Assembly (NCBI GenBank): GCA_903927025.1
Contig: CAIYLG010000053.1
Span: forward strand, 1 to 64,000
Length of the DNA stretch: 64,000 nt
Reading direction: 5' to 3'
DNA from: an uncultured Armatimonadota bacterium
GTDB taxonomy: Bacteria; Armatimonadota; Fimbriimonadia; Fimbriimonadales; Fimbriimonadaceae
The notes under the pieces were generated by a model. The model ran no database searches, was not told where the DNA came from, and saw only the letters and a list, made by a program, of their open reading frames with translations. This document shows positions 1-64,000 of the stretch, piece after piece (the first letter of the stretch is position 1; the number at the start of each line of letters is the position of its first letter). Both the position numbers and the translations under genes were made by a program.

Positions 1-86
1 ACTGACGCTATCGCGCCGCCAGCTTCGATTTCCTTCAACACCTTCAGGATCTCGTCCTCGGTGTAGCGCTTGCCAGTTTTCTTCAT
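1..86 (-). CDS. IS3-type transposase OrfA, N-terminal fragment cut by window edge
   Basis: The first 28 codons are visible, starting ATG at 86 and reading MKKTGKRYTEDEILKVLKEI and onward. This is the opening of the helix-turn-helix DNA-binding subunit (HTH_Tnp_1, OrfA) of IS3-family transposases, which begin in the same way with a basic stretch and then YTxEqIxxxLkE. The rest, and the expected overlapping OrfB integrase, lie outside the window. Family recognition rests on this short stretch only. Confidence 0.7.
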   Translation of the reverse strand, partial: MKKTGKRYTEDEILKVLKEIEAGGAIAS

Positions 87-122
87 GTGATTCCAGACGG
101 ATTTCACACTTCAAGTGGGTCA
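1..122 (-). mobile_element. End of an IS3-type insertion sequence
   Basis: The window opens inside an insertion sequence read on the minus strand. A transposase start codon lies at 84-86. Beyond it, the minus strand runs about 36 bases to a likely terminus beginning TGACCCACTTG at 122, with the TG...CA end polarity usual for IS3-family elements. From 123 the plus strand reads straight into Rhs-type coding sequence, so 122/123 is the probable insertion junction. The other end lies off the left edge, so the inverted repeat partner and target duplication cannot be seen. The exact terminus is inferred. Confidence 0.6.
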
Positions 123-1315
123 AACTACGGGGGACATGTCACGGTCTACACGATGGGTTACGACAACATGTTGCGGCTGAAATACCACGTCGGAACCGCG
201 ACTTACAATACTTACACCTATGACGCAGCCGGGCTGAAGCGATTCGAAGACGGCCCAGCAAGCCGAATCACGATTATCTGGGATGGAAGCAACTACCTGG
301 GAACGAAGAGCTAATGGGAACGATTTACTACTACTCGGTTAATGCAGAAATTGTCGGAGAGCACGCGTTAGGCAATTCAAGGGCAGATTACGTTACAGAC
401 GCACTTGGAAGTGTAGTTCTCACATTGGCTCAGGACATGTCTGTGCAGGCTACTGCCAGATATAAACCCTTTGGGTCAACTCTAGTCTCCTCCGGGCAAC
501 CTCTCATCTTTGGGTGGGTTGGGGCCAATGGATATCGCAAAACGTCTCTGCCACACTGTGATTACTATGTTCGTGCCAGAACTTTCGCAACAACATCCGG
601 GCGGTGGACAACAGTTGATCCGCTATGGCCGAGGCAAAAAAGCTACAGGTACGTGTCAAATTCGCCTGTTTCATACATTGATCCACTCGGGCTCCAATGG
701 CCAATTATTTTTCAGTCACCTCCAATCATCTTTCAATCTCCACCAACGATCGTTGAGTTTCCTCCGGTTGAATTGCCGCAAGTGCCTGCTCCGCCTGATA
801 TTTCTTCTCCGCCGAACTGGTTCCCAAATCCCACAAATTCCCAGAACTGTCCAAATACGCCTAACCCCGTGTGGCCAGATGTCGGATTTCCGTGGGAGAA
901 CGTGCCGCTCTTCCCAACGCAGCCAGTAGGTCAGCATCTTCCGCCGAACGGTCCGCCGCCTCCTGGGTTTAGGCGCCATGATCCCGGTGAGCCTTACTGC
1001 AAAGACCTTGCCGACAAGTACCACAAAGTCTGTCCGTATAACCGTCTTGGTGGTTCGTCTTATGAAAAGTGCCAGGAATCAGACTGGATAATCTCACTAA
1101 TGCTAAAGACCATAGCTTGGTGTGAATGCGCTCAATTGCGAGACGAATACAACAGGCAGTGCGCACCGTTTGGTCCGCCGGATCCTGGTCACTACCAGCA
1201 AACTATCGATGCGGCGACTCAATGCGCAAACTGTCTTTCTATCATCAATGATCGACCGTCACCCCCGCCAGAAGATGGTCCACCATGTACTGGCTGGCAG
1301 TGCATAGAAGCTTAA
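123..1315 (+). pseudogene. Rhs repeat protein, 5' part lost to IS insertion, internal frameshift
   Basis: Bases 123-314 encode Rhs-type sequence (TYTYDAAGLKRFEDG, then WDGSNYLG) ending at a stop at 312-314. The reading continues one frame over from 314 (YYYSVNAEIVGEH, YVTDALGSV, ARYKPFG, YYVRARTF, VSYIDPLGL), which is the classic Rhs core ending in DPLGL. The two halves belong to one ancestral reading frame, so a one-base frameshift lies near 300-314. The apparent GTG start at 87 is inside the IS and is an artefact. After DPLGL the variable C-terminal tip is proline-rich and then cysteine-rich, with about eleven Cys in roughly 200 residues, and matches no toxin fold I recognise. Rhs proteins are large secreted or surface polymorphic toxins, but this copy has lost its N-terminal delivery part and is probably a remnant. 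Confidence 0.75.
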
Positions 1316-1797
1316 TGAGTGAAATCAATTTGAGGGAGAAAATTCTGCTGATAGCCAAGAGACTTCCGGTACCGTACGATTGGCAACTTGAGCGGCGCCG
1401 ACAGGCTGATTACCCTTCTCACATAGAGCTGGGTCAATTGCTCCAAACTTCGCCGGAACAAGTCGAGTCATTTGGCGCAGATGTTATTGTTTGCGCGGAA
1501 AGAGAGGAAATGCCACAGGTTTTGGTGCGATATATGATGCGTTGCACCATGCCAGAACTACACCTTAGGTCCAGCGACATTCATACGGATTATCTAATAA
1601 GGGCATGCACGTACGATGGCCGTATTCCCAAGGGAGACTTTCTTAGACTTTTCGGGGAGTGTCCAGTCGATCAAATGTTGTTGCTATCCAAATGCTTGCA
1701 CCTCATAGGTGAACGATACGCAAACAAGTACAGTCCTGCAATCGATGACTGTTTGGTTTCATTCTGGTCTCAGTTTCAGAACTTATGCGGAGGGTAG
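1315..1797 (+). CDS. Unrecognised 160-residue protein, possible immunity partner of the Rhs tip
   Basis: The start is chosen at ATG 1315, which shares bases with the Rhs stop (TAATG), so translation is probably coupled. An upstream in-frame start at 1285 would overlap the Rhs gene by 31 bases and is less likely. The product (MSEINLREKILLIAKRLPVP...) is a soluble, helix-rich protein with no signal peptide or membrane segment and no motif I can name. A small soluble protein directly behind a variable Rhs tip is the usual place for a cognate immunity gene. The immunity role is inferred from position only, and the upstream Rhs gene is broken. Confidence 0.6.
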   Translation: MSEINLREKILLIAKRLPVPYDWQLERRRQADYPSHIELGQLLQTSPEQVESFGADVIVCAEREEMPQVLVRYMMRCTMPELHLRSSDIHTDYLIRACTYDGRIPKGDFLRLFGECPVDQMLLLSKCLHLIGERYANKYSPAIDDCLVSFWSQFQNLCGG

Positions 1798-1895
1798 TTA
1801 TCAAGTAATTCCACAGATTGCACAGCGCACAATTCTCGTACCGAACCTGATTGGCCAGCCATAGAGAAAGAACGTTTGCACAGAGAAGTACGGCA

Positions 1896-2798
1896 GTGAC
1901 TGATAAAATCTATAAGCGTCAGTTTGACCCAACATCTGAGCTCCTCCTGAAGGTTGGACTCGTCGTTCTCGCTTTTGTCGCACTCGCATTGGGTGACATG
2001 GTCTTCATCGTGCCGTCTTCTGGCTGGGGGCCCGTCGCATCGAATTTCGTACCTTCAGGAGTTTTCCTGGTTGCTCTCTGCTTAGCTGGCCTGATGTTTC
2101 TCAAACAGCATCGCAGCGAGAGACTTGAAGCCGATGGATCTAAATTCAACTATTACCGATGGACCGGCCGGGCAACGGGAACCTTCGATTTAAAGGAAAT
2201 TTCTGGAATCAAATTCCGAATCTCAATTCTCGGGCGCCGATCTTGGGAGTTGGCGCTTCCGGATCGGACCGTCAAAATCCCAACTGCCCTGTTTAGTGCC
2301 AAAGAGTCAGCCGTGAGTCTGTTCATGCCTGATCGCCCGAATGCTGGCGATTTAGACGGTGATTACGTATGGCAGGACAGATTTCACAAGAAGTACGGCG
2401 CAGTTCTCACGTCAGTGGCCACATTCATCCTTGCTATGTCCTTCACCTATCCACCCTTGACAAAGAGCGTTGTAAACCTGGCAGAGAGAGCGTGCATTGT
2501 CCTTGGATTCTTCGTATTGGGCTTCATTGGGCTCCGAGCCGCTGGAACGATGACCTTTGAGCGCGTGGAAGTGCTTTCCGGCACTTACTCGTATTTCGAT
2601 TGGAAGGGTTCTCTCGTCCGGGAGTTCACGATTGAGGATGTCTTGAAGGTCGAACCATCTAGCAGCGGGATTAACCCGTGGGAAGTCTGGACGCTTTACT
2701 TTTCAGATGGCAAGATTCGGTTCAGTGAAATGCTTGGCGTGAAGGCAGTCGTCGATGATATCCAGCGACAAGTTGAGGCAAGAGCAACCTCAGTCTGA
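1896..2798 (+). CDS. Unrecognised membrane protein with two transmembrane pairs
   Basis: About 300 residues from a GTG at 1896 (VTDKIYKRQFD); a TTG at 1851 would add 15 residues. Residues about 15-75 hold two hydrophobic segments (LLLKVGLVVLAFVALALG and a second around VPSGVFLVALCLAGLMFL). A hydrophilic beta-rich stretch follows, then another membrane pair near the middle (LTSVATFILAMSFT and ACIVLGFFVLGFIGL), and a second soluble stretch closes the protein. The two soluble parts look alike in layout: FNYYRWTGRATGTFDLKEI against YSYFDWKGSLVREFTIEDV. The protein therefore looks like an internal duplication of (two membrane helices + PH-like domain). That PH-like reading is an inference. Function unknown. 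Confidence 0.65.
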   Translation: MTDKIYKRQFDPTSELLLKVGLVVLAFVALALGDMVFIVPSSGWGPVASNFVPSGVFLVALCLAGLMFLKQHRSERLEADGSKFNYYRWTGRATGTFDLKEISGIKFRISILGRRSWELALPDRTVKIPTALFSAKESAVSLFMPDRPNAGDLDGDYVWQDRFHKKYGAVLTSVATFILAMSFTYPPLTKSVVNLAERACIVLGFFVLGFIGLRAAGTMTFERVEVLSGTYSYFDWKGSLVREFTIEDVLKVEPSSSGINPWEVWTLYFSDGKIRFSEMLGVKAVVDDIQRQVEARATSV

Positions 2799-2828
2799 GG
2801 AATCCTGACAGTGAAGTTGGATACCACA

Positions 2829-3088
2829 ATGAATTCACATATCAAGAGAGTCCTTGGATGGCTTCTCGTTCTGCTGTGCGTCGTCGGTGTTTACGGATTC
2901 ATAGCCGACTACCAGTTCATCGTCGGACATATTCATACGATATAAGGGATCCAGACCATCCCGGGCACCTGATCGAAGGGGGGCCGTCGAGAGAGCGACT
3001 GCTGTTTGAGTACGCTGCCGTGCTGATCAGCTTCGTCTTCTCCATGAAGCGGCTCATAGCGATTGTTCGGAAATGGCCTCAAAGATAG
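2829..3088 (+). pseudogene. Small two-helix membrane protein, apparently frameshifted
   Basis: ATG 2829 opens a 38-codon frame (MNSHIKRVLGWLLVLLCVVG...) with a clear membrane helix that stops at 2943-2945. One frame over, the sequence continues as a plausible protein (RDPDHPGHLIEGGPSRERL followed by a second helix LLFEYAAVLISFVFSMKRL) to the stop at 3086-3088. Joined, they give a two-helix protein of about 87 residues. The longer frame on its own starts in arginine-rich, unlikely sequence. Either a one-base frameshift has broken the gene or the read has an error. It sits directly behind the preceding membrane gene and before a strong terminator. Confidence 0.45.
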
Positions 3089-3115
3089 CGAATGCATAAC
3101 CCGCAGCCAAGAACA

Positions 3116-3151
3116 AAAAGAGGCACCCCAACTGGCTGGGGTGCCTCTTTT
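3116..3151. terminator. Bidirectional intrinsic terminator
   Basis: A perfect 14-bp stem (AAAAGAGGCACCCC at 3116-3129 and its complement at 3138-3151) with an 8-base loop, flanked by A- and T-runs, serves both strands. It ends the plus-strand genes to the left and the minus-strand YHS gene whose stop is at 3177. Confidence 0.92.
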
Positions 3152-3176
3152 ATCGAGATCGGCAAAAGCCCGAAAC

Positions 3177-3755
3177 TTACTGCTTCGGAGCGTCCATCGC
3201 GGCCGGCTTCTTGATCTGATCGGCGGGGGCTTTGGAGGCGAGCGTGTTGTCGGCTTTCAGCTTGGCGAGGCAGTTGCCGCAGCAGGTGTAGAACCGGGTG
3301 CCGCTGATATCCACGAATCCGCCGGCGGAGGCGTAGTTCTTGATCGGGTGACCAGCAACCGAGCAGAAGAGGACTTCTTTGGCAGGGGCTTTGGTGAACT
3401 TTGCTGGAGTCATGTCAAACGTCTTCTTCTCCTCTGGAGTGGCGAAGAAGTAGCGAATGCCCTTGTAGTCGGTCGAAGCCTTGGCCGCTTTCTCGGTGAT
3501 TCGTGCGTTGGAGATTGGGTCGAAAAGGAACTCTCCGAAAGTCTTGCCTTTGAGAGCCGTTCCCTTAAGCGCCTTCGCTGGATCTTTCTTGAACTCTTCG
3601 GGGCAGCCTGCGCAGCAGGTGACGAATCGGGTGCCCGCGTAGTCGATCGTGCCAGCAGACATGGAGACTTCCTCTCCCGTCATCGGGCATACGAGCGGGG
3701 CGAGCTTCGTCTGCGGCTGCAGCATTGCGAATCCTAAGGCGAGTGTGATTACCAT
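3177..3755 (-). CDS. Exported protein with three YHS-type metal-binding modules
   Basis: 192 residues with a short N-terminal hydrophobic signal (MVITLALGFAMLQ). Three similar modules follow. The first, at about 23-60, has CPMTGEEV and later TRFVTCCAGCPEEFKKDP. The second, at about 77-115, keeps the framework (DPISNARI, YKGIRYFFATPEEKKTF) but has no cysteines. The third, at about 130-170, has CSVAGHPI and TRFYTCCGNCLAKL. YHS/TRASH-like modules with C..G and CCxxC bind heavy-metal ions, so the first and last modules probably bind metal and the middle one is degenerate. This is the last gene of the minus-strand run and sits 48 bases after uppS. Confidence 0.85.
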   Translation of the reverse strand: MVITLALGFAMLQPQTKLAPLVCPMTGEEVSMSAGTIDYAGTRFVTCCAGCPEEFKKDPAKALKGTALKGKTFGEFLFDPISNARITEKAAKASTDYKGIRYFFATPEEKKTFDMTPAKFTKAPAKEVLFCSVAGHPIKNYASAGGFVDISGTRFYTCCGNCLAKLKADNTLASKAPADQIKKPAAMDAPKQ

Positions 3756-3803
3756 GGTGATTTGATTCCTCTCAGTTACTATACGTCAATCGCCGGTGGT
3801 CAA

Positions 3804-4601
3804 CTATTCAACCACGGCGCCAAACTTTCGGGTCCTCTTTTGGAATGTCGCGACGGCTTCCAAAAGTTCCTTCTTTGAAAACTCTGGCCAAGGAACGTCT
3901 GTCACAAAGAGTTCACAGTAGGCCGACTGCCAGATTAAAAAGTTGCTCCACCGCATCTCGCCGGCAGTTCGCACCATGAGATCAGGTTCTGGATGAGTTG
4001 GGTTGTAGAGGTGTTGGCCAACCATCTCTTCTGTTACCGATTCGGCAGGAACTCCGGAATTGATAATCGCCTTAATCGCGTCAACGAGTTCCGCACGTCC
4101 GCCGTAGTTGATGGCAAGGGTGAAGGTAATGCCTGTGTTATTCTTGGTTGTCTCTATCCCATGAAGCAATGCCTTTCGAAGACCTTCGGGAACATGGTCG
4201 ATTCGGCCAGCAACGCATATGCGGACATTGTTCTGGTGCATAGCCCGCAGCTCGTCTTTCGCGGCGGTCTCAATCAGCTTCATCAACCCAGCGACCTCAT
4301 CTTCCGGACGTCGCCAGTTCTCCGCCGAGAATGCGTAAACCGTGAGGTACTTGACTCCGAGTTCGCTTGCGTTCAGCAGTGCGGACCGAAGGGTGCGATA
4401 GCCTTCGCGGTGACCCAAAAGGCGCGCAAACCCCTTTCCTTTGGCCCACCGACCGTTCCCGTCCATGATGATGGCAACGTGGTGGGGAAGGGCATTAAGG
4501 TCAATCCCCTTTGCCACTGCTTCCTTCTGGATAGAAGTCAATTTGGCAGGTGAAGAAGCATGAGATTCCTCGGCATTTTGGCTGGGGGATGGATTTCTCA
4601 T
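3804..4601 (-). CDS. uppS: Isoprenyl transferase (undecaprenyl diphosphate synthase)
   Basis: Builds the C55 lipid carrier for peptidoglycan and wall polymers by adding isopentenyl diphosphate units to farnesyl diphosphate at the cytoplasmic face of the membrane. The signature HVAIIMDGNGRWA places the catalytic Asp at about residue 47. The distal motifs RTAGEMRWSNFLIWQ and WPEF are also present. At 265 residues it carries about 25 extra N-terminal residues compared with the family, so a later start is possible. It sits in the usual place after frr, though the common partner cdsA is absent. Confidence 0.95.
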   Translation of the reverse strand: MRNPSPSQNAEESHASSPAKLTSIQKEAVAKGIDLNALPHHVAIIMDGNGRWAKGKGFARLLGHREGYRTLRSALLNASELGVKYLTVYAFSAENWRRPEDEVAGLMKLIETAAKDELRAMHQNNVRICVAGRIDHVPEGLRKALLHGIETTKNNTGITFTLAINYGGRAELVDAIKAIINSGVPAESVTEEMVGQHLYNPTHPEPDLMVRTAGEMRWSNFLIWQSAYCELFVTDVPWPEFSKKELLEAVATFQKRTRKFGAVVE

Positions 4602-4659
4602 GCTTCTATCGTTCGGACGCCACTTTCACGGCGTTTCTTCAATCAATGAACGGTTCGTT

Positions 4660-5220
4660 CTAGACGACCATCAATTCGGCTTCTTTCTTCTTCCCGAGGT
4701 CATCTGCCTGACCGACAAATTGATCGGTGAGCTTTTGAATCTTGGCTTCCTGCCCTTTCACTTCGTCTTCAGTGATCTCTTTCTTCTTCTCGAGAGCTTT
4801 AAGCTGCTCAATGCCATCTCTTCGAACGTTTCGGATGGAAATTCGACCTTGCTCGGTTCGCGCATGAACCTGCTTCACCATATCTTTTCGGCGATCTTCC
4901 GTCATCTGAGGGAAGGTCAGGCGAATGCCAGTTCCATCGTTCACGGGGTTGATGCCGAGGTCGCTCTTCATGATCGCTCGCTCGATCGTGACCACCATCG
5001 ACTTCTCGTATGGCTGAATCAGAAGCTGGCGCGGTTCTGGAATGCTGATATTCGCAATTTGGCTGATCGGCGTTTCGGTGCCGTAGTAGTCCACATGGAC
5101 TCGCTCAAGGACAGCGGGAGAAGCCCGTCCTGTTCGATAAGTGGAGAAGTCGTGCCTCATCGCATCTACCGCGGCCTGCATGCGGTGCTCTGTGTCTTTG
5201 ATAACGTCTTGAACTGCCAT
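4660..5220 (-). CDS. frr: Ribosome recycling factor
   Basis: 186 residues, the normal length. With EF-G it splits the post-termination ribosome. Family features are clear: the long three-helix bundle with HDFSTYRTGRASPAVLERV near residue 25, YYGTETPISQIANISIPEPR, and the C-terminal helix rich in Lys and Glu. The start codon lies 2 bases after the pyrH stop and its GGAGGAG ribosome binding site lies inside the 3' end of pyrH, so the two are translationally linked. Confidence 0.97.
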   Translation of the reverse strand: MAVQDVIKDTEHRMQAAVDAMRHDFSTYRTGRASPAVLERVHVDYYGTETPISQIANISIPEPRQLLIQPYEKSMVVTIERAIMKSDLGINPVNDGTGIRLTFPQMTEDRRKDMVKQVHARTEQGRISIRNVRRDGIEQLKALEKKKEITEDEVKGQEAKIQKLTDQFVGQADDLGKKKEAELMVV

Positions 5221-5222
5221 TG

Positions 5223-5951
5223 TTATTCTCCTCCTACGAGAGTGCCGGATGTTCCACCAGTGGAGGCATCCACCAGGCTTCCCGGTTGATTGAAATCTAA
5301 AACGATAATCGGAAGCTTATGTTCCCGGCACATGGTAAAAGCGGTTTGATCCATGACTCCGAGACGCTGTTCGATTGCTTCGCTGTACTCAAGGGTGTCA
5401 TACCGGACTGCGTCTGGGTTCTTCTTGGGATCCTTGTTGTAAATCCCGTCGACCTTGGTTGCCTTGATGAGAACTTCAGCGTTGATTTCGAGGCCCCTGA
5501 GTACCGCAGCCGTATCTGTTGTGAAGTAGGGATTTCCGGTTCCTGCGGCAAAAACTACCGCACGACCCTTTTCAAGATGGCGTACGGCACGGCGGCGGAT
5601 GAAGGGTTCGGCGACTTGAGCCACATTGACGGCACTCTGCACACGAGTCTCAACTCCTGCGTTTTCAAGCGCAGATTGGAGTGCAAGCGCATTCATCAGA
5701 GTGCCAAGCATTCCCATTTGATCGGCAACCGTTCGGTCGATTGCCCCTTCAACAGAAAAGGTTTCGCCTCGAACAAAATTTCCACCGCCGACGACAATCG
5801 CGACCGCTACGCCAGATTGGCATACGGCCGCGATTTCGTGGGCGATGTATTTGAGGATGACAGGATCGAGACCACTATCGAATGAGCCGGCAAGCGCCTC
5901 ACCGCTGAGTTTGATCAGGACGCGCTTAAAGGCTTTTCGTTCGATATTCAT
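5223..5951 (-). CDS. pyrH: UMP kinase
   Basis: 242 residues, an amino-acid-kinase fold enzyme that phosphorylates UMP to UDP in pyrimidine nucleotide synthesis. Visible motifs are KLSGEALAG at the N-terminus, the glycine-rich IVVGGGNFVRG, VFAAGTGNPYFTTDTAA, and KATKVDGIYNKDPKK. This is the bacterial hexameric type. It lies between tsf and frr in the conserved order of the translation cluster. Confidence 0.97.
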   Translation of the reverse strand: MNIERKAFKRVLIKLSGEALAGSFDSGLDPVILKYIAHEIAAVCQSGVAVAIVVGGGNFVRGETFSVEGAIDRTVADQMGMLGTLMNALALQSALENAGVETRVQSAVNVAQVAEPFIRRRAVRHLEKGRAVVFAAGTGNPYFTTDTAAVLRGLEINAEVLIKATKVDGIYNKDPKKNPDAVRYDTLEYSEAIEQRLGVMDQTAFTMCREHKLPIIVLDFNQPGSLVDASTGGTSGTLVGGE

Positions 5952-5987
5952 TGCTCCTCAAATACAGGTTTACCGCAGACAGGACTC

Positions 5988-6794
5988 TTAAGAGCCCTGT
6001 CCGACTGCGAGATAAGTGAACGACGTGACAGCGGTGCCCTTAGCTTCTTCAGCAAGGTACTGCGAAACGCTCTTGCTGGGATCCAGATAGAACGGCTGCT
6101 CCAAAAGAACAGCACGCTTAATGAATTCCTTATTCACGCGACCGGTTGCGATGTTTCTCGCCAGCTTCTCATCCTTGCCCTCGTTGACAGCTCGCTGAGT
6201 CTCGATTTCGATCTCTGCATTGAGCTTCTCCTGGGACAGGTCTTCCTTCTTGAGCACGTCAGGTGGGAAGGCAACGATCTGAATCGCGACCTTTCTGACG
6301 GCCTCGCTGGAAGGACCTTCGCTTACAACGATGGAACCCTTGGTTCGGTCGTGGTGAACGTAAGTTGAGATAGGCGTGGCAGACGTGATGCGCACGTGCT
6401 GAGTCACCTTAATGTTCTCACGAATCTTGGCGACAGCCCCATCCGTGATCTCTTTCAGCTTCTCGACGTCAACCGTCTCACTGTCCCGCACGAGTTCGGC
6501 GATCTCTTGAACGAGAGCAACGAAATCATCGTTTCGGGCAACAAAGTCTGTCTCGCACTCTACGACGACTCCAGCAACCACTGTGGAATCTGCATTTGCA
6601 GCTACCGCGACCACGCCGGCGGCTGTGGTGCGGTCAGTTCGCTTTGCCGCGGCGGCCTTACCCTTCTCTCGAAGAATGCTCTTCGCCTTTTCAAAGTCAC
6701 CATCAGCCTCGTCGAGGGCAGCTTTGCACTCCATCATGGGTGCGTCTGTCTCTTCGCGAAGCTTTTTAACGTCCTGCGCTGAGTAATTTGCCAT
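5988..6794 (-). CDS. tsf: Elongation factor Ts
   Basis: 268 residues. Exchanges GDP for GTP on EF-Tu. The N-terminal UBA-like domain and the hallmark TDAPMMECKAALDEADGDF are present, followed by ETDFVARND at about residue 80 and the C-terminal QPFYLDPSKSVSQYL. It is preceded by AGGAGA 8 bases before the start and by a large hairpin in the gap from rpsB, so its output may be tuned separately from S2. Confidence 0.97.
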   Translation of the reverse strand: MANYSAQDVKKLREETDAPMMECKAALDEADGDFEKAKSILREKGKAAAAKRTDRTTAAGVVAVAANADSTVVAGVVVECETDFVARNDDFVALVQEIAELVRDSETVDVEKLKEITDGAVAKIRENIKVTQHVRITSATPISTYVHHDRTKGSIVVSEGPSSEAVRKVAIQIVAFPPDVLKKEDLSQEKLNAEIEIETQRAVNEGKDEKLARNIATGRVNKEFIKRAVLLEQPFYLDPSKSVSQYLAEEAKGTAVTSFTYLAVGQGS

Positions 6795-6824
6795 GTTTCT
6801 TTCTCCTAAAAAATCGTTTCTCTT

Positions 6825-6887
6825 GGCACGGCCCCAGAAGGGACCGCCCTCTTGGGGTTTCCCTTCCAGGTTGGTAAGGGCCGTGCC
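6825..6887 (-). promoter_or_regulatory. Large hairpin with alternative inner stems between rpsB and tsf
   Basis: The outer stem pairs 6825-6834 with 6878-6887 (10 bp, all Watson-Crick). Two inner pairings compete: 6837-6843 with 6860-6866 (7 bp), or CCCC-led arms at about 6832-6842 and 6847-6857. In the minus-strand transcript the stem is followed about ten bases later by a run of six T, then the tsf ribosome binding site. It could act as an attenuator or as a binding site for S2 or EF-Ts. The role is inferred; the pairing is seen. Confidence 0.6.
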
Positions 6888-6893
6888 CCTAGA

Positions 6894-7703
6894 TCATTCC
6901 TCTTCGGCGCCAAATGCGCGAAGCAGTTCTGCGTCGAGCGGTGTTGCCGCATAGTCGAGAGCAGACTCGGCTTCTAGAGGATCGGTGCCTTCGGCAACCG
7001 TACCTTCGGTAACAGCATCGCTGAGCGGGCGAGCTTCAAGGATGACGTCACTGACCTTCTGCGTCACGAGTCGAATCGCTCGGATGGCGTCGTCGTTGCC
7101 AGGAATCACGACATCGGCAAGATCAGGATCACAGTTCGTGTCCACAATGGCGACGATGGGGATACCAAGCTTCTTGGCTTCCTTTACCGCAATCGATTCT
7201 TTGTTTAGGTCAACGATGAACATGATGGTTGGGGCAGCCGCCATGTTTCTAATTCCGCCAAGGAACTTTTGCAGCTCATCTCGCTCTTCGCGTCGCTTGA
7301 GCGCTTCCTTCTTCGGCAATCGATCGAAGTAGCCTTCGGCTTCCATTCGGTCGAGTTCTTTAAGACGACCGACTCGACCCTGAATTGTCTTCCAGTTCGT
7401 GAGGGTTCCGCCGAGCCATCGCTCGCTGATGAAGTACTGTCCGCTTCGCTCGGCAGCCTCTTTAACGGCAGCCTGAGCCTGCTTCTTCGTACCAACGAAG
7501 AGGACGGTTCCGCCATCTTCGACGACCTTCTTGACGTAGTTGAGGGCGTCTTCGAACAGCTTAATCGTCTGATGAAGATCGATGATGTAGATTCCGTTTC
7601 GAGCGCCGTAAATGTAGCGCTTCATCTTCGGATTCCAACGTCGCGTCTGGTGACCAAAATGGACACCGGATTCAAGAAGCTCTTTCATGCTGAGCTGAGC
7701 CAT
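6894..7703 (-). CDS. rpsB: 30S ribosomal protein S2
   Basis: The start is placed at ATG 7703 ([20 protein letters not shown]), which has GGAGG 7 bases upstream; a longer frame to 7754 has no family support. About 269 residues. S2 signatures are [45 protein letters not shown], and [12 protein letters not shown] near residue 150. The C-terminal acidic tail is typical. It is the first gene of the rpsB-tsf-pyrH-frr-uppS run. Confidence 0.97.
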
Positions 7704-7816
7704 ATTCTTCCTCCAGGTTTTTCCTCCGAGGCGGTTTGATTTTTGCGCTGACACCCCACGATTTCTCGGGGACCCGGTCGCGCAACCGCACTCGTGTGAG
7801 ATGGGTAGCGACGGGG

Positions 7817-7845
7817 AGTATACCTCGCCGAACTTATCGAGTCAG
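7817..7845 (-). promoter_or_regulatory. Probable sigma-70-type promoter of the rpsB run
   Basis: On the minus strand CTGACT (7840-7845) is followed after 17 bases by TATACT (7817-7822), 4 of 6 and 5 of 6 matches to consensus. Transcription would begin near 7810, leaving a leader of about 100 bases before rpsB. Confidence 0.55.
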
Positions 7846-7855
7846 CTTTACCCAA

Positions 7856-8305
7856 TCAGCCGTGACGGTAGATCGAGTAGGGATTCCATGTGGGCTCGGT
7901 GGCAATTCGCAACGAGGCAATCTGTCCAACGTGGTAGTACTCATGTCCAACCATAAAGGCCGAGGCAAGCTCAAATGCCTCGGAACTGGCTGGATTGGCG
8001 ACTAGGCCCAGAGCTTTAGCGCGCAGCCCGTTAAACTTCGTCTTCAGTTCATCGAAGGAGTCGTACTGGATGACATATTCACCCCAGGCATGCTTGAGAC
8101 CGCGAGACTCTTCATCAACGGCAGTGTAAACCTCGCAGAGATGCTCGATCTGCTGACGTATGGACATTGATGTTGGGCAAAGCTTCACGTCCAATTGCCC
8201 CTCCTGAACCCCCTCTAAAACCTTCTCGATTTGATAAGAAGCGTCTGCAAGTTGAATCGTAAGGAGTTCCGTCGCCGTCATGCCATCGTTGTACCATCTA
8301 ACCAT
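7856..8305 (-). CDS. DinB-family metal-binding protein
   Basis: About 150 residues from ATG 8305 (MVRWYNDGMTATELL); ATG 8281 is an alternative, and the long frame up to 8404 is unlikely. DinB/YfiT-like four-helix bundles bind a metal through three histidines. Here they are probably the His of IEHLCEVY and the pair in HEYYHVGQI near the C-terminus. The family includes thiol transferases and damage-inducible proteins, so the substrate is not predictable. It is alone on this strand between rpsB and the divergent aat. Confidence 0.85.
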   Translation of the reverse strand: MVRWYNDGMTATELLTIQLADASYQIEKVLEGVQEGQLDVKLCPTSMSIRQQIEHLCEVYTAVDEESRGLKHAWGEYVIQYDSFDELKTKFNGLRAKALGLVANPASSEAFELASAFMVGHEYYHVGQIASLRIATEPTWNPYSIYRHG

Positions 8306-8484
8306 CGCAGTTTCTGCGGATGGAAACACCAGGATCGGGACGAGTTGACTGAGCACAGATCGCAAAAATGGATAGGCGAAAGGGTTGCCGCGCACGGCAT
8401 CCAAAAATCAGGCAACAAGATGTTTGCGGCCTCGGCTTTCGCCAACACAGTAGTGTGTCGTACTAACCGTGGAGCTCCAAACAG

Positions 8485-9069
8485 ATGCTAGGAGAAGAAC
8501 TCACTCCTTGGCTCCTTCGTTACGGCTACGAGCGTGGCGCGTTCCCAATGACCATGGACGATGGTTCCGTCGAGTGGTTTCAGCCACGCAAGAGGTGCCT
8601 TTTCCCGATTGAGGGAATCCACGTCAGCAGGTCGCTTGAAAAGCGAATCCGGCGGCATGACTACCAAATAACCTTTGATACTCAGTTCGAAGCCGTCATG
8701 CGCGGGTGCTTCCGCCCCACTGATAACTGGCTCAGTGAAGACTTCATTCGTGCTTACGGGCAGGCACACATCGAAGGCTGGGCACACAGCGTAGAGTGCT
8801 GGATGGACGGTGAACTTGCTGGAGGCGCCTACGGTGTGGCCCTTGGATCCTGCTTTTGTGCAGAATCGATGTTCCACCGCAAGACTGACGCTTCCAAGCT
8901 TGCTCTTTGGGCGCTGGTGAGCAGATGCGAGGACTTGGGGTTCACGATCTTTGACGCGCAAATCATGAATCCCCACCTGCGATCACTCGGAGCGTACGAG
9001 GTTCCTCATTTGGCGTTTGAAATCATGCTCAGCGATGCCTTACCGCGACGTACGGCTTGGAGTGCCTGA
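8485..9069 (+). CDS. aat: Leucyl/phenylalanyl-tRNA--protein transferase
   Basis: 194 residues. Adds Leu or Phe from tRNA to N-terminal Arg/Lys of proteins, marking them for ClpS/ClpAP-type degradation. The hallmark motifs run in order: YGYERGAFPM, VEWFQPRKRCLFP, NWLSEDFIRAYGQAHIEGWAHSVE, GGAYGVALGSCFCAESMF, ASKLALWALV, FDAQIMNPHLRSLGA. The C-terminus is slightly short. No ClpS gene is in the window. It overlaps the next gene by one base (TGATG). Confidence 0.95.
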   Translation: MLGEELTPWLLRYGYERGAFPMTMDDGSVEWFQPRKRCLFPIEGIHVSRSLEKRIRRHDYQITFDTQFEAVMRGCFRPTDNWLSEDFIRAYGQAHIEGWAHSVECWMDGELAGGAYGVALGSCFCAESMFHRKTDASKLALWALVSRCEDLGFTIFDAQIMNPHLRSLGAYEVPHLAFEIMLSDALPRRTAWSA

Positions 9070-9587
9070 TGGTCGATTCCGAAGGACGCGGCGGAGGGTA
9101 TGGCAAATACCATGGACTCTCCATTCCAGAGATTCAAGACCTGTACGATAAGTGCGTGAGCGACCCGTCGATGCGGTCGATCTCCGCAGTACTGCGAGTG
9201 GCCAGAGAGCAGTTCGAGGCGCGAGGTCAACTAGGAGTCTATCCGCGATTGGCATGGATGGCACTCGCCAGCGTCGGAGCCTTAGTTCCAGTCGCCGTCT
9301 TTTCCGCTGGCACGCTTCACGAATTTGCGACGAAAGGTGCCATCGGCGCGGTCTGCGTATTCTTCCTTCTCCTCCTAAGCGTGTTGCCCACGCGCCAGGC
9401 TAGGCTCTCCAACCTAAAGCAGGAGGAAAGAATTCGCGAGATCACTACAGTTGCCCTGCGCGAGATTCTAAAGCACAACCCGAAGCTCAAGGCACTGACG
9501 ATGGAGCAGACCACGACGATAAAGGACCTTTTGAAGCGAGTACCAAACAGCGGCGACCTAGCTATCCTACTCGCAGAGAAGGACTGA
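9069..9587 (+). CDS. Unrecognised membrane protein
   Basis: The start is taken at ATG 9069, which overlaps the aat stop (TGATG) and suggests coupled translation; the frame could open 12 bases earlier. About 172 residues: a soluble N-terminal third (LSIPEIQDLYDKCVSDP), two adjacent membrane helices (LAWMALASVGALVPVAVF and IGAVCVFFLLLLSVL), then a basic, helical C-terminal tail (EERIREITTVALREIL). No family recognised. Its 3' end overlaps the convergent DUF2071 gene by 26 bases. Confidence 0.75.
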   Translation: MVDSEGRGGGYGKYHGLSIPEIQDLYDKCVSDPSMRSISAVLRVAREQFEARGQLGVYPRLAWMALASVGALVPVAVFSAGTLHEFATKGAIGAVCVFFLLLLSVLPTRQARLSNLKQEERIREITTVALREILKHNPKLKALTMEQTTTIKDLLKRVPNSGDLAILLAEKD

Positions 9588-10314
9588 GCCGATAGACGTC
9601 AACGTCAACGCCTGGGCTGAACAGATAATGGTGAAACGGCTTCGACGGAATCTCGGCGGCCTCCACAAGAGTTTCCTTAATGGACACAGATTCCAGGCGC
9701 TGAAGGCGATATGGCGTGTGAAAGACACGCCCCGTATGGATTCCCCTTGGTGACCTCGAATAGAGCAAGTACCGCTCAGCCAGAAAGAATTCCAGCGTGC
9801 CCGGCTCTGCGCTGAAAAGGTCACCCACTGGGACGCAGTTCGCTTCGCATGTCGCGCCACCGCTTCGCCTTGAAGATCGATACGCGATTCCCGAGGGTGA
9901 CTCCTGAACACTCATTCTTGCTTCGAAGTAGGGAAGGTGGAAGAACTTTCGTGCAATCTTGCAGGCCAGAGTATTCGCCGCATCTAAACTGAAAAACCAA
10001 ACTCCAGGTTCCTGCGCATCTCTATGGACATAGGTTCGGATGTTCGTCTCGGGGAAGGCGTGAATTCCGGGAATCTCGGGGATATGGCGTGGAGTCACCC
10101 CTTCCATGCGAAAAGGAACTAGCCCGAGCCACGCCTGCTCGTTGCCAGAGTCATCAGGATAAGTATCCACAGTGAGCTCCTTTGGCAGAAGACACTGAAT
10201 CACTTCTGGTTTGAGGCTAAGGTGAGCAAACAGCAACGAGCGCCACCGCTGGTGCATCACTGGACGTCCAGGCGGTCTCTCTCGGAGCGCTTCGTACTTG
10301 GCTAGCTCAACCAT
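9562..10314 (-). CDS. DUF2071 (YqjF-like) protein
   Basis: 250 residues. The layout follows DUF2071: HQRWRSLLFAHLSLKPEVIQ near residue 22, LGLVPFRMEGV, ETNIRTYV, GVWFFSLDA, and a late FLAERYLLYSR. This family resembles acetoacetate decarboxylase-fold proteins; its biochemical role is unknown. It lies 10 bases downstream of the trmFO stop on the other flank and may be read from its own promoter. Confidence 0.88.
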   Translation of the reverse strand: MVELAKYEALRERPPGRPVMHQRWRSLLFAHLSLKPEVIQCLLPKELTVDTYPDDSGNEQAWLGLVPFRMEGVTPRHIPEIPGIHAFPETNIRTYVHRDAQEPGVWFFSLDAANTLACKIARKFFHLPYFEARMSVQESPSGIAYRSSRRSGGATCEANCVPVGDLFSAEPGTLEFFLAERYLLYSRSPRGIHTGRVFHTPYRLQRLESVSIKETLVEAAEIPSKPFHHYLFSPGVDVDVYRLSPSLRVG

Positions 10315-10324
10315 TTAGCTGTAT

Positions 10325-11677
10325 CTACGCAGAGGCTATGGCTAGAGCATCTTGCCAGGATGCGAGTCCCTGCTGTGCCTGCTCCAGCTTCCACTGCCGC
10401 TTGACCTGCTTGTCCTTAATCGGAGTTTCAGGGTCAGGGAACAGTCCCCAGTTGATGTTCATCGGGGCGAACTCTCTCGGTGTGGCATCCTGCAGGTGCG
10501 CAACCAGCGCCCCATAAGCTGTGGTCCGAGGGGGTTGAACGGGATACAGCCCCTTGGCAATCCGCGCTGCGTTGATTCCAACGTAGATCCCCATCGCGGC
10601 AGATTCGACATATCCTTCCACGCCGGTGATCTGTCCAGCAAGATAGAGCCCCGGATATTCTTGGAATTCAAGCCAAGGCGTCAGCACCTTCGGCGAATCA
10701 ATATAGGTATTTCTGTGGATCACACCAAACCGAACGAACTCCGCATTCTCAAGCCCTGGAACCATTTGAAAGATTCGCTTTTGCTCGCCCCACTTGAGTC
10801 GGTTCTGACAGGCGACTAGGGAGTACAGGGTCTTCTCAGAGTTTTCAGGTCGAAGCTGAAGCGCGGCGTATGGACGCCTGCCAGTCCTCGGATCCGTGAG
10901 CCCCACCGGCTTGAAGTTGCCAAATGCCAGGGAGCGCGGCCCCCCTTCTGCGATCGCCTCGATCGGAGTGCAGCCGGCAAAGTACTTGATTTTCTCAAGT
11001 GTCTCATCGTCGGCAGATGCACCGTGGGGCAGTGCACGTTCTGCATGAACCAAGGCATCCACAAAGGCAAGATAGCTGTCCTTTTCAAACGGACAGTTGA
11101 GATAGTCATCTCCGCCTTTGTCGTAACGACTCTGGGCAAACACAACGCTCATGTCCAGTGTGCTTGCGTCGACAGTTGGACTGACCGCATCATAAAAATA
11201 GAGGTGATTTCTCCCCGTCAGCTTCGCGAGCCACTCGCCAAGCGGCTTGCTCGTGAGAGGCCCAGTCGCGATGATCAGTGGCTTATTCGCCGAGAGCAGG
11301 TCAGCCGCCATTTCCGGCGTGAACTCCTCTCGAACGATTTCAATCAGCGGATGTGACGAGATCTTCGCCGTCACTGCCTGAGCGAATTCATCTCGATCCA
11401 CACAGAGCGCTTCTCCTCCTGGGACGGTATGCAGTTCCGCCGTTGGAAGAATTAAGGAGCCAAGTGCGGTCATTTCTGCTTTGAGTTGCCCCGCTGGAGA
11501 CGTTGGCAGCTTAGACTTAAATGAGTTCGAGCAAACCAACTCGGCCAAGAACTCTGTCTTGTGGGCACCGGTCTGCGTCTTTGGGCGCATTTCGAAAAGC
11601 CTAACGGGAATCCCAGAGTTCGCAATGGCCCAAGCGGCCTCGACGCCGGCAAAGCCGCCGCCAACAACAGTGATCAT
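10325..11677 (-). CDS. trmFO: Methylenetetrahydrofolate--tRNA-(uracil-5-)-methyltransferase TrmFO
   Basis: About 450 residues from ATG 11677, chosen because MITVVGGGFAGVEAAWAIA starts the FAD-binding Rossmann fold directly; the frame can extend to 11695. Makes ribothymidine at position 54 of tRNA with methylenetetrahydrofolate and FAD. The motif TEFLAELVCSNSFKSKLP carries the conserved catalytic-region Cys. FYDAVSPTVD and the C-terminal GQITGVEGYVESAAMG also fit. TrmFO replaces TrmA in many Gram-positive and deep-branching bacteria. Confidence 0.96.
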   Translation of the reverse strand: MITVVGGGFAGVEAAWAIANSGIPVRLFEMRPKTQTGAHKTEFLAELVCSNSFKSKLPTSPAGQLKAEMTALGSLILPTAELHTVPGGEALCVDRDEFAQAVTAKISSHPLIEIVREEFTPEMAADLLSANKPLIIATGPLTSKPLGEWLAKLTGRNHLYFYDAVSPTVDASTLDMSVVFAQSRYDKGGDDYLNCPFEKDSYLAFVDALVHAERALPHGASADDETLEKIKYFAGCTPIEAIAEGGPRSLAFGNFKPVGLTDPRTGRRPYAALQLRPENSEKTLYSLVACQNRLKWGEQKRIFQMVPGLENAEFVRFGVIHRNTYIDSPKVLTPWLEFQEYPGLYLAGQITGVEGYVESAAMGIYVGINAARIAKGLYPVQPPRTTAYGALVAHLQDATPREFAPMNINWGLFPDPETPIKDKQVKRQWKLEQAQQGLASWQDALAIASA

Positions 11678-11769
11678 GCCTTCATTGTGAAGCATGGATT
11701 TTTTCGCAGCGCAAGACGAATATCTCCAATGCGTCGTCTAACTGATCATCCCAGAATTTGTCGGTAACT

Positions 11770-13122
11770 ATGAAGCTCAAGCACTCCCGGGAACTTCACT
11801 GCCCAAGATTGAATCGAATCCTTCCAATCGCCACATCTTTAGGGCTGTTGGCCATCGTGCTTTTGGCACCTGGATGCGGGGGTGGAGGGAGTCATTCCGC
11901 TGCGTACACCACGTCTGGAGGAAGACCACCTTACGCGACTGATCCCGTGTGCAATGCGGTAGCCCTGCCTGCTGTCTCCATCCCCTCTTTGCAGGTGGCC
12001 GCTCAAACGCGAAACGTTTTTGTCCCTCCGACGTCAAGGGAGACCCAGGAAGACTTGGGATATCGAGTCCATACCAATCATGTCATTTCGCTGGGAAGTG
12101 TCTCTCCAGCCCTGGGCGGCGCAAACGGATATGCCCCAGCAAAGATTGCACAGGCCTACGGCGTTGGGTCGTATCCATTGGGAGGCTCCGGTGCCATTGC
12201 GATCGTTGATGCCTACAACTATCCAACCGCTTTAGCGGATTTCAACACGTTCGCCTCCAGCTTCGGGCTTCCTACTGAACCGTCAACAAATATATTGGCC
12301 AGCACGAACCAGGTGCTTCAAATGGTTTATGCCACCGGCAAGCAGCCCGTAAACAACGGTGGTTGGTCTCAAGAGATGGCCATCGACATTGAGTGGGCGC
12401 ATGCAATGGCACCGGGCGCAAAGATTTATCTTGTGGAAGCGGCGACAAGCTCCTTCTCGGACATCGTCGCAGCAATTCGTGTTGCCAAGGCTTTACCTGG
12501 AGTCAAGCAGGTTTCCACCAGTTTCGGCGGAACGGAAACCTCGTGCTACTACGTCAATTACGACGCGGCGTTCACGCAGCCCGGCGTCGTGTTTTTCTCA
12601 GCTTCCGGCGACTCCGCCGCCGCCCGTCTGTATCCTGCGCTCTCGAGCAATGTGGTTTCTGTTGGTGGAACAACCCTAGCGACTGACACACTAGGCGCAT
12701 GGGTTTCGGAGTCGGTCTGGGCAGATATGGGCTGTGGCCCTAGCGCCCATGAGCCGCGCCCCGTCTTCCAAGATGGCTATTACTCGAAAATTGGTCTGTA
12801 CCGGGGCGGGGTCGATATTTGCGCCGTTGCGGACCCAAACACTGGTGTCGCCGTTTACGACAGTTATGCCTATCAAGGATTTCAAGGGTGGTTCGTTGCT
12901 GGAGGAACCAGCGTTGCCTGTCCCATCGTTGCCGGGATCGTAAACGCATCAGGAAAGGCATTCAGCAGCTCACAGGATTTCAATAAGAAGCTCTACAGCC
13001 TTGCAGGAAGCTCCTCTGTTCATGCGATCACTTCAGGAAGCGCCGGCCCCTACAAAGCTGGGTCTCCGTGGAGCTTCGCCACCGGAGTTGGAACTCCCAA
13101 CGGACTGGCTGCCGGGCTCTAG
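11770..13122 (+). CDS. Sedolisin-family (S53) serine-carboxyl peptidase, exported
   Basis: The start is taken at ATG 11770 rather than the TTG at 11758. An N-terminal basic region and hydrophobic helix end in LLAPGC then GGGG, a weak lipobox-like site, so it may be a lipoprotein. S53 catalytic groups are visible: Glu and Asp in WSQEMAIDIEWAHAMAP (about residues 202 and 206), the oxyanion Asp in SASGDSAAA, and the nucleophile Ser in GGTSVACP near residue 380. The C-terminal PWSFATGVGTPNG is also typical of the family. Sedolisins usually act on proteins at acid pH. The prodomain is short. Confidence 0.88.
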   Translation: MKLKHSRELHCPRLNRILPIATSLGLLAIVLLAPGCGGGGSHSAAYTTSGGRPPYATDPVCNAVALPAVSIPSLQVAAQTRNVFVPPTSRETQEDLGYRVHTNHVISLGSVSPALGGANGYAPAKIAQAYGVGSYPLGGSGAIAIVDAYNYPTALADFNTFASSFGLPTEPSTNILASTNQVLQMVYATGKQPVNNGGWSQEMAIDIEWAHAMAPGAKIYLVEAATSSFSDIVAAIRVAKALPGVKQVSTSFGGTETSCYYVNYDAAFTQPGVVFFSASGDSAAARLYPALSSNVVSVGGTTLATDTLGAWVSESVWADMGCGPSAHEPRPVFQDGYYSKIGLYRGGVDICAVADPNTGVAVYDSYAYQGFQGWFVAGGTSVACPIVAGIVNASGKAFSSSQDFNKKLYSLAGSSSVHAITSGSAGPYKAGSPWSFATGVGTPNGLAAGL

Positions 13123-13154
13123 TTTTTTGCTACGACTGCGGCATACTGTTTGGC

Positions 13155-13931
13155 GTGCATTTGGAAGCCCTCCAGTACGTTTTAGGCGCTGTCGCGGCTT
13201 TCATCATTGGCTTTTCCAAGACGGGAGTTCCCGGCACAGGCATTCTGATGGTGCCTCTCATGGCCATCGTTTTCGGCCCTCAGCTATCTTTAGGAGCCAC
13301 GATTCCCATGCTGGTTGTCGGAGACTGCTTTGCGGTCGCCTTCTACCGGGCGAACTGTAAGTGGGAACACCTCAAGCGTCTCGCTCCGTGGGTCGTTACT
13401 GGGCTCATATTGGGAACGGTTCTGTTGGACTATTGGCTGGACCACAAATCCAAGCATGACTTTCTTGGCCCACTCATTGGCACGATGGTGTTGGTGATGC
13501 TGGGCTTGAGCCTACTAAGGGGCAAGCTGGGCGACCGTCTAGTCCCAACATCTCCGGAAGGAAGAGCCTTGACAGGACTCGTTGCAGGGTTCAGCACAAT
13601 GGTATCTAACGCTGCGGGACCCGTGATGGCGATCTATATGACGGCGACGGGAATGCCTAAAGAACAGCTGATGGGAACCAGCGCTTGGTATTTCTTCATC
13701 TTCAACCTGTCCAAAATTCCGCTTTTGCTGATTCTTACAGTGAGGCACCCGTCTATGCCAATGATTACGGGCCCAACCCTGCTGTTCAACTTGGCGATGT
13801 TTCCCGTAATTGTGGTGGGAGCGTTTGGAGGGAAATGGCTGCTTCCCCGAATTCCTCAGAAACAGTTCACTAGCTTGATCCTGATCTTGGCAGCCATTGC
13901 CGCCTTAAGCCTATATCTCCCCAAAAAGTAG
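13155..13931 (+). CDS. TauE/SafE-family membrane transporter
   Basis: The start is taken at GTG 13155 (VHLEALQYVLGAVAAF), which begins at the first helix; upstream in-frame codons overlap the sedolisin gene. About 258 residues with roughly eight hydrophobic segments and the duplicated half-motifs of the family: GFSKTGVPGTGILMVPLM in the first half and GFSTMVSNAAGPVMAIYM in the second. The family exports sulfite, sulfoacetate or related organosulfur anions; the substrate here is not predictable. Confidence 0.9.
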   Translation: MHLEALQYVLGAVAAFIIGFSKTGVPGTGILMVPLMAIVFGPQLSLGATIPMLVVGDCFAVAFYRANCKWEHLKRLAPWVVTGLILGTVLLDYWLDHKSKHDFLGPLIGTMVLVMLGLSLLRGKLGDRLVPTSPEGRALTGLVAGFSTMVSNAAGPVMAIYMTATGMPKEQLMGTSAWYFFIFNLSKIPLLLILTVRHPSMPMITGPTLLFNLAMFPVIVVGAFGGKWLLPRIPQKQFTSLILILAAIAALSLYLPKK

Positions 13932-13960
13932 CTGCTGGGGAAGAGATCGCAGGTAAACAG

Positions 13961-14695
13961 ATGCCCGTGGGGGAAGTGAATATTCAATCGGCGCTGCTCG
14001 CAGAGCAGGCAGAGTATTACCGAGCCCGAGCAGCAGAATACGACGAGTGGTTCCTCCGGAAGGGCCGATACGATCGAGGGCTTGAACACACCCTGCAATG
14101 GTCTAAAGAGGTTGAAGAGCTGCGCGGAAAGCTCAACACTCAAGCCCCGTTTGGGGAAGTGCTTGAGTTTGCGGGAGGAACCGGGCTATGGACGGAGTAT
14201 CTTGCCAAATCGTCCGCTAGCCTGACCGTAGTTGACGCCTCTGAGGAGATGCTCTCCCTCAACGCGGCCCGAAATCCCGATCCCTCCATCCGATGGGTAC
14301 ACGCCAATATTTTCGACTTCCAGCCAGATAGGCTGTACGAATTTATCTTCTTTGGCTTTTGGCTGTCTCACGTCCCGTCGGATCGATTTGAAGATTTCTG
14401 GAGTCTCGTGACCAAGTCTCTCAAACCGTCTGGCCAAGTGTTTTTCATAGATTCCATTAAGGAACCGCAGTCCACTGCCGCTGATCACGTGCTTCCTGAC
14501 GAAGATGATTCAGAGACTCTGGTGAGAAGGCTTAACGATGGCAGGGAATTCCGCATCTACAAGGTTTTCTACCAACCAGATACCCTTCAGGAGCGATTGG
14601 CAGACTTGGGATGGATCGCGCAAGTCAGTCGGACCGACACATTCTTTTTGTACGGCTTTGGGTCGATGAAGGAATCGACTCTTGCAATTGATTAG
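13961..14695 (+). CDS. Class I SAM-dependent methyltransferase
   Basis: 244 residues. The SAM-binding motif I is VLEFAGGTGLWTEYLA near residue 66, the acidic end of beta-2 is LTVVDASEEML, and FIFFGFWLSHVP forms motif IV. The substrate is unknown. An N-terminal helical region (AEYYRARAAEYDEWF) is common in small-molecule and ubiquinone-type methyltransferases. It lies 17 bases before an aldo/keto reductase on the same strand and could share its transcript. Confidence 0.88.
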   Translation: MPVGEVNIQSALLAEQAEYYRARAAEYDEWFLRKGRYDRGLEHTLQWSKEVEELRGKLNTQAPFGEVLEFAGGTGLWTEYLAKSSASLTVVDASEEMLSLNAARNPDPSIRWVHANIFDFQPDRLYEFIFFGFWLSHVPSDRFEDFWSLVTKSLKPSGQVFFIDSIKEPQSTAADHVLPDEDDSETLVRRLNDGREFRIYKVFYQPDTLQERLADLGWIAQVSRTDTFFLYGFGSMKESTLAID

Positions 14696-14712
14696 GAGAA
14701 CGAACTCACAAC

Positions 14713-15681
14713 ATGGAATATACGATGCTCGGCCGAACAGGCCTGAAAGTTAGCCGCCTTTGTCTGGGAACCATGAACTTTGGCCCGCAGACCACCGAGG
14801 AAGACAGCTTTGCAATCATGGACCGAGCCCTAGAGCTTGGGATCAACTTCTTCGACACCGCCGACGTTTACGGATGGAAGAAAGGGGAAGGAATCACGGA
14901 GCAGATCATCGGGCGATGGTTTGCCCTTGGTGGCGGCCGCCGCGAAAAGGTCGTCCTTGCCACCAAAGCGTATGGCGACATGGGAGATTGGCCCAACACC
15001 AGCCGGCTCAGCGCACTCCACATTCGACGCGCATGCGAAGCCTCGCTTAAGCGAATGCAGACGGATTACATTGACCTGTATCAGATGCACCACGTCTTCC
15101 GAGAAGCTCCATGGGAAGAGATCTGGCAGGCTTATGAAGTACTTGTTCAGCAGGGCAAGATCATCTACGCCGGCAGCAGCAACTTTGGCGGATGGCACAT
15201 TTCGAAAGCCAATGAAATCGCCAAGAGCCGAAACTTCCTCGGCCTTGTCTGCGAGCAGTCACTCTATAACCTGAACGCCCGAACCGTCGAAATGGAAGTG
15301 GTTCCGGCCTGCGAGGATTACGGCCTCGGATTGATCCCTTGGAGCCCCCTCGGAGGAGGCCTGCTTGGTGGCGTTCTGAAAGGCGATCTCACCGGACGAC
15401 GAGGAAGCGACCACGTGAAGGCTGCCATCGAAAAGAACCGTGACAAGCTAGAGAAGTGGGAAGCGCTCTGCGACGAAATCGGAGAGAGACCGGCTGATGT
15501 CGCCCTAGCCTGGCTTCTACACCAGAAAGTCGTCACCGCCCCCATCGTCGGCCCTCGTACCATCGCTCAGCTCGACGAATCGATCCGAGCCGTCGAGATC
15601 AAGCTTGACGCCGAAGTCCTCGCCAAACTCGACGAGATCTTCCCAGGCTACAAGACATCTCCCGAGCATTACGCCTGGTAA
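14713..15681 (+). CDS. Aldo/keto reductase
   Basis: 322 residues, a TIM-barrel NADPH-dependent oxidoreductase. Visible are MEYTMLGRTGLKVSRLCLGT at the start, the catalytic Asp and Tyr in NFFDTADVYG, the Lys in VLATKAYG, the His in DLYQMHHVF, and the nucleotide-binding IVGPRTIAQLDE near the end. It resembles the YajO/YghZ (AKR13-like) group acting on aldehydes or sugars; the substrate is unknown. Its stop codon lies inside a hairpin. Confidence 0.94.
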   Translation: MEYTMLGRTGLKVSRLCLGTMNFGPQTTEEDSFAIMDRALELGINFFDTADVYGWKKGEGITEQIIGRWFALGGGRREKVVLATKAYGDMGDWPNTSRLSALHIRRACEASLKRMQTDYIDLYQMHHVFREAPWEEIWQAYEVLVQQGKIIYAGSSNFGGWHISKANEIAKSRNFLGLVCEQSLYNLNARTVEMEVVPACEDYGLGLIPWSPLGGGLLGGVLKGDLTGRRGSDHVKAAIEKNRDKLEKWEALCDEIGERPADVALAWLLHQKVVTAPIVGPRTIAQLDESIRAVEIKLDAEVLAKLDEIFPGYKTSPEHYAW

Positions 15682-15688
15682 TGCTCGG
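15662..15688 (+). terminator. Hairpin enclosing the aldo/keto reductase stop codon
   Basis: A perfect 10-bp stem (CCGAGCATTA at 15662-15671, complement at 15679-15688) with a 7-base loop. The TAA stop at 15679-15681 is part of the 3' arm. There is no T-run, so it may protect the mRNA end or slow RNA polymerase rather than terminate by itself. Confidence 0.55.
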
Positions 15689-15690
15689 TG

Positions 15691-15724
15691 GTTGGACTTG
15701 GGAGATACATATCCCAAGTCCAAC
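15691..15724. terminator. Terminator-like hairpin between convergent genes
   Basis: A perfect 13-bp stem (GTTGGACTTGGGA at 15691-15703, complement at 15712-15724) with an 8-base loop lies between the ends of two convergent genes. There is no T-run on either side. It stands three bases after another hairpin and is probably a shared end structure. Confidence 0.6.
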
Positions 15725-15748
15725 TCGGAGATTCATTTGGATCGCCGC

Positions 15749-17854
15749 TTAATTGGGGTGAATCGTGGTTCCCTGGACACCCTTTTTTCGCTTGAACTCG
15801 GACATATCCGTTTCACGAAGGGACTGAACGTAATCAAACGCCGCTCTGCGACCAGACTCCCACGCTTCATCCTTTTGGGCAGCAGTAAGGTCCATATAAC
15901 GAATGGCGGCTTCTTCGGGCGCGATGGTACCGTGTACGATTTGGGAGATAATCTTGTCAGGCGTCAGATGGATGCGGACTTCGTACGATGTTCTAGAAGC
16001 TAGGAGAATCTGTATGTTTTCCAGCCGTTTTTCAGCTTCGGTGCGTGAAAGCGTAAAGAACAACGATCCATCCTCCTTTTTTCTGACCAGCTCAGCCGGG
16101 CAAAGCAGTGCTCCGAAGCCCCTAAATGCATCCCAACCGTCCGGAATCTGCTTTCCGCTTGTAAAGATCTTCACGAGTCTCTGAGGTTTAGACAGCACTT
16201 CTATCAAACATTCTCCGGTTACTCCGTTCGGAATGTTTTCTGGTGCAAATTTAAACACATCAGGCAGTGGAAACCGCGATACTAATTGGATGGAACTGTC
16301 AGTTCGCACGTAGGTGCTGACTGAACTCTCAATTCCCAGTCGACCGATAGTGTCAGATCCTCGAAGCACTAGGGATGACCACGCATCATCCGATAATGCG
16401 CCCAACAGCCAAAAGAACTGCCTTGATGCATCTATTCCAAGCGGAACCTCGCGGGGGCTTTGCACGAGCCTTATCCAGGTTGAATCCAGAGATCGTTGGA
16501 CAGGACCAGAGTTGTGAAATAGCGCCGCCACGTTCCTGAAGTCCGGCGAACGGAGCATACTTTTCGCGAACTGAGCGAGCGCCTTTCGGCTCGATCGCTG
16601 CATGAGATCTCCCTCCGAATCTTCAGGGCGAAACACCACCGCACTCGCAGTTTCAACCCTTTCGTAGGGAAGCCAAGCTTCTAGTTCAGCCTTGAGGGCT
16701 GCAACGTTGATGCGAGTTCCATCTATGCAAGGCAGCGCTGTCCTCCAAAGTCCATCCGATACACAAGCCGCGAAGCACTTTTTTGAAGGTTCTCGCCGCT
16801 GCAATCCGACAATTGCATCCCGCACAAATAGATCTAATGGCTCGTACCTATCAGGCTGAAGCAGCCATTGAGGCAATTTGGCATTGCCGGTACGCTCGTA
16901 AGCGGCTGCTGCGGCGGATTCCTGCCTAAGAGGGGCATCGTCTGAGACATCGCGATTCACAAATCGGCTGAGGATTGCCTTGTCACTGAGAACTACACCC
17001 GTCGGGGAGGAAGTGAAATTCACTCTTAGAACCCGTTGTCCTTTGTCATCGAATGCCTCGACCGAAATAATAACCGCGTTTGTGGTATGAGCCACGCGTA
17101 CTCGTGTCTTGGCCAGTCGGCTGTCAGAGGATTCCGAATTCAGTTCATCCCCATAGCCCAATGCCGCTACTATTCCGGCAAACTGAACCGAGAATTCGGG
17201 CATCTTGACCCTTGAACGCTCCAGAAAGTAGCCCGAGTCAAGGTCTTCATGCGATGGCAGGGGATCGGTTCCGGCGACGGGAAAATCCTCCCATATCGAG
17301 ACCGAGCCGGTTGGCTGGGATGCAATTTTATCGATCCCGATGCGCTTCAGAAGCCGCTCTGCAAAAGCTTCAGAAGGTAACAAGTAGATGCTCCCGAAGT
17401 TGCCGAGCCTATCGGCCGATAGCCTGCCCGCCCTGAATTCTTCCTGTGCATTGGCGACTCGCTCTACATCCTGCACAAAGGACTCTGACACGGAACGCCC
17501 CGCGAGAGCCTTTGTTCTATAGGCTCCGATACTCTCAAGAGTGTTGCTTATCCATTTGGCTCTGGTAGATGAATGCGCACCTCTAATTCGCCTCAGGTCG
17601 TTCGAGGTCTGCACGATACTGGTTATATTGCCTAACTCTATTGCGGATGCGTTCAGCGCGGTTGCCAAAGCGGCAACCTGCGCGTTTTCGCTACTGCCTT
17701 TGGGGTCAAGGAAGACAAGTTGGTATTTGAGCGGCTCGGCGACTACAACCTGCTTGGAACCCTGGCTGGAAATGACCAGTGCTTGATCACAGGCATTCAA
17801 TACCCTAGGCGATTCCTGAGCGGCAACAAGAACTAGGATAGCAAGTAGCGTCAT
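15749..17854 (-). CDS. Unrecognised large exported protein
   Basis: 701 residues with a short signal-like start (MTLLAILVLVAAQESPRVL) and no later membrane helix. The body is mixed helix and strand, with few cysteines (SKKCFAACVSDGLW and LPCIDGT close together in the middle). The first part (about 40-160) resembles a helical adaptor; the rest gives no motif I recognise. It carries its own stop 25 bases from a shared hairpin and lies 69 bases downstream of another exported protein on the same strand. No function can be offered. Confidence 0.75.
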   Translation of the reverse strand: MTLLAILVLVAAQESPRVLNACDQALVISSQGSKQVVVAEPLKYQLVFLDPKGSSENAQVAALATALNASAIELGNITSIVQTSNDLRRIRGAHSSTRAKWISNTLESIGAYRTKALAGRSVSESFVQDVERVANAQEEFRAGRLSADRLGNFGSIYLLPSEAFAERLLKRIGIDKIASQPTGSVSIWEDFPVAGTDPLPSHEDLDSGYFLERSRVKMPEFSVQFAGIVAALGYGDELNSESSDSRLAKTRVRVAHTTNAVIISVEAFDDKGQRVLRVNFTSSPTGVVLSDKAILSRFVNRDVSDDAPLRQESAAAAAYERTGNAKLPQWLLQPDRYEPLDLFVRDAIVGLQRREPSKKCFAACVSDGLWRTALPCIDGTRINVAALKAELEAWLPYERVETASAVVFRPEDSEGDLMQRSSRKALAQFAKSMLRSPDFRNVAALFHNSGPVQRSLDSTWIRLVQSPREVPLGIDASRQFFWLLGALSDDAWSSLVLRGSDTIGRLGIESSVSTYVRTDSSIQLVSRFPLPDVFKFAPENIPNGVTGECLIEVLSKPQRLVKIFTSGKQIPDGWDAFRGFGALLCPAELVRKKEDGSLFFTLSRTEAEKRLENIQILLASRTSYEVRIHLTPDKIISQIVHGTIAPEEAAIRYMDLTAAQKDEAWESGRRAAFDYVQSLRETDMSEFKRKKGVQGTTIHPN

Positions 17855-17923
17855 GATGGTCCTCTCCAGTCCGCAAACTAATAGAATGATCCTGATTTAC
17901 CAAGCTGGTCGCTTTACGATTCA

Positions 17924-18544
17924 CTACTGTGTGACAGTGATTGAGTTACTGGTTATAAGCCCCATCGAACCCGGCGAGATTGTGCCTTTTGCGCTGGATT
18001 GATCGCGCGAATCGCCGCTTCCAGCAGGGGTGTAACTAGCTGAAAGGCTTATGGAAATTGTAAGGAGCGACTCAGTACCTACCCAGCGTGCGTTTGATGC
18101 GTCGTATGTCCAGCTTAAAGCAGAGCCTACTGCTCCGATCCCAGTAAGTAGCACTGGTCCGTCAGATTCAGGATCGGTTCCACCACTAGATTTGGAAGAG
18201 TGGCATGTCGTTTCTCCACATGTCGCTGTCGCAGAAGCAGATCCCGTAGAGCCAATAATCAATGCTGCAGTGTCTGACTCCTCGTCTATATTCACCGTCG
18301 CAACGCCATGCCCAACTGGTACGTCCAGAGAGTCGGCGCTCGGATAATAACAAACAAAGCGAAATTGTAGCGATTCAGAATCGCTGCCCGTACTAGCGGC
18401 CGCACCATGTGCTTGGGCAATGAATGCAGACTGCCCACCAGCGCCAAGCCAAACACCTGACAACTGGTACTGAATATCGAAAGTGGTCTGAGAAAAACCC
18501 AGCGTAGCGAAAAGCATCGCGAATAGAACAACAATAACTTTCAT
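17924..18544 (-). CDS. Unrecognised exported protein
   Basis: The start is taken at ATG 18544 (MKVIVVLFAMLFATLGFSQ), a clear signal peptide with probable cleavage after FSQ; the frame continues to 18571. About 206 residues. The mature part is rich in Ser, Gly and Thr and beta-type sequence, with two nearby Cys (ATATCGETTCHSSKSS) that could form a disulfide. No family recognised. Confidence 0.75.
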   Translation of the reverse strand: MKVIVVLFAMLFATLGFSQTTFDIQYQLSGVWLGAGGQSAFIAQAHGAAASTGSDSESLQFRFVCYYPSADSLDVPVGHGVATVNIDEESDTAALIIGSTGSASATATCGETTCHSSKSSGGTDPESDGPVLLTGIGAVGSALSWTYDASNARWVGTESLLTISISLSASYTPAGSGDSRDQSSAKGTISPGSMGLITSNSITVTQ

Positions 18545-18737
18545 CGTGAGTGAATGGTAACATGCCCCCAAAAAAAGTAAAGTACTTTCTCGAAAGACAT
18601 TATAGATCTATTTGATTCATCGTTTGTGAAGATCAACAAGCTCAGTGTCGTACATATCTGACTTCGTTGTTACGCTGCCGATAGGCTTTTCGGCGATATG
18701 AACGTTACAGGAGTTGGCCGTTGGAATTGCGCCGCCA

Positions 18738-20270
18738 CTACTTGAGCTCAATAACGTCGACGCTAAGCGGAGGAAGTTGCAGGTGCAGGGCGGACTCTGT
18801 TTTCTCCGCAAAGGTGCCCGGTACTAGCTGTGCCTTGGCTGAAGTCAAGGAGAACTGGCGCATTGATCCATGCGATCCATTCTTGAGTGCAAGATTGGCC
18901 ATCACGGAAGTCGACTTCTGATTTGTAAGAATGATGACGATCCGATGGGTCTTTGCTGAAGTGCTTGCATAGCACCCGAGGAACGCCGGGTCTGGGTTGG
19001 TGACCTTCAACTCGACCTCCCCGAAGTGCCCGCCGGCTCCATCGTAGTTCCGAAAAGCATCGAAGCCCGCGTGCACAAAGGAACTGTCTCCCGACAACGG
19101 CCAAAGAGCTGCCGCAAACACACCCTCTCGACCAAATATCCCGAGTGCATCGGCTTGAGCGATTGCTCCCGAGATGTCATTTCCGCCGCCGTACTGATAC
19201 TCGGTAAATGCCAGCTTCGTCCCCGGATAGCATCGGGCGATCTTGTCCTTCATCCTGGGAATGAGGTTGATGGGAACACCGCCGATGCTCTTCGCGATCC
19301 AACTGTCCTCGACAAAAGTTGGATCCCAAAGGGATCGAGTCGACTGCATGCGTGCTTTGGCGATACCGGGAGTGGCCAACTGCTCCACAATTCGCTTACC
19401 ATCCCCATAGACCTCGGGATACCAGTGAAGATCGAGGACATCGAGGAGCCGCTTTCCAGACACTGTGTCAGCCTGCTTGAGGCTCGACAGGTAGAACTCC
19501 AAAAAGTCCCTGCCCGCGGCATCGGGAGCGCCCTGGAAGTTGACATAGCCGCCCCAGCCATAACTTGCCGGACCAAAGATCAGCGTCCTCGGCGCAACTG
19601 CCTTGATTGCCTTGGACATGGAGACGCTCTTCTCGACAATCTCAGCGTAGGTTGGCTTTTCTGGATGGATGCGCGAGTGGGTGCTGCCCCACAAATCCGG
19701 TTCGTTATCCAAGCTGTACCAAATGTTGGCGGACTCCTGCCTATTCTGGAATTTGTGCTCAAGCCAGGAGACAAACTCGTCCTGATAGACAACGCCATCG
19801 GTTAGGTTGGGTGGATACGTAAAAGCGCTGGGCTTCTTCGGAAGGGACCGATTAAAGCGAGTCTGAAGGTAGTTTGGAGTTTGGTTGACGTCTCCATCCC
19901 CACGCTTGTCGGCGGATACATATCCGGCAAGGGGAATCGTCACAAGGAACGATGCTCCCGCTTCCTGAGCTTCCGCAACCGCTTTGCGCGGAACTTCACC
20001 TGGGATATCGCCGCCACCTAAATAGGAATCGCTCTGGTTGCGGTAGTCGCTTCCTGCATTGCTTGCATTGTTCTCCCAGTTATAGGCGGTCATGCGGTTG
20101 CCACCCTGACGCCCAAAGGTGAGATGACGGGGAACTGCTGCCCAATCACCCTCGTTGGAGCCGTAGATGTACGGAGAGATCAGTCCAATCTGATTTGCCT
20201 CATCAACGGTGAGGTGAATTGGGGTTTGGGGAAGACGAGAAACGGTGAGAAGCAACGCTGCCAACATCAC
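18738..20270 (-). CDS. Glycoside hydrolase family 44 (endoglucanase/xyloglucanase-type), exported
   Basis: 510 residues with an N-terminal signal (MMLAALLLTVSRL). GH44 hallmarks are GGNRMTAYNWENNASNAGSD near residue 60, the acid/base Glu190 in WYSLDNEPDLW, LDLHWYPE, and the nucleophile Glu357 in LAFTEYQYGGG. A C-terminal beta-sandwich follows the TIM barrel, as in characterised members; no carbohydrate-binding module or dockerin is present. GH44 enzymes cut beta-1,4-glucans such as CMC and xyloglucan. The gene stands alone, with about 190 bases free of genes on each side. Confidence 0.92.
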   Translation of the reverse strand: MMLAALLLTVSRLPQTPIHLTVDEANQIGLISPYIYGSNEGDWAAVPRHLTFGRQGGNRMTAYNWENNASNAGSDYRNQSDSYLGGGDIPGEVPRKAVAEAQEAGASFLVTIPLAGYVSADKRGDGDVNQTPNYLQTRFNRSLPKKPSAFTYPPNLTDGVVYQDEFVSWLEHKFQNRQESANIWYSLDNEPDLWGSTHSRIHPEKPTYAEIVEKSVSMSKAIKAVAPRTLIFGPASYGWGGYVNFQGAPDAAGRDFLEFYLSSLKQADTVSGKRLLDVLDLHWYPEVYGDGKRIVEQLATPGIAKARMQSTRSLWDPTFVEDSWIAKSIGGVPINLIPRMKDKIARCYPGTKLAFTEYQYGGGNDISGAIAQADALGIFGREGVFAAALWPLSGDSSFVHAGFDAFRNYDGAGGHFGEVELKVTNPDPAFLGCYASTSAKTHRIVIILTNQKSTSVMANLALKNGSHGSMRQFSLTSAKAQLVPGTFAEKTESALHLQLPPLSVDVIELK

Positions 20271-20410
20271 CTTTCATTATAGGTTAACGCGTTTTATTGC
20301 ATTGCACGACGAATGAAACTTTCAGCCTCGATTGATGTTGCTTCTACGGGCAACTAAATTCTTTGGGCAGGCGGATGGAACCCGGTTGAGAATCGAATTT
20401 ATTGAGAGAG

Positions 20411-20443
20411 AAGGAAAAAGGGCGGTGTATCAACTCCGCCCTT
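20411..20443 (-). terminator. Intrinsic terminator of aspS
   Basis: An 8-bp stem (20418-20425 with 20436-20443) and 10-base loop are followed on the minus strand by TTTTTCCTT. It lies 20 bases after the aspS stop. Confidence 0.8.
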
Positions 20444-20462
20444 GCGCTAGCCACGACCGGAC

Positions 20463-22286
20463 TTACTTGGTCTGTCGCAGACCCAACTCTGCCCACTGCT
20501 GAGCGTCGATGGTGCTTGGGGCGTCCATCAGTGGATCGTAGCCACTTCCAGTCTTGGGGAAGGCGATCACTTCGCGGATATTTTCTGTATCCGTAAGCGC
20601 CATCACCAAGCGGTCGATACCCGGCGCGATGCCGCCGTGGGGAGGCGCACCAAAGGAGAACGCTTCCAACATGTGGCCGAACCGCTCCTGTTGAGTCTTT
20701 TCGTCAATTCCCAGGAGAGTAAAGATACGAGCCTGTACATCGGTTCGGTGAATTCGAATGGAGCCGCTGGCAACTTCCACACCGTTGAGAACGATGTCGT
20801 AACAGTCCGCTCGAATTCGACCTGGGTCGGTGTCCAGATAGATGAGGTCCTCGTCCTTGGGGGCTGTGAAAGGGTGATGCGAAGGGCTCCATCGGCCCGA
20901 TTCGGCATCCCACTCCACAAGGGGGAAATCCAGAACCCAGCCATACTTCAGTTTGCGAGGATCGCGGAGACCGCATCGGTTGCCAATTTCAAGCCGAAGC
21001 CGATAGAGCACGCTATTCGCCGCGGCATAGTGGTCCGCAATGAAGCACAGCAGATCACCCGCTTCCGCTTGAGCCTTTTCGAGAATCGCCTCGAGTTCTT
21101 CATGAGTGAAGAACTTGGAAATGCCACCTCGCACGGCGAGCCCTTTGGAGCTTACGAAGGCATCAGCTGGCGCATCTGCGGCTGGTGCTTCCACGTAGAA
21201 GGACGCCATCCCTTTTGCCCCCAACTCCTTGCAGAACTCCTCAACCACGCCAACTTCCTTGCGTGAAAGGTTGGAGCCACCTGGATAGCGAACCCCTCGG
21301 ATGACGCCGCCAGACTCGATTGTTGCCTTGAAGACACCAAACTCGGTGCCGGCGACCGTCGAGGTGAGATCGAACAGCTGAAGTCCGAATCGCAGGTCCG
21401 GCTTGTCGCAACCATACAGGTACAGCGCCTGGTCGTAAGTGATTCTCTCGAACGGCTCGATCTTCTCCTTGTCAAGCTGGAATTCGTCGATGAGCCCATT
21501 AACAACATTGGTCAGAAGAGACTCTGTGAGGTTGAGGATGTCCTCTTGAGTCACAAAAGACATTTCCATGTCGAGCTGAGTGAATTCAGGCTGACGGTCT
21601 GCACGCGAACTCTCGTCCCGGAAGCACTTTGCAATCTGATAATAACGGTCAATGCCGGCCACCATCAGCATCTGCTTGTACTGCTGAGGACTTTGGGGCA
21701 GGGCGTACCACAGACCGGCTTCGAGTCGGTAGGGGACCAGGTAATCGCGTGCTCCTTCTGGAGTGGACTTGGTGATGATCGGAGTTTCGACTTCGAGAAA
21801 GTCCTGTGTCTCAAGGAACGCGCGAATGCGTCGAAGGGCGGCCGCACGAACTGCCATGCGGCGATGCATCACCGGGCGTCGAAGGTCGAGGTACCGATAC
21901 TTGATTCGCAGCTCTTCGTTTACCGAATCCATCTGCTCTTCATCGCTGAGCGGGAACGGAAGCGGTTTGGCGGCGCCTAGAATGCTGTATGAAGTCACGA
22001 TGACCTCGACATCTCCCGTCGCCATCTTCGGGTTCTTGGTCTCATCCGCCCGGACCTTAACTGCGCCGGTGACGCTCAAACAGGACTCGGGACGAATTTG
22101 GGAAAGATTTGGCAGATTGGCAGGATCAAGCGTGAGCTGGACGATGCCGTTGCGATCTCGAAGATCGATAAACACGACGCCGCCTAAGTCCCGGACCTTG
22201 TGAGCCCATCCGTTGAGTGAAACCTGCTGACCTGCGTGCGCAGCTCGAAGCTCGCCGCAGGTTTTCGTGCGCTGAACGAATCCCAT
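20463..22286 (-). CDS. aspS: Aspartyl-tRNA synthetase
   Basis: 607 residues, the bacterial class II form with the inserted GAD domain between motifs 2 and 3. The OB-fold anticodon domain (VSLNGWAHKVRDLGGVVFID) opens the protein. Motif 2 is FRDESSRADRQPEFTQLDME and motif 3 is GGIAPGIDRLVMAL, followed by REVIAFPKTGSGYDPLMDAP. Whether it also charges tRNA-Asn cannot be told; no asnS or gatCAB is in the window. Confidence 0.97.
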   Translation of the reverse strand: MGFVQRTKTCGELRAAHAGQQVSLNGWAHKVRDLGGVVFIDLRDRNGIVQLTLDPANLPNLSQIRPESCLSVTGAVKVRADETKNPKMATGDVEVIVTSYSILGAAKPLPFPLSDEEQMDSVNEELRIKYRYLDLRRPVMHRRMAVRAAALRRIRAFLETQDFLEVETPIITKSTPEGARDYLVPYRLEAGLWYALPQSPQQYKQMLMVAGIDRYYQIAKCFRDESSRADRQPEFTQLDMEMSFVTQEDILNLTESLLTNVVNGLIDEFQLDKEKIEPFERITYDQALYLYGCDKPDLRFGLQLFDLTSTVAGTEFGVFKATIESGGVIRGVRYPGGSNLSRKEVGVVEEFCKELGAKGMASFYVEAPAADAPADAFVSSKGLAVRGGISKFFTHEELEAILEKAQAEAGDLLCFIADHYAAANSVLYRLRLEIGNRCGLRDPRKLKYGWVLDFPLVEWDAESGRWSPSHHPFTAPKDEDLIYLDTDPGRIRADCYDIVLNGVEVASGSIRIHRTDVQARIFTLLGIDEKTQQERFGHMLEAFSFGAPPHGGIAPGIDRLVMALTDTENIREVIAFPKTGSGYDPLMDAPSTIDAQQWAELGLRQTK

Positions 22287-22360
22287 TAGAAGCTATCAAG
22301 ATACCCGTCCAACCAACAGTGGGCTCGCTCAACCTGGGTTCAAATGATGGTTGACAGAAG

Positions 22361-22585
22361 CTATGCAAAGGGAATGTCAAGAACGGCAAACGAAGTCTCG
22401 CCAGTTTCCAGCATCTTCTCGATATAGGGTCGACAGAGGCCACAAGAGGTCGAACATCCGTAAGCGGCCGCGATAGCCTCAACAGATTGAAGTCCAGACG
22501 CCTTCAGCTCCTCGAAGGAACGTTCGTGACAGACGCATCTGACGATAGGGCGAAAAGGGTCAGAGCTCGGCATTCGGGAACACAT
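22361..22585 (-). CDS. BFD-type small [2Fe-2S] ferredoxin
   Basis: 74 residues, or 70 if the ATG at 22573 is used. The cysteine pattern of bacterioferritin-associated ferredoxin-like domains is present: CVCH early, then GCSTSCGLCRPYI, giving CxC ... CxxC with the SCGLC spacing of the family. Such domains bind one [2Fe-2S] cluster and pass electrons. It overlaps the end of tsaD by 14-26 bases on the same strand, so it is probably co-transcribed. A bacterioferritin gene is not visible. Confidence 0.85.
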   Translation of the reverse strand: MCSRMPSSDPFRPIVRCVCHERSFEELKASGLQSVEAIAAAYGCSTSCGLCRPYIEKMLETGETSFAVLDIPFA

Positions 22586-23600
22586 CCAAGTCGTACGAAT
22601 CGTCTTCCCCTCGCGCGAGTCGAGTTGATGCCGCTAAGCCAATCATGGCGGCGTTATCCGTACACAGAGCCAGAGGAGCCGGATAGAAGCCAAATCCGTT
22701 TGCCGAACACAGCTGGGCTAGTCGTTCTCGCAACGCTAAGTTCGCGGCAACTCCACCGACTAGGGTTAGGGAAGTGAAATTCATTCGATCCACAGCCCTC
22801 ATGGCGCGTTCTGCCAAGACGTTTACAATGGCTTCTTGTAGTGAGGCGGCCGCGTCTCGAATATCGAGGTTTGCACCCTCCTTCTCGGTCAGCCTTAGAA
22901 CCGCGGTCTTTAATCCGCTGAAGCTGAAATCAATCGTGTCTCCGGATAACCCTTTCGGCAGTGCGTATCGACGGGGATTTCCGCCCACCGCAGCCTGTTG
23001 AATGGCATAACCGCCTGGATAACCGAGACCCAGCAGCCGCGCTCCTTTATCAAACGCTTCACCAGCCGCGTCATCACGAGTCTCTCCCAATATCTTATAG
23101 ACGCCAGGTTCCTGAACCGCCACGAGCTCCGTATGTCCACCAGAAACGATGAGGCAGGCGTGAGGAAAAGGTGGTGGCTCTGCTAAGGCGAGCGTACTGA
23201 GCAGATGTCCTTCGAGATGATGGATCCCAATCAGGGGGATCTTCAGGCTAAAGGCCAGAGCCTTGGCTGCCGTGGCGCCGACGCTCAGCGCTCCAACCAA
23301 CCCAGGGCGATTGGTTACCGCAATCGCGCCAAGCTCGGAAATCGCAAATCCAGACTGTTGAATGGCATCCGAGATCACGGGAATGATTGCTTCGACGTGA
23401 GCTCTGGCGGCGGCTTCCGGAACGACTCCACCCCACTTTTGGTGCATCTCAATTTGACTGGAGACGACGCTAGATAAGATGGTCCGACCCAAAATGACGG
23501 CCGCGCTTGTTTCATCACAGCTGGATTCCACTGCGAGTAGCGGCTTGTCAAACAACTTCAAAGGCGAGGCGGCTCCCACGAGGAGAGGTCGTACAGCCAC
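22560..23600 (-). CDS. tsaD: tRNA N6-adenosine threonylcarbamoyltransferase TsaD
   Basis: Transfers the threonylcarbamoyl group to A37 of ANN-decoding tRNAs. Actin-like ATPase motifs are LLAVESSCDETSAAVI at the start, the metal-binding HLEGHLLS near residue 113, IVSGGHTELV, LGLGYPGG, GVAANLALRERL and LCTDNAAMIG. The frame is open from GTG 23600, but a TTG at 23561 sharing bases with the rimI stop (TTGA) gives the family-like start MKLFDKPLLAVESS and may be the true one. It sits between rimI and the BFD gene. Confidence 0.96.
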   Translation of the reverse strand: MAVRPLLVGAASPLKLFDKPLLAVESSCDETSAAVILGRTILSSVVSSQIEMHQKWGGVVPEAAARAHVEAIIPVISDAIQQSGFAISELGAIAVTNRPGLVGALSVGATAAKALAFSLKIPLIGIHHLEGHLLSTLALAEPPPFPHACLIVSGGHTELVAVQEPGVYKILGETRDDAAGEAFDKGARLLGLGYPGGYAIQQAAVGGNPRRYALPKGLSGDTIDFSFSGLKTAVLRLTEKEGANLDIRDAAASLQEAIVNVLAERAMRAVDRMNFTSLTLVGGVAANLALRERLAQLCSANGFGFYPAPLALCTDNAAMIGLAASTRLARGEDDSYDLDVFPNAEL

Positions 23601-24043
23601 ATTACTACCGCGTCTTCCTGATTGTCTGGATAGTATTTCTTTCGTGTCGCGGCAATGGTGTATCCAAAGCTTTCGTAGAGTTTTATCGCCGCTTCGTTAC
23701 TGGCTCGGACCTCAAGTGTCGAGCAAACCATGCCCTCCGCTTTGGCCTTTACGAGGAGTTCAGACATCAGTCGACGTGCAATGCCTTGACGGCGATAGTC
23801 CGGAGAAACTGCGATTGTGGTGACGTGCGCTTCGTCGATAACCAGCCAAACGCCGCCGTAAGCCACCACTTCACCCTGCAAGATTGCGACAAGGAAAATT
23901 CCGTGTGGGTGGCCAAGTTCATTGCGGAAACTTCGCTCTGACCAGGGAGCCGTGTTGGAGACCTTTTCAATTTCCAGGATCGCCGGTATCTGGCTCTCTT
24001 GGATTGGCTCAAACCGAAGCGTTTTGAGGGAAGTGGTCTCCAC
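23558..24043 (-). CDS. rimI: Ribosomal-protein-alanine N-acetyltransferase RimI-like
   Basis: 161 residues, GNAT fold. The acetyl-CoA binding motif is VSPDYRRQGIARRLM near residue 80, followed by LEVRASNEAAIKLYESFGY and RKKYYPDNQEDAVVMW, both typical of RimI. It acetylates the N-terminal Ala of ribosomal protein S18 in E. coli. It lies directly upstream of tsaD with overlapping ends, the common bacterial pairing; tsaB is not here. Confidence 0.93.
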   Translation of the reverse strand: METTSLKTLRFEPIQESQIPAILEIEKVSNTAPWSERSFRNELGHPHGIFLVAILQGEVVAYGGVWLVIDEAHVTTIAVSPDYRRQGIARRLMSELLVKAKAEGMVCSTLEVRASNEAAIKLYESFGYTIAATRKKYYPDNQEDAVVMWLYDLSSWEPPRL

Positions 24044-24076
24044 GAATAAATCCTTGTGACAAAGTTCGGCTCTGCC

Positions 24077-24778
24077 CTAGCCGCCGAGGTAGGCCTCTTT
24101 GACCTTGGGGTTGGAAAGGAGTGCCTTTCCAGTATCGCTAAGCACGATCGAACCCGTCTCAAGAACGTAGGCTCGGTGCGCAATTTCGAGGGCTCGGTTG
24201 GCATTCTGCTCAACGATCAGGATCGTTCGCCCTTCCTTGTTGAGGTCTAGAACGATGTTGAAGATCTCAGTGACCAAGTTCGGAGCCAGACCGAGGCTGG
24301 GTTCGTCGAGCAACACGAGATCGGGTCGGGACATAAGGGCGCGTCCAATCGCGAGCATCTGCTGCTCTCCGCCGCTCATCGTTCCTGCGTTCTGCTTGAA
24401 CCGCTCTCGCAGGCGAGGGAATCGGTCCAAGATCGCTTCCATGTCCTTGTGGATCTCCTGATCCTTCCGGATATAGGCACCCAGCTGCAGGTTCTCGTGA
24501 ACCGACATATTGGTGAAAATTCTTCGACCTTCTGGAGAGTGAGAGATGCCCAGTTTGACTATCTCATGTGCCGGGGTTGTCACCAAGTTGGTGCCCTTAA
24601 AGGTCATGGAACCGTTGCGGGGCCTAATCATTCCGCTGATCGTTCTAAGCAGCGTGCTTTTGCCCGCGCCATTAGAGCCGATGATCGCCACGATTTCGCC
24701 TTGATTTACATCAATGCTGACATTGGTGAGGGCCTGGATGGCACCGTAGTAGACGTTGATATCCTTGATTTGAAGCAT
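24077..24778 (-). CDS. livF: Branched-chain amino acid ABC transporter ATPase (LivF type)
   Basis: 233 residues, normal for LivF. Walker A is GSNGAGKSTLLRTI, the ABC signature is MSGGEQQMLAIGRALM, Walker B is LVLLDEPSLGLAP, and ILIVEQNANRAL closes the nucleotide site. LivF-type subunits work with LivG, LivH, LivM and a binding protein, none of which are in this window: the upstream gene is a GNAT and the downstream gene is rimI. The substrate could be branched-chain amino acids, urea or amides. Confidence 0.92.
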   Translation of the reverse strand: MLQIKDINVYYGAIQALTNVSIDVNQGEIVAIIGSNGAGKSTLLRTISGMIRPRNGSMTFKGTNLVTTPAHEIVKLGISHSPEGRRIFTNMSVHENLQLGAYIRKDQEIHKDMEAILDRFPRLRERFKQNAGTMSGGEQQMLAIGRALMSRPDLVLLDEPSLGLAPNLVTEIFNIVLDLNKEGRTILIVEQNANRALEIAHRAYVLETGSIVLSDTGKALLSNPKVKEAYLGG

Positions 24779-24821
24779 GCCGCGTCCGTAGGTTCTACCA
24801 GAAATGACCCAGCTTTCGGGG

Positions 24822-25415
24822 TCAATCAGCCAAGAGTGCGTTCACACGGGCAACGAGTCTCTCCTTCATTGCCGGCCATTCGTCATCCGTAACCGAGAAG
24901 TAGACGCTGTTTCGCACATAGCCATCCGAGTTGATGCAGTGCTTTCGCATCACTCCTTCCTTAACAAGGCCAAGCTTAAGCATGGCGTTTTGACTCTGCA
25001 GATTCCTTTCATCTGTCTTAAGCTCCACCCGAACGCATCCAAGTGTCTCAAAGGCGTGCTGGATCATCAGCAACTTGACTTCTGGATTCACGATGGTCCC
25101 CCGATAGGGCTCCCCAATCCAAGTAGAGCCGATCTCCAATACACGATCGGACGGTCGAATGTTCATGTAGGACGAGTGCCCGACGGCCAGACCGTCTTCC
25201 TCCAGAACCATGGCGAAGCTGACTGTGTTCGCCAACAACAGTCGCTCCCGCACGTACTTTTCGACCGCCGCTTGATCAGACCCCTGTAGGACGACTCCAC
25301 CAAAGAACTTGAACATGGACGGGTCTGCAAACCTTGCTAGACCCTCGACGTGGGCAATTGAAAGTGGCTCCAAACGAACCTGATTCCCTTTGAGAACTTT
25401 CGGCTGAACATTCAT
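24822..25415 (-). CDS. GNAT N-acetyltransferase, RimJ/RimL-like
   Basis: The start is taken at ATG 25415 (MNVQPKVLKGNQVRLEP); four more codons are open. About 197 residues. The core motif VRVELKTDERNLQSQNAMLK and LGLVKEGVMRKHCINSDGYV is the RimL-like end, and EIGSTWIGEPYRGT is the beta-4 stretch usual in this group. It probably acetylates an amine of a protein or small molecule; the target is unknown. It is divergent from glgP. Confidence 0.9.
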   Translation of the reverse strand: MNVQPKVLKGNQVRLEPLSIAHVEGLARFADPSMFKFFGGVVLQGSDQAAVEKYVRERLLLANTVSFAMVLEEDGLAVGHSSYMNIRPSDRVLEIGSTWIGEPYRGTIVNPEVKLLMIQHAFETLGCVRVELKTDERNLQSQNAMLKLGLVKEGVMRKHCINSDGYVRNSVYFSVTDDEWPAMKERLVARVNALLAD

Positions 25416-25529
25416 AGCAAGTGCCAATGAGTCTGACAGCGCGCAGCCCCATCTGGAAACCCGACGTTGAGAATCAAATGTGATTATCCAGTCGGGGATT
25501 GGTTTATTCGTCTAGAATCATGGGGAGCT

Positions 25530-28094
25530 ATGAAGAACCCGAAGTTCTCCCACGCTTTTGAGGTTGTCACCGATCTTCCGGAATCGCTGTTGCCCCTTAA
25601 AAAGCTCGCCTCGAACTACTATTGGTCTTGGGATCACGAAGCAAGGGAGCTTTATCGGTCAATTGATCGTGAAGGTTGGGATGCTGCTGAGCACAACCCG
25701 ATCTTGTTCATCAACAACTTGTCCAAAGAGCGAATCGACCGCCTGGTAAAGGACAAGGCGTTCATCGCAAGACTGAATCTTTGCGCCAAGCATCTCGAAG
25801 AGTATCTCACTGCGGAAACCTGGTTTGAGAAGACCTATCCCGAGGAAGTCGAACGAACAAAGATCGCCTATTTCTGCGCTGAGTTTGGTATCTGCGAAGG
25901 CTTGCCAATTTACTCCGGCGGCCTTGGAGTTCTTGCTGGAGATCACCTTAAAGCAGCGAGTGACCTCGGCATTCCGCTTGTGGCAGTCGGTCTGCTTTAT
26001 AACCGTGGCTACTTCCGTCAGCGCCTCAACCATGACGGCTGGCAACAGGAGGTCTACCCTCAGTACGACTTCTACCAGATGCCGCTGACGCTGATTCGTG
26101 ACAACTCGGATCAGCCGCTTCGAATTGAAGTTGAATTTCCAGACCGTGTCGTGACGTGCCAGGTATGGCGCGCCGATGTTGGCCGCATTGCCCTCTATCT
26201 GCTGGACAGCAACGTTCTCGAGAACCAGCCGACAGACCAGGGGATTACGGACACCCTCTACGGCGGCGATGAAGAGATGCGCATCCGCCAAGAGATTATC
26301 TTGGGCATCGGAGGCATGCGCGCACTTCGTGCGGTGGGAATCAAGCCGACCGTTTGCCACATGAACGAAGGGCACGCGGCTTTCCTGTCTATCGAGAGAA
26401 TTCGCCAATTTATGGCCGACCACGAGTGCGATTTCCGTACGGCAAGACAGGTCATCGTTAACGGAAACGTCTTCACGACGCATACGCCGGTTCCAGCAGG
26501 ATTCGACCTCTTTTCTCCTGGTCTGCTTGAGCGCTACATGCGCAAGAACGTGGACGCCACTGGCCTAGATTTCGATGAGTTCGTTAAGCTCGGCCGGATC
26601 CAACCGGAAAATAGCGGGGAAGCGTTCAACATGGCGGTCCTCGCCATGTCCAATGCGGACTATGTGAACGGAGTCTCCAAACTCCACGCCGCCGTTACCC
26701 GAACTATGTTCGGCTCCAGGTGGCCCGGTTACCCAGAAGAAGAGGTGCCGATCGGCGCCGTCACCAACGGAATTCATACCATGACTTGGGTGAGCCGTCG
26801 AATGACTACACTGTTTGACCGCTATCTCGGCCGAGAGTGGCGACGAAACCCTGAGAATCCTGAGGCCTGGAAAGACGTTGACCAGATTCCAGACGAAGAT
26901 TTGTGGACAGTTCTGGAGGATCAGCGGGCCTCGCTCGTAAGATTTGTGCGCAAGCGTCTCCAGCGGGACATTGAGCAGCGCACCCTCAACCGTGCCGATT
27001 CTGGAGCGCTGAACGGGGTTCTAGATCCTCGAATTCTCACCATCGGCTTTGCCCGGCGCTTTGCTACGTACAAGCGTGCTTCGCTGATGATCACGGATCG
27101 AGAGCGGCTCAAACAGCTTCTCTTCCACCCAGAACGGCCGATTCAGATCGTGATCTCTGGCAAGAGCCACCCTCGAGACGATGGCGGAAAGCGGCTTATC
27201 CAAGAATTGGTGCACTTCATCAACGATGGCGGAGCACGATCCCGAATGGTCTTCCTTGAGGACTACGACATGCAGGTCGCTCGAGCCCTGGTTCAGGGCG
27301 TTGACCTGTGGCTGAACAATCCGAGGCGACCGCACGAAGCTAGCGGCACGAGCGGAATGAAAGTGGTCCCCAACGGAGGCCTTAACTGCTCGATTCTAGA
27401 CGGTTGGTGGGACGAAGGCTACGAACCCGGGCTCGGATGGGCAATCGGAGATCGGTCAGATGTCGGCGATGAGGGCCACCAGGATTGGCTAGACTCCCGT
27501 TCGCTCTACCACCTCCTCGAAAACGAAATAGCTCCCGTGTTCTACCATCGAGTGGAAAACGGCGTTCCAAAGGGTTGGCTGGACATGGTCCGCCGATCCA
27601 TCATGTCGCTCGGCCCCAACTTCTCCAACAACCGAATGCTTCGGGAATACACAGAGATGTACTACATCCCGTCGGCACAGGCTTATCACGGGCTGGCAAG
27701 CGGTCGTCTCGAAAACGCATACAAAGTTCTCGGCTGGCGAGACCGTGTCCGCGCAAGCTGGAAGTCGGTACGCGTCGCCCGTGTTGAAGACAACGCAACC
27801 ACTTCGAACCCAATCGGCAAGAAGATCTCGATTAAGGCTTACGTTGAACTTGGTGGCCTGACTCCAACCGACGTCCGCGTCGAAGCCGTGGTCGGCAAGA
27901 TTGGTCCCAACCGGGAACTCACCAACTCTAAATCGACATTCTTGTCGGCGAGCGGTAAAGACGGAGAGCGATTTGTGTACGAAGGAACCGTCGCCTGCGA
28001 CACTCCTGGGCACCAGGGCTACACCGTACGCGTAGTACCATTCCACACCGACATCAATGTGCCCAGCGAGCTGAACCTCATTTCGTGGGAGTAG
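25530..28094 (+). CDS. glgP: Alpha-glucan phosphorylase (GT35)
   Basis: The start is taken at ATG 25530 ([12 protein letters not shown]), preceded by GGGAG; the frame extends upstream to 25467. About 854 residues, the compact form with the DUF3417 N-terminal domain ([17 protein letters not shown]). It releases glucose-1-phosphate from glycogen or maltodextrin. The family core is seen in [39 protein letters not shown], and the pyridoxal-phosphate lysine region [14 protein letters not shown] followed by DGWWDEGY. It is followed 37 bases later by ispG. Confidence 0.97.
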
Positions 28095-28131
28095 CTGGCG
28101 GGAAGAGGAATTACGTAGAAAAGGCAAACCT

Positions 28132-29361
28132 ATGAGTTTCGAGGCAACCTATCCCCGCAGGAAGACGACACCGTGTCGCATCGGACCCGTGACGATTGGG
28201 AGCGGGCACCATGTGCTCGTTCAATCCATGATTACGGAAGAGACGCGCAACGTTGACGCATGCGTTGAGCAGATCATTGGGCTTCACCGAGAGGGTTGCG
28301 AACTCGTGCGGGTTACTACGCCGAGTATCGGCGAGGCCGAAGCAATGGGAGAGATTCGAGCCAAGGTGACGGAGCGATACCAATACGTTCCGCTCACCGC
28401 CGATGTCCACCACCAGGGAACCGCAATCGCGGTCGAGGCTGCTAAGCACGTTGATGAAGTCAGGGTTAACCCAGGACTTTTCGTGTTCCACAAGCATCGC
28501 AACCAGCTTGAATACACAGAGCAGGAGCACATCGAAGAAAGACAGGCGATCGAGGATAGCTTCGTCCCGGTTGTAGAGGCCTGCAAGAAATTTGACCGGG
28601 CGATGCGCGTTGGCGTGAACCACGGATCTCTATCAGAAAGGATGTTGGTTACCTACGGTGACACCCCAGACGGAATGGTGGAGAGTGCGATGGAATACCT
28701 TCGAATCTGCGAGAAGCACGGCTACACCAACCTGAACATCTCTGCCAAGGCCAGCCGCGTGCCGGTAATGGTGGCAGCAAACAGAATCATGGTGCGCAAG
28801 ATGGACCAGGAGGGTATGGCTTATCCGCTTCACCTTGGGGTCACGGAAGCTGGCGATGGGATGTACGCTCGAATCAAGAGCACAGCAGGAATCGCAACCC
28901 TCCTGATGGAAGGAATTGGCGACACCATTCGCGTTTCTCTTTCTGAGGACCCAATTAACGAAATTCCGGTGTGCTACGACATCCTGCAGGGACTAGGAAT
29001 GCGCAAGACGAAGGTTGAGTACATCGCCTGCCCTTCTTGCGGTCGAACTAAGTTTGACCTCCCCACCGTTCTGCACAAGGTTCGCGAAGCCACCAAACAC
29101 CTTGTGGGCCTTGATATTGCCGTCATGGGATGCATCGTGAATGGCCCTGGAGAAATGGCGGATGCCGACTACGGATACGTGGGAGCAGCCGGCGGGAAAA
29201 TCACTCTGTATCGCAAGAGAGAAATCGTGAGGAACGGAATTCCGCAGGAGCAGGGAGTGGAAGCTCTGCTGGAACTCCTGAAAGCCGATGGCAAGTGGGA
29301 GGATCCGCCTGAAGGATCCGCCAAGCCGCAGAAGGACCTGATCGCACTCAGGACGGTTTAA
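28132..29361 (+). CDS. ispG: 4-hydroxy-3-methylbut-2-enyl-diphosphate synthase
   Basis: 409 residues. Penultimate step of the MEP isoprenoid pathway, using a [4Fe-4S] cluster to convert MEcPP to HMBPP. The cluster ligands are the cysteines of [12 protein letters not shown] and of [17 protein letters not shown]; the TIM-barrel part carries [15 protein letters not shown] and ADVHHQGT. It is the bacterial single-polypeptide form without the plant-type insertion. Its stop shares bases with the radC start. Confidence 0.97.
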
Positions 29362-30026
29362 TGGCATCCGCCCGGCAAACTGCTGTTACGCGCGTTAAGG
29401 CTGCTGGAATCTCCTCGGCGGCTTTGCCTGACCTTGTCAACATCGGATTCTCGAGACGGGAAGAGGACGTGGAAGGAAACGAGAGAGCGACTCACGATCT
29501 CGTTGCCAAATTCGGCCAACTCAGCCGATTTGGAGACATCGCCGCCACAGATCTCAGCGGCTTTGGACTTGATGGCTTCGAAAACCTCAGGAGCCTTGCT
29601 CTCGTTGAGTTGGGCAGGCGAGCCGGTAGCGCCGTCCAAGGTGAGAAGACGCATATTGAGACCGCCCAGGATGTGGTTCGCTACCTGCGTTCTAAGTTTC
29701 AGATGCACAAGAAGGAAGTCTTCGTTGCTGTGCTGCTGGACGCCAAACACGCAGTGATGCGGGTCGCTGAGGTCCACATGGGAACACTGACGATGAGCCC
29801 AGTAGGAGGCAGAGAAGTGTTCCGAGAAGCCGTCAGAGACGGTGCGTCTGCGATCATCGTTGCCCACAACCACCCAAGCGGAGACCCTACCCCAAGTCCA
29901 GAAGACAGAATGGTCACCGAGAAGCTGAAAGAGATTGGTGAGCTGCTGGATATTCCAGTATTGGATCACCTGGTTATTGGCGAGCGGTACGCTGTCAGCG
30001 TGATGACTGGGGGAAGAGTTGGCTGA
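29361..30026 (+). CDS. radC: RadC-like JAB-domain protein
   Basis: 221 residues. The N-terminal helix-hairpin-helix part (LSRFGDIAATDLSGF) precedes a JAB/MPN domain with the metal motif IIVAHNHPSGDPTPSPED (His, His and Asp) and the upstream Glu in HKKEVFVAVLLD. Despite the name, a direct repair role is not established; related proteins act in transformation and plasmid biology. It overlaps ispG by one base and the next gene by 8 bases. Confidence 0.93.
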   Translation: MASARQTAVTRVKAAGISSAALPDLVNIGFSRREEDVEGNERATHDLVAKFGQLSRFGDIAATDLSGFGLDGFENLRSLALVELGRRAGSAVQGEKTHIETAQDVVRYLRSKFQMHKKEVFVAVLLDAKHAVMRVAEVHMGTLTMSPVGGREVFREAVRDGASAIIVAHNHPSGDPTPSPEDRMVTEKLKEIGELLDIPVLDHLVIGERYAVSVMTGGRVG

Positions 30027-30654
30027 AAATTGGGATGAGATCGTTTCGGACCTGCGTGACAAGGCACAGGAGATGCACACGGCTCGTGAAGCCGTGCTTG
30101 TGCAGTGTCGAAAACTGGGTCAGCTTTCAGCGAAGTCGATTCGCCATGTGCACCGACATCAATTCGAAGAAGCCGAGACTCTCCTGGAAGAAGCAAAGGG
30201 AGTGGCAATTGCCGCCCGCGAGCTGCTTGTTCCACATCCAGAGCTGAACCCTGCCTACCTCCATGACACCGAGAAGGAGATGGTCGAAGCAGCTGCAGTT
30301 CTTGCGATCGTTCTGGGCAAGCCCTACCCGACCGCACGTGAGCTCGGAGCACAGGTGATGAGCTACCTGAATGGGATGGGGGAGGCAGCGAGCGAAGTAA
30401 GACGGTTTGCCCTCGATGAAATGCGGCGCGGCAATATCGACGCGGCCAGTTCCATCCTCAAACAGATGGAAACGATCTATGACGACCTCATCACCTTCGA
30501 CTACGCCGACAGCATGACTGGGGGCCTAAGACGAACCTGTGACGCTCTCCGAGCTGTTATCGAGCGAACACGAAGCGACCTGACCGCCACGGCATCCCAG
30601 CAAGAGCTGGTGCGAGAGCTACAGGCAGTGCGTGCACGCTTGGCTACCGAGTAG
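30019..30654 (+). CDS. Translin/Trax-family protein, probable RNA-binding protein or RNase
   Basis: 211 all-helical residues starting at TTG 30019, inside the radC end. The translin framework is visible: SAKSIRHVHRHQFEEAETLL, then YLNGMGEAASEVRRFALDE near residue 116, MRRGNIDAASSILKQMETIYDDL, and LRRTCDALRAVIERTRSDL. These match the eukaryotic stretch YLxG...ASExxR...Y..L...LRxxxDxL. Trax supplies the RNase site of the C3PO complex through two Glu and one Asp; here Glu87 and Glu90 of EKEMVEA align with the Trax EYVEA motif, and Asp155 of IYDDL could be the third. Bacterial copies are rare and uncharacterised. The RNase role is inferred. Confidence 0.82.
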   Translation: MAENWDEIVSDLRDKAQEMHTAREAVLVQCRKLGQLSAKSIRHVHRHQFEEAETLLEEAKGVAIAARELLVPHPELNPAYLHDTEKEMVEAAAVLAIVLGKPYPTARELGAQVMSYLNGMGEAASEVRRFALDEMRRGNIDAASSILKQMETIYDDLITFDYADSMTGGLRRTCDALRAVIERTRSDLTATASQQELVRELQAVRARLATE

Positions 30655-31399
30655 AGCGGTACCTCGCGGGAGGAACTCCCACGAACTGCTTGAACTGTCG
30701 ATTGAAAAAGTGGACGTTCTGGTAACCCAAAGCGTCTGCAATCGCCTTAAGAGGCAGATCTGACTCGGTGAGCATAGACCTCGCCTTTGCAATGCGGGCA
30801 AGCACCTTGTGTTTGTGGATTGGCGTTCCGGTAGCCTGACGAAATCTTCGCCTCAGCGTGCTTTCTGCGACTCCCTCTGAAAGCGCAAGGTCTTCGATAT
30901 TTTCTTCCATCGATTCCAGTTTTTGGATGACGCGAAGAAGCCACGGCTCTTGATTTGCGTGAACATCCCGGGATTCAGCCAGCCTGAGCAAAAGAGCTTC
31001 CAGCATATTCACCGCTCGAAGTCTCCCCCACCGAGTAGGCGTTTCGGCCAACCTGCGCATTTCGTCGAAATATTCCGCCCAATCCGTTCCTTCTGGCGCA
31101 AGCTGTGGCTCAACGAGCCAAAGCCCAGTTGCCATCCATCGCCCCAGAAGGGGTCCCTGGAACGCAAGGTGTCGGTGAGACCAGCTATCGCACTCAGGGG
31201 CGCGGTGGAATACCGTGTATGCACCTGGGAAGGCGGGCCAAAACCACTCCCCGCTCATCTCGTAAGTTCTGTCGTCGTACTTGGCGACGACACTCCCTCG
31301 GTCCATGTACTGAATCGTCGCATAGCCGATGAGGTGTTTGGCAACACGATGGCGAGCTTCTGGAATGTGGGATGAAACGATGAAGGACAGGTCATCCAT
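30644..31399 (-). CDS. AraC-family transcriptional regulator
   Basis: The start is taken at ATG 31399 (MDDLSFIVSSHIPEARHR); the frame runs to 31438. About 251 residues. The N-terminal cupin-type sensing half includes YATIQYMDRGSVVAKYDD and WSHRHLAFQGPLLG. The C-terminal double helix-turn-helix has LALSEGVAESTLRRRFRQAT and the second motif ADALGYQNVHFFNRQFKQF. It is divergent from a phytanoyl-CoA dioxygenase-like gene and probably controls it, as is common for AraC pairs. Confidence 0.92.
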   Translation of the reverse strand: MDDLSFIVSSHIPEARHRVAKHLIGYATIQYMDRGSVVAKYDDRTYEMSGEWFWPAFPGAYTVFHRAPECDSWSHRHLAFQGPLLGRWMATGLWLVEPQLAPEGTDWAEYFDEMRRLAETPTRWGRLRAVNMLEALLLRLAESRDVHANQEPWLLRVIQKLESMEENIEDLALSEGVAESTLRRRFRQATGTPIHKHKVLARIAKARSMLTESDLPLKAIADALGYQNVHFFNRQFKQFVGVPPARYRSTR

Positions 31400-31475
31400 T
31401 GTGATCAGATAGTATAAAACAGAGGCATACGAGTGCATTTCGAATCTGCACCAACAGGCGTAGTCTGATGATCAA

Positions 31476-32255
31476 ATGCATAGTTTTCTTACCGAAGATC
31501 AATGGGCCCAGTACGATGAAGATGGCTACATCAAACTTGGCAAGCTGCTAAGCGACAACGAGCTCGGAGCGCTCCAGCAGCGAATTGATGACATCATGCT
31601 AGGAACCGCCGAAATTGACTACAGCCGGATCCTGATGCAGCTCGACAGCACAACCGGTAAATACAATGATGCCGGTGAACAAAGCAAGGGCTGGAAAGGG
31701 AAGACTCTGGCTTACCGAAAGATCCAGGATCTGGAGTTGGACTCTCTGTTTGGTGAGTATACGAATCGCCCAATCTTCAAGGAGATTTGCGAACGCATGT
31801 ACGGTGACACAACCCCTATTGGCTGTTTCCGGGCAATGTTCATGAACAAGCCATCCAAGCAGGGAACCTATCTGCCCTGGCACCAGGATGCATGGACCGC
31901 TCTGGACCGACAGCCTCTGATCACGCTCTGGACCGCGCTTGATCCTGCCACTAAGGCCAACGGATGTGTCGAAGTCATTCCTCGGAGCCACAAAATGGGA
32001 TTGATCAATCCCAATCACGCCTCCGGCTTCCTAACCGAGGAACTTGCCGCCGAGTACTGTCCAAAGGACAAGGTGGTCTACCTGGAGTTGGAACCCGGTG
32101 AGGTTGCTCTCCTTCACAATTGGCTGCTCCACTCCTCCGACATCAACCACACGGATGTGTCGAGACGGGCCTTTAGCGTCTGCTATATGGACGGCAACAC
32201 GGTTGCCTCAAACGGGGAGACGTTCACAAGGCTGTTTGAGGCAGTGCCCGCTTAA
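31476..32255 (+). CDS. Phytanoyl-CoA dioxygenase-family Fe(II)/2-oxoglutarate oxygenase
   Basis: 259 residues. The Fe-binding HxD is in YLPWHQDAWTALD near residue 137; the distal His and the 2-oxoglutarate-binding Arg lie in LLHNWLLHSSDINHTDVSRR. The N-terminal YDEDGYIKLGKLLSD is typical of PhyH proteins. Bacterial members hydroxylate varied small molecules, so the substrate is unknown. Its promoter region is shared with the divergent araC gene. Confidence 0.92.
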   Translation: MHSFLTEDQWAQYDEDGYIKLGKLLSDNELGALQQRIDDIMLGTAEIDYSRILMQLDSTTGKYNDAGEQSKGWKGKTLAYRKIQDLELDSLFGEYTNRPIFKEICERMYGDTTPIGCFRAMFMNKPSKQGTYLPWHQDAWTALDRQPLITLWTALDPATKANGCVEVIPRSHKMGLINPNHASGFLTEELAAEYCPKDKVVYLELEPGEVALLHNWLLHSSDINHTDVSRRAFSVCYMDGNTVASNGETFTRLFEAVPA

Positions 32256-32261
32256 AGGGGA

Positions 32262-33356
32262 TCACTCGAATGGCAGGTCGACGGGCGGTTTGGGCCTATC
32301 GACCATTTTGTTCCGCACGACCGTCTTGCTGTTCGAACCGCCAAGGTCAACCATCGAAGTGATCCACACCGCCAGCATTCCGATGAGCGGGAATAGAATT
32401 TTGATATTTGGCGCCCCACCTTTTCCTTCGATGTAGATCATGAGACTCTTGAAGTCCTTGTTCCAAAGGCACACAATCGCAATCAAAAGCGCCCAAAGGC
32501 CAATCAGGATTCCACCCTTCACGTTTCTGCCAATAACCATCTGACCCACGCCAGGAATAATCGCTGAGAGGAGCCTTGCCGCTGTAAGTCCAGCAACTGC
32601 ATCTTCGCCGGTGATAAATAGCGAGTCACTCATCCCGTAACGAAGCTGGTCCTCTACAGACATCGTCGTCGTGGTTTTGAGCACCGTCTCAGCGTACTTC
32701 CGCTCTAGACCCACATTCTTTGGGTCCAATTTAAGCGCGGTTGCATACGCCTTGCGCGCCTGTTTCGAGAGATTGCGTGCCACAAGGTCGTCTCCCAGGG
32801 CCTCCAGGACCACTGGCGAGCCTGGGGCAATGGCTGCGGCCTTCTTGAGCAGGTCTGTGGCTCCGTTAACGTTGTTGCGGCGCTTCTCCAGCATCGACTG
32901 GCGAATGAGGTTCTCTGCCTGCTTGGCCTCCTCATCAGTGGGAGGCTCAGGAGGCGGTCCCATCTCCTCTTCCTCGATTTCTGCAGCCTTCTTTTTGGGC
33001 TTCGGCTTAGGCGGAGCAGGCAATAGAGGTCGAATCTGCATGATCCGCATGTCGAGGACTGAGTGAATATTCTTGTCCTTTGTTGAGGCGCGCTTGTCTT
33101 CCAGCCGCTGCAGCTCAGCCCTCAGCCTCTGAATCTCCTCAGATTCCACGACTTCAGCAACATCGTCTGTGGCGCTCTCCGGTCCGAGCTGAGTTTCCAG
33201 TTCCGTGAGGCGCATATCCAGAACCGCAATAATATCAGGATCTGTCGCCTCACTTCGCTTGTGCTTGAGGCGATCGTATTCTGCCTGCTTTGAACTTACC
33301 TCTGCCGTTTCGGGCGGTTGGATCGGGGTGACCTCATTGGGATCTGAATCCAGCAT
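32262..33356 (-). CDS. Unrecognised protein with repeated helical motif, TPR-like region and C-terminal membrane segments
   Basis: 364 residues. The N-terminal half has two copies of a roughly 30-residue helical unit: EYDRLKHKRSEATDPDIIAV with LDMRLTELETQL, and ELQRLEDKRASTKDKNIHSV with LDMRIMQIRPLL. A charged linker (PPKPKPKKKAAEIEEEEMG) leads to a TPR-like stretch (LLKKAAAIAPGSPVVLEALG, AYATALKLDPKNVGLE). Two or three membrane helices follow near the end (GGILIGLWALLIAIVCLW, ILFPLIGMLAVWITSM). It directly follows the 142-residue gene (stop and start adjacent), which argues for one operon. Confidence 0.75.
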   Translation of the reverse strand: MLDSDPNEVTPIQPPETAEVSSKQAEYDRLKHKRSEATDPDIIAVLDMRLTELETQLGPESATDDVAEVVESEEIQRLRAELQRLEDKRASTKDKNIHSVLDMRIMQIRPLLPAPPKPKPKKKAAEIEEEEMGPPPEPPTDEEAKQAENLIRQSMLEKRRNNVNGATDLLKKAAAIAPGSPVVLEALGDDLVARNLSKQARKAYATALKLDPKNVGLERKYAETVLKTTTTMSVEDQLRYGMSDSLFITGEDAVAGLTAARLLSAIIPGVGQMVIGRNVKGGILIGLWALLIAIVCLWNKDFKSLMIYIEGKGGAPNIKILFPLIGMLAVWITSMVDLGGSNSKTVVRNKMVDRPKPPVDLPFE

Positions 33357-33785
33357 CTAGAGTTCAGACGGAGGGAGCTCGATATTTTGATCCTTCATCT
33401 TTGCAATGACACAGCTTTCCGCCTCTTCTAGCCGGTCGAGAAGGGCATTGTAGACGCGGATGGCGTGATTCTCCTCAAAAGTGTGCTCCATCGAGTACAT
33501 ATTCTCGATTAGTGGCGGCATCAAATCGGGCATAAACATCCTTTCGAAGTTGAGTTCACGCATCACCATCCTCTTCCTCTCGCGAAGCAGAGTCAGCATC
33601 ATCGGAAGTTGCCAACCGTCAGCTTTCGCGGCGTGCTGCAGAATGGTTTTAACGCTGTCTGAAATCAGACGCCAAGTCGGTTCCTCAAAACCCTCTGGTG
33701 AGGAATCAAAGGTTGTAGTCGTAGGCGGGTCAATGGGGGGACGGCCGCCAGAGGTTCGAGGCTGAGGATACGGGATTGCATGCAT
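33357..33785 (-). CDS. Unrecognised small helical protein
   Basis: 142 residues, with a Pro/Thr-rich N-terminus and then helical sequence (LRERKRMVMRELNFERMFMP, ENHAIRVYNALLDRLEEAES). No signal peptide or membrane helix. Its stop is immediately followed by the start of the next gene, so the two probably form an operon. Function unknown. Confidence 0.7.
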   Translation of the reverse strand: MHAIPYPQPRTSGGRPPIDPPTTTTFDSSPEGFEEPTWRLISDSVKTILQHAAKADGWQLPMMLTLLRERKRMVMRELNFERMFMPDLMPPLIENMYSMEHTFEENHAIRVYNALLDRLEEAESCVIAKMKDQNIELPPSEL

Positions 33786-33892
33786 CGCAGATCACCTGAC
33801 ACCAGGCCACGTCGCATGTGGACGAGGGGAATACATTACTTTACAACTGATTTCCCAAATCCCGCAGCACATTCTGCGTTATTAGCAGATTC

Positions 33893-34198
33893 TTATCTAG
33901 CGACTCGCTGCTTTCGTCGGATTGGGGCTCGAGCTCCGAGCCGCCTTCTGCTAGGCAATATCCGGGCATGACCCGAAATCAGAAGACCATCCGGGCTAGG
34001 GTTCTCGGGTGGATCTGGCTGTGCGTTCTTTAGCAGTGATTCGATAAGATGCCCACCAAAATTGGCACCTGAGAAGGTCAGCCGAATTGGATTGGGTTCT
34101 GAGGGGCGCGGCTGCAGACAAAGCGCCGCCACAATCGCCACGGCTCCAATGGAGAAGCATCGTGACACCGCAAGATATCCAATCCGAAATTCATGCAT
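33893..34198 (-). CDS. Possible small membrane-anchored protein
   Basis: A 101-residue frame with one hydrophobic helix near the N-terminus (AVSRCFSIGAVAIVAALCLQ) and a basic C-terminus. There is no recognisable domain and no clear ribosome binding site. It is the only candidate gene in 33786-34304; apart from it I see nothing in that stretch. Confidence 0.3.
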   Translation of the reverse strand: MHEFRIGYLAVSRCFSIGAVAIVAALCLQPRPSEPNPIRLTFSGANFGGHLIESLLKNAQPDPPENPSPDGLLISGHARILPSRRRLGARAPIRRKQRVAR

Positions 34199-34304
34199 AC
34201 CCGTCTCACCGCGATCGGATCGAATCCGTATGCGTGGAGACCGTCCGATATCTAACGATCTATCAGATATTTATGCAGAATCCAAAATGGGCCTAAAAAC
34301 CCAG

Positions 34305-35288
34305 TCAAATTCCCAGGGAGTCCGCGAACACTCCCATCTTGCGGAACCGATTGTAGCGGTCAGCGTAGATGGCGTCTGGCTGAAGTTTGTCCAACTCACC
34401 CAGCGAAGATAGAAGCGCCGTTTTAACGTTCGCGCAGATCAGAGGAACATCTCGATGGGCTCCTCCTTTGGGCTCAGGAATAATCCCATCTACCAAGTTG
34501 AAATCAACCGCTGACTGAGCAGTGAGTTTGAGTGCTTTGGCGGCATCTGCACCCCTGTCCGCCTGCCTCCACAGAATAGAGGCACATCCTTCGGGCGCAA
34601 TCACCGAATAGATCGAGTGCTCCAGCATCAACACTCGGTTAGATGCCGCAATTCCAATGGCTCCCCCGCTTCCGCCTTCGCCGATGATCACGGAAACGGC
34701 AGGAACGGTGAGTTCAAACATTTTGAAGATTGCGGCTGCAATCGCTTCGCTGATTCCGCGTGATTCAGCTTCGACCCCTGCGTCGGCGCCGGGTGTGTCG
34801 ACGAAGGTAATTACTGGCATTCTGAATCGCTCTGCCATCTCGAAGAGTCGAATCGCTTTCCGGTATCCCTCAGGACGTGCGTAGCCAAAGTTTCTGAGCT
34901 GCCGTTCCTGAATGCTTCGGCCCTTTTGGTGACCCACGATCATGACCGGCCGATTGTCAAGCATGGCTGGGCCGCCAATGATCGCATGGTCCGTAAAGCC
35001 CTTTCGATCCCCCTGGAGTTCGATAAAGCCATGGAAGATTGCCTGAACATAATCGAGAGTGTAAGGACGCTTGTCTGCTCTAGCTACCAAGACTTTCTCC
35101 CATGGCCCTAAATTTGCGTACATCACGTCGATGTACCGGTCTCTGCGGGCTTCATAGTCAGAAATCCTGGTCTCTTGTTGTTCGCGCTTCGATGGGTCTT
35201 GCTCCTTCCGGGCAATCTCCTTCAGCTTGAGGATCCCGTCCTCAAGTTCTACCAGTGGGCGCTCCCATTCCTTGTGAGTCTTAGACAT
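34305..35288 (-). CDS. accA: Acetyl-CoA carboxylase carboxyltransferase subunit alpha
   Basis: 327 residues. With AccD it transfers the carboxyl group from biotin to acetyl-CoA, the committed step of fatty acid synthesis. Family motifs are AIFHGFIELQGDRKGF, MIVGHQKGRS, GYARPEGYRKAIRL, VDTPGADAGVEAESRG, IGEGGSGGAIGIAASN and SVIAPEGCASILWR. It is separated from accD by a 109-residue gene. Confidence 0.97.
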   Translation of the reverse strand: MSKTHKEWERPLVELEDGILKLKEIARKEQDPSKREQQETRISDYEARRDRYIDVMYANLGPWEKVLVARADKRPYTLDYVQAIFHGFIELQGDRKGFTDHAIIGGPAMLDNRPVMIVGHQKGRSIQERQLRNFGYARPEGYRKAIRLFEMAERFRMPVITFVDTPGADAGVEAESRGISEAIAAAIFKMFELTVPAVSVIIGEGGSGGAIGIAASNRVLMLEHSIYSVIAPEGCASILWRQADRGADAAKALKLTAQSAVDFNLVDGIIPEPKGGAHRDVPLICANVKTALLSSLGELDKLQPDAIYADRYNRFRKMGVFADSLGI

Positions 35289-35290
35289 AG

Positions 35291-35620
35291 TTACTTCTGC
35301 TCCCGTTCACCGGAAGAATCGCCCGAAGCTGAGGAGTTCAGCTGGCGCTTTTTCTCAAATTCAACCCAATGTTCGTACTCTTCGTCACTCAGTTTTGCCT
35401 GTAGCTTCGCGTTGAGTGCCTCGGGATCCACGGGACCAACAATTCTTTCTAGCTGAGTTCGAGCGGCTTCCAGCTGCTCGGCAAGCCTCTGGGCAAGAAG
35501 TCGATACTCGTCAAGATCAACATCTTCGCCCGCATGCACTCTGCGGCTGAGCGATTCGGCATAAGCCGACAACTCACTCAATGGCTGCTCAAAGGGATCC
35601 GTGGACGGACTATCGGACAC
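35291..35620 (-). CDS. Small helical protein between accD and accA
   Basis: 109 residues from a GTG at 35620 that overlaps the accD stop by 11 bases; its stop is 2 bases before the accA start. It is a predicted coiled-coil or helical bundle (FEQPLSELSAYAESLSRRVH, YRLLAQRLAEQLEAARTQLE) with a Ser-rich tail. The spacing resembles the small subunit of exonuclease VII, but the family's key LE signature is weak, so that may be chance. Tight nesting between two ACC subunit genes suggests a role with the carboxyltransferase; this is inference. Confidence 0.72.
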   Translation of the reverse strand: MSDSPSTDPFEQPLSELSAYAESLSRRVHAGEDVDLDEYRLLAQRLAEQLEAARTQLERIVGPVDPEALNAKLQAKLSDEEYEHWVEFEKKRQLNSSASGDSSGEREQK

Positions 35621-36443
35621 GGGTACTTGTGCCTCCCAGCATTCGGGTCAGCTGAATCAGCGTCGTTCGCATCTCTTTGCGCGCTACGATCCGATCGATC
35701 ATGCCGTGATTGAGGGCAAACTCCGCTGTTTGGAAATCGTCAGGAACCTTACCGACGCCGGCCTGCTTGCTGACTCGCAAACCAGCAAAACCCACGAGGG
35801 CTTTGGGTTCGGCAAGGATCACATCCGCAACTGAGGCGTAGCTAGCGAGAACGCCCGCCATCGTTGGGTCAGTGAAAACGGCAATATATGGAATCCCAGC
35901 CTTAGAACATCTCTGAGCGGCCGCTGTGGTTTTAGCCATCTGCATCAGCGAGAGAAGCCCCTCCTGCATTCGTGCGCCACCCGAAGCACAGAAGATAATG
36001 GCAGGTGCTCCCGATTCCGCCGCTCTCTCAAGAGTTCGGGTGATCTTTTCGCCATTTACAGAACCCATGGAACCGCCCATGAAGTGGAAGTCTGCAACAG
36101 CAACTGAGACGGGCATGCCGTCTAGCGCAGCGGTTCCGCTTGTCATGGAGTCATTGGTCTGCTGCTTTTCAACGGCAGAAGCGAGCTTCTCGGCATACTC
36201 CGGGAAATCCAGCGGGTTCAGCGAACTCAGCTCCTGATCAAGCTCCGAAAAGCTTCCTGGATCAAAGGTGATCTCAATTCGCTTGTGCGCGGACAGGCGA
36301 TGATGATGGCCGCAGTAGGGACAGACGCTCAGGTTCTGTTCAAAGTCAACCGAGAAGATGATCTTTTTACAGTGTGCGCACTGCAAAAACCCTTCTGCTT
36401 TGTTCGGCTCTCTGTTGCTCAAGGGTGTGAGGATACCTCCCAA
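35610..36443 (-). CDS. accD: Acetyl-CoA carboxylase carboxyltransferase subunit beta
   Basis: 277 residues. The N-terminal zinc ribbon is intact (CAHCKKIIFSVDFEQNLSVC followed by PYCGHH). The crotonase-type core has DSMTSGTAALDGMPVSVAVA, DFHFMGGSMGSVNGEKI, IFCASGGARMQEG and DPTMAGVLASYA. It is first in the accD-orf-accA operon and divergent from the PafA/Dop homologue. Confidence 0.97.
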   Translation of the reverse strand: MGGILTPLSNREPNKAEGFLQCAHCKKIIFSVDFEQNLSVCPYCGHHHRLSAHKRIEITFDPGSFSELDQELSSLNPLDFPEYAEKLASAVEKQQTNDSMTSGTAALDGMPVSVAVADFHFMGGSMGSVNGEKITRTLERAAESGAPAIIFCASGGARMQEGLLSLMQMAKTTAAAQRCSKAGIPYIAVFTDPTMAGVLASYASVADVILAEPKALVGFAGLRVSKQAGVGKVPDDFQTAEFALNHGMIDRIVARKEMRTTLIQLTRMLGGTSTRVR

Positions 36444-36497
36444 CTATGAATTCAATTGCGGACGAACGCCCTCGCTCCTCCAGTAGTATGGAGACGT

Positions 36498-37964
36498 ATG
36501 GGTAGGTTGCCTGGGGATCGGATATTTGGTGTAGAAACGGAATTTGGGTGCCTTGTCGCCGACCCGAGCTATGGAAGTCCCGAAGCTGCGGTTGAAACGA
36601 TCAAGGATTGCCTCTTTCATGAGCTCAAACTTGGTGCCATTGACCTCCATGCACGTGACGATGTCTTTGAACCTGCGCAATCAGGTGGATTCCTGCTTAA
36701 CGGCGCACGGATGTACATCGACGCAGTGGGCTCACATCTCGAATACGCAACTGCAGAATGCCGAGAGTTGAAGGATCTGGTCGCAAACGACCGAGCTGGA
36801 CAGCGCCAAATTGTGCGCGCCATTAAAGAGCTGGGCCTCGAGGACATCGTCAGCGTCTACAACAACTCGGTAGACCACTTTGGTGGGCATACATTCGGCT
36901 GCCACGAGAACTACCTCGTAAGGGGCGATGACGACTTCCTGAATGTGTCCATTCACACGCTGTATCCCTTTCTGGTCACCCGACAAATCTTTGCTGGAGT
37001 CGGACGTGTTGGAGGCCACATCTTGACCACCAACACGGCTAAGCCCTCGTATCAGGACGTGATGGACCACCCTGTCGACTACATTTGGGTATCTCAGGTG
37101 TACGGAGTGGTTCCAGACGACTCCGTGAAGTTTCAGCTCAGTCAACGAGCAGATCATATCCTCAAGACCATCGCCACTCGAGTCCGCTTCAACCGAGCCC
37201 TTATCAACCCCAAGTGGGAGCATTTCTACTCACATGAGGGGATGACAAGACTGCATTTTCTGTTCGGCGAGTCCAACCAGAACGAATTCGCCTACGCCCT
37301 TAAGGTGGGAACTACACTGCTGGTGCTTCGACTCGTCGAGGACGATGCCGTGCCGCCCCGGCTGATGATGGCCAGCCCGATCCATGCGCTCAGGGACGTC
37401 AGCCGAGACGAAACCTACCGTTGGATGGTCACTCTGGCAGACGGCACCGAGATCAGCGCCATTGATCTCCAAAGGGAATACCTGGCGTTGGCAGAGTGCT
37501 ACCGAGGCGAATCAATTCAGACCGATTGGACGCTCAATGAATGGGCGCGCATCTTAGATGACCTCGAGAAGGATCCTCTTGCGTGTGGTGACCGCGTGGA
37601 CTGGGTAGCCAAGCTCAAAATCGTTGAGGAATACCGTGCCGAGGAGGGCTTAGATTGGGATGACGACGCCCTGCACTCCGTTGATTTGGAATATCACAAC
37701 ATCGATCCCGATGCAAGCCTCTTTCATGCCTGGCAAGGAATGGGCAACACGAAGCGGATTCTCAACGACATCGACATCATTTCAGCGATGACCGATCCGC
37801 CCCAAAACACCCGAGCAAAGGGCAGGGCCCAGCTTGTAGAAAAGGTCATTGGCCGAAAAGGGCCTAGATTCTATCTATTCGATTGGAACGGCGTCGCCCT
37901 AGACAGGCATACCTACGTAGAAATGCTGGATCCGTTTGAAACCTACGAGAACGCGACGGATTAA
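36498..37964 (+). CDS. PafA/Dop-family Pup ligase or deamidase homologue
   Basis: 488 residues from ATG 36498. The family belongs to the carboxylate-amine ligase (glutamine synthetase-like) fold and either attaches Pup-type modifiers to lysines (PafA) or deamidates and removes them (Dop). Conserved motifs are FGVETEFG (Glu13 and Glu15, nucleotide-metal site), NGARMYIDAVGSHLEYATAE with Asp75 in the place of the catalytic base, and VYNNSVDHFGGHTFGCHENY. Length and motifs indicate an active enzyme. The ETEFG and NGAR forms look more like PafA; the Dop assignment cannot be excluded. No Pup/UBact-like small gene with a GGE/GGQ end or proteasome subunit is in the window. Its stop overlaps that of ispH in TTAA. 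Confidence 0.9.
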   Translation: MGRLPGDRIFGVETEFGCLVADPSYGSPEAAVETIKDCLFHELKLGAIDLHARDDVFEPAQSGGFLLNGARMYIDAVGSHLEYATAECRELKDLVANDRAGQRQIVRAIKELGLEDIVSVYNNSVDHFGGHTFGCHENYLVRGDDDFLNVSIHTLYPFLVTRQIFAGVGRVGGHILTTNTAKPSYQDVMDHPVDYIWVSQVYGVVPDDSVKFQLSQRADHILKTIATRVRFNRALINPKWEHFYSHEGMTRLHFLFGESNQNEFAYALKVGTTLLVLRLVEDDAVPPRLMMASPIHALRDVSRDETYRWMVTLADGTEISAIDLQREYLALAECYRGESIQTDWTLNEWARILDDLEKDPLACGDRVDWVAKLKIVEEYRAEEGLDWDDDALHSVDLEYHNIDPDASLFHAWQGMGNTKRILNDIDIISAMTDPPQNTRAKGRAQLVEKVIGRKGPRFYLFDWNGVALDRHTYVEMLDPFETYENATD

Positions 37965-38905
37965 CTCATCGTCGCGAGCTGAATCAAATCGCGAGGCGGC
38001 TTGAAGCTGACGTCCTCTTTCACCGTTTCAAGAATATCAAACGGAACGTTAAAGTTTCCGTCGAGCAGGGCTCCGATCACGTCCTGCACCAATTGTTCGG
38101 GAGTTGAGGCGCCCGAGGAGATTCCAATAATCTTGTGATCAGACCTCCATTGAGGCTGAATTTGATCGGGGGTCATCAGTAGATGCGCTTCAGCACCCAA
38201 CGATTCGGCAACTTCTCGAAGGCGGTTCGAGTTTGAGGAAGTGGTCGACCCGACGATCAACACCAGATCACACTGCTTCGCCAATTCTCGAATGGCGGAT
38301 TGTCGGTTCGTGGTGGCGTAGCAAATATCTTCTTTTGTCGGGGTATGGATGTGCGGAAATCGTCGTTTGAGCACTTCCATGGTTGCCCGGACTTCGTCAA
38401 CACTAAGGGTTGTTTGAGTTAACACCGCGAGCTTGTCGTAGTGAGAAATCTCCAGGGCTTCTGCGTCTTCAGGGGTCTCTACCAGAACCATCCTGTCCGG
38501 AGCCTCTCCCATGGTTCCTTCAGCTTCAACATGGCCCTGGTGGCCAATATAGATCATGAAGTAGCCCTTTTTGGCGAAATGCTTGGCCTCGTTGTGAACC
38601 TTGGTGACAAGCGGACAGGTGGCATCAACCACGGTAAGGTTTCGCTCCGCCGCCTGAAGCCTCACTTCCGGAGAAACGCCGTGGGCGGAGAATACAACTG
38701 GCATCCCCTCAGGAATATCACTAATGTTCTCGACGAAGATGACTCCGCGGCTCTCGAAGCTCTTGACGACCCATTCGTTATGAACGATGGCGTGCCGCAC
38801 GTATAGGGGCGCTCCATGGATCTTTAGGGCGAGGTCTACTACCTCAATCGCAAAGGCAACCCCAGCGCAAAAGCCTCTCGGGGCAGCAAGAATGATTCGC
38901 TCCAC
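37961..38905 (-). CDS. ispH: 4-hydroxy-3-methylbut-2-enyl diphosphate reductase
   Basis: The start is taken at GTG 38905 (VERIILAAPRGFCAGV); the open frame up to 39037 is not supported. About 315 residues. Last step of the MEP pathway, making IPP and DMAPP with a [4Fe-4S] cluster. The three cluster Cys are in RGFCAGV, DATCPLVTKVH and ICYATTNRQSA. The substrate residues EAEGTMGEAP and TTSSNSNRLREV are present. The gene converges on the PafA/Dop homologue with shared stop bases. Confidence 0.96.
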   Translation of the reverse strand: MERIILAAPRGFCAGVAFAIEVVDLALKIHGAPLYVRHAIVHNEWVVKSFESRGVIFVENISDIPEGMPVVFSAHGVSPEVRLQAAERNLTVVDATCPLVTKVHNEAKHFAKKGYFMIYIGHQGHVEAEGTMGEAPDRMVLVETPEDAEALEISHYDKLAVLTQTTLSVDEVRATMEVLKRRFPHIHTPTKEDICYATTNRQSAIRELAKQCDLVLIVGSTTSSNSNRLREVAESLGAEAHLLMTPDQIQPQWRSDHKIIGISSGASTPEQLVQDVIGALLDGNFNVPFDILETVKEDVSFKPPRDLIQLATMS

Positions 38906-38980
38906 ATGAGTATTGTAGCCGCCGCAACATCCCCGGCAATTTCTCACGGCTGACGAACATAAAGCCGATATGCTTAGGCG

Positions 38981-40639
38981 GTGGACGCACAAGTCATCAA
39001 TCGAATGCTTGAAGCCAGAGTGAAGGACTTGGCCCAACGCTCATCGGGCCAAGAACCAGAAGAAGCACGAAGGCTCCTTTTGAAGTCACTGGGACTGTAT
39101 CCCCTGCCTCGGAGAACTGATCTCAGAGCGCAAGTGGTCGGTTCCATTAAGCGAGACGGATACCGAATTGAAAAGCTGCGCTACGAATCTCAGCCCGGAC
39201 TTCTGGCCACGGCCCATCTCTATATTCCGGATGGCAGCGGTCCGTTCCCGGTAGTGCTCAGCCCTCACGGACACTTTCAGTTCAAGAAATCCCAGCCAAT
39301 GATTCAGGCTCGCGGAATCTCATTGGCGTTGGAAGGCTTCGCAACCCTCATTGTGGATTCGCCAGGCGTCAGCTGGGATCGAAATCCACAGAACGAGCGG
39401 CTTGCGATTGGTGAGCACAACGACTGGTTCCTATCCCTGGGGGTCTCCATCCAAGGCGTCTACGCATGGGACTTGATGCGTGGACTCGATTATCTAGAAA
39501 CGCGAGCCGACATGGATTGCTCAAAGGTAGGGATTACCGGTGCCAGTGGAGGCGGAACAGCCGCTCTTTATACATTTGCGATTGACGATCGCATCACTTG
39601 TGCGGTGCCCGTCTGCTTTGCAACCAGCTTGGAGGTTAATCCGCACAATGGGTGCCTGTGCAACCATGTCCCGGGTGTGCTCAACTGCGGAGACCGGACG
39701 GATATTTTGGCCATACGTGCCCCTAAGCCAGTGATGTTGGTTGGAGCCACGATTGACGAGGAATACCCACCAGAGGGTCACCAGCGAGCGTATGAAAAGC
39801 TTCGAGCAATCTATCGTGGGAGGAAAGCTGAGTCAAATGTTCGGCTCGAATTGATCGAAGGAAAACATGACTACAACCGTCGCATGCGCGAAGTCATGGT
39901 TGCGTTCATGAGAGAACATCTGCTCGGAGAGCCGTCTCGCCCGTTTTGTCCAGAAAAGCGGCCCATGACGGACGGTGAGACGAATCCTTACCAGGTCGGA
40001 ACGGCAGATGTTGCAGACCCCAGACTCCAGGTGACCACCTGGTATCAGCGTGAGTCGAAGTCCTTTCGAGACCTTCTGGAGGAATCTCTTCGGGAGGAGA
40101 CAACTGACCCGTTCGAAGCTCACAAGCGACTGGTAGGGTGGGGAAGATACGGTCGAATTGAGCGCGTCAAGACGACAGACAGCGTTTCGCTTCACGATGG
40201 GGGAACACCAGATCCGACTCCAGGATCCATTGGGCTCCCATTCCAAGATTTGGATCAGCGGCTGGCGATCTACCTTGGACTCTCACTCCCAGAAATCATC
40301 GCCCAAATTCTCCATTACACTTTGCCCGGAGGTCCGGAAGGCTGGGAGGCATCAACATTGAGCGGAAATCCTACTGATGCCCTAACATCCATGATCGCAT
40401 CGGTAAAAACCCTTGTCGGCAATGCTCAAACACAAATTGCTCCGAAGAAGATCATCGCTGTTGGCGCGGCCTCCAGCTTCACTGCGATGTACATCAAGCT
40501 TCTTCGTCCCGACCTGGAGATCGAAACAAGCCATTCACTGGGAGGCTGGCAGGAAGCACTTGAAAGGAATGATCGCCTGCTTATTCAACCGGGAGCGCGA
40601 TACCTGCGCTGGCCTTTTAACCAGGCGCAAAAGGATTAG
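38981..40639 (+). CDS. Alpha/beta hydrolase, acetyl xylan esterase-like
   Basis: 552 residues from a GTG at 38981. The N-terminal half has the hydrolase fold: VLSPHGHFQF oxyanion region, the nucleophile elbow GITGASGGGTAA (Ser near residue 189), and a late His in IEGKHDYNRRMREV. The C-terminal 200 residues are a second domain of unknown type. No signal peptide is visible. Related proteins are predicted acetyl xylan esterases or peptidase-like hydrolases. Its stop overlaps the folB stop in TTAG. Confidence 0.8.
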   Translation: MDAQVINRMLEARVKDLAQRSSGQEPEEARRLLLKSLGLYPLPRRTDLRAQVVGSIKRDGYRIEKLRYESQPGLLATAHLYIPDGSGPFPVVLSPHGHFQFKKSQPMIQARGISLALEGFATLIVDSPGVSWDRNPQNERLAIGEHNDWFLSLGVSIQGVYAWDLMRGLDYLETRADMDCSKVGITGASGGGTAALYTFAIDDRITCAVPVCFATSLEVNPHNGCLCNHVPGVLNCGDRTDILAIRAPKPVMLVGATIDEEYPPEGHQRAYEKLRAIYRGRKAESNVRLELIEGKHDYNRRMREVMVAFMREHLLGEPSRPFCPEKRPMTDGETNPYQVGTADVADPRLQVTTWYQRESKSFRDLLEESLREETTDPFEAHKRLVGWGRYGRIERVKTTDSVSLHDGGTPDPTPGSIGLPFQDLDQRLAIYLGLSLPEIIAQILHYTLPGGPEGWEASTLSGNPTDALTSMIASVKTLVGNAQTQIAPKKIIAVGAASSFTAMYIKLLRPDLEIETSHSLGGWQEALERNDRLLIQPGARYLRWPFNQAQKD

Positions 40640-40995
40640 CTTCGAACCATTTTGATTTCAATGCCCATTTGCTCTGCGATGACCGGGGCGGGGGGGAGTC
40701 TCTTAGCGATTCGAAGCGTCAATTCAAGCACAGCGGGGAATTCGCTCAGGAGTGCCGTTCCGACCAAATTCGCGAATCGCTCCAAAGTTTTGCAAGGAAA
40801 ATTCTCAGAGGTCGAGAGAATCAAATTCGCGACCCCCGCATAGTCAACAGTGTCGCTCACATCATCGGAAAACTCTGCCTTTGAATCGACTTTTAGTTCG
40901 ACGTCCGCAGTGTATCGGTGACCGACGGCCCGCTCCTCGGCAGGAACGCCGTGGTAGCCGTAGAACTCAAGAGAGCGGATGAACACCGTGATCAT
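40636..40995 (-). CDS. folB: Dihydroneopterin aldolase
   Basis: 119 residues, normal length. Cleaves dihydroneopterin to hydroxymethyl-dihydropterin in folate synthesis. Typical motifs are SLEFYGYHGVPAEERAVGH with the catalytic-region Tyr and His, DVSDTVDYAGVANLI, TLERFANLVG, and the late Lys in TLRIAKRLPP. It is divergent from nusA; other folate genes are not here. Confidence 0.94.
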   Translation of the reverse strand: MITVFIRSLEFYGYHGVPAEERAVGHRYTADVELKVDSKAEFSDDVSDTVDYAGVANLILSTSENFPCKTLERFANLVGTALLSEFPAVLELTLRIAKRLPPAPVIAEQMGIEIKMVRS

Positions 40996-41018
40996 TCCAG
41001 AATTAGACCCTGTTAGCG

Positions 41019-41027
41019 TGCTATACT
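41019..41027 (+). promoter_or_regulatory. Extended -10 promoter of nusA
   Basis: TGCTATACT gives an extended -10 element (TGnTATACT). No good -35 hexamer lies 17 bases upstream. Transcription would begin near 41034, which places the leader terminator entirely inside the nusA leader RNA. Confidence 0.6.
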
Positions 41028-41055
41028 TTCACTAACAAATCAGAGCGACCGGACG

Positions 41056-41081
41056 AAGGGTGGCTTAGGCCGCCTTTTTTT
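41056..41081 (+). terminator. Intrinsic terminator in the nusA leader
   Basis: A 9-bp stem with two wobble pairs (41056-41064 with 41069-41077), a TTAG tetraloop and a seven-T run (41075-41081) stand 25 bases before the nusA start and about 45 bases after the predicted transcription start. The position suggests attenuation of nusA or a short leader RNA. Confidence 0.75.
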
Positions 41082-41106
41082 ATTCCTGTCGAAGGGTAAC
41101 AAACCA

Positions 41107-42150
41107 ATGGATATTCTGCAGCAACTAAATCAAATTGCGCAGGAGAGGGATATCCCACTCCACGATCTGCAGCACGAGCTGGAAGAATCTCTGGCGGTTG
41201 CGTACAAAAAGTTCATTGGAATCCAGAACGACGTAGCTGTGACTGTGACAATCAAGCTGAGTCCGCTCAGTGCGAGTGTCGGCAAAGAGGTCGTAGCCGT
41301 CGTAACGGAACCGAGGTACCAGATCAGCGTCGAGGATGCTCGAAAGCGACAGCCAAATGCGGAAGTTGGAGACATCGTTCCGATTGCTGTCGATCCGAAT
41401 CAGTTCGGTCGGATTGCAGCCCAAACCGCAAAGCAGGTTCTAAGCCAGAAGCTTCGTGAAGCAGAAACGCGCCGAATTCATGACGTCTTCCATGAGAAGA
41501 TGGGCGATGTCGTTACTGGCGTTGTCAGCCGGAAAGATGGCCAGAGCGTTTACGTTCAGGTCAACAAAGTCGAGGCAGAGCTGCCACGACGCGAACAGGT
41601 TCCGACCGAACCATATCGCCCGAATGACAGACTCCGAGTTTACGTTTACAAGGTGGATGACAGCTCGAAGCGACTTCGAGTGATCGTCAGCCGAACTCAC
41701 CCCAACCTTCTTCGCAAGCTGTTCGAGTTGGAAGTCCCTGAAATTGCTCAGGGAATTGTTTCAATCAAGAGCGTTGCAAGGGAGCCAGGGCAAAGAAGCA
41801 AGGTTGCCGTTCAATCGTCCGACGAGCGAGTAGATCCTATTGGGGCATGTATTGGTCCAAGAGGCGCTCGCGTCCAGGCGATTGTTGACGAACTTTACGA
41901 CGAGAAAATTGACGTCGTCCCTTATAGCGAGGACGCAAAGACATTTATCACCGACGCCTTATCCCCGGCGAAGGTTAACTCGATCAAGTTGAGCGAGACT
42001 GAAAAGAGCGCCTACGTGGTAGTTCCAGACAATCAGCTTTCGCTTGCGATCGGCAAAGGGGGACAGAACGTGCGATTGGCCGCACGACTGACAGAATGGA
42101 AGATCGACATCCGCAGCGAGAGCCAAGCCGCTGCTGAGGGCAAGAAGTAG
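41107..42150 (+). CDS. nusA: Transcription termination/antitermination factor NusA
   Basis: 347 residues: the N-terminal RNAP-binding domain (LEESLAVAYKKFIG), the S1 domain (MGDVVTGVVSRKDGQSVYVQ), and KH1/KH2 (DPIGACIGPRGARVQAIVDE, LAIGKGGQNVRLAARLTEWK). It ends just after KH2, so it lacks the acidic AR repeats of E. coli NusA, as in many bacteria. Ribosome binding site AAGGG. RimP, usually upstream, is absent; ylxR and infB follow as normal. Confidence 0.97.
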   Translation: MDILQQLNQIAQERDIPLHDLQHELEESLAVAYKKFIGIQNDVAVTVTIKLSPLSASVGKEVVAVVTEPRYQISVEDARKRQPNAEVGDIVPIAVDPNQFGRIAAQTAKQVLSQKLREAETRRIHDVFHEKMGDVVTGVVSRKDGQSVYVQVNKVEAELPRREQVPTEPYRPNDRLRVYVYKVDDSSKRLRVIVSRTHPNLLRKLFELEVPEIAQGIVSIKSVAREPGQRSKVAVQSSDERVDPIGACIGPRGARVQAIVDELYDEKIDVVPYSEDAKTFITDALSPAKVNSIKLSETEKSAYVVVPDNQLSLAIGKGGQNVRLAARLTEWKIDIRSESQAAAEGKK

Positions 42151-42185
42151 CGTGCTGCGTCTTCCTACGAGAAATGCAGGCCACG

Positions 42186-42434
42186 ATGCCGGAAAGAACA
42201 TGTATCGCTTGTAAACGCAAGTCGGACCAAGGTTTCTTTTGGCGCGTCGCTCGAGATCTCGAGGGGCGCGTCGCGCTGTGGAAGGGTCTCGGGAGAAGCG
42301 CTTATATTTGTCCCTCCGCGGACTGCCTTGAGAAGGCGATGGGGAAGGGACGGCTTGAAAGGGCACTGAAGTGCCCGGTTGGGGAAGAGAACAGGCGAAT
42401 CCTGCGAGAAGAATTGATATGCAAACTGAGGTAA
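42186..42434 (+). CDS. ylxR: YlxR (DUF448) RNA-binding protein
   Basis: The start is taken at ATG 42186 (MPERTCIACKRKSDQGFFWR); ATG 42174 is 12 bases earlier. About 82 residues. Family signs are RTCIACK at the start, the GRSAYICPSADCLEKA loop with two more Cys, and the end LERALKCPV. YlxR binds RNA and interacts with RNase P in some bacteria. It overlaps the infB start. Confidence 0.92.
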   Translation: MPERTCIACKRKSDQGFFWRVARDLEGRVALWKGLGRSAYICPSADCLEKAMGKGRLERALKCPVGEENRRILREELICKLR

Positions 42435-44362
42435 AGAAAGCAAATATGACGGTGAACATCGCGGATCTCGCCAAAGAATTTGAAGTGGCGCCAGGAACGG
42501 TGTACGGAGTCCTGAGCGACCTCGGCATCGATCACGACGGCATTTCCTTTGAGTCCGACAAGGATTCGGTTGAGCTCGTCAACGAGTCGATGGCCGAGCA
42601 CATCGGCTCAAAAGAGATCGTTCTCAAACCGAATCCAACGCTGCGGGACATCACCAACGCCCTAGGTGTTCCCCAAACTGAGGTTCAAAAAACACTTCTC
42701 ACAAAGCTGAAAGTGATGGCTACCCTCACCACCAGCCTCAAACCGGACGTGGTTGAGAAACTGGTTGATATCTTTGGATATTCGGTTCGCCTTCAGGACG
42801 CAACTCCAAAGCCAGTTGCTCCCAAATCTTCTGCTCTCGGCAAGAAGGGTGGTGCACAGCCGAGACCGCCAGTGGTTACTATCATGGGCCACGTTGACCA
42901 CGGCAAGACTTCGCTGCTGGACTACATCCGAAAGGCAAACGTAGCCGCCAAAGAGCACGGTGGAATCACCCAGCACATTGGTGCCTACCAGGTAGCTCTG
43001 CCGGAAGGGCTTATTACTTTCCTTGACACTCCTGGACACGCTGCCTTCACAAACATGCGTGCCCGTGGTGCCCAGGTTACGGACATCGCGATTCTGGTTG
43101 TTGCAGCGGACGACGGCATCATGCCGCAAACCCGGGAAGCCATCCAGCATGCCAAGAACGCGAAGGTGCCCATCATTGTTGCCATCAACAAGATGGACAA
43201 ACCGGATGCAAATCCGGATCGTGTCATGCAGCAGCTTCCAGAGTTTGAGGTTATCCCTGAAGCCTACGGTGGAGACACCATCACCTGCCCAGTTTCCGCC
43301 CTTACGGGTGAGGGCGTTCCTCACCTGCTTGAGATGATCCTCCTCCAAGCTGAAGTCCTTCAGCTAACCGCAGATCCAAAGGGCACGCTTGAAGGATCGG
43401 TTATTGAAGCGAAGCTCGAGAAGGGACGCGGCCCAGTCGCTACTGTCCTCGTACAGAACGGCACCCTCAAGGTGGGCGAGAACATTATCGTCGGTCAAAC
43501 CTACGGCAAGATCAAGGCGATGACCGATTATCGTGGTCAGCGCATCACCGAAGCTGGTCCTTCTACTCCGGTTGAAGTTCTCGGATTGGATGAAGTTCCA
43601 CAGGCAGGAGATCGCCTGGAGCTAGCGACGGATGAGCGAAGCGGACGAGACATTGCCGAGCGACGCTCCGTCACCGCCCGAGCAAAGTCTCTGGAAGCGC
43701 CATCTCGAGGCATGACCCTCAGCCAACTCCGCGAGCGACTCAACACCCAGGAACTCAAAGAACTCAACCTTATCATCAAGGCGGACGTTCAGGGTTCTGT
43801 TGAAGCCGTCAAAGGAATGCTTGAGAAGGTTAAGAACGACGAAGTTGAGGCGAAAGTTATCCTCAGCGGCGTCGGTTCCGTTACCGAAAGCGACATCCTA
43901 CTCGCCAGCGCATCAGACGCCATCGTCGTTGGATTCAACGTAAAGCCCGAACCAGGTGCAAAGCGAGAGGCTGAGAGACGCCGAGTTGAAATCCGAACGT
44001 ACACGATCATCTATGAATTGATCGAGGATATTGAAGCGGCCGTCAAGGGCATGCTTGAGCCTAAGTACGAAGAGCAGCATCTTGGAACCGTCGAGGTTCG
44101 AATCCGATTCCAGTTCTCCAAGAAGGGAATCATTGCTGGATCCTACGTCACGGAGGGCAAGGTCACTCGAAATGCAGAGTGCCGAGTTCGACGCGGCAAC
44201 GACTTGGTCTACACGGGCCGAGTTGGATCCCTGCGACACCTCAAGGATGACGTTCGTGAAGTCACGCTCGGAATGGAGTGCGGTCTCACGTTCAACGATT
44301 GGACCGACTTCAAGGAAGGCGACATGGTTGAAGTCTTCGAGATGATCCAAATCAACGCCTAG
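42419..44362 (+). CDS. infB: Translation initiation factor IF-2
   Basis: The start is taken at ATG 42419 ([18 protein letters not shown]), which overlaps the end of ylxR; ATG 42446 is possible. About 648 residues. The first 110 residues hold two IF2_N-type modules ([19 protein letters not shown] and a second near [16 protein letters not shown]) with almost no linker, so it is a compact IF-2. The G domain has [23 protein letters not shown] and [10 protein letters not shown]. The C-terminal fMet-tRNA-binding part is intact ([20 protein letters not shown]). Confidence 0.97.
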
Positions 44363-44381
44363 CTCCGTCCTATATCCATTG

Positions 44382-44412
44382 CTGGTCCAATCAAACCTCG
44401 TGATTGGACCAG
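44382..44412 (+). terminator. Hairpin after infB
   Basis: A perfect 12-bp stem (CTGGTCCAATCA at 44382-44393, complement at 44401-44412) with a 7-base loop starts 19 bases after the infB stop. It has no T-run and lies 24 bases before the next start, so it may be a processing or partial termination site. Confidence 0.6.
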
Positions 44413-44436
44413 TCTGCTGATTCGGAGACTTTCTAA

Positions 44437-45246
44437 ATGGCTGGACAACCCCCTCTTCAGCCGGATTCATCCGGCTTCTCCAATTACCCCCGCAATTCGT
44501 ACGGCGGAGGCGGAGATCCTAGCTACAACCCCAACCAGCGCCCGCCTGGAATCTACTTTGATTTCATCAGCATTGCCTGGAAGCTTGTCCAACAAAATCT
44601 GGGAACTTGGGTTATTGCGGTCCTCCTCAGCTACGCAATTGGCTATGCTGCAAGCGTTCCATTCAGCCTTTTGGCAAATTTGCTTGTAAATGGATCACTT
44701 GCATCTCCTCGACAACCGACGCTCACCCTCCTGGGCGCTCAGTTGGCGCTCAGTCTGATTCCAAGCATGGCGGTTCAAGTCGTCCACACCGGCTTGCTGT
44801 ATATGGGTGTTAAGCAGGCTCGGGGACAAGTCATTGAGATTGGGGATCTCTTTTTCGGGTTCAGGCGATTCGGATCATTGGCAATTTCCGCTCTACTCTA
44901 TTCGATCTGCGTTACAGTTGGCTTATGTCTGCTGATCATCCCAGGAATTCTTCTTGCGGGAATGCTGGTGTTCGTTCCGCTGTTGATCCTTGAGAGGAAT
45001 ATGACGCTTCAAGAAGCCTACAACGAATGCATTTCGCGTATTGGCACCAAGGGCTTCAGCATCTTCGCGCTCATGTTCGTAGCGGGTCTTACTGCGTGCC
45101 TCGGCCTATGTCTGTGTGGCGTCGGATTCCTTTTCACCTATCCCATCTACATCGTAACCATGGGCCTCACCTACAACACGTTCTATCCTCCAATGGATCA
45201 GCCAATGGCTTATGCGCCGATTGGAATCGAACCGCCGAGATACTAG
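44437..45246 (+). CDS. Unrecognised polytopic membrane protein
   Basis: 269 residues: a soluble Pro/Ser/Tyr-rich N-terminus (about 1-45, with NSYGGGGDPSYNPNQRPPG), then five or six membrane helices, including TWVIAVLLSYAIGYAASVPF and VGLCLLIIPGILLAGMLVFV. Between the helices, an amphipathic FVPLLILERNMTLQEAYNE resembles the loop of DUF975-type integral membrane proteins. The family link is tentative. It follows infB on the same strand. Confidence 0.75.
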   Translation: MAGQPPLQPDSSGFSNYPRNSYGGGGDPSYNPNQRPPGIYFDFISIAWKLVQQNLGTWVIAVLLSYAIGYAASVPFSLLANLLVNGSLASPRQPTLTLLGAQLALSLIPSMAVQVVHTGLLYMGVKQARGQVIEIGDLFFGFRRFGSLAISALLYSICVTVGLCLLIIPGILLAGMLVFVPLLILERNMTLQEAYNECISRIGTKGFSIFALMFVAGLTACLGLCLCGVGFLFTYPIYIVTMGLTYNTFYPPMDQPMAYAPIGIEPPRY

Positions 45247-45273
45247 GACCTACTGGTTGAAAAATCCCAAACG

Positions 45274-46566
45274 ATGATCGGATTGCTGGCTGTCTCGCTC
45301 TGCGCGACCTTCCAAGAACATGTTGGCTACTTGGACAATGGGCTGGTTAAGCTTGGGGTCAACCTTGACCTTGGAGGTGCGATCACCTATATTTCCAAAT
45401 CGGGTTCAGACGCAAATGTAGTCAACAGTGCCGATTGGGGAAGGCAAATCCAAATGTCGCACTACAGCGGGCCCATTCCGTTTGCGCCAAATGGCCAAGC
45501 CCCGCGTAAGGATTGGGCTGGCTTAGGCTGGAATCCAATTCAGTGCGGCGACTGCTTTGGCAACCGGTCAAAACTAGTCACCTATCGGAACGATGGCAAA
45601 TCCATTTACGTGAAATGCATCCCAATGCAGTGGCCGCTGAATAGCGTTCCTGGCGAATGCACCTTTGAGTGCTGGCTCAAGCTAGAAGGGAAGGCGGTGC
45701 TTGTTCGATCTCGGATGGTGAACGCGAGGACTGATCACACCCAATACGAAGGCAGAGGCCAAGAGTTGCCAGCGGTCTACACCAATGGCCCATGGTATAG
45801 GTTGATGACGTACTCAGGCGACAAGCCGTTCACGCATGACCTGTTGTCTCAAAAGCCGCCGGTGTTTATGTGGACGGGGTGGCAATCGACAGAAAACTGG
45901 GCGGCACTGGTGGATGATCGCGACTATGGGCTGGGAATCTGGAATCCAGGCGTGTATTCATTCATTGGCGGATTTGCGGGGAAACCAGGAGCCGGTGGCC
46001 CTAAAGATGGTCCTACCGGCTACATCGCTCCTGTCGCCAACGAGATCATCGACCACAACATCGATTACACCTACCGTTATGTTTTGGTCCTTGGTCAGCT
46101 CGAGGAGATCCGAGAATACGTCTACGCACACGCGAAGCGACCTGCGCCTCCCCAGTATCGATTCCGAGGCACTCGGGAGCATTGGATCTATCACAACGCT
46201 ACGGATGAGGGCTGGCCGATTCGACGCGGATTAGAAATTACTGCAAATGGGCCTACGGCCAGACTGGACGGACCAGACGGCTTCTGGCTGGCAAAAGATG
46301 CGGGTCGGGTGGTGATTGAAGCCGCATTCGACAGCTACACAACTGGCGTGGATTTTGAATGGAAGCTAGCCGACGGCGTCAAATACACGTCAACGAAAAC
46401 AGTGCCCCTTAAGTTCATCGGGGATAGTAAGGTTCGTCGGTACACGCTCGACCTGACTGCCCACCCCGATTACAGAGATGCGATTACTGGAATCTCCCTG
46501 ACCGTGCACACTCGAGATGGCCAGAAATCCCGCGTAAATTTAAAGAGCCTGTGTCTCCAGAACTAG
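45274..46566 (+). CDS. Unrecognised exported beta-rich protein
   Basis: 430 residues with a short signal-like start (MIGLLAVSLCATFQ). Clear motifs include NLDLGGAITYISKSG, ADWGRQIQMSHYSGP and WAGLGWNPIQCGDCFGNRSK. The Trp/Gly/Tyr-rich beta pattern is like carbohydrate-active or carbohydrate-binding enzymes of the galactose-mutarotase type. I recognise no named family. It is 28 bases after the membrane protein gene and ends 4 bases from the convergent glycerate kinase gene. Confidence 0.7.
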   Translation: MIGLLAVSLCATFQEHVGYLDNGLVKLGVNLDLGGAITYISKSGSDANVVNSADWGRQIQMSHYSGPIPFAPNGQAPRKDWAGLGWNPIQCGDCFGNRSKLVTYRNDGKSIYVKCIPMQWPLNSVPGECTFECWLKLEGKAVLVRSRMVNARTDHTQYEGRGQELPAVYTNGPWYRLMTYSGDKPFTHDLLSQKPPVFMWTGWQSTENWAALVDDRDYGLGIWNPGVYSFIGGFAGKPGAGGPKDGPTGYIAPVANEIIDHNIDYTYRYVLVLGQLEEIREYVYAHAKRPAPPQYRFRGTREHWIYHNATDEGWPIRRGLEITANGPTARLDGPDGFWLAKDAGRVVIEAAFDSYTTGVDFEWKLADGVKYTSTKTVPLKFIGDSKVRRYTLDLTAHPDYRDAITGISLTVHTRDGQKSRVNLKSLCLQN

Positions 46567-46569
46567 AGG

Positions 46570-47856
46570 TCAGGAGGCACGCACGAAAAGAGCCAAATCA
46601 TTGACATTGCTGCCTGTGGGCCCGGTGAAGATCAGCCCGTCGCATGCGTTGAGGAATCCGTATGAATCATTGTTGGCCAGCGATTCCTCCGCACTAAACC
46701 CCGCGTCTTGGGCTCGGAAAAGTGAAAGAGGGTCCACGAACCCACCAGCCGCATCAGTAGGTCCATCAGCTCCGTCGGTTCCAGCCGCAAGGAAGCAGAC
46801 ATCGAGATACCTGGTCATGGGTGATGCAACCGCAAGCGCCATCTCTTGACACCTCCCACCGAGACCAGTGCCCCGAAGAGTCACCGTAGTCTCTCCTCCA
46901 AAAATCATGCAGGACTCCTGGCGGCGCCTCTTGACTCCGTGTTCCAAAATTGACTTCGCCATATCTCTGGCTTCGCCCAACATCGGGTCACCAAAAGGTA
47001 ATGGAAGCAAACCAATCGCCTTACAAGCGTCCACGGCCGCATGGATCGCCAGCGAAACGCTCCCAATCACGTGGTGAGGGATCGGATTAAATTGATGGGG
47101 GATAGGGAAGTCATACGCGAGCAGACTCTGCACTGCCGGAGAGAATTGTGTGATTGGGGTCTGAGAGTAATTCGGTGCTTGAAATGGTTTGGTGATGAAT
47201 GGCCCAGAACCGACCGCTGAGAGGTCATTGCCGACAACGTCAGATAGGACAAGCGCAACAACGGTTGCAGGCGCAAAAGTGGCCCCTAAACCCCCTCCTT
47301 TGATTCGAGACAACCTGGTCCGAATCGCATTCATAGCCTGGATGTTCGCACCTGAGGCCAGCAGCACGCGGTTGGTATCTTGGAGGTCACCGAGGTCTAG
47401 GCTGGGTCGGAGGCTTTCCATCATCGCCGAGCTTCCGCCCGACAGCAGATAGATGACAAGGTCCTTCTCGTTGAGCCCACCTGCAAACTCCAGCATTCGG
47501 TCCCCAGCATCCAAGCTTGATTGATCTGGAATAGGATGAGATGCCTCCAGGACGGTGATGCCATCCATGGGTTCGGCGCTGCCAGATTTTGTGATGATTA
47601 GGCCACCTGCAAGACGATCCCCAAGGATCTCTTTTGCGGCCTTTGCCATCGATACTGATGCCTTTCCTGAACCTGCGATCCATACGCGGTTGAAGTGATT
47701 CAAATCAATGTGCTGCCCCTGGACAAATAGCGCGTCACCCACTCGCTCCAAGGCATTTCCGACCAACCGATCCGCCCGCACTGCATCTAAGACTTTCGAG
47801 TAGATGTCCAGCGCCAATCCAGACGCTGTATTGGCTGGCTTGGCGATCAACTTCAT
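46570..47856 (-). CDS. Glycerate 2-kinase (MOFRL family)
   Basis: 428 residues. Phosphorylates glycerate at C2 in serine, glyoxylate or sugar breakdown. GckA/TtuD layout: an N-terminal DUF4147 domain with NRVWIAGSGKASVSMAKAA, TKSGSAEPMDGITVLEASHP, YLLSGGSSAMMESLRPSLDL, and the C-terminal MOFRL domain with ESCMIFGGETTVTLRGTG, GGRCQEMALA and FLAAGTDGADGPTDAAGGFV. It stands alone upstream of the tRNA-Gly. Confidence 0.93.
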   Translation of the reverse strand: MKLIAKPANTASGLALDIYSKVLDAVRADRLVGNALERVGDALFVQGQHIDLNHFNRVWIAGSGKASVSMAKAAKEILGDRLAGGLIITKSGSAEPMDGITVLEASHPIPDQSSLDAGDRMLEFAGGLNEKDLVIYLLSGGSSAMMESLRPSLDLGDLQDTNRVLLASGANIQAMNAIRTRLSRIKGGGLGATFAPATVVALVLSDVVGNDLSAVGSGPFITKPFQAPNYSQTPITQFSPAVQSLLAYDFPIPHQFNPIPHHVIGSVSLAIHAAVDACKAIGLLPLPFGDPMLGEARDMAKSILEHGVKRRRQESCMIFGGETTVTLRGTGLGGRCQEMALAVASPMTRYLDVCFLAAGTDGADGPTDAAGGFVDPLSLFRAQDAGFSAEESLANNDSYGFLNACDGLIFTGPTGSNVNDLALFVRAS

Positions 47857-47906
47857 TAGTTTTAGTCTAGCTGAACGCGTTGTCGCTCATTTCTGAGTTC
47901 AAACGC

Positions 47907-47935
47907 TTGCATTCGATCCGGTCTGCGGGTATAAC
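47907..47935 (+). promoter_or_regulatory. Sigma-70-type promoter of tRNA-Gly
   Basis: TTGCAT (47907-47912) is followed after exactly 17 bases by TATAAC (47930-47935), 5 of 6 and 5 of 6 matches. The predicted start is about 6 bases before the tRNA. Confidence 0.75.
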
Positions 47936-47947
47936 ATCTCCCGTAAC

Positions 47948-48022
47948 GCGGGAGTAGCTCAGTGGTAGAGCTTCTCGTTGCCAACGAGAAGGTCGCGGGT
48001 TCGAATCTCGTCTCCCGCTCCA
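47948..48022 (+). tRNA. tRNA-Gly (anticodon GCC)
   Basis: Full cloverleaf: acceptor GCGGGAG with CTCCCGC, D arm GCTCAGTGGTAGAGC, anticodon stem TCTCG with CGAGA and loop TTGCCAA (GCC at 47980-47982), T arm with GGTTCGAAT. CCA is encoded at 48020-48022. A weak hairpin with a T-run at about 48047-48075 may end the transcript. Confidence 0.97.
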
Positions 48023-48079
48023 AGTTTCAAGGAATATAGGTCGGAGTTGCCAAGTGCAGCTTCGGCTTTTTCTTTTTAT

Positions 48080-49006
48080 CTACTTGGGCAATCTGCCGAT
48101 GTGAGTGCCCTGATCGGTGGCATCCAAAATCCAGTAGCGCGCTTCAAGTCCTGAATCATTGAAGACCTGCTTCATCGACCGTCCGATGCGATCATAGCTT
48201 TCCCTCGCAAAAGCGATCACACCCGGGCCAGCGCCGCTCAGGCTGACGCTGATCGCTCCTGCTCCCAAAGCCACGGATTTGGCGTGCATTGCGCCAGGAA
48301 TCGCTCGCAATCGATAGGGTTCATGGATTCGGTCATTCATGGCCTTAGCCAAGAGATTATCGTCACCTAGGCGGAGCGCTTCTGCCACCAGCATCGCCCG
48401 ACCGATGTTGAAGATGGCATCTGCCTTGCTATAGCTGTCAGGCAGAGCCGCCCGTGCCTCAGACGTGAGATAGAGAAACTCTGGTACGCACACCACGGTC
48501 TTCACCGGAACGTGGGGAATTCGCTGTGTAAGAACGCCTGTCGCGTCTGGGACAACGATGACCATTCCTCCCAATAGCGCGGGAGCCACGTTGTCACCAT
48601 GCCCCTCAATCGCCACGGCTCTCGCCAATACCGCTTCACGGTCGATCCCAGCCGGATCTTTCCCCTGCGCGTCCAATGCCACCGCCTGCGCGAAGAGCAA
48701 CCCCGCCAGAGTCGCGGTAGAACTTGAACCCAAGCCGCTGGCACAAGGGATTGTGTTGTGGCATACGATCCTGATTCCTTTTGGCACTGGGATCCTTTGT
48801 GCTTTGAGCTCCTCGATCATGACCGCCGCAGTAAGGTTCGTTTGATCGTTGGGAAGCTTGGACGCGCCCTCACCGTGAGACTCAACAACAACGCCCTCAC
48901 CCTCAAGGTGAAGTTCAAATGTGTTCCACAAGTCAAGAGCAAGGCCCATGCAGTCGAATCCAGGGCCAAGGTTTGCGGTGGTTGCGGGAATACGAACTCG
49001 AATCAT
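48080..49006 (-). CDS. thrB: Homoserine kinase
   Basis: 308 residues, a GHMP kinase that phosphorylates homoserine for threonine synthesis. Visible are IRVRIPATTANLGPGFDCMG at the start, the ATP loop PCASGLGSSSTATLAGLLFA, and the third GHMP motif GAISVSLSGAGPGVIAFA near the C-terminus. It follows thrC by 16 bases on the same strand; hom is not in the window. Confidence 0.96.
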   Translation of the reverse strand: MIRVRIPATTANLGPGFDCMGLALDLWNTFELHLEGEGVVVESHGEGASKLPNDQTNLTAAVMIEELKAQRIPVPKGIRIVCHNTIPCASGLGSSSTATLAGLLFAQAVALDAQGKDPAGIDREAVLARAVAIEGHGDNVAPALLGGMVIVVPDATGVLTQRIPHVPVKTVVCVPEFLYLTSEARAALPDSYSKADAIFNIGRAMLVAEALRLGDDNLLAKAMNDRIHEPYRLRAIPGAMHAKSVALGAGAISVSLSGAGPGVIAFARESYDRIGRSMKQVFNDSGLEARYWILDATDQGTHIGRLPK

Positions 49007-49022
49007 GGGTACCTCAGGAAGG

Positions 49023-50069
49023 CTAAAGCTTTAGGACGGAAAGAAGCTCGTCAACGGACGGCGAAATAGAAATCGGCGGAGCGGCCCCTTCGACCGCTGA
49101 ATCAGGATCCTTCAGCCCGTGACCAGTGAGGACGCAGACAAATATTTTGCCTTCGGGGTCAACTGAACCTGTCGTGACAGACTTGATCAGTCCTGCCACT
49201 CCAGTTGCAGAAGAGGGTTCACAAAAGACTCCTTCCAAGCGAGCAAGTCTGTGATATGCATCAAAGATCTCGTCGTCCGTGACAGCTAGGATGTGTCCAT
49301 TCGACTGATCCAGCGCTTCTAGCGCCTGGCCCCATCTTGCCGGATTGCCAATTCGAATCGCAGTTGCCTTCGTTTCGGGCTGTTCTACTACCTTCCCAGT
49401 CACAATCGGTGCAGCTCCAGCGGCTTGGGCGCCAAGTAGCCGAGGACGCTCCTCACCGGCTTCGGTGAACCCAAGCCAGTAGGCACTGATGTTGCCTGCA
49501 TTCCCAACTGGCAGGCATAACCAGTCGGGGACTTCGCCAAGCTGCTCCGTCACTTCCCATGCCGCCGTCTTCTGACCCTGCAGTCGGGCTGGATTCACTG
49601 AGTTGACGAGAGCAATCGGAGCACGCTCTGCCGCTTCGCGAACCATTCGCAGTCCATCGTCGAACGTTCCCTGGATCGCGATGACGTGTGCGCCGTAGGC
49701 AAGAGCACCTGCCAACTTACCCAGGGCAATCTTTCCATCAGGAACCAGGACGGCGCAGCTCATCCCGGCTCGTGCGGCATAAGCTGCCGCCGATGCCGCA
49801 GTGTTGCCCGTGCTGGCACATATGACCGAGCGTGAACCTTCGTGGTATGCCTGCGTGATTGCCGTGGTCATTCCGCGATCCTTGAAGGAACCTGTCGGAT
49901 TCAGACCCTCATATTTCAGGAACAGCTTCCCACCAGGAACAATTTCCGCCCCAAGCCGGGGAGCGGGAAGCAGCGGAGTGTTTCCCTCAAAGAGCGTTAC
50001 GGCTTCGGCAGTCTGAGAAATTTCCAGCCGAGAACGATAGCGGTCGATCAAACCGCTCCAGGTGTTCAT
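49023..50069 (-). CDS. thrC: Threonine synthase
   Basis: 348 residues, the compact PLP-dependent class. Converts O-phosphohomoserine to threonine. The PLP lysine lies in NPTGSFKDRGM near residue 60; other motifs are ICASTGNTAASAAAYAARAG, VNSVNPARLQGQKTAAWE, LCLPVGNAGNISAYWLGF, and the late CEPSSATGVAG. It comes first in the thrC-thrB pair. Confidence 0.96.
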   Translation of the reverse strand: MNTWSGLIDRYRSRLEISQTAEAVTLFEGNTPLLPAPRLGAEIVPGGKLFLKYEGLNPTGSFKDRGMTTAITQAYHEGSRSVICASTGNTAASAAAYAARAGMSCAVLVPDGKIALGKLAGALAYGAHVIAIQGTFDDGLRMVREAAERAPIALVNSVNPARLQGQKTAAWEVTEQLGEVPDWLCLPVGNAGNISAYWLGFTEAGEERPRLLGAQAAGAAPIVTGKVVEQPETKATAIRIGNPARWGQALEALDQSNGHILAVTDDEIFDAYHRLARLEGVFCEPSSATGVAGLIKSVTTGSVDPEGKIFVCVLTGHGLKDPDSAVEGAAPPISISPSVDELLSVLKL

Positions 50070-50197
50070 GAAAGATTATGTCGCGTTTGTCGAAACGAAC
50101 ATCCAGCTAGTTCTGGCAAAAATCTCATTAAGAATTCACTTTCATTAGGTTTCATGGACGTTCCAATATCGATCCAAATCGATAAAATAATCTCACC

Positions 50198-50722
50198 ATG
50201 TCAACAGCTACTTGGAATCTTGATTCGACTCACTCCAGCATCGACTTCACGGTGAAGCATATGGGCCTATTTACGGTTCGAGGTTCCCTCGGAACGATTA
50301 CGGGCTCAGCGACCACCGAAGAGGAAGCACTCACGGGAGTTACCCTGAGCATCGATATCTCCGTGATCTCGACCGGCAATGAGCAGCGAGATGGTCACCT
50401 CAAGTCGCCAGACTTTCTTGACGTCGCTCAGTTCCCGACGGTTGAGTTCAAAAGCACATCGGTTGAAGCAAAGGGCGGAGCAGATTATTCCGTCAGCGGA
50501 GACCTGACAATTCACGGCATTACCAAGCCAGTCACCCTTGCCGTAAGCACGGTGCCTCCAGTGAAGGATCCATGGGGGAATACTCGAGCAGGCGTAACCG
50601 GCTCCGGAACCCTCCTTCGCTCTGAGTATGGATTGACTTACAACTCGGTGATGGAAACGGGCCATGCCTTGATCTCCGACGAGATCAAGTTCACGTTCGA
50701 CGTTCAGGCTGTTTCAGCCTAA
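50198..50722 (+). CDS. YceI-family polyisoprenoid-binding protein
   Basis: 174 residues, a lipocalin-like beta-barrel that binds isoprenoid chains. Typical stretches are WNLDSTHSSIDFTVKHMGLF at the start, GNEQRDGHLKSPDFLDVAQF, FKSTSVEA, SGDLTIHGITKPVTL, and the YGLTYNSVMETGHALISDE end. No signal peptide is visible, so it is probably cytoplasmic. Its stop overlaps that of the convergent rhamnosidase (CTAA). Confidence 0.93.
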   Translation: MSTATWNLDSTHSSIDFTVKHMGLFTVRGSLGTITGSATTEEEALTGVTLSIDISVISTGNEQRDGHLKSPDFLDVAQFPTVEFKSTSVEAKGGADYSVSGDLTIHGITKPVTLAVSTVPPVKDPWGNTRAGVTGSGTLLRSEYGLTYNSVMETGHALISDEIKFTFDVQAVSA

Positions 50723-53397
50723 CGATAGACACTGTCGAAAAGGTACGAGCCGCTTGAGATGGTCACCGGCTCGTATCCATCCACCGGCTTCTGGCTCACA
50801 AAAACGCTAAAAGCCTTAGAGGTCCCGTGCGTCATCCGAATCGCGGTCCCTGCTTTTGCAGGAACATAGACGGTCGCTGTGGTATTCGCCGGAATCGTCA
50901 CCGATAGTCTGCATCGATCTCCTTCCGTCTTCCAGTCATCTCGAATGTTGCCACGAATGGACTGGTAGGAGGAATGGACCCATGTGATCTGCGGGATCAG
51001 ATGGGGCCGAATGATGATCTTCGAGAATGCAGCTCCAGCGCTGTCCGGCTTGATCCCTGCCAAGTCCCCGTAGAACCAGTTCATGAGGTGTCCGAGCATG
51101 AAGTGGTTGTAGGAGTTCAGAGACGCATCCCAGCACTCCGCAAGAGTTGTGAGGCCCTTCTTAATCTGATAGCCATATCCGGGCCGTTCAGTTTGAAGAT
51201 GAATCTTCGCAACGAGGTCGGCTCTTCCAAACCTGGTAAGCACCCTCAGGAGCGCCGGATGGCCGATCTCTCCGCAGTCCACACCGTATCCATGCGCCTC
51301 AACGTCCGCAAGCAACTGTGCGAACGCTTGGGGTTCATCGGCCTTGGCAATCAAACCCAAATCGAGGGCCGTTGCTTGAGCAGACTGGGAACCCGAGCCG
51401 ACCTTGCCAGTAGCCTTGTCAAAGAAGCTCGCCCGAAATCGGGATTTGACGTGCTCCGCCGTGCTTAAGAGTCTTTCTGAATCCGTCTTGCCGCCCGTCA
51501 TCAGGTCGAACGCTGCCCCGGTATTCAAGAGGGCAAAATAGTACGCGGTATCAGTGATCGCAACGGGAGTTCTGGGATCGGTTCCGGCACCGTTCCAATC
51601 ACCCAATCCGTTGGAAAGAATTCCATCCTTTGCGACGGTGCCGAGGTAGGTGAGGTACCTCTTCATGCTGTCCAGATGCGATGCCACGAGCCATTTCTGC
51701 CCGTAGAACCGCGACGCTAGCTGAGGCAGAAGGAGATAGCAGCCACCCCATTCAACCGAGTCTCGAAATCCTCCGTCGTAGATGAAGTATTCGGGTGCCA
51801 TCGTCGGAACCATGCCGTTTGGCAGTTGGGTATCGGCCATATCCTGAGTTACTTTCCGGAACATCGTCGACATGTCAAATGAGTACATCAGGCCCTCACC
51901 GACGAGATGATCTTCCTCCAACCAGCCACTCTTCTCTCTGTGAGGGCAGTCTGAGATCACGCTCGCAAAATTTGAGAGCATCGCCCAACGGATGAGCTCC
52001 TCGGTCTTATTGAACAAGTCGCTTGAGCAGGTGAAACTTCCAGCGCCCGGGATGTCGGCGCGGACCATCAAGCCAGAAAAGCCGCGAAGAACACTCTTGG
52101 GGTCTATTGGTTTTCCATCGGGGCCATGTGCTTCTATCTGCCAATAGCGGGCGCCACAATACCAAAAGGCGGGATGCCAAGTTTCGACACCATTGCCCCC
52201 AAGCGTATAGGTGCAGTGCTTGCCGGCACGCATTGTCTGCTGTTCCATCGTGCCGTCCGCCTTAAGCACCTCCGCCGGAGACATGGTTATCGAAGCACCT
52301 CGAACCCCCATCACAGATATCTGCGGAACATACGGAGCGTTTTGGCCAAGGTCCAGAACCAACACCATCGGCTTCGGCTCAGTCGCGTCAACTGGCTGGC
52401 GCACTTCCATCACTCGCAAAGGGGGATTGGCGTGGGTCAGACCACGAAGCTCACCGTCAGGAGCAACCGCATATTGCGCCTGTGCCCAAGCATGATCATC
52501 GAACCCAGGCAACTTCCAACCTGGAACCTCCTTTCTAGCATCCCAGTCTTCACCGCCATAAACGCCGGAGTAGCTCTCCGGTCCCTCATGCACCTTCCAA
52601 GAAGGACTGCTGGTCACTAAGTCGCGTGAGCCATCCTCGTACCACACCATCAGCTGAAAGAAGACCTTCTTCGTTCCCCAGGACCGAGTCTGCTGACCTC
52701 CACGTGCGTCCAGCGACATATCGTACATCCCGTTTCCAACGTGCATCGCCACGCAATTGGCTCCTTGGCGAAGGAGGGAAGTGACATCGTATGAATCGGT
52801 GAGTACCGTCTTGGCGTACTGAGTCCATCCGGGCTTAAGCCAATCTTTACCAACCTGTCCCCCGTTGAGCCACAACTCGTACTGACCAAGTCCGGTTGAA
52901 AACGACACGGCACGCTTGATCGGTTTTCTCAGACGGAACTGATTGCGAAAATCGAGTGTGACCGCCTTGCTGGTCGCGCCAGCATCGATCCACGAGGCTC
53001 TCCACTCACGCACCGAGTCCAGGATCCCAGTCATCCAATGGGCGGGTTCACTCCAACCGGACGGGGTACCTTGCGAGTCCCAAACCCGAACCTTCCAGTA
53101 AACAGAAGAGGCTGACTGCAGCTTGGCTCCAGCGTACGCGATTTCAAGCGTCTCAGAGCTTGAAATCTTGCCTGAGTTCCACAGATTGCCTTGGTTTTGG
53201 CTAAGCGCGCCGAGGTTGTCTGCGGCAATGATTTGGAAGCCGGTTTGGCGCTGGCTCTCCTGGTCAGAACCCACTTTCCAAGATAGGTGTGGAGTTTTTG
53301 TATCCACATTCATCGGATCGACCGAATACTCGCAGCGGAGATCAGAAATCTTAAGTGCGGGAACGGCGACAAGAAGGAGGGCAGCAGTTATGAACAT
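50719..53397 (-). CDS. Alpha-L-rhamnosidase (GH78), exported
   Basis: 892 residues with a signal-like start (MFITAALLLVAVPALKISDL). The N-terminal beta-sandwich region holds TPHLSWKVGSDQESQRQTGF and VYWKVRVWDSQG; a carbohydrate-binding beta domain follows (TGLGQYELWLNGGQVGKDWL). The catalytic (alpha/alpha)6 barrel has the acidic motifs SDCPHREKSGWLEEDHLVGE and YDGGFRDSVEWGG. It ends with the C-terminal beta-sandwich. It removes terminal rhamnose from plant or microbial glycans. It is 66 bases downstream of a GH4 gene on the same strand, with a hairpin between. Confidence 0.93.
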   Translation of the reverse strand: MFITAALLLVAVPALKISDLRCEYSVDPMNVDTKTPHLSWKVGSDQESQRQTGFQIIAADNLGALSQNQGNLWNSGKISSSETLEIAYAGAKLQSASSVYWKVRVWDSQGTPSGWSEPAHWMTGILDSVREWRASWIDAGATSKAVTLDFRNQFRLRKPIKRAVSFSTGLGQYELWLNGGQVGKDWLKPGWTQYAKTVLTDSYDVTSLLRQGANCVAMHVGNGMYDMSLDARGGQQTRSWGTKKVFFQLMVWYEDGSRDLVTSSPSWKVHEGPESYSGVYGGEDWDARKEVPGWKLPGFDDHAWAQAQYAVAPDGELRGLTHANPPLRVMEVRQPVDATEPKPMVLVLDLGQNAPYVPQISVMGVRGASITMSPAEVLKADGTMEQQTMRAGKHCTYTLGGNGVETWHPAFWYCGARYWQIEAHGPDGKPIDPKSVLRGFSGLMVRADIPGAGSFTCSSDLFNKTEELIRWAMLSNFASVISDCPHREKSGWLEEDHLVGEGLMYSFDMSTMFRKVTQDMADTQLPNGMVPTMAPEYFIYDGGFRDSVEWGGCYLLLPQLASRFYGQKWLVASHLDSMKRYLTYLGTVAKDGILSNGLGDWNGAGTDPRTPVAITDTAYYFALLNTGAAFDLMTGGKTDSERLLSTAEHVKSRFRASFFDKATGKVGSGSQSAQATALDLGLIAKADEPQAFAQLLADVEAHGYGVDCGEIGHPALLRVLTRFGRADLVAKIHLQTERPGYGYQIKKGLTTLAECWDASLNSYNHFMLGHLMNWFYGDLAGIKPDSAGAAFSKIIIRPHLIPQITWVHSSYQSIRGNIRDDWKTEGDRCRLSVTIPANTTATVYVPAKAGTAIRMTHGTSKAFSVFVSQKPVDGYEPVTISSGSYLFDSVYR

Positions 53398-53430
53398 CCT
53401 GAAACAATTTCCGACGCAGGCATCAGATTC

Positions 53431-53454
53431 GGCCGGGGTTCGGAGACCCCGGCC
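53431..53454 (-). promoter_or_regulatory. Hairpin between the GH4 and GH78 genes
   Basis: A perfect 9-bp stem, very GC-rich (GGCCGGGGT at 53431-53439, complement at 53446-53454), with a 6-base loop and no T-run. It lies 9 bases after the GH4 stop and about 35 before the GH78 start, and could stabilise the upstream mRNA end or set the ratio of the two products. Confidence 0.5.
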
Positions 53455-53463
53455 ATAACGAGC

Positions 53464-54855
53464 CTATTTGAATCCTGGCAGAAATTCTGCTTCAGCTTTG
53501 AACAGGCGGTCCACCATCTCCGTGATCTCAGCTGGAGAACACACAGCGGCAGTAAGCGGATCCATCATCAAAGCCCAGGTCGCGAGCTGCTTGGATTTCT
53601 GAATGGCGGCATCCGCCGCGAGATCGAACATTCTCATGTTCGAATCACAGATGGCGGCCATCTGCTTTGGAAGTCTTCCGTAGCGGATCGGCTGAATGCC
53701 GTTATGGTTCACCAAACACGCAACTTCCACGCAGCCGTCTGCGGGAAGATTCTCGATGCAGCCGTTATTCTCCACGTTTCCGTGGATCTTGAAGTTCTGG
53801 TTCTTCTCAATCGCTTCGATGATCCAAGCACCGTACTCCCAGCTTCGCTCCAGTTTGATCTTCTCTTCGCCGGATAGCTGTTTGGCACGAGACTCGTCCT
53901 GTCCCTTTCGCCAATTGGGCCAGTTGTCCGCATAGAAGCTTTCTTGGCCACGATAGCCGGTGTCCGTGTACTTTTCGAGGAGATCCTTTCGCTTTCGGTA
54001 GTAGGGAAGGTATTCGCTGAGGTGACCGCTTGACTCCGTAATGAAAGCTCCGAAGTGGAGCATCATGTCCGATCGGACTGGCTCGTTCTTGGCAAAATCA
54101 CTCGAACGGTCTGTAGCCTTCGCCATCAGAATCGGATAGAGACTCTCGCCGTTTGGTCCGTTGAATTCGGTGAACCAGGCGAGGTGATTGATTCCGGCGC
54201 ATTTCCACTGAATTTGTTCGTACGGCGTTTCCGCGTAGTCAGCCAGCATGTGCGACGTCCCTTGAACGGAGTGGCAAAGTCCAACAGTATGCAGGCTTGA
54301 GGTTCTAGCCGCCGCAAGACACATCATGTTCATCGGGTTTGTGTAGTTCAGAACGATAGCCTTGGGACACAGTCGCTGAACGTCTCTTAGAATCTCGATG
54401 TAGACCGGAAGTGTCCTTAACGCCTTCATCAGTCCACCCGGGCCGATCGTGTCGCCAATGTTTTGGCTCACGCCGAACTCTAGGGGAATATCATTGTCGT
54501 ACCGAACGCACGCCACTCCGCTGACTTCGATGGCATTTACGATGTAGTCGGTCCCTGGAAGCAGTTCTGCCCGATTCGTACTCGCGGAGATGACCCACTT
54601 GTCCGAGGCCCCTGCCTCTTCAACGATCTTGTGCATCAGCTTCTCAGCCAGAGCGAGCCGCTCCCCATCGATGTCGATCAGGCGGAGTTCTCCACCGAGA
54701 GTTCCCGGTGTCAGAACAACATCCTTAAGGATGGAATTGGTAAAGAAGCTTCCCGCCCCCATCATCGTGACGTTAATCTTGCGGGGCATTGTGCCGGGGA
54801 GTCCCAACTGGGTGTCGGCTTTGGTGTGATCGGCGTGTGAGGTCGCGAGAGCCAT
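53464..54855 (-). CDS. Glycoside hydrolase family 4, alpha-galactosidase/glucuronidase-like
   Basis: 463 residues. GH4 enzymes use NAD+ and a divalent metal to oxidise and cleave alpha- or beta-linked sugars. The Rossmann NAD motif is KINVTMMGAGSFF near residue 25, followed by LNYTNPMNMM and the metal Cys/His in GLCHSVQGTSHML. AGINHLAWFTEFNGPNGES and EYLPYYRKRKD fit the MelA-like branch. The 22 residues before the Rossmann strand are extra. Specificity cannot be fixed. It is upstream of GH78. Confidence 0.9.
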   Translation of the reverse strand: MALATSHADHTKADTQLGLPGTMPRKINVTMMGAGSFFTNSILKDVVLTPGTLGGELRLIDIDGERLALAEKLMHKIVEEAGASDKWVISASTNRAELLPGTDYIVNAIEVSGVACVRYDNDIPLEFGVSQNIGDTIGPGGLMKALRTLPVYIEILRDVQRLCPKAIVLNYTNPMNMMCLAAARTSSLHTVGLCHSVQGTSHMLADYAETPYEQIQWKCAGINHLAWFTEFNGPNGESLYPILMAKATDRSSDFAKNEPVRSDMMLHFGAFITESSGHLSEYLPYYRKRKDLLEKYTDTGYRGQESFYADNWPNWRKGQDESRAKQLSGEEKIKLERSWEYGAWIIEAIEKNQNFKIHGNVENNGCIENLPADGCVEVACLVNHNGIQPIRYGRLPKQMAAICDSNMRMFDLAADAAIQKSKQLATWALMMDPLTAAVCSPAEITEMVDRLFKAEAEFLPGFK

Positions 54856-55056
54856 TGTGAAAACTTAGCAGATGCGCCCCACCAACTGCGACGGTTTTGT
54901 GCTTGAAATAGGGCTGATTGATATTCTCAGCGCCGTGATGGAATTGCTGGGACTATAATCTCACTAGCATTTGGGAGACTGCCTTTCCGAATTGCCGGCT
55001 CCATCAGAAGCCTCTAGCAAATCTGGGCAGGAATCCTCTGGAGAAAACAGCCAACA

Positions 55057-55521
55057 GTGCAATTGTCCAACTTAGACAGCAAGCTCATCCTTCTGATTGA
55101 GGACAACATTGACGACGAGCGACTCACTCTTCGAGCCCTTCGCCGGAACAACATCATGAACGAGGTCGTCGTCGCCTGCGATGGCCAAGAGGCGATTGAT
55201 TACCTCTTTGGCAGCGGCAGCTTTACGGGCAGAGATATGACGGTAATGCCAGCTGTTATTGTCCTGGACCTTAAACTTCCAAGACTGAGCGGACTCGAGG
55301 TCCTCAAACGAATTCGAGCCAACGAACAGACCCGTCGGATCCCCGTCGTTGTTCTAACGGCATCGGAGGATGCAACCCAGGTTGAGGCAAGCTACGCCAT
55401 CGGCGCAAACTCCTACATTCGTAAGCCAACCGATCCTGCGGAGTTCTCAGAGATGATTCTCCAGGTAGCCATGTACTGGCTTCTACTGAATCGAACGTCA
55501 AGTGAGCGGATTCTAGCTTGA
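55057..55521 (+). CDS. Single-domain response regulator (Rcp1-like)
   Basis: 154 residues from a GTG at 55057. A CheY-like receiver with ILLIEDNIDDERL acidic pocket, the phosphoacceptor Asp in VIVLDLKLPRLSG, the Thr in VVVLTASEDAT, and the Lys in YIRKPTD. It has the extra loop typical of cyanobacterial Rcp1-type regulators (CDGQEAIDYLFGSG). There is no output domain and no kinase nearby, so its partner is elsewhere. A TATAAT box lies at 54954-54959, about 100 bases upstream. Confidence 0.93.
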   Translation: MQLSNLDSKLILLIEDNIDDERLTLRALRRNNIMNEVVVACDGQEAIDYLFGSGSFTGRDMTVMPAVIVLDLKLPRLSGLEVLKRIRANEQTRRIPVVVLTASEDATQVEASYAIGANSYIRKPTDPAEFSEMILQVAMYWLLLNRTSSERILA

Positions 55522-55537
55522 GAAAGCCTCTGGACCC

Positions 55538-55566
55538 TTGCAATCTGCTGCAGCTGATGCCATAAT
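55538..55566 (+). promoter_or_regulatory. Sigma-70-type promoter of the tRNA-Asp/tRNA-Phe unit
   Basis: TTGCAA (55538-55543) and CATAAT (55561-55566) are separated by exactly 17 bases. The start would lie about 6 bases before tRNA-Asp. Confidence 0.7.
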
Positions 55567-55578
55567 TCACCTCTGTTC

Positions 55579-55654
<76 letters not shown>

Positions 55655-55666
55655 TTTTTCTCACGT

Positions 55667-55742
55667 GCCGCGATAGCTCAGTCGGTAGAGCATAGCACTG
55701 AAAATGCTAGGGTCCCCGGTTCAAGTCCGGGTTGCGGCACCA
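55667..55742 (+). tRNA. tRNA-Phe (anticodon GAA)
   Basis: Acceptor GCCGCGA with TTGCGGC, anticodon stem TAGCA with TGCTA and loop CTGAAAA (GAA at 55700-55702), T arm GGTTCAAGT, discriminator A, encoded CCA. Probably co-transcribed with tRNA-Asp. Confidence 0.97.
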
Positions 55743-55820
55743 CCCTTTTCCCCGTTCGAATTTTCCAACGGCGTGGGCAAATGGCAGCTTTCCGAAACCC
55801 GTCTCGATGATCAGCAGTAA

Positions 55821-55851
55821 GCTGTCGATATGCTGTCGATATGCTATCGAT
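55821..55851 (+). repeat. Tandem 11-base repeat around a start codon
   Basis: GCTGTCGATAT occurs twice back to back (55821-55831 and 55832-55842), with a third diverged copy (GCTATCGAT...). The ATG used by the next gene is formed at the junction after the second copy. Confidence 0.8.
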
Positions 55852-56629
55852 CGCAATCGCATCCCTTGTCCTGGCCAAATCCGGCCCGGTTCACTTTTCG
55901 GACCAGGTGACTCTGCGATTCCATCCGCCAGTCGGAAAGAAATACCCCTTCAAAATGAAGATGGCCATGTCCATGTCGTTTGGACCGAAAGCCCCTCCGA
56001 TGGAAGTAACCACATCGATGGACGTGGTTATGGCCGTTCTCGCCGCAAGCGCCGGCGTCACAACGATGTCCACAAAGATTTCCAACGCTCATGTAGCGAT
56101 GCCGCCAAACAGCCCAATGGCCGGAATGAAGTCCAGCATGGAGCAGCAGATGATGGCGAAATCAGTGCAAATGAAGATCGACACTCGATATCACATCTCG
56201 GCAACGTCGGGTTTAGGCGCAGATGCTGCCCTGACTAATTTGCAGACGCTGTCGTTCCCGGAGAAGGCGATCAAGACCGGAGACGAGTGGGGTTCGAGTC
56301 TGGACATCTCCAAGGCCATGGCAGGAATCATGTCTGGCAAGACTCCTGGAATGGAGATGAAGGGCAGTATTCCCATCCGCTTCAAGCTTGAGAGAATTGG
56401 CCAAGGACCTAAAGGAAGGGCCGCCTTCATCAGCCTAACGATGGAGGGGACAATGTCCATGTCGATGCAAGGACAGCTCATTCCGGTGACCATGCATTCC
56501 GTGGGCAACTTCATCGTTGATGTTGCCACTGGCATGACAATGGGCATGAAAGTGAACTCCGAGTCTTCCTCCAAAATCGGCGGCAACTCGATGAGCCAGA
56601 AGATGCTCCAAACCATGACGCTTCAGTAA
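55841..56629 (+). CDS. Exported DUF6263-like protein, methionine-rich
   Basis: 262 residues with a short signal-like start (MLSIAIASLVLAKSGP). Beta-rich, with LRFHPPVGKKYPFKMKMAMS at the front, LSFPEKAIKTGDEWGSSLDI in the middle and FIVDVATGMTMGMKV at the end, the pattern of DUF6263-type exported proteins. It is unusually rich in Met (about 30). Function unknown. It lies 100 bases after tRNA-Phe and converges on a methyltransferase gene. Confidence 0.8.
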   Translation: MLSIAIASLVLAKSGPVHFSDQVTLRFHPPVGKKYPFKMKMAMSMSFGPKAPPMEVTTSMDVVMAVLAASAGVTTMSTKISNAHVAMPPNSPMAGMKSSMEQQMMAKSVQMKIDTRYHISATSGLGADAALTNLQTLSFPEKAIKTGDEWGSSLDISKAMAGIMSGKTPGMEMKGSIPIRFKLERIGQGPKGRAAFISLTMEGTMSMSMQGQLIPVTMHSVGNFIVDVATGMTMGMKVNSESSSKIGGNSMSQKMLQTMTLQ

Positions 56630-56649
56630 GCCTCGAGAATTCTCTCTCG

Positions 56650-57357
56650 TCAGCGTCGAGTGAACTCGATAATGTGCTGGCGGGGGAGGATTTCGACCGT
56701 CTTCTTATAATCCAGAGGAAAGATCGCCATCTCTTTGCGTACCTGAGCAACCGACATCTTGTGAACAAGCTTGATCGGCACATCAGGATCCTCCTGCCTA
56801 TACTCGACAAAAACAAGTCGTCCGCCCTTCTTGAGAGCTGGGACCATATTCGAGATCATTTCGTAGGGCTTATCGAACTCATGATAGACATCCACCATGA
56901 TCATGAGGTCGATCGAACCCGGCTTTAGCTTGGGGTTTGTGGTTGTGCCCAGCCAGGGCTTCACGTTCTTAAAGCCGTTCTGCTTGGACTTTTCTCGAAC
57001 GATGTCGAGCATCTCGGGCTGGATATCTTCTGCGTACACCACCCCAGTAGCGCCTACCGCTTTTGCCATGATGAAGGACAGATAGCCGCTGCCAGCGCCT
57101 ATGTCTGCGACACTCATCCCGGGTTTGAGCTCCAGGTGCTTCACCAAGATGGACGGAGCTTCTTCTGCCTCTCGCTCAGGTCGATCAAGCCAATCAGCCG
57201 CTTCGTGCCCCATCACCTGCGCAATCTCTCGCCCCAGGTAGAACACGCCAATCCCGTCCGGATCGTGATCCTCGCGGTGGACGTACGGTGGATGCGACTG
57301 AACCTGGGCAATTGCCAGCAGGGTCAGGGCTTTCAGAGCAAACGGTTGGAGTGTCAT
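56650..57357 (-). CDS. Exported class I methyltransferase-like protein
   Basis: The start is taken at ATG 57357 (MTLQPFALKALTLLAIAQVQ), which gives a signal peptide; the frame also runs through an upstream hairpin to 57399. About 235 residues. The N-terminal family stretch is FYLGREIAQVMGHEAADWLD, the SAM motif is VADIGAGSGYLSFIMAK near residue 82, and MIMVDVYHEFDKPYEM is motif IV. SAM is not expected outside the cytoplasm, so export is puzzling. A terminator hairpin ends seven bases before the start. Confidence 0.85.
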   Translation of the reverse strand: MTLQPFALKALTLLAIAQVQSHPPYVHREDHDPDGIGVFYLGREIAQVMGHEAADWLDRPEREAEEAPSILVKHLELKPGMSVADIGAGSGYLSFIMAKAVGATGVVYAEDIQPEMLDIVREKSKQNGFKNVKPWLGTTTNPKLKPGSIDLMIMVDVYHEFDKPYEMISNMVPALKKGGRLVFVEYRQEDPDVPIKLVHKMSVAQVRKEMAIFPLDYKKTVEILPRQHIIEFTRR

Positions 57358-57359
57358 AA

Positions 57360-57391
57360 GAAAAGTCCTGCCCCATTTGCGGGGCAGGACT
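57360..57391 (-). terminator. Terminator hairpin touching the methyltransferase start
   Basis: An 11-bp perfect stem (57364-57374 with 57381-57391) and six-base loop are followed on the minus strand by TTTTCTT and then directly ATG at 57357. It ends the upstream PPPRQ-protein transcript, and its 3' arm contains the only AGGA before that start. Confidence 0.85.
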
Positions 57392-57429
57392 CTATTCATA
57401 GCGCGTTTGCTCGATTAAAGCTAGATCCT

Positions 57430-58596
57430 TTAGTTGACGCCCTGAATTACATCTGGAGATGTCCCAACCTGCGTGAGGGTCCACTGTCCGCTGACGTCCT
57501 GAAGAACGAAGCTCATGTACACAATTCGCTGAGAACCGTCCGTAGCGGTATAGGTCTGCGAGCCAGATGCGCAGAAGACTCCCGGAGATCGCTCGTGCAG
57601 GTAATTCAGGTTGAGCTGAGTGTTCTGCATGTTGGCGATCGCGTCTCGAGTGAGGTCAACATAGTTGCTAGAAGTCAGCGAATACTGATACCTGCCTCTC
57701 AAGAAAACGGCAATCGACATATTTGGGGAGACAATCGAAGCCAAGCCATCAATGTTTCCGCCCTGAAACGTCTCAGTGATTTCGTCCAAGGCTCCGTTGA
57801 GTCCTGGCTCGTTCTGATCTAGGTTCGGGTCGTTGATGAGGTTGTTGTCCTCTACATTCGCATACCCGCTCCAGTAGTTGCCACTATAGTTCGGCATATC
57901 AATGAATGCCACCGTGGGAGGGTAGACGGCGCAGACGCTGATGTCGATGTACGGCAAACAAATCCCGAAATAGAAGCTGTAGGGCGAGTAGTAGCACGCC
58001 CCAGCCCTATATTGCTGTCTGTAAAAAGGGAAGTGGACATAGCCATGGGGGAAATACCGCTTCTGCCAGCCCAGGCGCACGGCGAGGCCTTTTCGAAGAT
58101 TGAGACCATTGTCATAATGGCGACCTTGTCCGGTCTTGGTGAACTTTCTCTCAGCCTGGAGGTGAGGAAGAACCTGCCTGTTTCTCGCTGGGGCTTGCGC
58201 CACCGGACGTACTCGTGGAGGCGGAGTGCGATCTGTCCCGCGTACTGGTGGCACCTTTTCAAACGTACCCTGGCCATTTCGGTTGACGTAGTTCGGAGTT
58301 CTCACACCCTCTCTTCTCGCGTGCACAGGTGGAGGAGTATCCGCTCGCTGTGGCGGGTTCTGTCTTTGAGGAGGTGGAGACTGTCTCTGCGGAGGATTTT
58401 GCCGCTGCGGGGGCGGAGACTGGCGTTGCGGTGGAGGAGACTGCCGTGGAGGTGGCGATTGTCTCGGTGGAGGCGACTGCTTTTGCTTATCGTCCCGTCT
58501 CTGCCCTCCAGCGCCCCAACTCGAAGAGGATAAGGCTATGGCCAAAAGGCTTGCGGCCAGTGCGGCATATTTTCTAGTCTCATGAAGATGAATCAT
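57430..58596 (-). CDS. Exported protein with PPPRQ repeats
   Basis: The start is taken at ATG 58596 (MIHLHETRKYAALAASLLAI), which has GGAGG 8 bases upstream; the frame extends to 58644. About 388 residues: a signal peptide ending near SSSWGAGG, a Pro/Gln/Arg-rich linker of repeated SPPPRQ and SPPPQRQ units (about residues 40-90), a basic stretch, a Tyr-rich region (YYSPYSFYFGICLPYIDISV), and a C-terminal domain (about 270-388) whose helix/sheet pattern (FQGGNIDGLASIVSPNMSIA, YLHERSPGVF) resembles a cystatin/NTF2-like fold. The linker is likely extended and wall-spanning. Function unknown. Confidence 0.8.
   Translation of the reverse strand: MIHLHETRKYAALAASLLAIALSSSSWGAGGQRRDDKQKQSPPPRQSPPPRQSPPPQRQSPPPQRQNPPQRQSPPPQRQNPPQRADTPPPVHARREGVRTPNYVNRNGQGTFEKVPPVRGTDRTPPPRVRPVAQAPARNRQVLPHLQAERKFTKTGQGRHYDNGLNLRKGLAVRLGWQKRYFPHGYVHFPFYRQQYRAGACYYSPYSFYFGICLPYIDISVCAVYPPTVAFIDMPNYSGNYWSGYANVEDNNLINDPNLDQNEPGLNGALDEITETFQGGNIDGLASIVSPNMSIAVFLRGRYQYSLTSSNYVDLTRDAIANMQNTQLNLNYLHERSPGVFCASGSQTYTATDGSQRIVYMSFVLQDVSGQWTLTQVGTSPDVIQGVN
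58330..58475 (-). repeat. Degenerate coding repeat of the PPPRQ linker
   Basis: An imperfect 15-24 base coding repeat, about seven units, encodes SPPPRQ, SPPPQRQ and NPPQRQ. Boundaries are approximate. Confidence 0.7.
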
Positions 58597-58709
58597 TGTG
58601 TTCCCTCCATCATTGAGGCGTGATTTGTAGGCCCGTCGTTCCATCCTTTGAAGATTGCAAGTGACAAACTGAAGAAGAAGACCCTTTGTGGGTCAGCCGT
58701 TTCCTCCAC

Positions 58710-58946
58710 TCAGCCAGAAACGAGCGTCACAAACGGACCACCCTGGAATTCAACTTCATCCCCAGGATAAAGCTTCTTTCCTCGTCGGTTTTCCAGTTCG
58801 CCGTTGACTCTTATGGTTGTCTTCGCCAGGTAGTCCTTCACCTCTGAGCCGGACCCAATGAGGCTTAAGAGCTTCACCAACTGGCCAAGGGTTATCAGTT
58901 CAGTGGAGATTGTCTGTGTGATTTTGTTTTTCGGGTTTTTACCCAT
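58710..58946 (-). CDS. Small S4-domain RNA-binding protein (YaaA-like)
   Basis: 78 residues, essentially one S4 domain: STELITLGQLVKLLSLIGSG, KDYLAKTTIRVNGELENRRG, KKLYPGDEVEF. Closest to the YaaA/RqcP-type S4 proteins linked with DNA replication or ribosome functions in Firmicutes. The usual dnaN/recF neighbours are absent. It lies 30 bases downstream of the M28 peptidase gene. Confidence 0.87.
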   Translation of the reverse strand: MGKNPKNKITQTISTELITLGQLVKLLSLIGSGSEVKDYLAKTTIRVNGELENRRGKKLYPGDEVEFQGGPFVTLVSG

Positions 58947-58976
58947 TGCTAGCGTTTACCATAGTTGGGCGCTTTG

Positions 58977-60470
58977 CTACTTGGCACCGGAGGCCAGCTT
59001 CCACAGATCAAAAAGTTCAAGGACGGGTTGCTGTCCGTCCCGCTTGAGTGACGCTGCAACCTGACCCCGATTATAGGTAAGACCAAGCCGAGAAGGGTAA
59101 TTTGCCGTCCAGTAGCCAAGGCACCCAAGAATGGCCGTATTGGTAGAGAGATTCTTCTTGTTGACCTTATCAACCGTATCTGCCGCGGAATGGCCTATCT
59201 GTACATAGTCCGGTGAATTCTGAAGGAAGGCAACTCCAGGAATCCCTGCCAGAGTGAAAGAATAGGCATCAGTGAATACGAGGTAAGAAGAGTCAACTGA
59301 AAGTTGGGCTATGTCGGAAACGGTTTGGGTGAAGTGCTGAAGGGGAGAAACAAGCTCCTGATGCCCTGCCAGGGGAATCTTCGTCATCGGTCCGGTGCCC
59401 CAATCGCAAACGTAGGCAGCAACGATTTTGCCTGCCTCAAGACGATGCATCCGCATATAGGCAAGTGAGCCCAGAAGTCCTTCCTCCTCTCCAGTGAACA
59501 GGACCACTCTCACCGTGCGCGTTGGGCGCACTGATTGAGAAACAATGGCATCTGCCGCCGCCATCACGGTCCCAACTCCGGCAGCATCGTCGACGGCCCC
59601 GGGCGACAGGTCCCATGAATCCAAGTGAGCCGCCAAAATCACGAATTCATCTGGCTTTTCTGCACCGGGAATGTCGGCAACGACGTTGAAGCACTCGGTG
59701 CCACTTGGGACTACCGTGTTGTCGACGTCAAGCTTCACACGAACTGGACGCTTCAACGCCAATAGCCTTTGGATGGTGATCTGATGTTCGGACGCAACGT
59801 CCAGAACAGGAATAGGGAAGTAGGAATCCTTAAACGCCGCTGGGCCAGTGTGGGTCAGCATAACCCCGGGACGCCCGGAACCGGTAATCACTCCTGCTAC
59901 ATGTGCCTGAGACGCGGAGTTCAGAAGCTTCGGCAACTGGCTGAAGACTCGAAGCGGGTTGACATGCTTGGCACTCAGTGGAGCAAGAAAGAGCACCTTT
60001 CCAGACCATCCCTGCGCCTTCTTTTGGATTTCCCCAGGTAGGTCATCACTATTGACCGCGACCACATCTGCATTGATGCCACCTCTTTTTGTAGAACCAG
60101 TCCACCCGTAGGACACTACGTTGAGATCCATCGCGAACGGAGCAGTCACCTGACAGAAGGCATGGCCACGCTGCCACCCCTTTGACATTCTCCAGGGCTC
60201 CATCCGGACGTCTTGAAGGCCTGACCTTTTCAATCGGTTCATCGCCCATCGACACGCAGCGTTTGCGGAATCGGTCCCTGTAAGTCGTGGCCCAACTGCA
60301 TCGCAAAGCTCCTGCATATATCCATAGGCTCTTGCAGAGCTTTGAACGCTGTATTTGATACTCTGCAGTGTCTGCATCGAATCTGGGTCCGCCGAGTTTC
60401 TCTGAGCAAAGCAGAGGGACGGGAGGACGACAAGCGGCAGACAGATGACCCTGGGAAGTGAAATAGGCAT
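58977..60470 (-). CDS. M28-family metallopeptidase, exported
   Basis: The start is taken at ATG 60470 (MPISLPRVICLPLVVLPSLC), a signal peptide ending near CFAQ; ATG 60503 and further are open. About 497 residues with a PA-domain insert. The two-zinc site is visible in ILAAHLDSWDLSPGAVDDAA (His and Asp), FTGEEEGLLGSLAY (Glu pair) and the late His of IGHSAADTVDK. Probably an aminopeptidase or carboxypeptidase acting outside the cytoplasm. Confidence 0.92.
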   Translation of the reverse strand: MPISLPRVICLPLVVLPSLCFAQRNSADPDSMQTLQSIKYSVQSSARAYGYMQELCDAVGPRLTGTDSANAACRWAMNRLKRSGLQDVRMEPWRMSKGWQRGHAFCQVTAPFAMDLNVVSYGWTGSTKRGGINADVVAVNSDDLPGEIQKKAQGWSGKVLFLAPLSAKHVNPLRVFSQLPKLLNSASQAHVAGVITGSGRPGVMLTHTGPAAFKDSYFPIPVLDVASEHQITIQRLLALKRPVRVKLDVDNTVVPSGTECFNVVADIPGAEKPDEFVILAAHLDSWDLSPGAVDDAAGVGTVMAAADAIVSQSVRPTRTVRVVLFTGEEEGLLGSLAYMRMHRLEAGKIVAAYVCDWGTGPMTKIPLAGHQELVSPLQHFTQTVSDIAQLSVDSSYLVFTDAYSFTLAGIPGVAFLQNSPDYVQIGHSAADTVDKVNKKNLSTNTAILGCLGYWTANYPSRLGLTYNRGQVAASLKRDGQQPVLELFDLWKLASGAK

Positions 60471-60503
60471 AGACTTCGGTGAGATGGGGCGGTTTTGGTG
60501 CAT

Positions 60504-60533
60504 TTGAGCGCAGACCCCGCTCTGCGATATACA
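60504..60533 (+). promoter_or_regulatory. cysD promoter with a dyad in its spacer
   Basis: TTGAGC (60504-60509) and TATACA (60528-60533) are 18 bases apart. The spacer is almost filled by the dyad CGCAGA-CCCCGC-TCTGCG (60509-60526), which would place a repressor between -35 and -10. The regulator is unknown. Confidence 0.5.
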
Positions 60534-60560
60534 ATCGACTGAATTACGATGTTCCCCCAA

Positions 60561-61454
60561 ATGGGCTCAGTTTTGAAAGAATTAGAGACGGAAGCCGTCT
60601 ACATCATGCGCGAGGCAGCTGCACAGTTTGAGCGGCCTGCGCTCCTATTTTCGGGAGGTAAGGATTCTATAGTTCTCCTTCACCTCGCGAGCAGAGCTTT
60701 CGCACCCGCACCCATCCCGTTTCCCCTCCTGCACATTGACACCGGGCACAACTTTCCCGAGACGATCAAGTACCGGGATGAAGCCGCTCAGCGATACGGA
60801 GTGAATCTGATCGTCCGGCGTGTTCAAGATTCAATTGATGCTGGCTTGGTTTCGGAGGAAGTGGGGCCACACAGCAGCCGGAACGCGCTTCAGACCGTGA
60901 CCCTTCTGGGCGCGATAGCCGAGTTGAAGCTGGATGCATGCTTCGGTGGTGCCCGACGAGATGAAGAGAAGGCGAGGGCTAAGGAACGATTCTTCTCTCA
61001 TCGAAATTCCTTTGGACAATGGGATCCCAAAAATCAACGCCCAGAGCTATGGAGCCTATACAGTGGTCGAAAGAACGTGGGTGAAAACTTCCGTGTCTTT
61101 CCCATCAGCAACTGGATGGAGATCGACGTTTGGCAATACATCAAAGCTCAGGGCATCCCGATGCCGAGCCTTTACTTTAGCCATGAGAGACCCATCGTCG
61201 TGCGAGACGGGGTTCCGCTCGCCCATACGGAGTTTCTTTCCCCAATTGCGGGAGAGACGGTTGAAACACGAACCGTCCGCTTCAGAACTATTGGCGACGC
61301 CACTTGCACGGGTGCTGTCTACTCAACAGCATCAGATATCGATGAAGTCATCGCTGAACTCCTAGATTCAAAGACCAGCGAGCGGAGCACTCGTGCTGAT
61401 GATCGTCGGTCCGATTCAGCCATGGAAGACCGCAAGGCGAAGGGGTACTTCTAG
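60561..61454 (+). CDS. cysD: Sulfate adenylyltransferase subunit 2 (CysD)
   Basis: The start is taken at ATG 60561 (MGSVLKELETEAVYIMREAA), which matches family N-termini; ATG 60549 is possible. Neither has a clear ribosome binding site. About 297 residues. PP-loop ATP pyrophosphatase: LLFSGGKDSIVLLHLA near residue 30, HIDTGHNFPETIKYRDEAA, FGGARRDEEKARAKERFFSH, and FPISNWMEIDVWQYI. Makes APS from sulfate and ATP together with CysN. Its last base is the first base of cysNC. Confidence 0.96.
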   Translation: MGSVLKELETEAVYIMREAAAQFERPALLFSGGKDSIVLLHLASRAFAPAPIPFPLLHIDTGHNFPETIKYRDEAAQRYGVNLIVRRVQDSIDAGLVSEEVGPHSSRNALQTVTLLGAIAELKLDACFGGARRDEEKARAKERFFSHRNSFGQWDPKNQRPELWSLYSGRKNVGENFRVFPISNWMEIDVWQYIKAQGIPMPSLYFSHERPIVVRDGVPLAHTEFLSPIAGETVETRTVRFRTIGDATCTGAVYSTASDIDEVIAELLDSKTSERSTRADDRRSDSAMEDRKAKGYF

Positions 61455-63265
61455 TGGCAACAGAATTCAATCCGGATGCGGAAATCATACGAATCTCAAC
61501 CGCGGGCAGTGTGGATGATGGCAAAAGCACTCTTCTGGGAAGACTCCTCGTCGACACCGACTCAGTCTATGAAGATCATTTTGAGAACCTGAGAAGGACC
61601 AGCGAACATCGCGGGGAGACGGAAGTCAACCTGGCTCTGCTGGCAGATGGCCTCAAGGCCGAGCGAGAGCAGGGGATCACCATCGACGTTGCCTACCGCT
61701 ATTTCTCCACACCCAAGAAGCGATTTATCCTTGCCGATACTCCCGGTCACACGCAGTACACGCGAAACATGATTACGGGGGCATCCACCGCCGATGCCGC
61801 CATGATCCTCATCGATGCGCGGCACGGCATGACCGAGCAATCCAAGCGACATGCCTTCATCACGTCCCTCCTGCGGGTTCCTCAAGTCATTGTTGTGATC
61901 AACAAGATGGATTTGGTCGAATACAGCGAGGAGGTGTTCCGTGAGATTGAGGCGGCTTTCCGTGTCTATTCCCAGCGTCTTACCATCACCAACCTGTCTT
62001 TCATTCCGGTATCGGCCCTCCTCGGAGAGAATGTCGTCACAAGGAGCGAGAAAACACCGTGGTACCGAGGACCCAGTGTGTTGGAACGTCTTGAGGAGCT
62101 GACACCTGAGGCCAAGAGGACCCCGCCAGACGTTCGATTGCCTATTCAGTACGTGATTCGACCCGATCAAAACTTTCGCGGGTACATGGGGCGCTTAGAA
62201 TCTGGCGTTATCCGGAAAGGGGATGAGATGACGGTGCTACCGTCAGGACAGTCGGTGACGATCAGGCAACTGTTTGAACTTGATGGCGAGGTCACCGAAG
62301 CTTCAGCGGGTTCAAACGTGCTAGTCACGTTTGACCGAGAAGTGGACGCAAGTCGCGGCGATATGCTCGTGCGTCCCAGGAATCTGCCCACCATCACCCA
62401 ACGCATTGAAGCAGTGATCTGCTGGATGGCGGAGGAACCATCCTCAACCGCAAAACCTTACGTGCTTCGCCAAACGACTCGAGAAGTTTCAGCCTCGTTG
62501 GAAGAAGTGGTCTACCGATTCGAAGTGGAGACTCTTCACCGTGACGAGGTCGGTTCTCTAAAGATGAATGACATCGGCAGAGTGGTGATTGGAACAGGAC
62601 GTCCGATCTTCATGGACACCTATGAGCACAATCGTCCTTTGGGCAGCTTCCTTCTGATCGACCCCGTGTCCAATGGTGTTGTCGCGGCGGGAATGGCCAA
62701 TCGGGTGAATGCATCTGAGGTCTCAAACGCCAGCCGAGAAAAGGGACTGGTGGTCTGGCTAACCGGCCTGTCAGGAGCAGGGAAGTCCACGGTTTCCGAC
62801 GCCCTGGTTGACCTCCTGAAGCGCGAGGGATTGGACGCGGCCAGGCTGGATGGCGATGACCTCCGCACCGGACTGAACAGCGATCTAGGATTTACCCCCG
62901 AGGACCGTGCCGAAAACCTTCGAAGGTCAGCACATGTTGCAAAGCTCTTCGCGAATCTGGGCCACATCACCCTTTGTTCGTTCATCTCTCCTCTCAATGC
63001 GGATCGCCGAAAAATCCGCGAGATCATAGGAGACCGATACGTTGAAGTCTACGTTCGTGCCAGCCTTGCGGAATGCGAGAGACGAGATCCAAAGGGGTTG
63101 TACAAGAAAGCTAGAAGCGGAGAAATCCGACAGTTCACGGGCATCAGCTCAACATTCGAAGAGCCTGAATCTCCCGATTTTGTTCTCAACACCGAAGGCG
63201 TCAGCATCGACGAGGCCGTGCAGGTATTAGCCAATGTCATTCGAAAGCGGCTCGAGAACCACTAA
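61454..63265 (+). CDS. cysNC: Bifunctional sulfate adenylyltransferase subunit 1/APS kinase (CysNC)
   Basis: 603 residues from a GTG at 61454. The first 420 or so are the CysN GTPase, homologous to EF-Tu: STAGSVDDGKSTLLGRLL, ADTPGHTQYTRNM, INKMDLVEY. The last 170 are the CysC APS kinase: WLTGLSGAGKSTVSDALV, ARLDGDDLRTGLNSDLGF, EVYVRASLAECERRDPKGLY. The pair produces PAPS for sulfate assimilation or sulfation. cysH and cysI are not in the window. Confidence 0.97.
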   Translation: MATEFNPDAEIIRISTAGSVDDGKSTLLGRLLVDTDSVYEDHFENLRRTSEHRGETEVNLALLADGLKAEREQGITIDVAYRYFSTPKKRFILADTPGHTQYTRNMITGASTADAAMILIDARHGMTEQSKRHAFITSLLRVPQVIVVINKMDLVEYSEEVFREIEAAFRVYSQRLTITNLSFIPVSALLGENVVTRSEKTPWYRGPSVLERLEELTPEAKRTPPDVRLPIQYVIRPDQNFRGYMGRLESGVIRKGDEMTVLPSGQSVTIRQLFELDGEVTEASAGSNVLVTFDREVDASRGDMLVRPRNLPTITQRIEAVICWMAEEPSSTAKPYVLRQTTREVSASLEEVVYRFEVETLHRDEVGSLKMNDIGRVVIGTGRPIFMDTYEHNRPLGSFLLIDPVSNGVVAAGMANRVNASEVSNASREKGLVVWLTGLSGAGKSTVSDALVDLLKREGLDAARLDGDDLRTGLNSDLGFTPEDRAENLRRSAHVAKLFANLGHITLCSFISPLNADRRKIREIIGDRYVEVYVRASLAECERRDPKGLYKKARSGEIRQFTGISSTFEEPESPDFVLNTEGVSIDEAVQVLANVIRKRLENH

Positions 63266-63608
63266 CAGCCGGATCCATCCGATTAGCGGCGCCCGGTTCT
63301 ATGGCCTTGGCATTGATGGCGAGACTCGGTGCGAGCACTACCACAGCAGCCAGGATGTGATCGCCATTCGGTTCAAGTGCTGTGATATGTTCTTTGCCTG
63401 CTCAGCCTGCCACCAAGCGCTCAGCTCGCATTCCCCAATTCGGTGGTCAACTGCAGAATGGGGAGCTTCCGCAATTCTATGCGGCTGCTGCGGCGAGATC
63501 CTGACCATAGGTGAATACTTGGACTCTAACTTCCAATGCCCGATTTGTAAGGCCCACTTCAATCCGGGGTGCAGGAACCACTTCGACCACTACTTTGAGC
63601 CATTGTAG
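63234..63608 (+). CDS. CHY-type zinc-finger protein
   Basis: 124 residues. Starts at ATG 63234 inside the end of cysNC (32-base overlap). The CHY zinc-finger pattern is full: TRCEHYHSSQDVIAIRFKCC, FFACSACHQALSSHSP, ILCGCCGEILTIGEY, CPICKAHFNPGCRNHF. It binds three zinc ions in eukaryotic RCHY1 proteins; small bacterial copies have unknown roles. No other in-frame Met precedes the domain, so the overlapping start is likely. Confidence 0.88.
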   Translation: MSFESGSRTTNSRIHPISGARFYGLGIDGETRCEHYHSSQDVIAIRFKCCDMFFACSACHQALSSHSPIRWSTAEWGASAILCGCCGEILTIGEYLDSNFQCPICKAHFNPGCRNHFDHYFEPL

Positions 63609-63682
63609 ACAATTGTTCGAATAAATCTCCCCACGCACTATCCATTGCACCAGCCAGAGACTCTTCTTAAGCTGAGGAGACG

Positions 63683-64000
63683 ATGACAGTCAGACCAGAA
63701 AGTGATGGCATGGAGGAAGAGCTGGTGCGTCGAGCACAGATTGGCGACCTCTTCGCCTTTGACCGTCTGGTTCAGCGTTATCGGAAGGGATGTGTTTGGC
63801 AAGCCAAGCAACTCACCACATCCCAGGAAGTTGCCGAAGATGCGGTTCAAGAAGCATTCTGCTCCGCGTACAAAGCACTTCCGAAGCTATCCAATCCAGC
63901 TGCCTTTCCTGCATGGCTTGGTGCAATCGTGAGAAACACAGCACTGAGACTCGCAAAAGGAGACTCTAAAAGTTGGTCTCCAATCGATAGCATCATTCTC
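63683..64000 (+). CDS. ECF/sigma-70-family RNA polymerase sigma factor, cut by window edge
   Basis: The first 106 codons are visible from ATG 63683 with a GAGGAG ribosome binding site. Region 2 is seen in LVRRAQIGDLFAFDRLVQRY and the core-binding helix SQEVAEDAVQEAFCSAYKAL followed by FPAWLGAIVRNTAL. This is the ECF or SigJ-like layout; region 4 lies off the right edge. Its target genes and anti-sigma partner are unknown. Confidence 0.9.
   Translation, partial: MTVRPESDGMEEELVRRAQIGDLFAFDRLVQRYRKGCVWQAKQLTTSQEVAEDAVQEAFCSAYKALPKLSNPAAFPAWLGAIVRNTALRLAKGDSKSWSPIDSIIL

Follow-up and report, generated by a model that had tools for sequence, protein, structure and literature searches.

The gene and its surroundings

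The window examined here, a stretch of 64,000 nucleotides from an uncultured member of the Fimbriimonadaceae (Armatimonadota), carries an uninterrupted frame of 488 residues with zero internal stops, whose ATG at 36498 is directly preceded by GGAG, a plausible ribosome-binding site (Table 1). The source genome measures 5.25 Mb and is 98.4% complete. Residues 8–465 of the product match the Pfam family PF03136 (Pup_ligase) with 413 bits against a curated cut-off of 25 bits (E 2e-123), and cover positions 1–439 of the 441 in the profile; this E-value and the near-complete span exclude chance, and the first-pass annotation of a full-length PafA/Dop homologue is borne out. Among the NCBIfam models, TIGR03686 (PafA) ranks best with 293.7 bits, followed by TIGR03688 (Dop) with 281.9 bits, both being far under equivalog cut-offs that are tuned to actinobacteria (551.3 for TIGR03686). 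Since the TIGR03686 cut-off is missed, we file the protein as a UBact-type PafA rather than as an actinobacterial Pup ligase.

The flanks consist of housekeeping genes, accD/xseB/accA on the left and ispH on the right, with accA, accD and ispH confirmed by Pfam; as the same annotation had stated, no Pup/UBact, proteasome or ARC gene adjoins. A search for promoter- or terminator-like sites near the gene found none, fewer than in shuffled sequences. The best relatives of the protein come from Armatimonadota/Fimbriimonadaceae metagenome-assembled genomes and share at most 83% identity with it, dS among the window-type orthologues is saturated, and the viral contigs searched held no relative. One armatimonadotal pafA (L032, JADZEW010000001.1; 69% identity) sits on a 424-kb contig titled Methanoregulaceae archaeon, a name that looks wrong.

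Table 1 Features of the predicted ligase gene and of the tag locus on contig C2 (residue numbers refer to the 488-aa product)
Feature	Position	Strand	Remarks
pafA-type gene, probable UBact ligase	36498..37964	+	488 aa; ATG with GGAG upstream; last 4 bases overlap the opposite-strand ispH gene
E13-T-E15, Mg/ATP-binding ExE of the GS/PafA cradle	36534..36542	+	Invariant in 54 orthologues, and in the PafA/Dop alignment wherever covered
NGAR-MYI-D75-A-VGSH, with catalytic Asp75 and, after it, the VGS typical of PafA (missing in Dop)	36699..36737	+	54 orthologues and alignment; signature from PMC7947786, Table 1
GCHEN, residues 134–138	36897..36911	+	Invariant in 54 orthologues
Lineage-specific insert, residues 174–211	37017..37130	+	35–38 aa in 54/54 orthologues; without counterpart in aligned Dop and actinobacterial PafA
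VRFNR-A-x-x-NPKW, residues 229–240	37182..37217	+	Alignment; V229-R230 and K239 replace TT and the essential NTRDEPH Arg of actinobacterial PafA
dop, second PF03136 gene (contig C2)	L003: 9687-11162	-	Profile search
UBact gene (contig C2)	L003: 9508-9690	-	PF20513 and NF033388
prcB (contig C2)	L003: 8750-9511	-	Bacterial beta model, 125 bits

The three motifs that the annotation had named are all present and invariant in 54 orthologues, NG-x-R...D75 included, and the nucleotide-binding Glu residues and the Asp75 base, which it had singled out, are unchanged in close homologues. Its broader statement that all visible catalytic motifs are in place does not extend to INTRDEPH, which is replaced by INPKW at residues 236–240. 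The active-site Arg/His residues of PF03136 enzymes are otherwise kept, the one exception being R227 of Dop (R193 of PafA), which is K239 here.

Pathway partners in the source genome

The source genome holds exactly two PF03136 genes, of which the second lies on contig C2 in a tight run, dop-UBact-prcB (locus L003), with all three genes on the minus strand. The tag protein has 60 residues and a C terminus reading ...DQAKKYRQRSGE, so that it ends RSGE, and it scores far above the cut-offs of both tag models (PF20513, 76.5 bits against 27.8; NF033388, 78.1 against 35). The gene for PrcA is solitary, on contig C62, its product scoring 76 bits with the bacterial alpha model; C2 also carries, 200 kb from dop, a gene for an ATPase of the ARC/Mpa type (433 bits). 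The C2 paralogue itself is scored by NCBIfam at 365.8 bits for Dop and 280.1 for PafA. The Pup- or UBact-type tagging pathway anticipated from the ligase gene is therefore present on other contigs, with a tag in the 50–90 residue range beside the second PafA/Dop paralogue, both proteasome subunits and ARC/Mpa; of the suggestion that the partner lies elsewhere or is divergent, the former proved right and the latter did not, and the tag is UBact rather than Pup.

Distribution and operon history

Among 205 armatimonadotal genomes, each at least 90% complete, PF03136 occurs in 141 and UBact in 137, and every one of the UBact genomes (137/137) carries PF03136. The four PF03136-only genomes comprise two that are highly fragmented (G127, G029) and two whose PF03136 is of a divergent kind (G160, G189). 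UBact, PrcA and ARC were each sought in 20 listed PF03136-negative genomes and each found in 0/20, and PrcB matches there were none or at most 33 bits. The PrcB model also matches proteasome-free controls such as E. coli and B. subtilis, and we take the weak matches in the PF03136-negative genomes and in the controls to be HslV. The joint pattern recurs within the family, where two reduced 1.5-Mb genomes (G098, G099) are missing PF03136, UBact, PrcB, PrcA and ARC together. Nearly every genome has one Dop-type and one PafA-type gene.

The divergent genes belong to loci of another kind, which in G160 and G189 occur without UBact or PrcA. Such a PF03136 pair outside the UBact system is found at L189:850-9995 (G035:C18). 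In that run a ThiF-like E1 is followed by small uncharacterized genes, a protein of 101 aa that ends GAGG, a weak match to JAB, an AAA ATPase resembling ARC and bearing proteasomal OB domains, and the PF03136 pair, one member of which has a weak TPR-like match. Similar genes lie at L188 (G160:C39), L190 (G033:C582), L191 (G041:C14) and L192 (G189:C13), the last with a weak YukD match. The arrangement has the look of a cross between a ubiquitin-like E1/JAB operon and enzymes akin to PafA/Dop, and a limited literature search found no description of it.

In armatimonadotal families other than this one, a single operon, ARC-dop-UBact-prcB-prcA-pafA, holds all six genes; in G129 and G130, which belong to the same order, ARC has moved out of it and dop-UBact-prcB-prcA-pafA is retained. 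With the product of the operon pafA the window protein shares 55% identity, as against 36% with that of the operon dop (locus L150). A dop gene lies within the fetched flank in only 1 of the 59 closest-relative loci (L010-L068), the two PF03136 genes stand 2.2 Mb apart in a single-contig genome of the same genus (G057), and the neighbourhood accD-pafA-ispH is common to several near relatives. Judged by orthology, the window gene is the displaced pafA of the operon, formerly its last gene and now alone in Fimbriimonadaceae. A report of 2008 had PafA homologues next to Pup in the genomes of every lineage known at the time (PMC2588565), and it is from this rule that Fimbriimonadaceae depart, with pafA standing apart from the tag gene. 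At L153:2065-2355 (G043:C71) we observed a third PafA copy, a C-terminal fragment (46% identity over 98 aa) near an intact pafA.

Fold, active site and choice between ligase and deconjugase

An AlphaFold2 model built with 54 orthologues (pLDDT 87.9, pTM 0.91) has Dop (VIA Z 43) and PafA (39) as its nearest relatives in a structure search, the PafA/Dop matches spanning Z 35–43, with a YbdK-like protein next. The superfamily fold is shared, and the rank of YbdK directly after PafA/Dop might suggest a glutamine-synthetase- or glutamate-cysteine-ligase-like enzyme acting on a small-molecule substrate. However, Z falls to 21 at YbdK, the PF03136 match spans the full length, and co-occurrence with UBact, PrcA and ARC is strict; Dop and PafA being clearly at the top argues against a plain glutamine-synthetase-like enzyme, and we give this reading practically no weight. 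YbdK and the glutamate-cysteine ligases have the carboxylate-amine ligase superfamily fold in common with the window protein, but at about 8–13% identity and Z of about 21 or less. The grouping with glutamine synthetase-like enzymes that the first-pass annotation had envisaged as the adverse outcome was not what we found, the protein grouping with PafA/Dop instead.

The choice between PafA and Dop can be approached through the positions listed by Hecht et al. 2020 as separating the two enzymes, whose activity is set by the Dop-loop and the alpha-loop (PMC7947786). Over 20 such positions the window protein is PafA-like at 11 and Dop-like at 0, the PafA-like residues including F65, V77 G78 S79, A84 T85 A86, H220 and D462, the last being the counterpart of the late Asp D439 in Cg. 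The Dop-loop is absent from the aligned region (residues 55–90). In the alpha-loop only H220 is kept of the PafA residues H-W-E-G-SSA-R-S, with VRFNR instead, and the segment is modelled with moderate pLDDT as a loop, as in Dop, and not as a helix, as in PafA. Our own AlphaFold model of the C2 Dop, used as a control, reaches a pLDDT of only about 45 in this region, and because the control is so poor there the comparison decides nothing on the shape of the alpha-loop.

Could the window protein be a second Dop-like deconjugase or a regulator, with ligation left to the C2 paralogue? In fold and in pairwise sequence comparison it stands slightly closer to the solved Dop structures than to those of PafA, its alpha-loop is not helical in the model, and the NTR Arg and the TT of actinobacterial PafA are altered. 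Against this, it is the C2 paralogue that has the Dop-loop, lacks the VGS insertion, favours the Dop model by 86 bits and adjoins the tag gene as dop does in the operon, whereas the window type has VGS-ATA and D462 as in PafA, no Dop-loop, and orthology to the last operon gene. We regard a deconjugase as very improbable. Since nearly every genome pairs one Dop-type with one PafA-type gene and the tag ends GE, the window gene is to be read as the ligase; its product is very probably the PafA of the UBact conjugation-proteasome pathway, and by homology to actinobacterial PafA it would ligate UBact to lysine in an ATP-dependent manner.

The replaced loop is the most unusual feature of the active site. 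VRFNR..NPKW is invariant in all 54 window-type orthologues, and NTRDEPH is kept in 26/26 armatimonadotal Dops, in all aligned Dops and in all aligned actinobacterial PafA. For PafA of M. smegmatis, R193A has been found inactive and T183A/T184A are slow (PMC7947786); by the alignment and the numbering of that paper, R193 is the Arg of NTR and corresponds to Lys239. Lys239 may do the job of the essential Arg, or the active-site loop may have been re-wired. The lineage-specific insert is modelled with low confidence, two blocks within residues 181–200 having pLDDT of 65 and 50. It is possible, if rather doubtful, that the UBact ligases of Armatimonadota work as a mechanistic variant of PafA in which the alpha-loop, which decides between ligase and hydrolase, and the Arg have been replaced and the neighbouring conserved 174–211 loop serves in target or tag recognition, perhaps as a ligase-side counterpart of the Dop-loop.

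Origin of the ligase

The armatimonadotal window-type proteins form a single clade (100/100). A wider tree, which includes three actinobacterial PafA/Dop pairs and leaves out the long-branched C2 Dop, unites PafA of both phyla against Dop of both phyla (87/81). The PafA/Dop grouping that the earlier annotation assumed is upheld, and its finer placement with PafA is that of this wider tree; the smaller set gave another topology, and the AU test rejects neither. An adjacent actinobacterial-type dop and pafA on an unverified faecal scaffold entered as 'Bacteriophage sp.' (L194, MT835496.1) served solely as an outgroup pair in the tree; the scaffold is probably mislabelled bacterial DNA.

That smaller, first tree placed actinobacterial PafA with actinobacterial Dop (84/98), and a clade joining the two armatimonadotal groups survives the AU test (p-AU 0.24). 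Together with the differing alpha-loop motifs, this would be consistent with an origin of armatimonadotal UBact ligases from Dop independently of actinobacterial PafA, their likeness to PafA being convergent. Such a reading bears on origin rather than on what the protein does now, and does not conflict with the PafA assignment. We nonetheless consider it unlikely, given the union of all PafA in the wider tree, a PafA-only clade that is not rejected even in the first set (p-AU 0.40), the VGS insertion common to armatimonadotal and actinobacterial PafA, and the published conservation of gene order across pupylating organisms (PMC3511204). Independent ligase origins as drawn from the first tree were set aside, the branches being long and the AU test giving them no preference over a single PafA clade. 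An ancient PafA/Dop duplication is favoured by these comparisons, though not proven.

Discussion

We infer catalytic activity, partner choice and degradation as follows. By homology to actinobacterial PafA, the gamma-carboxylate of the C-terminal Glu of UBact would be phosphorylated by ATP held in the ExE cradle, after which a target lysine activated by Asp75 would attack the acyl phosphate to form an isopeptide bond. As UBact here already ends GE, no deamidation should be needed, and the Dop-type paralogue on C2 would act only in tag removal. ARC would then capture the tagged protein, which the 20S proteasome of PrcA and PrcB would degrade.

Among related Armatimonadota (L120-L149) the tag C terminus alternates between GE and GQ, 16 of the 24 that were read ending GE and 8 GQ, so that only some of these genomes should depend on Dop for deamidation. 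At L186 (G006:C4:765500-771500), two neighbouring UBact-like frames, the second divergent and both ending RSGQ, lie next to one dop.

The UBact system is one of Gram-negative bacteria, reportedly described by Lehmann et al. in 2017 (doi 10.1016/j.bbrc.2017.01.037), a study cited by both PMC12441361 and PMC12751074. The source genome resembles that system in a tag that passes the curated models of Pfam and NCBIfam, a pair of PF03136 enzymes, PrcA/PrcB and ARC, and armatimonadotal relatives have the single operon with pafA last. It differs in that pafA stands apart from the dop-UBact-prcB remnant, as in most sampled family members, and in that prcA and ARC are also unlinked; linkage of pafA to the tag is usual in such systems and not required. 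Compared with actinobacterial PafA (C. glutamicum 4b0t/4bjr, M. smegmatis), the window protein has the same fold, ExE, Asp with VGS-EYATA, catalytic His/Arg and lack of a Dop-loop, but is about 32% identical to it and differs in an additional Ala behind Asp75, the 35–38-aa insert and VRFNR..NPKW for TTRSR..NTRDEPH. With Dop (Acidothermus 4b0r, mycobacterial 9cku) it shares the fold, the active-site residues and its best structural Z, and is set apart by the missing Dop-loop, the VGS insertion, the PafA-like H220 and D462, and a separate Dop orthologue on C2.

Proteasome subunits of armatimonadetes have already been described (PMC5666114), and PafA/Dop homologues are noted as sporadic in Armatimonadetes (PMC7947786). 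The window protein is a ligase of the UBact type and so belongs to a known kind, which earlier work has reported from this phylum; what is new in it are lineage-specific details. An isolated ligase gene is here tied to a complete UBact-proteasome pathway whose genes are present or absent jointly across the phylum, and operon context misses the ligase in Fimbriimonadaceae. The family also offers a clean natural experiment on the requirements of a pupylation ligase, the cradle being kept while the alpha-loop and the essential Arg are swapped, and the Dop sister keeping NTRDEPH.
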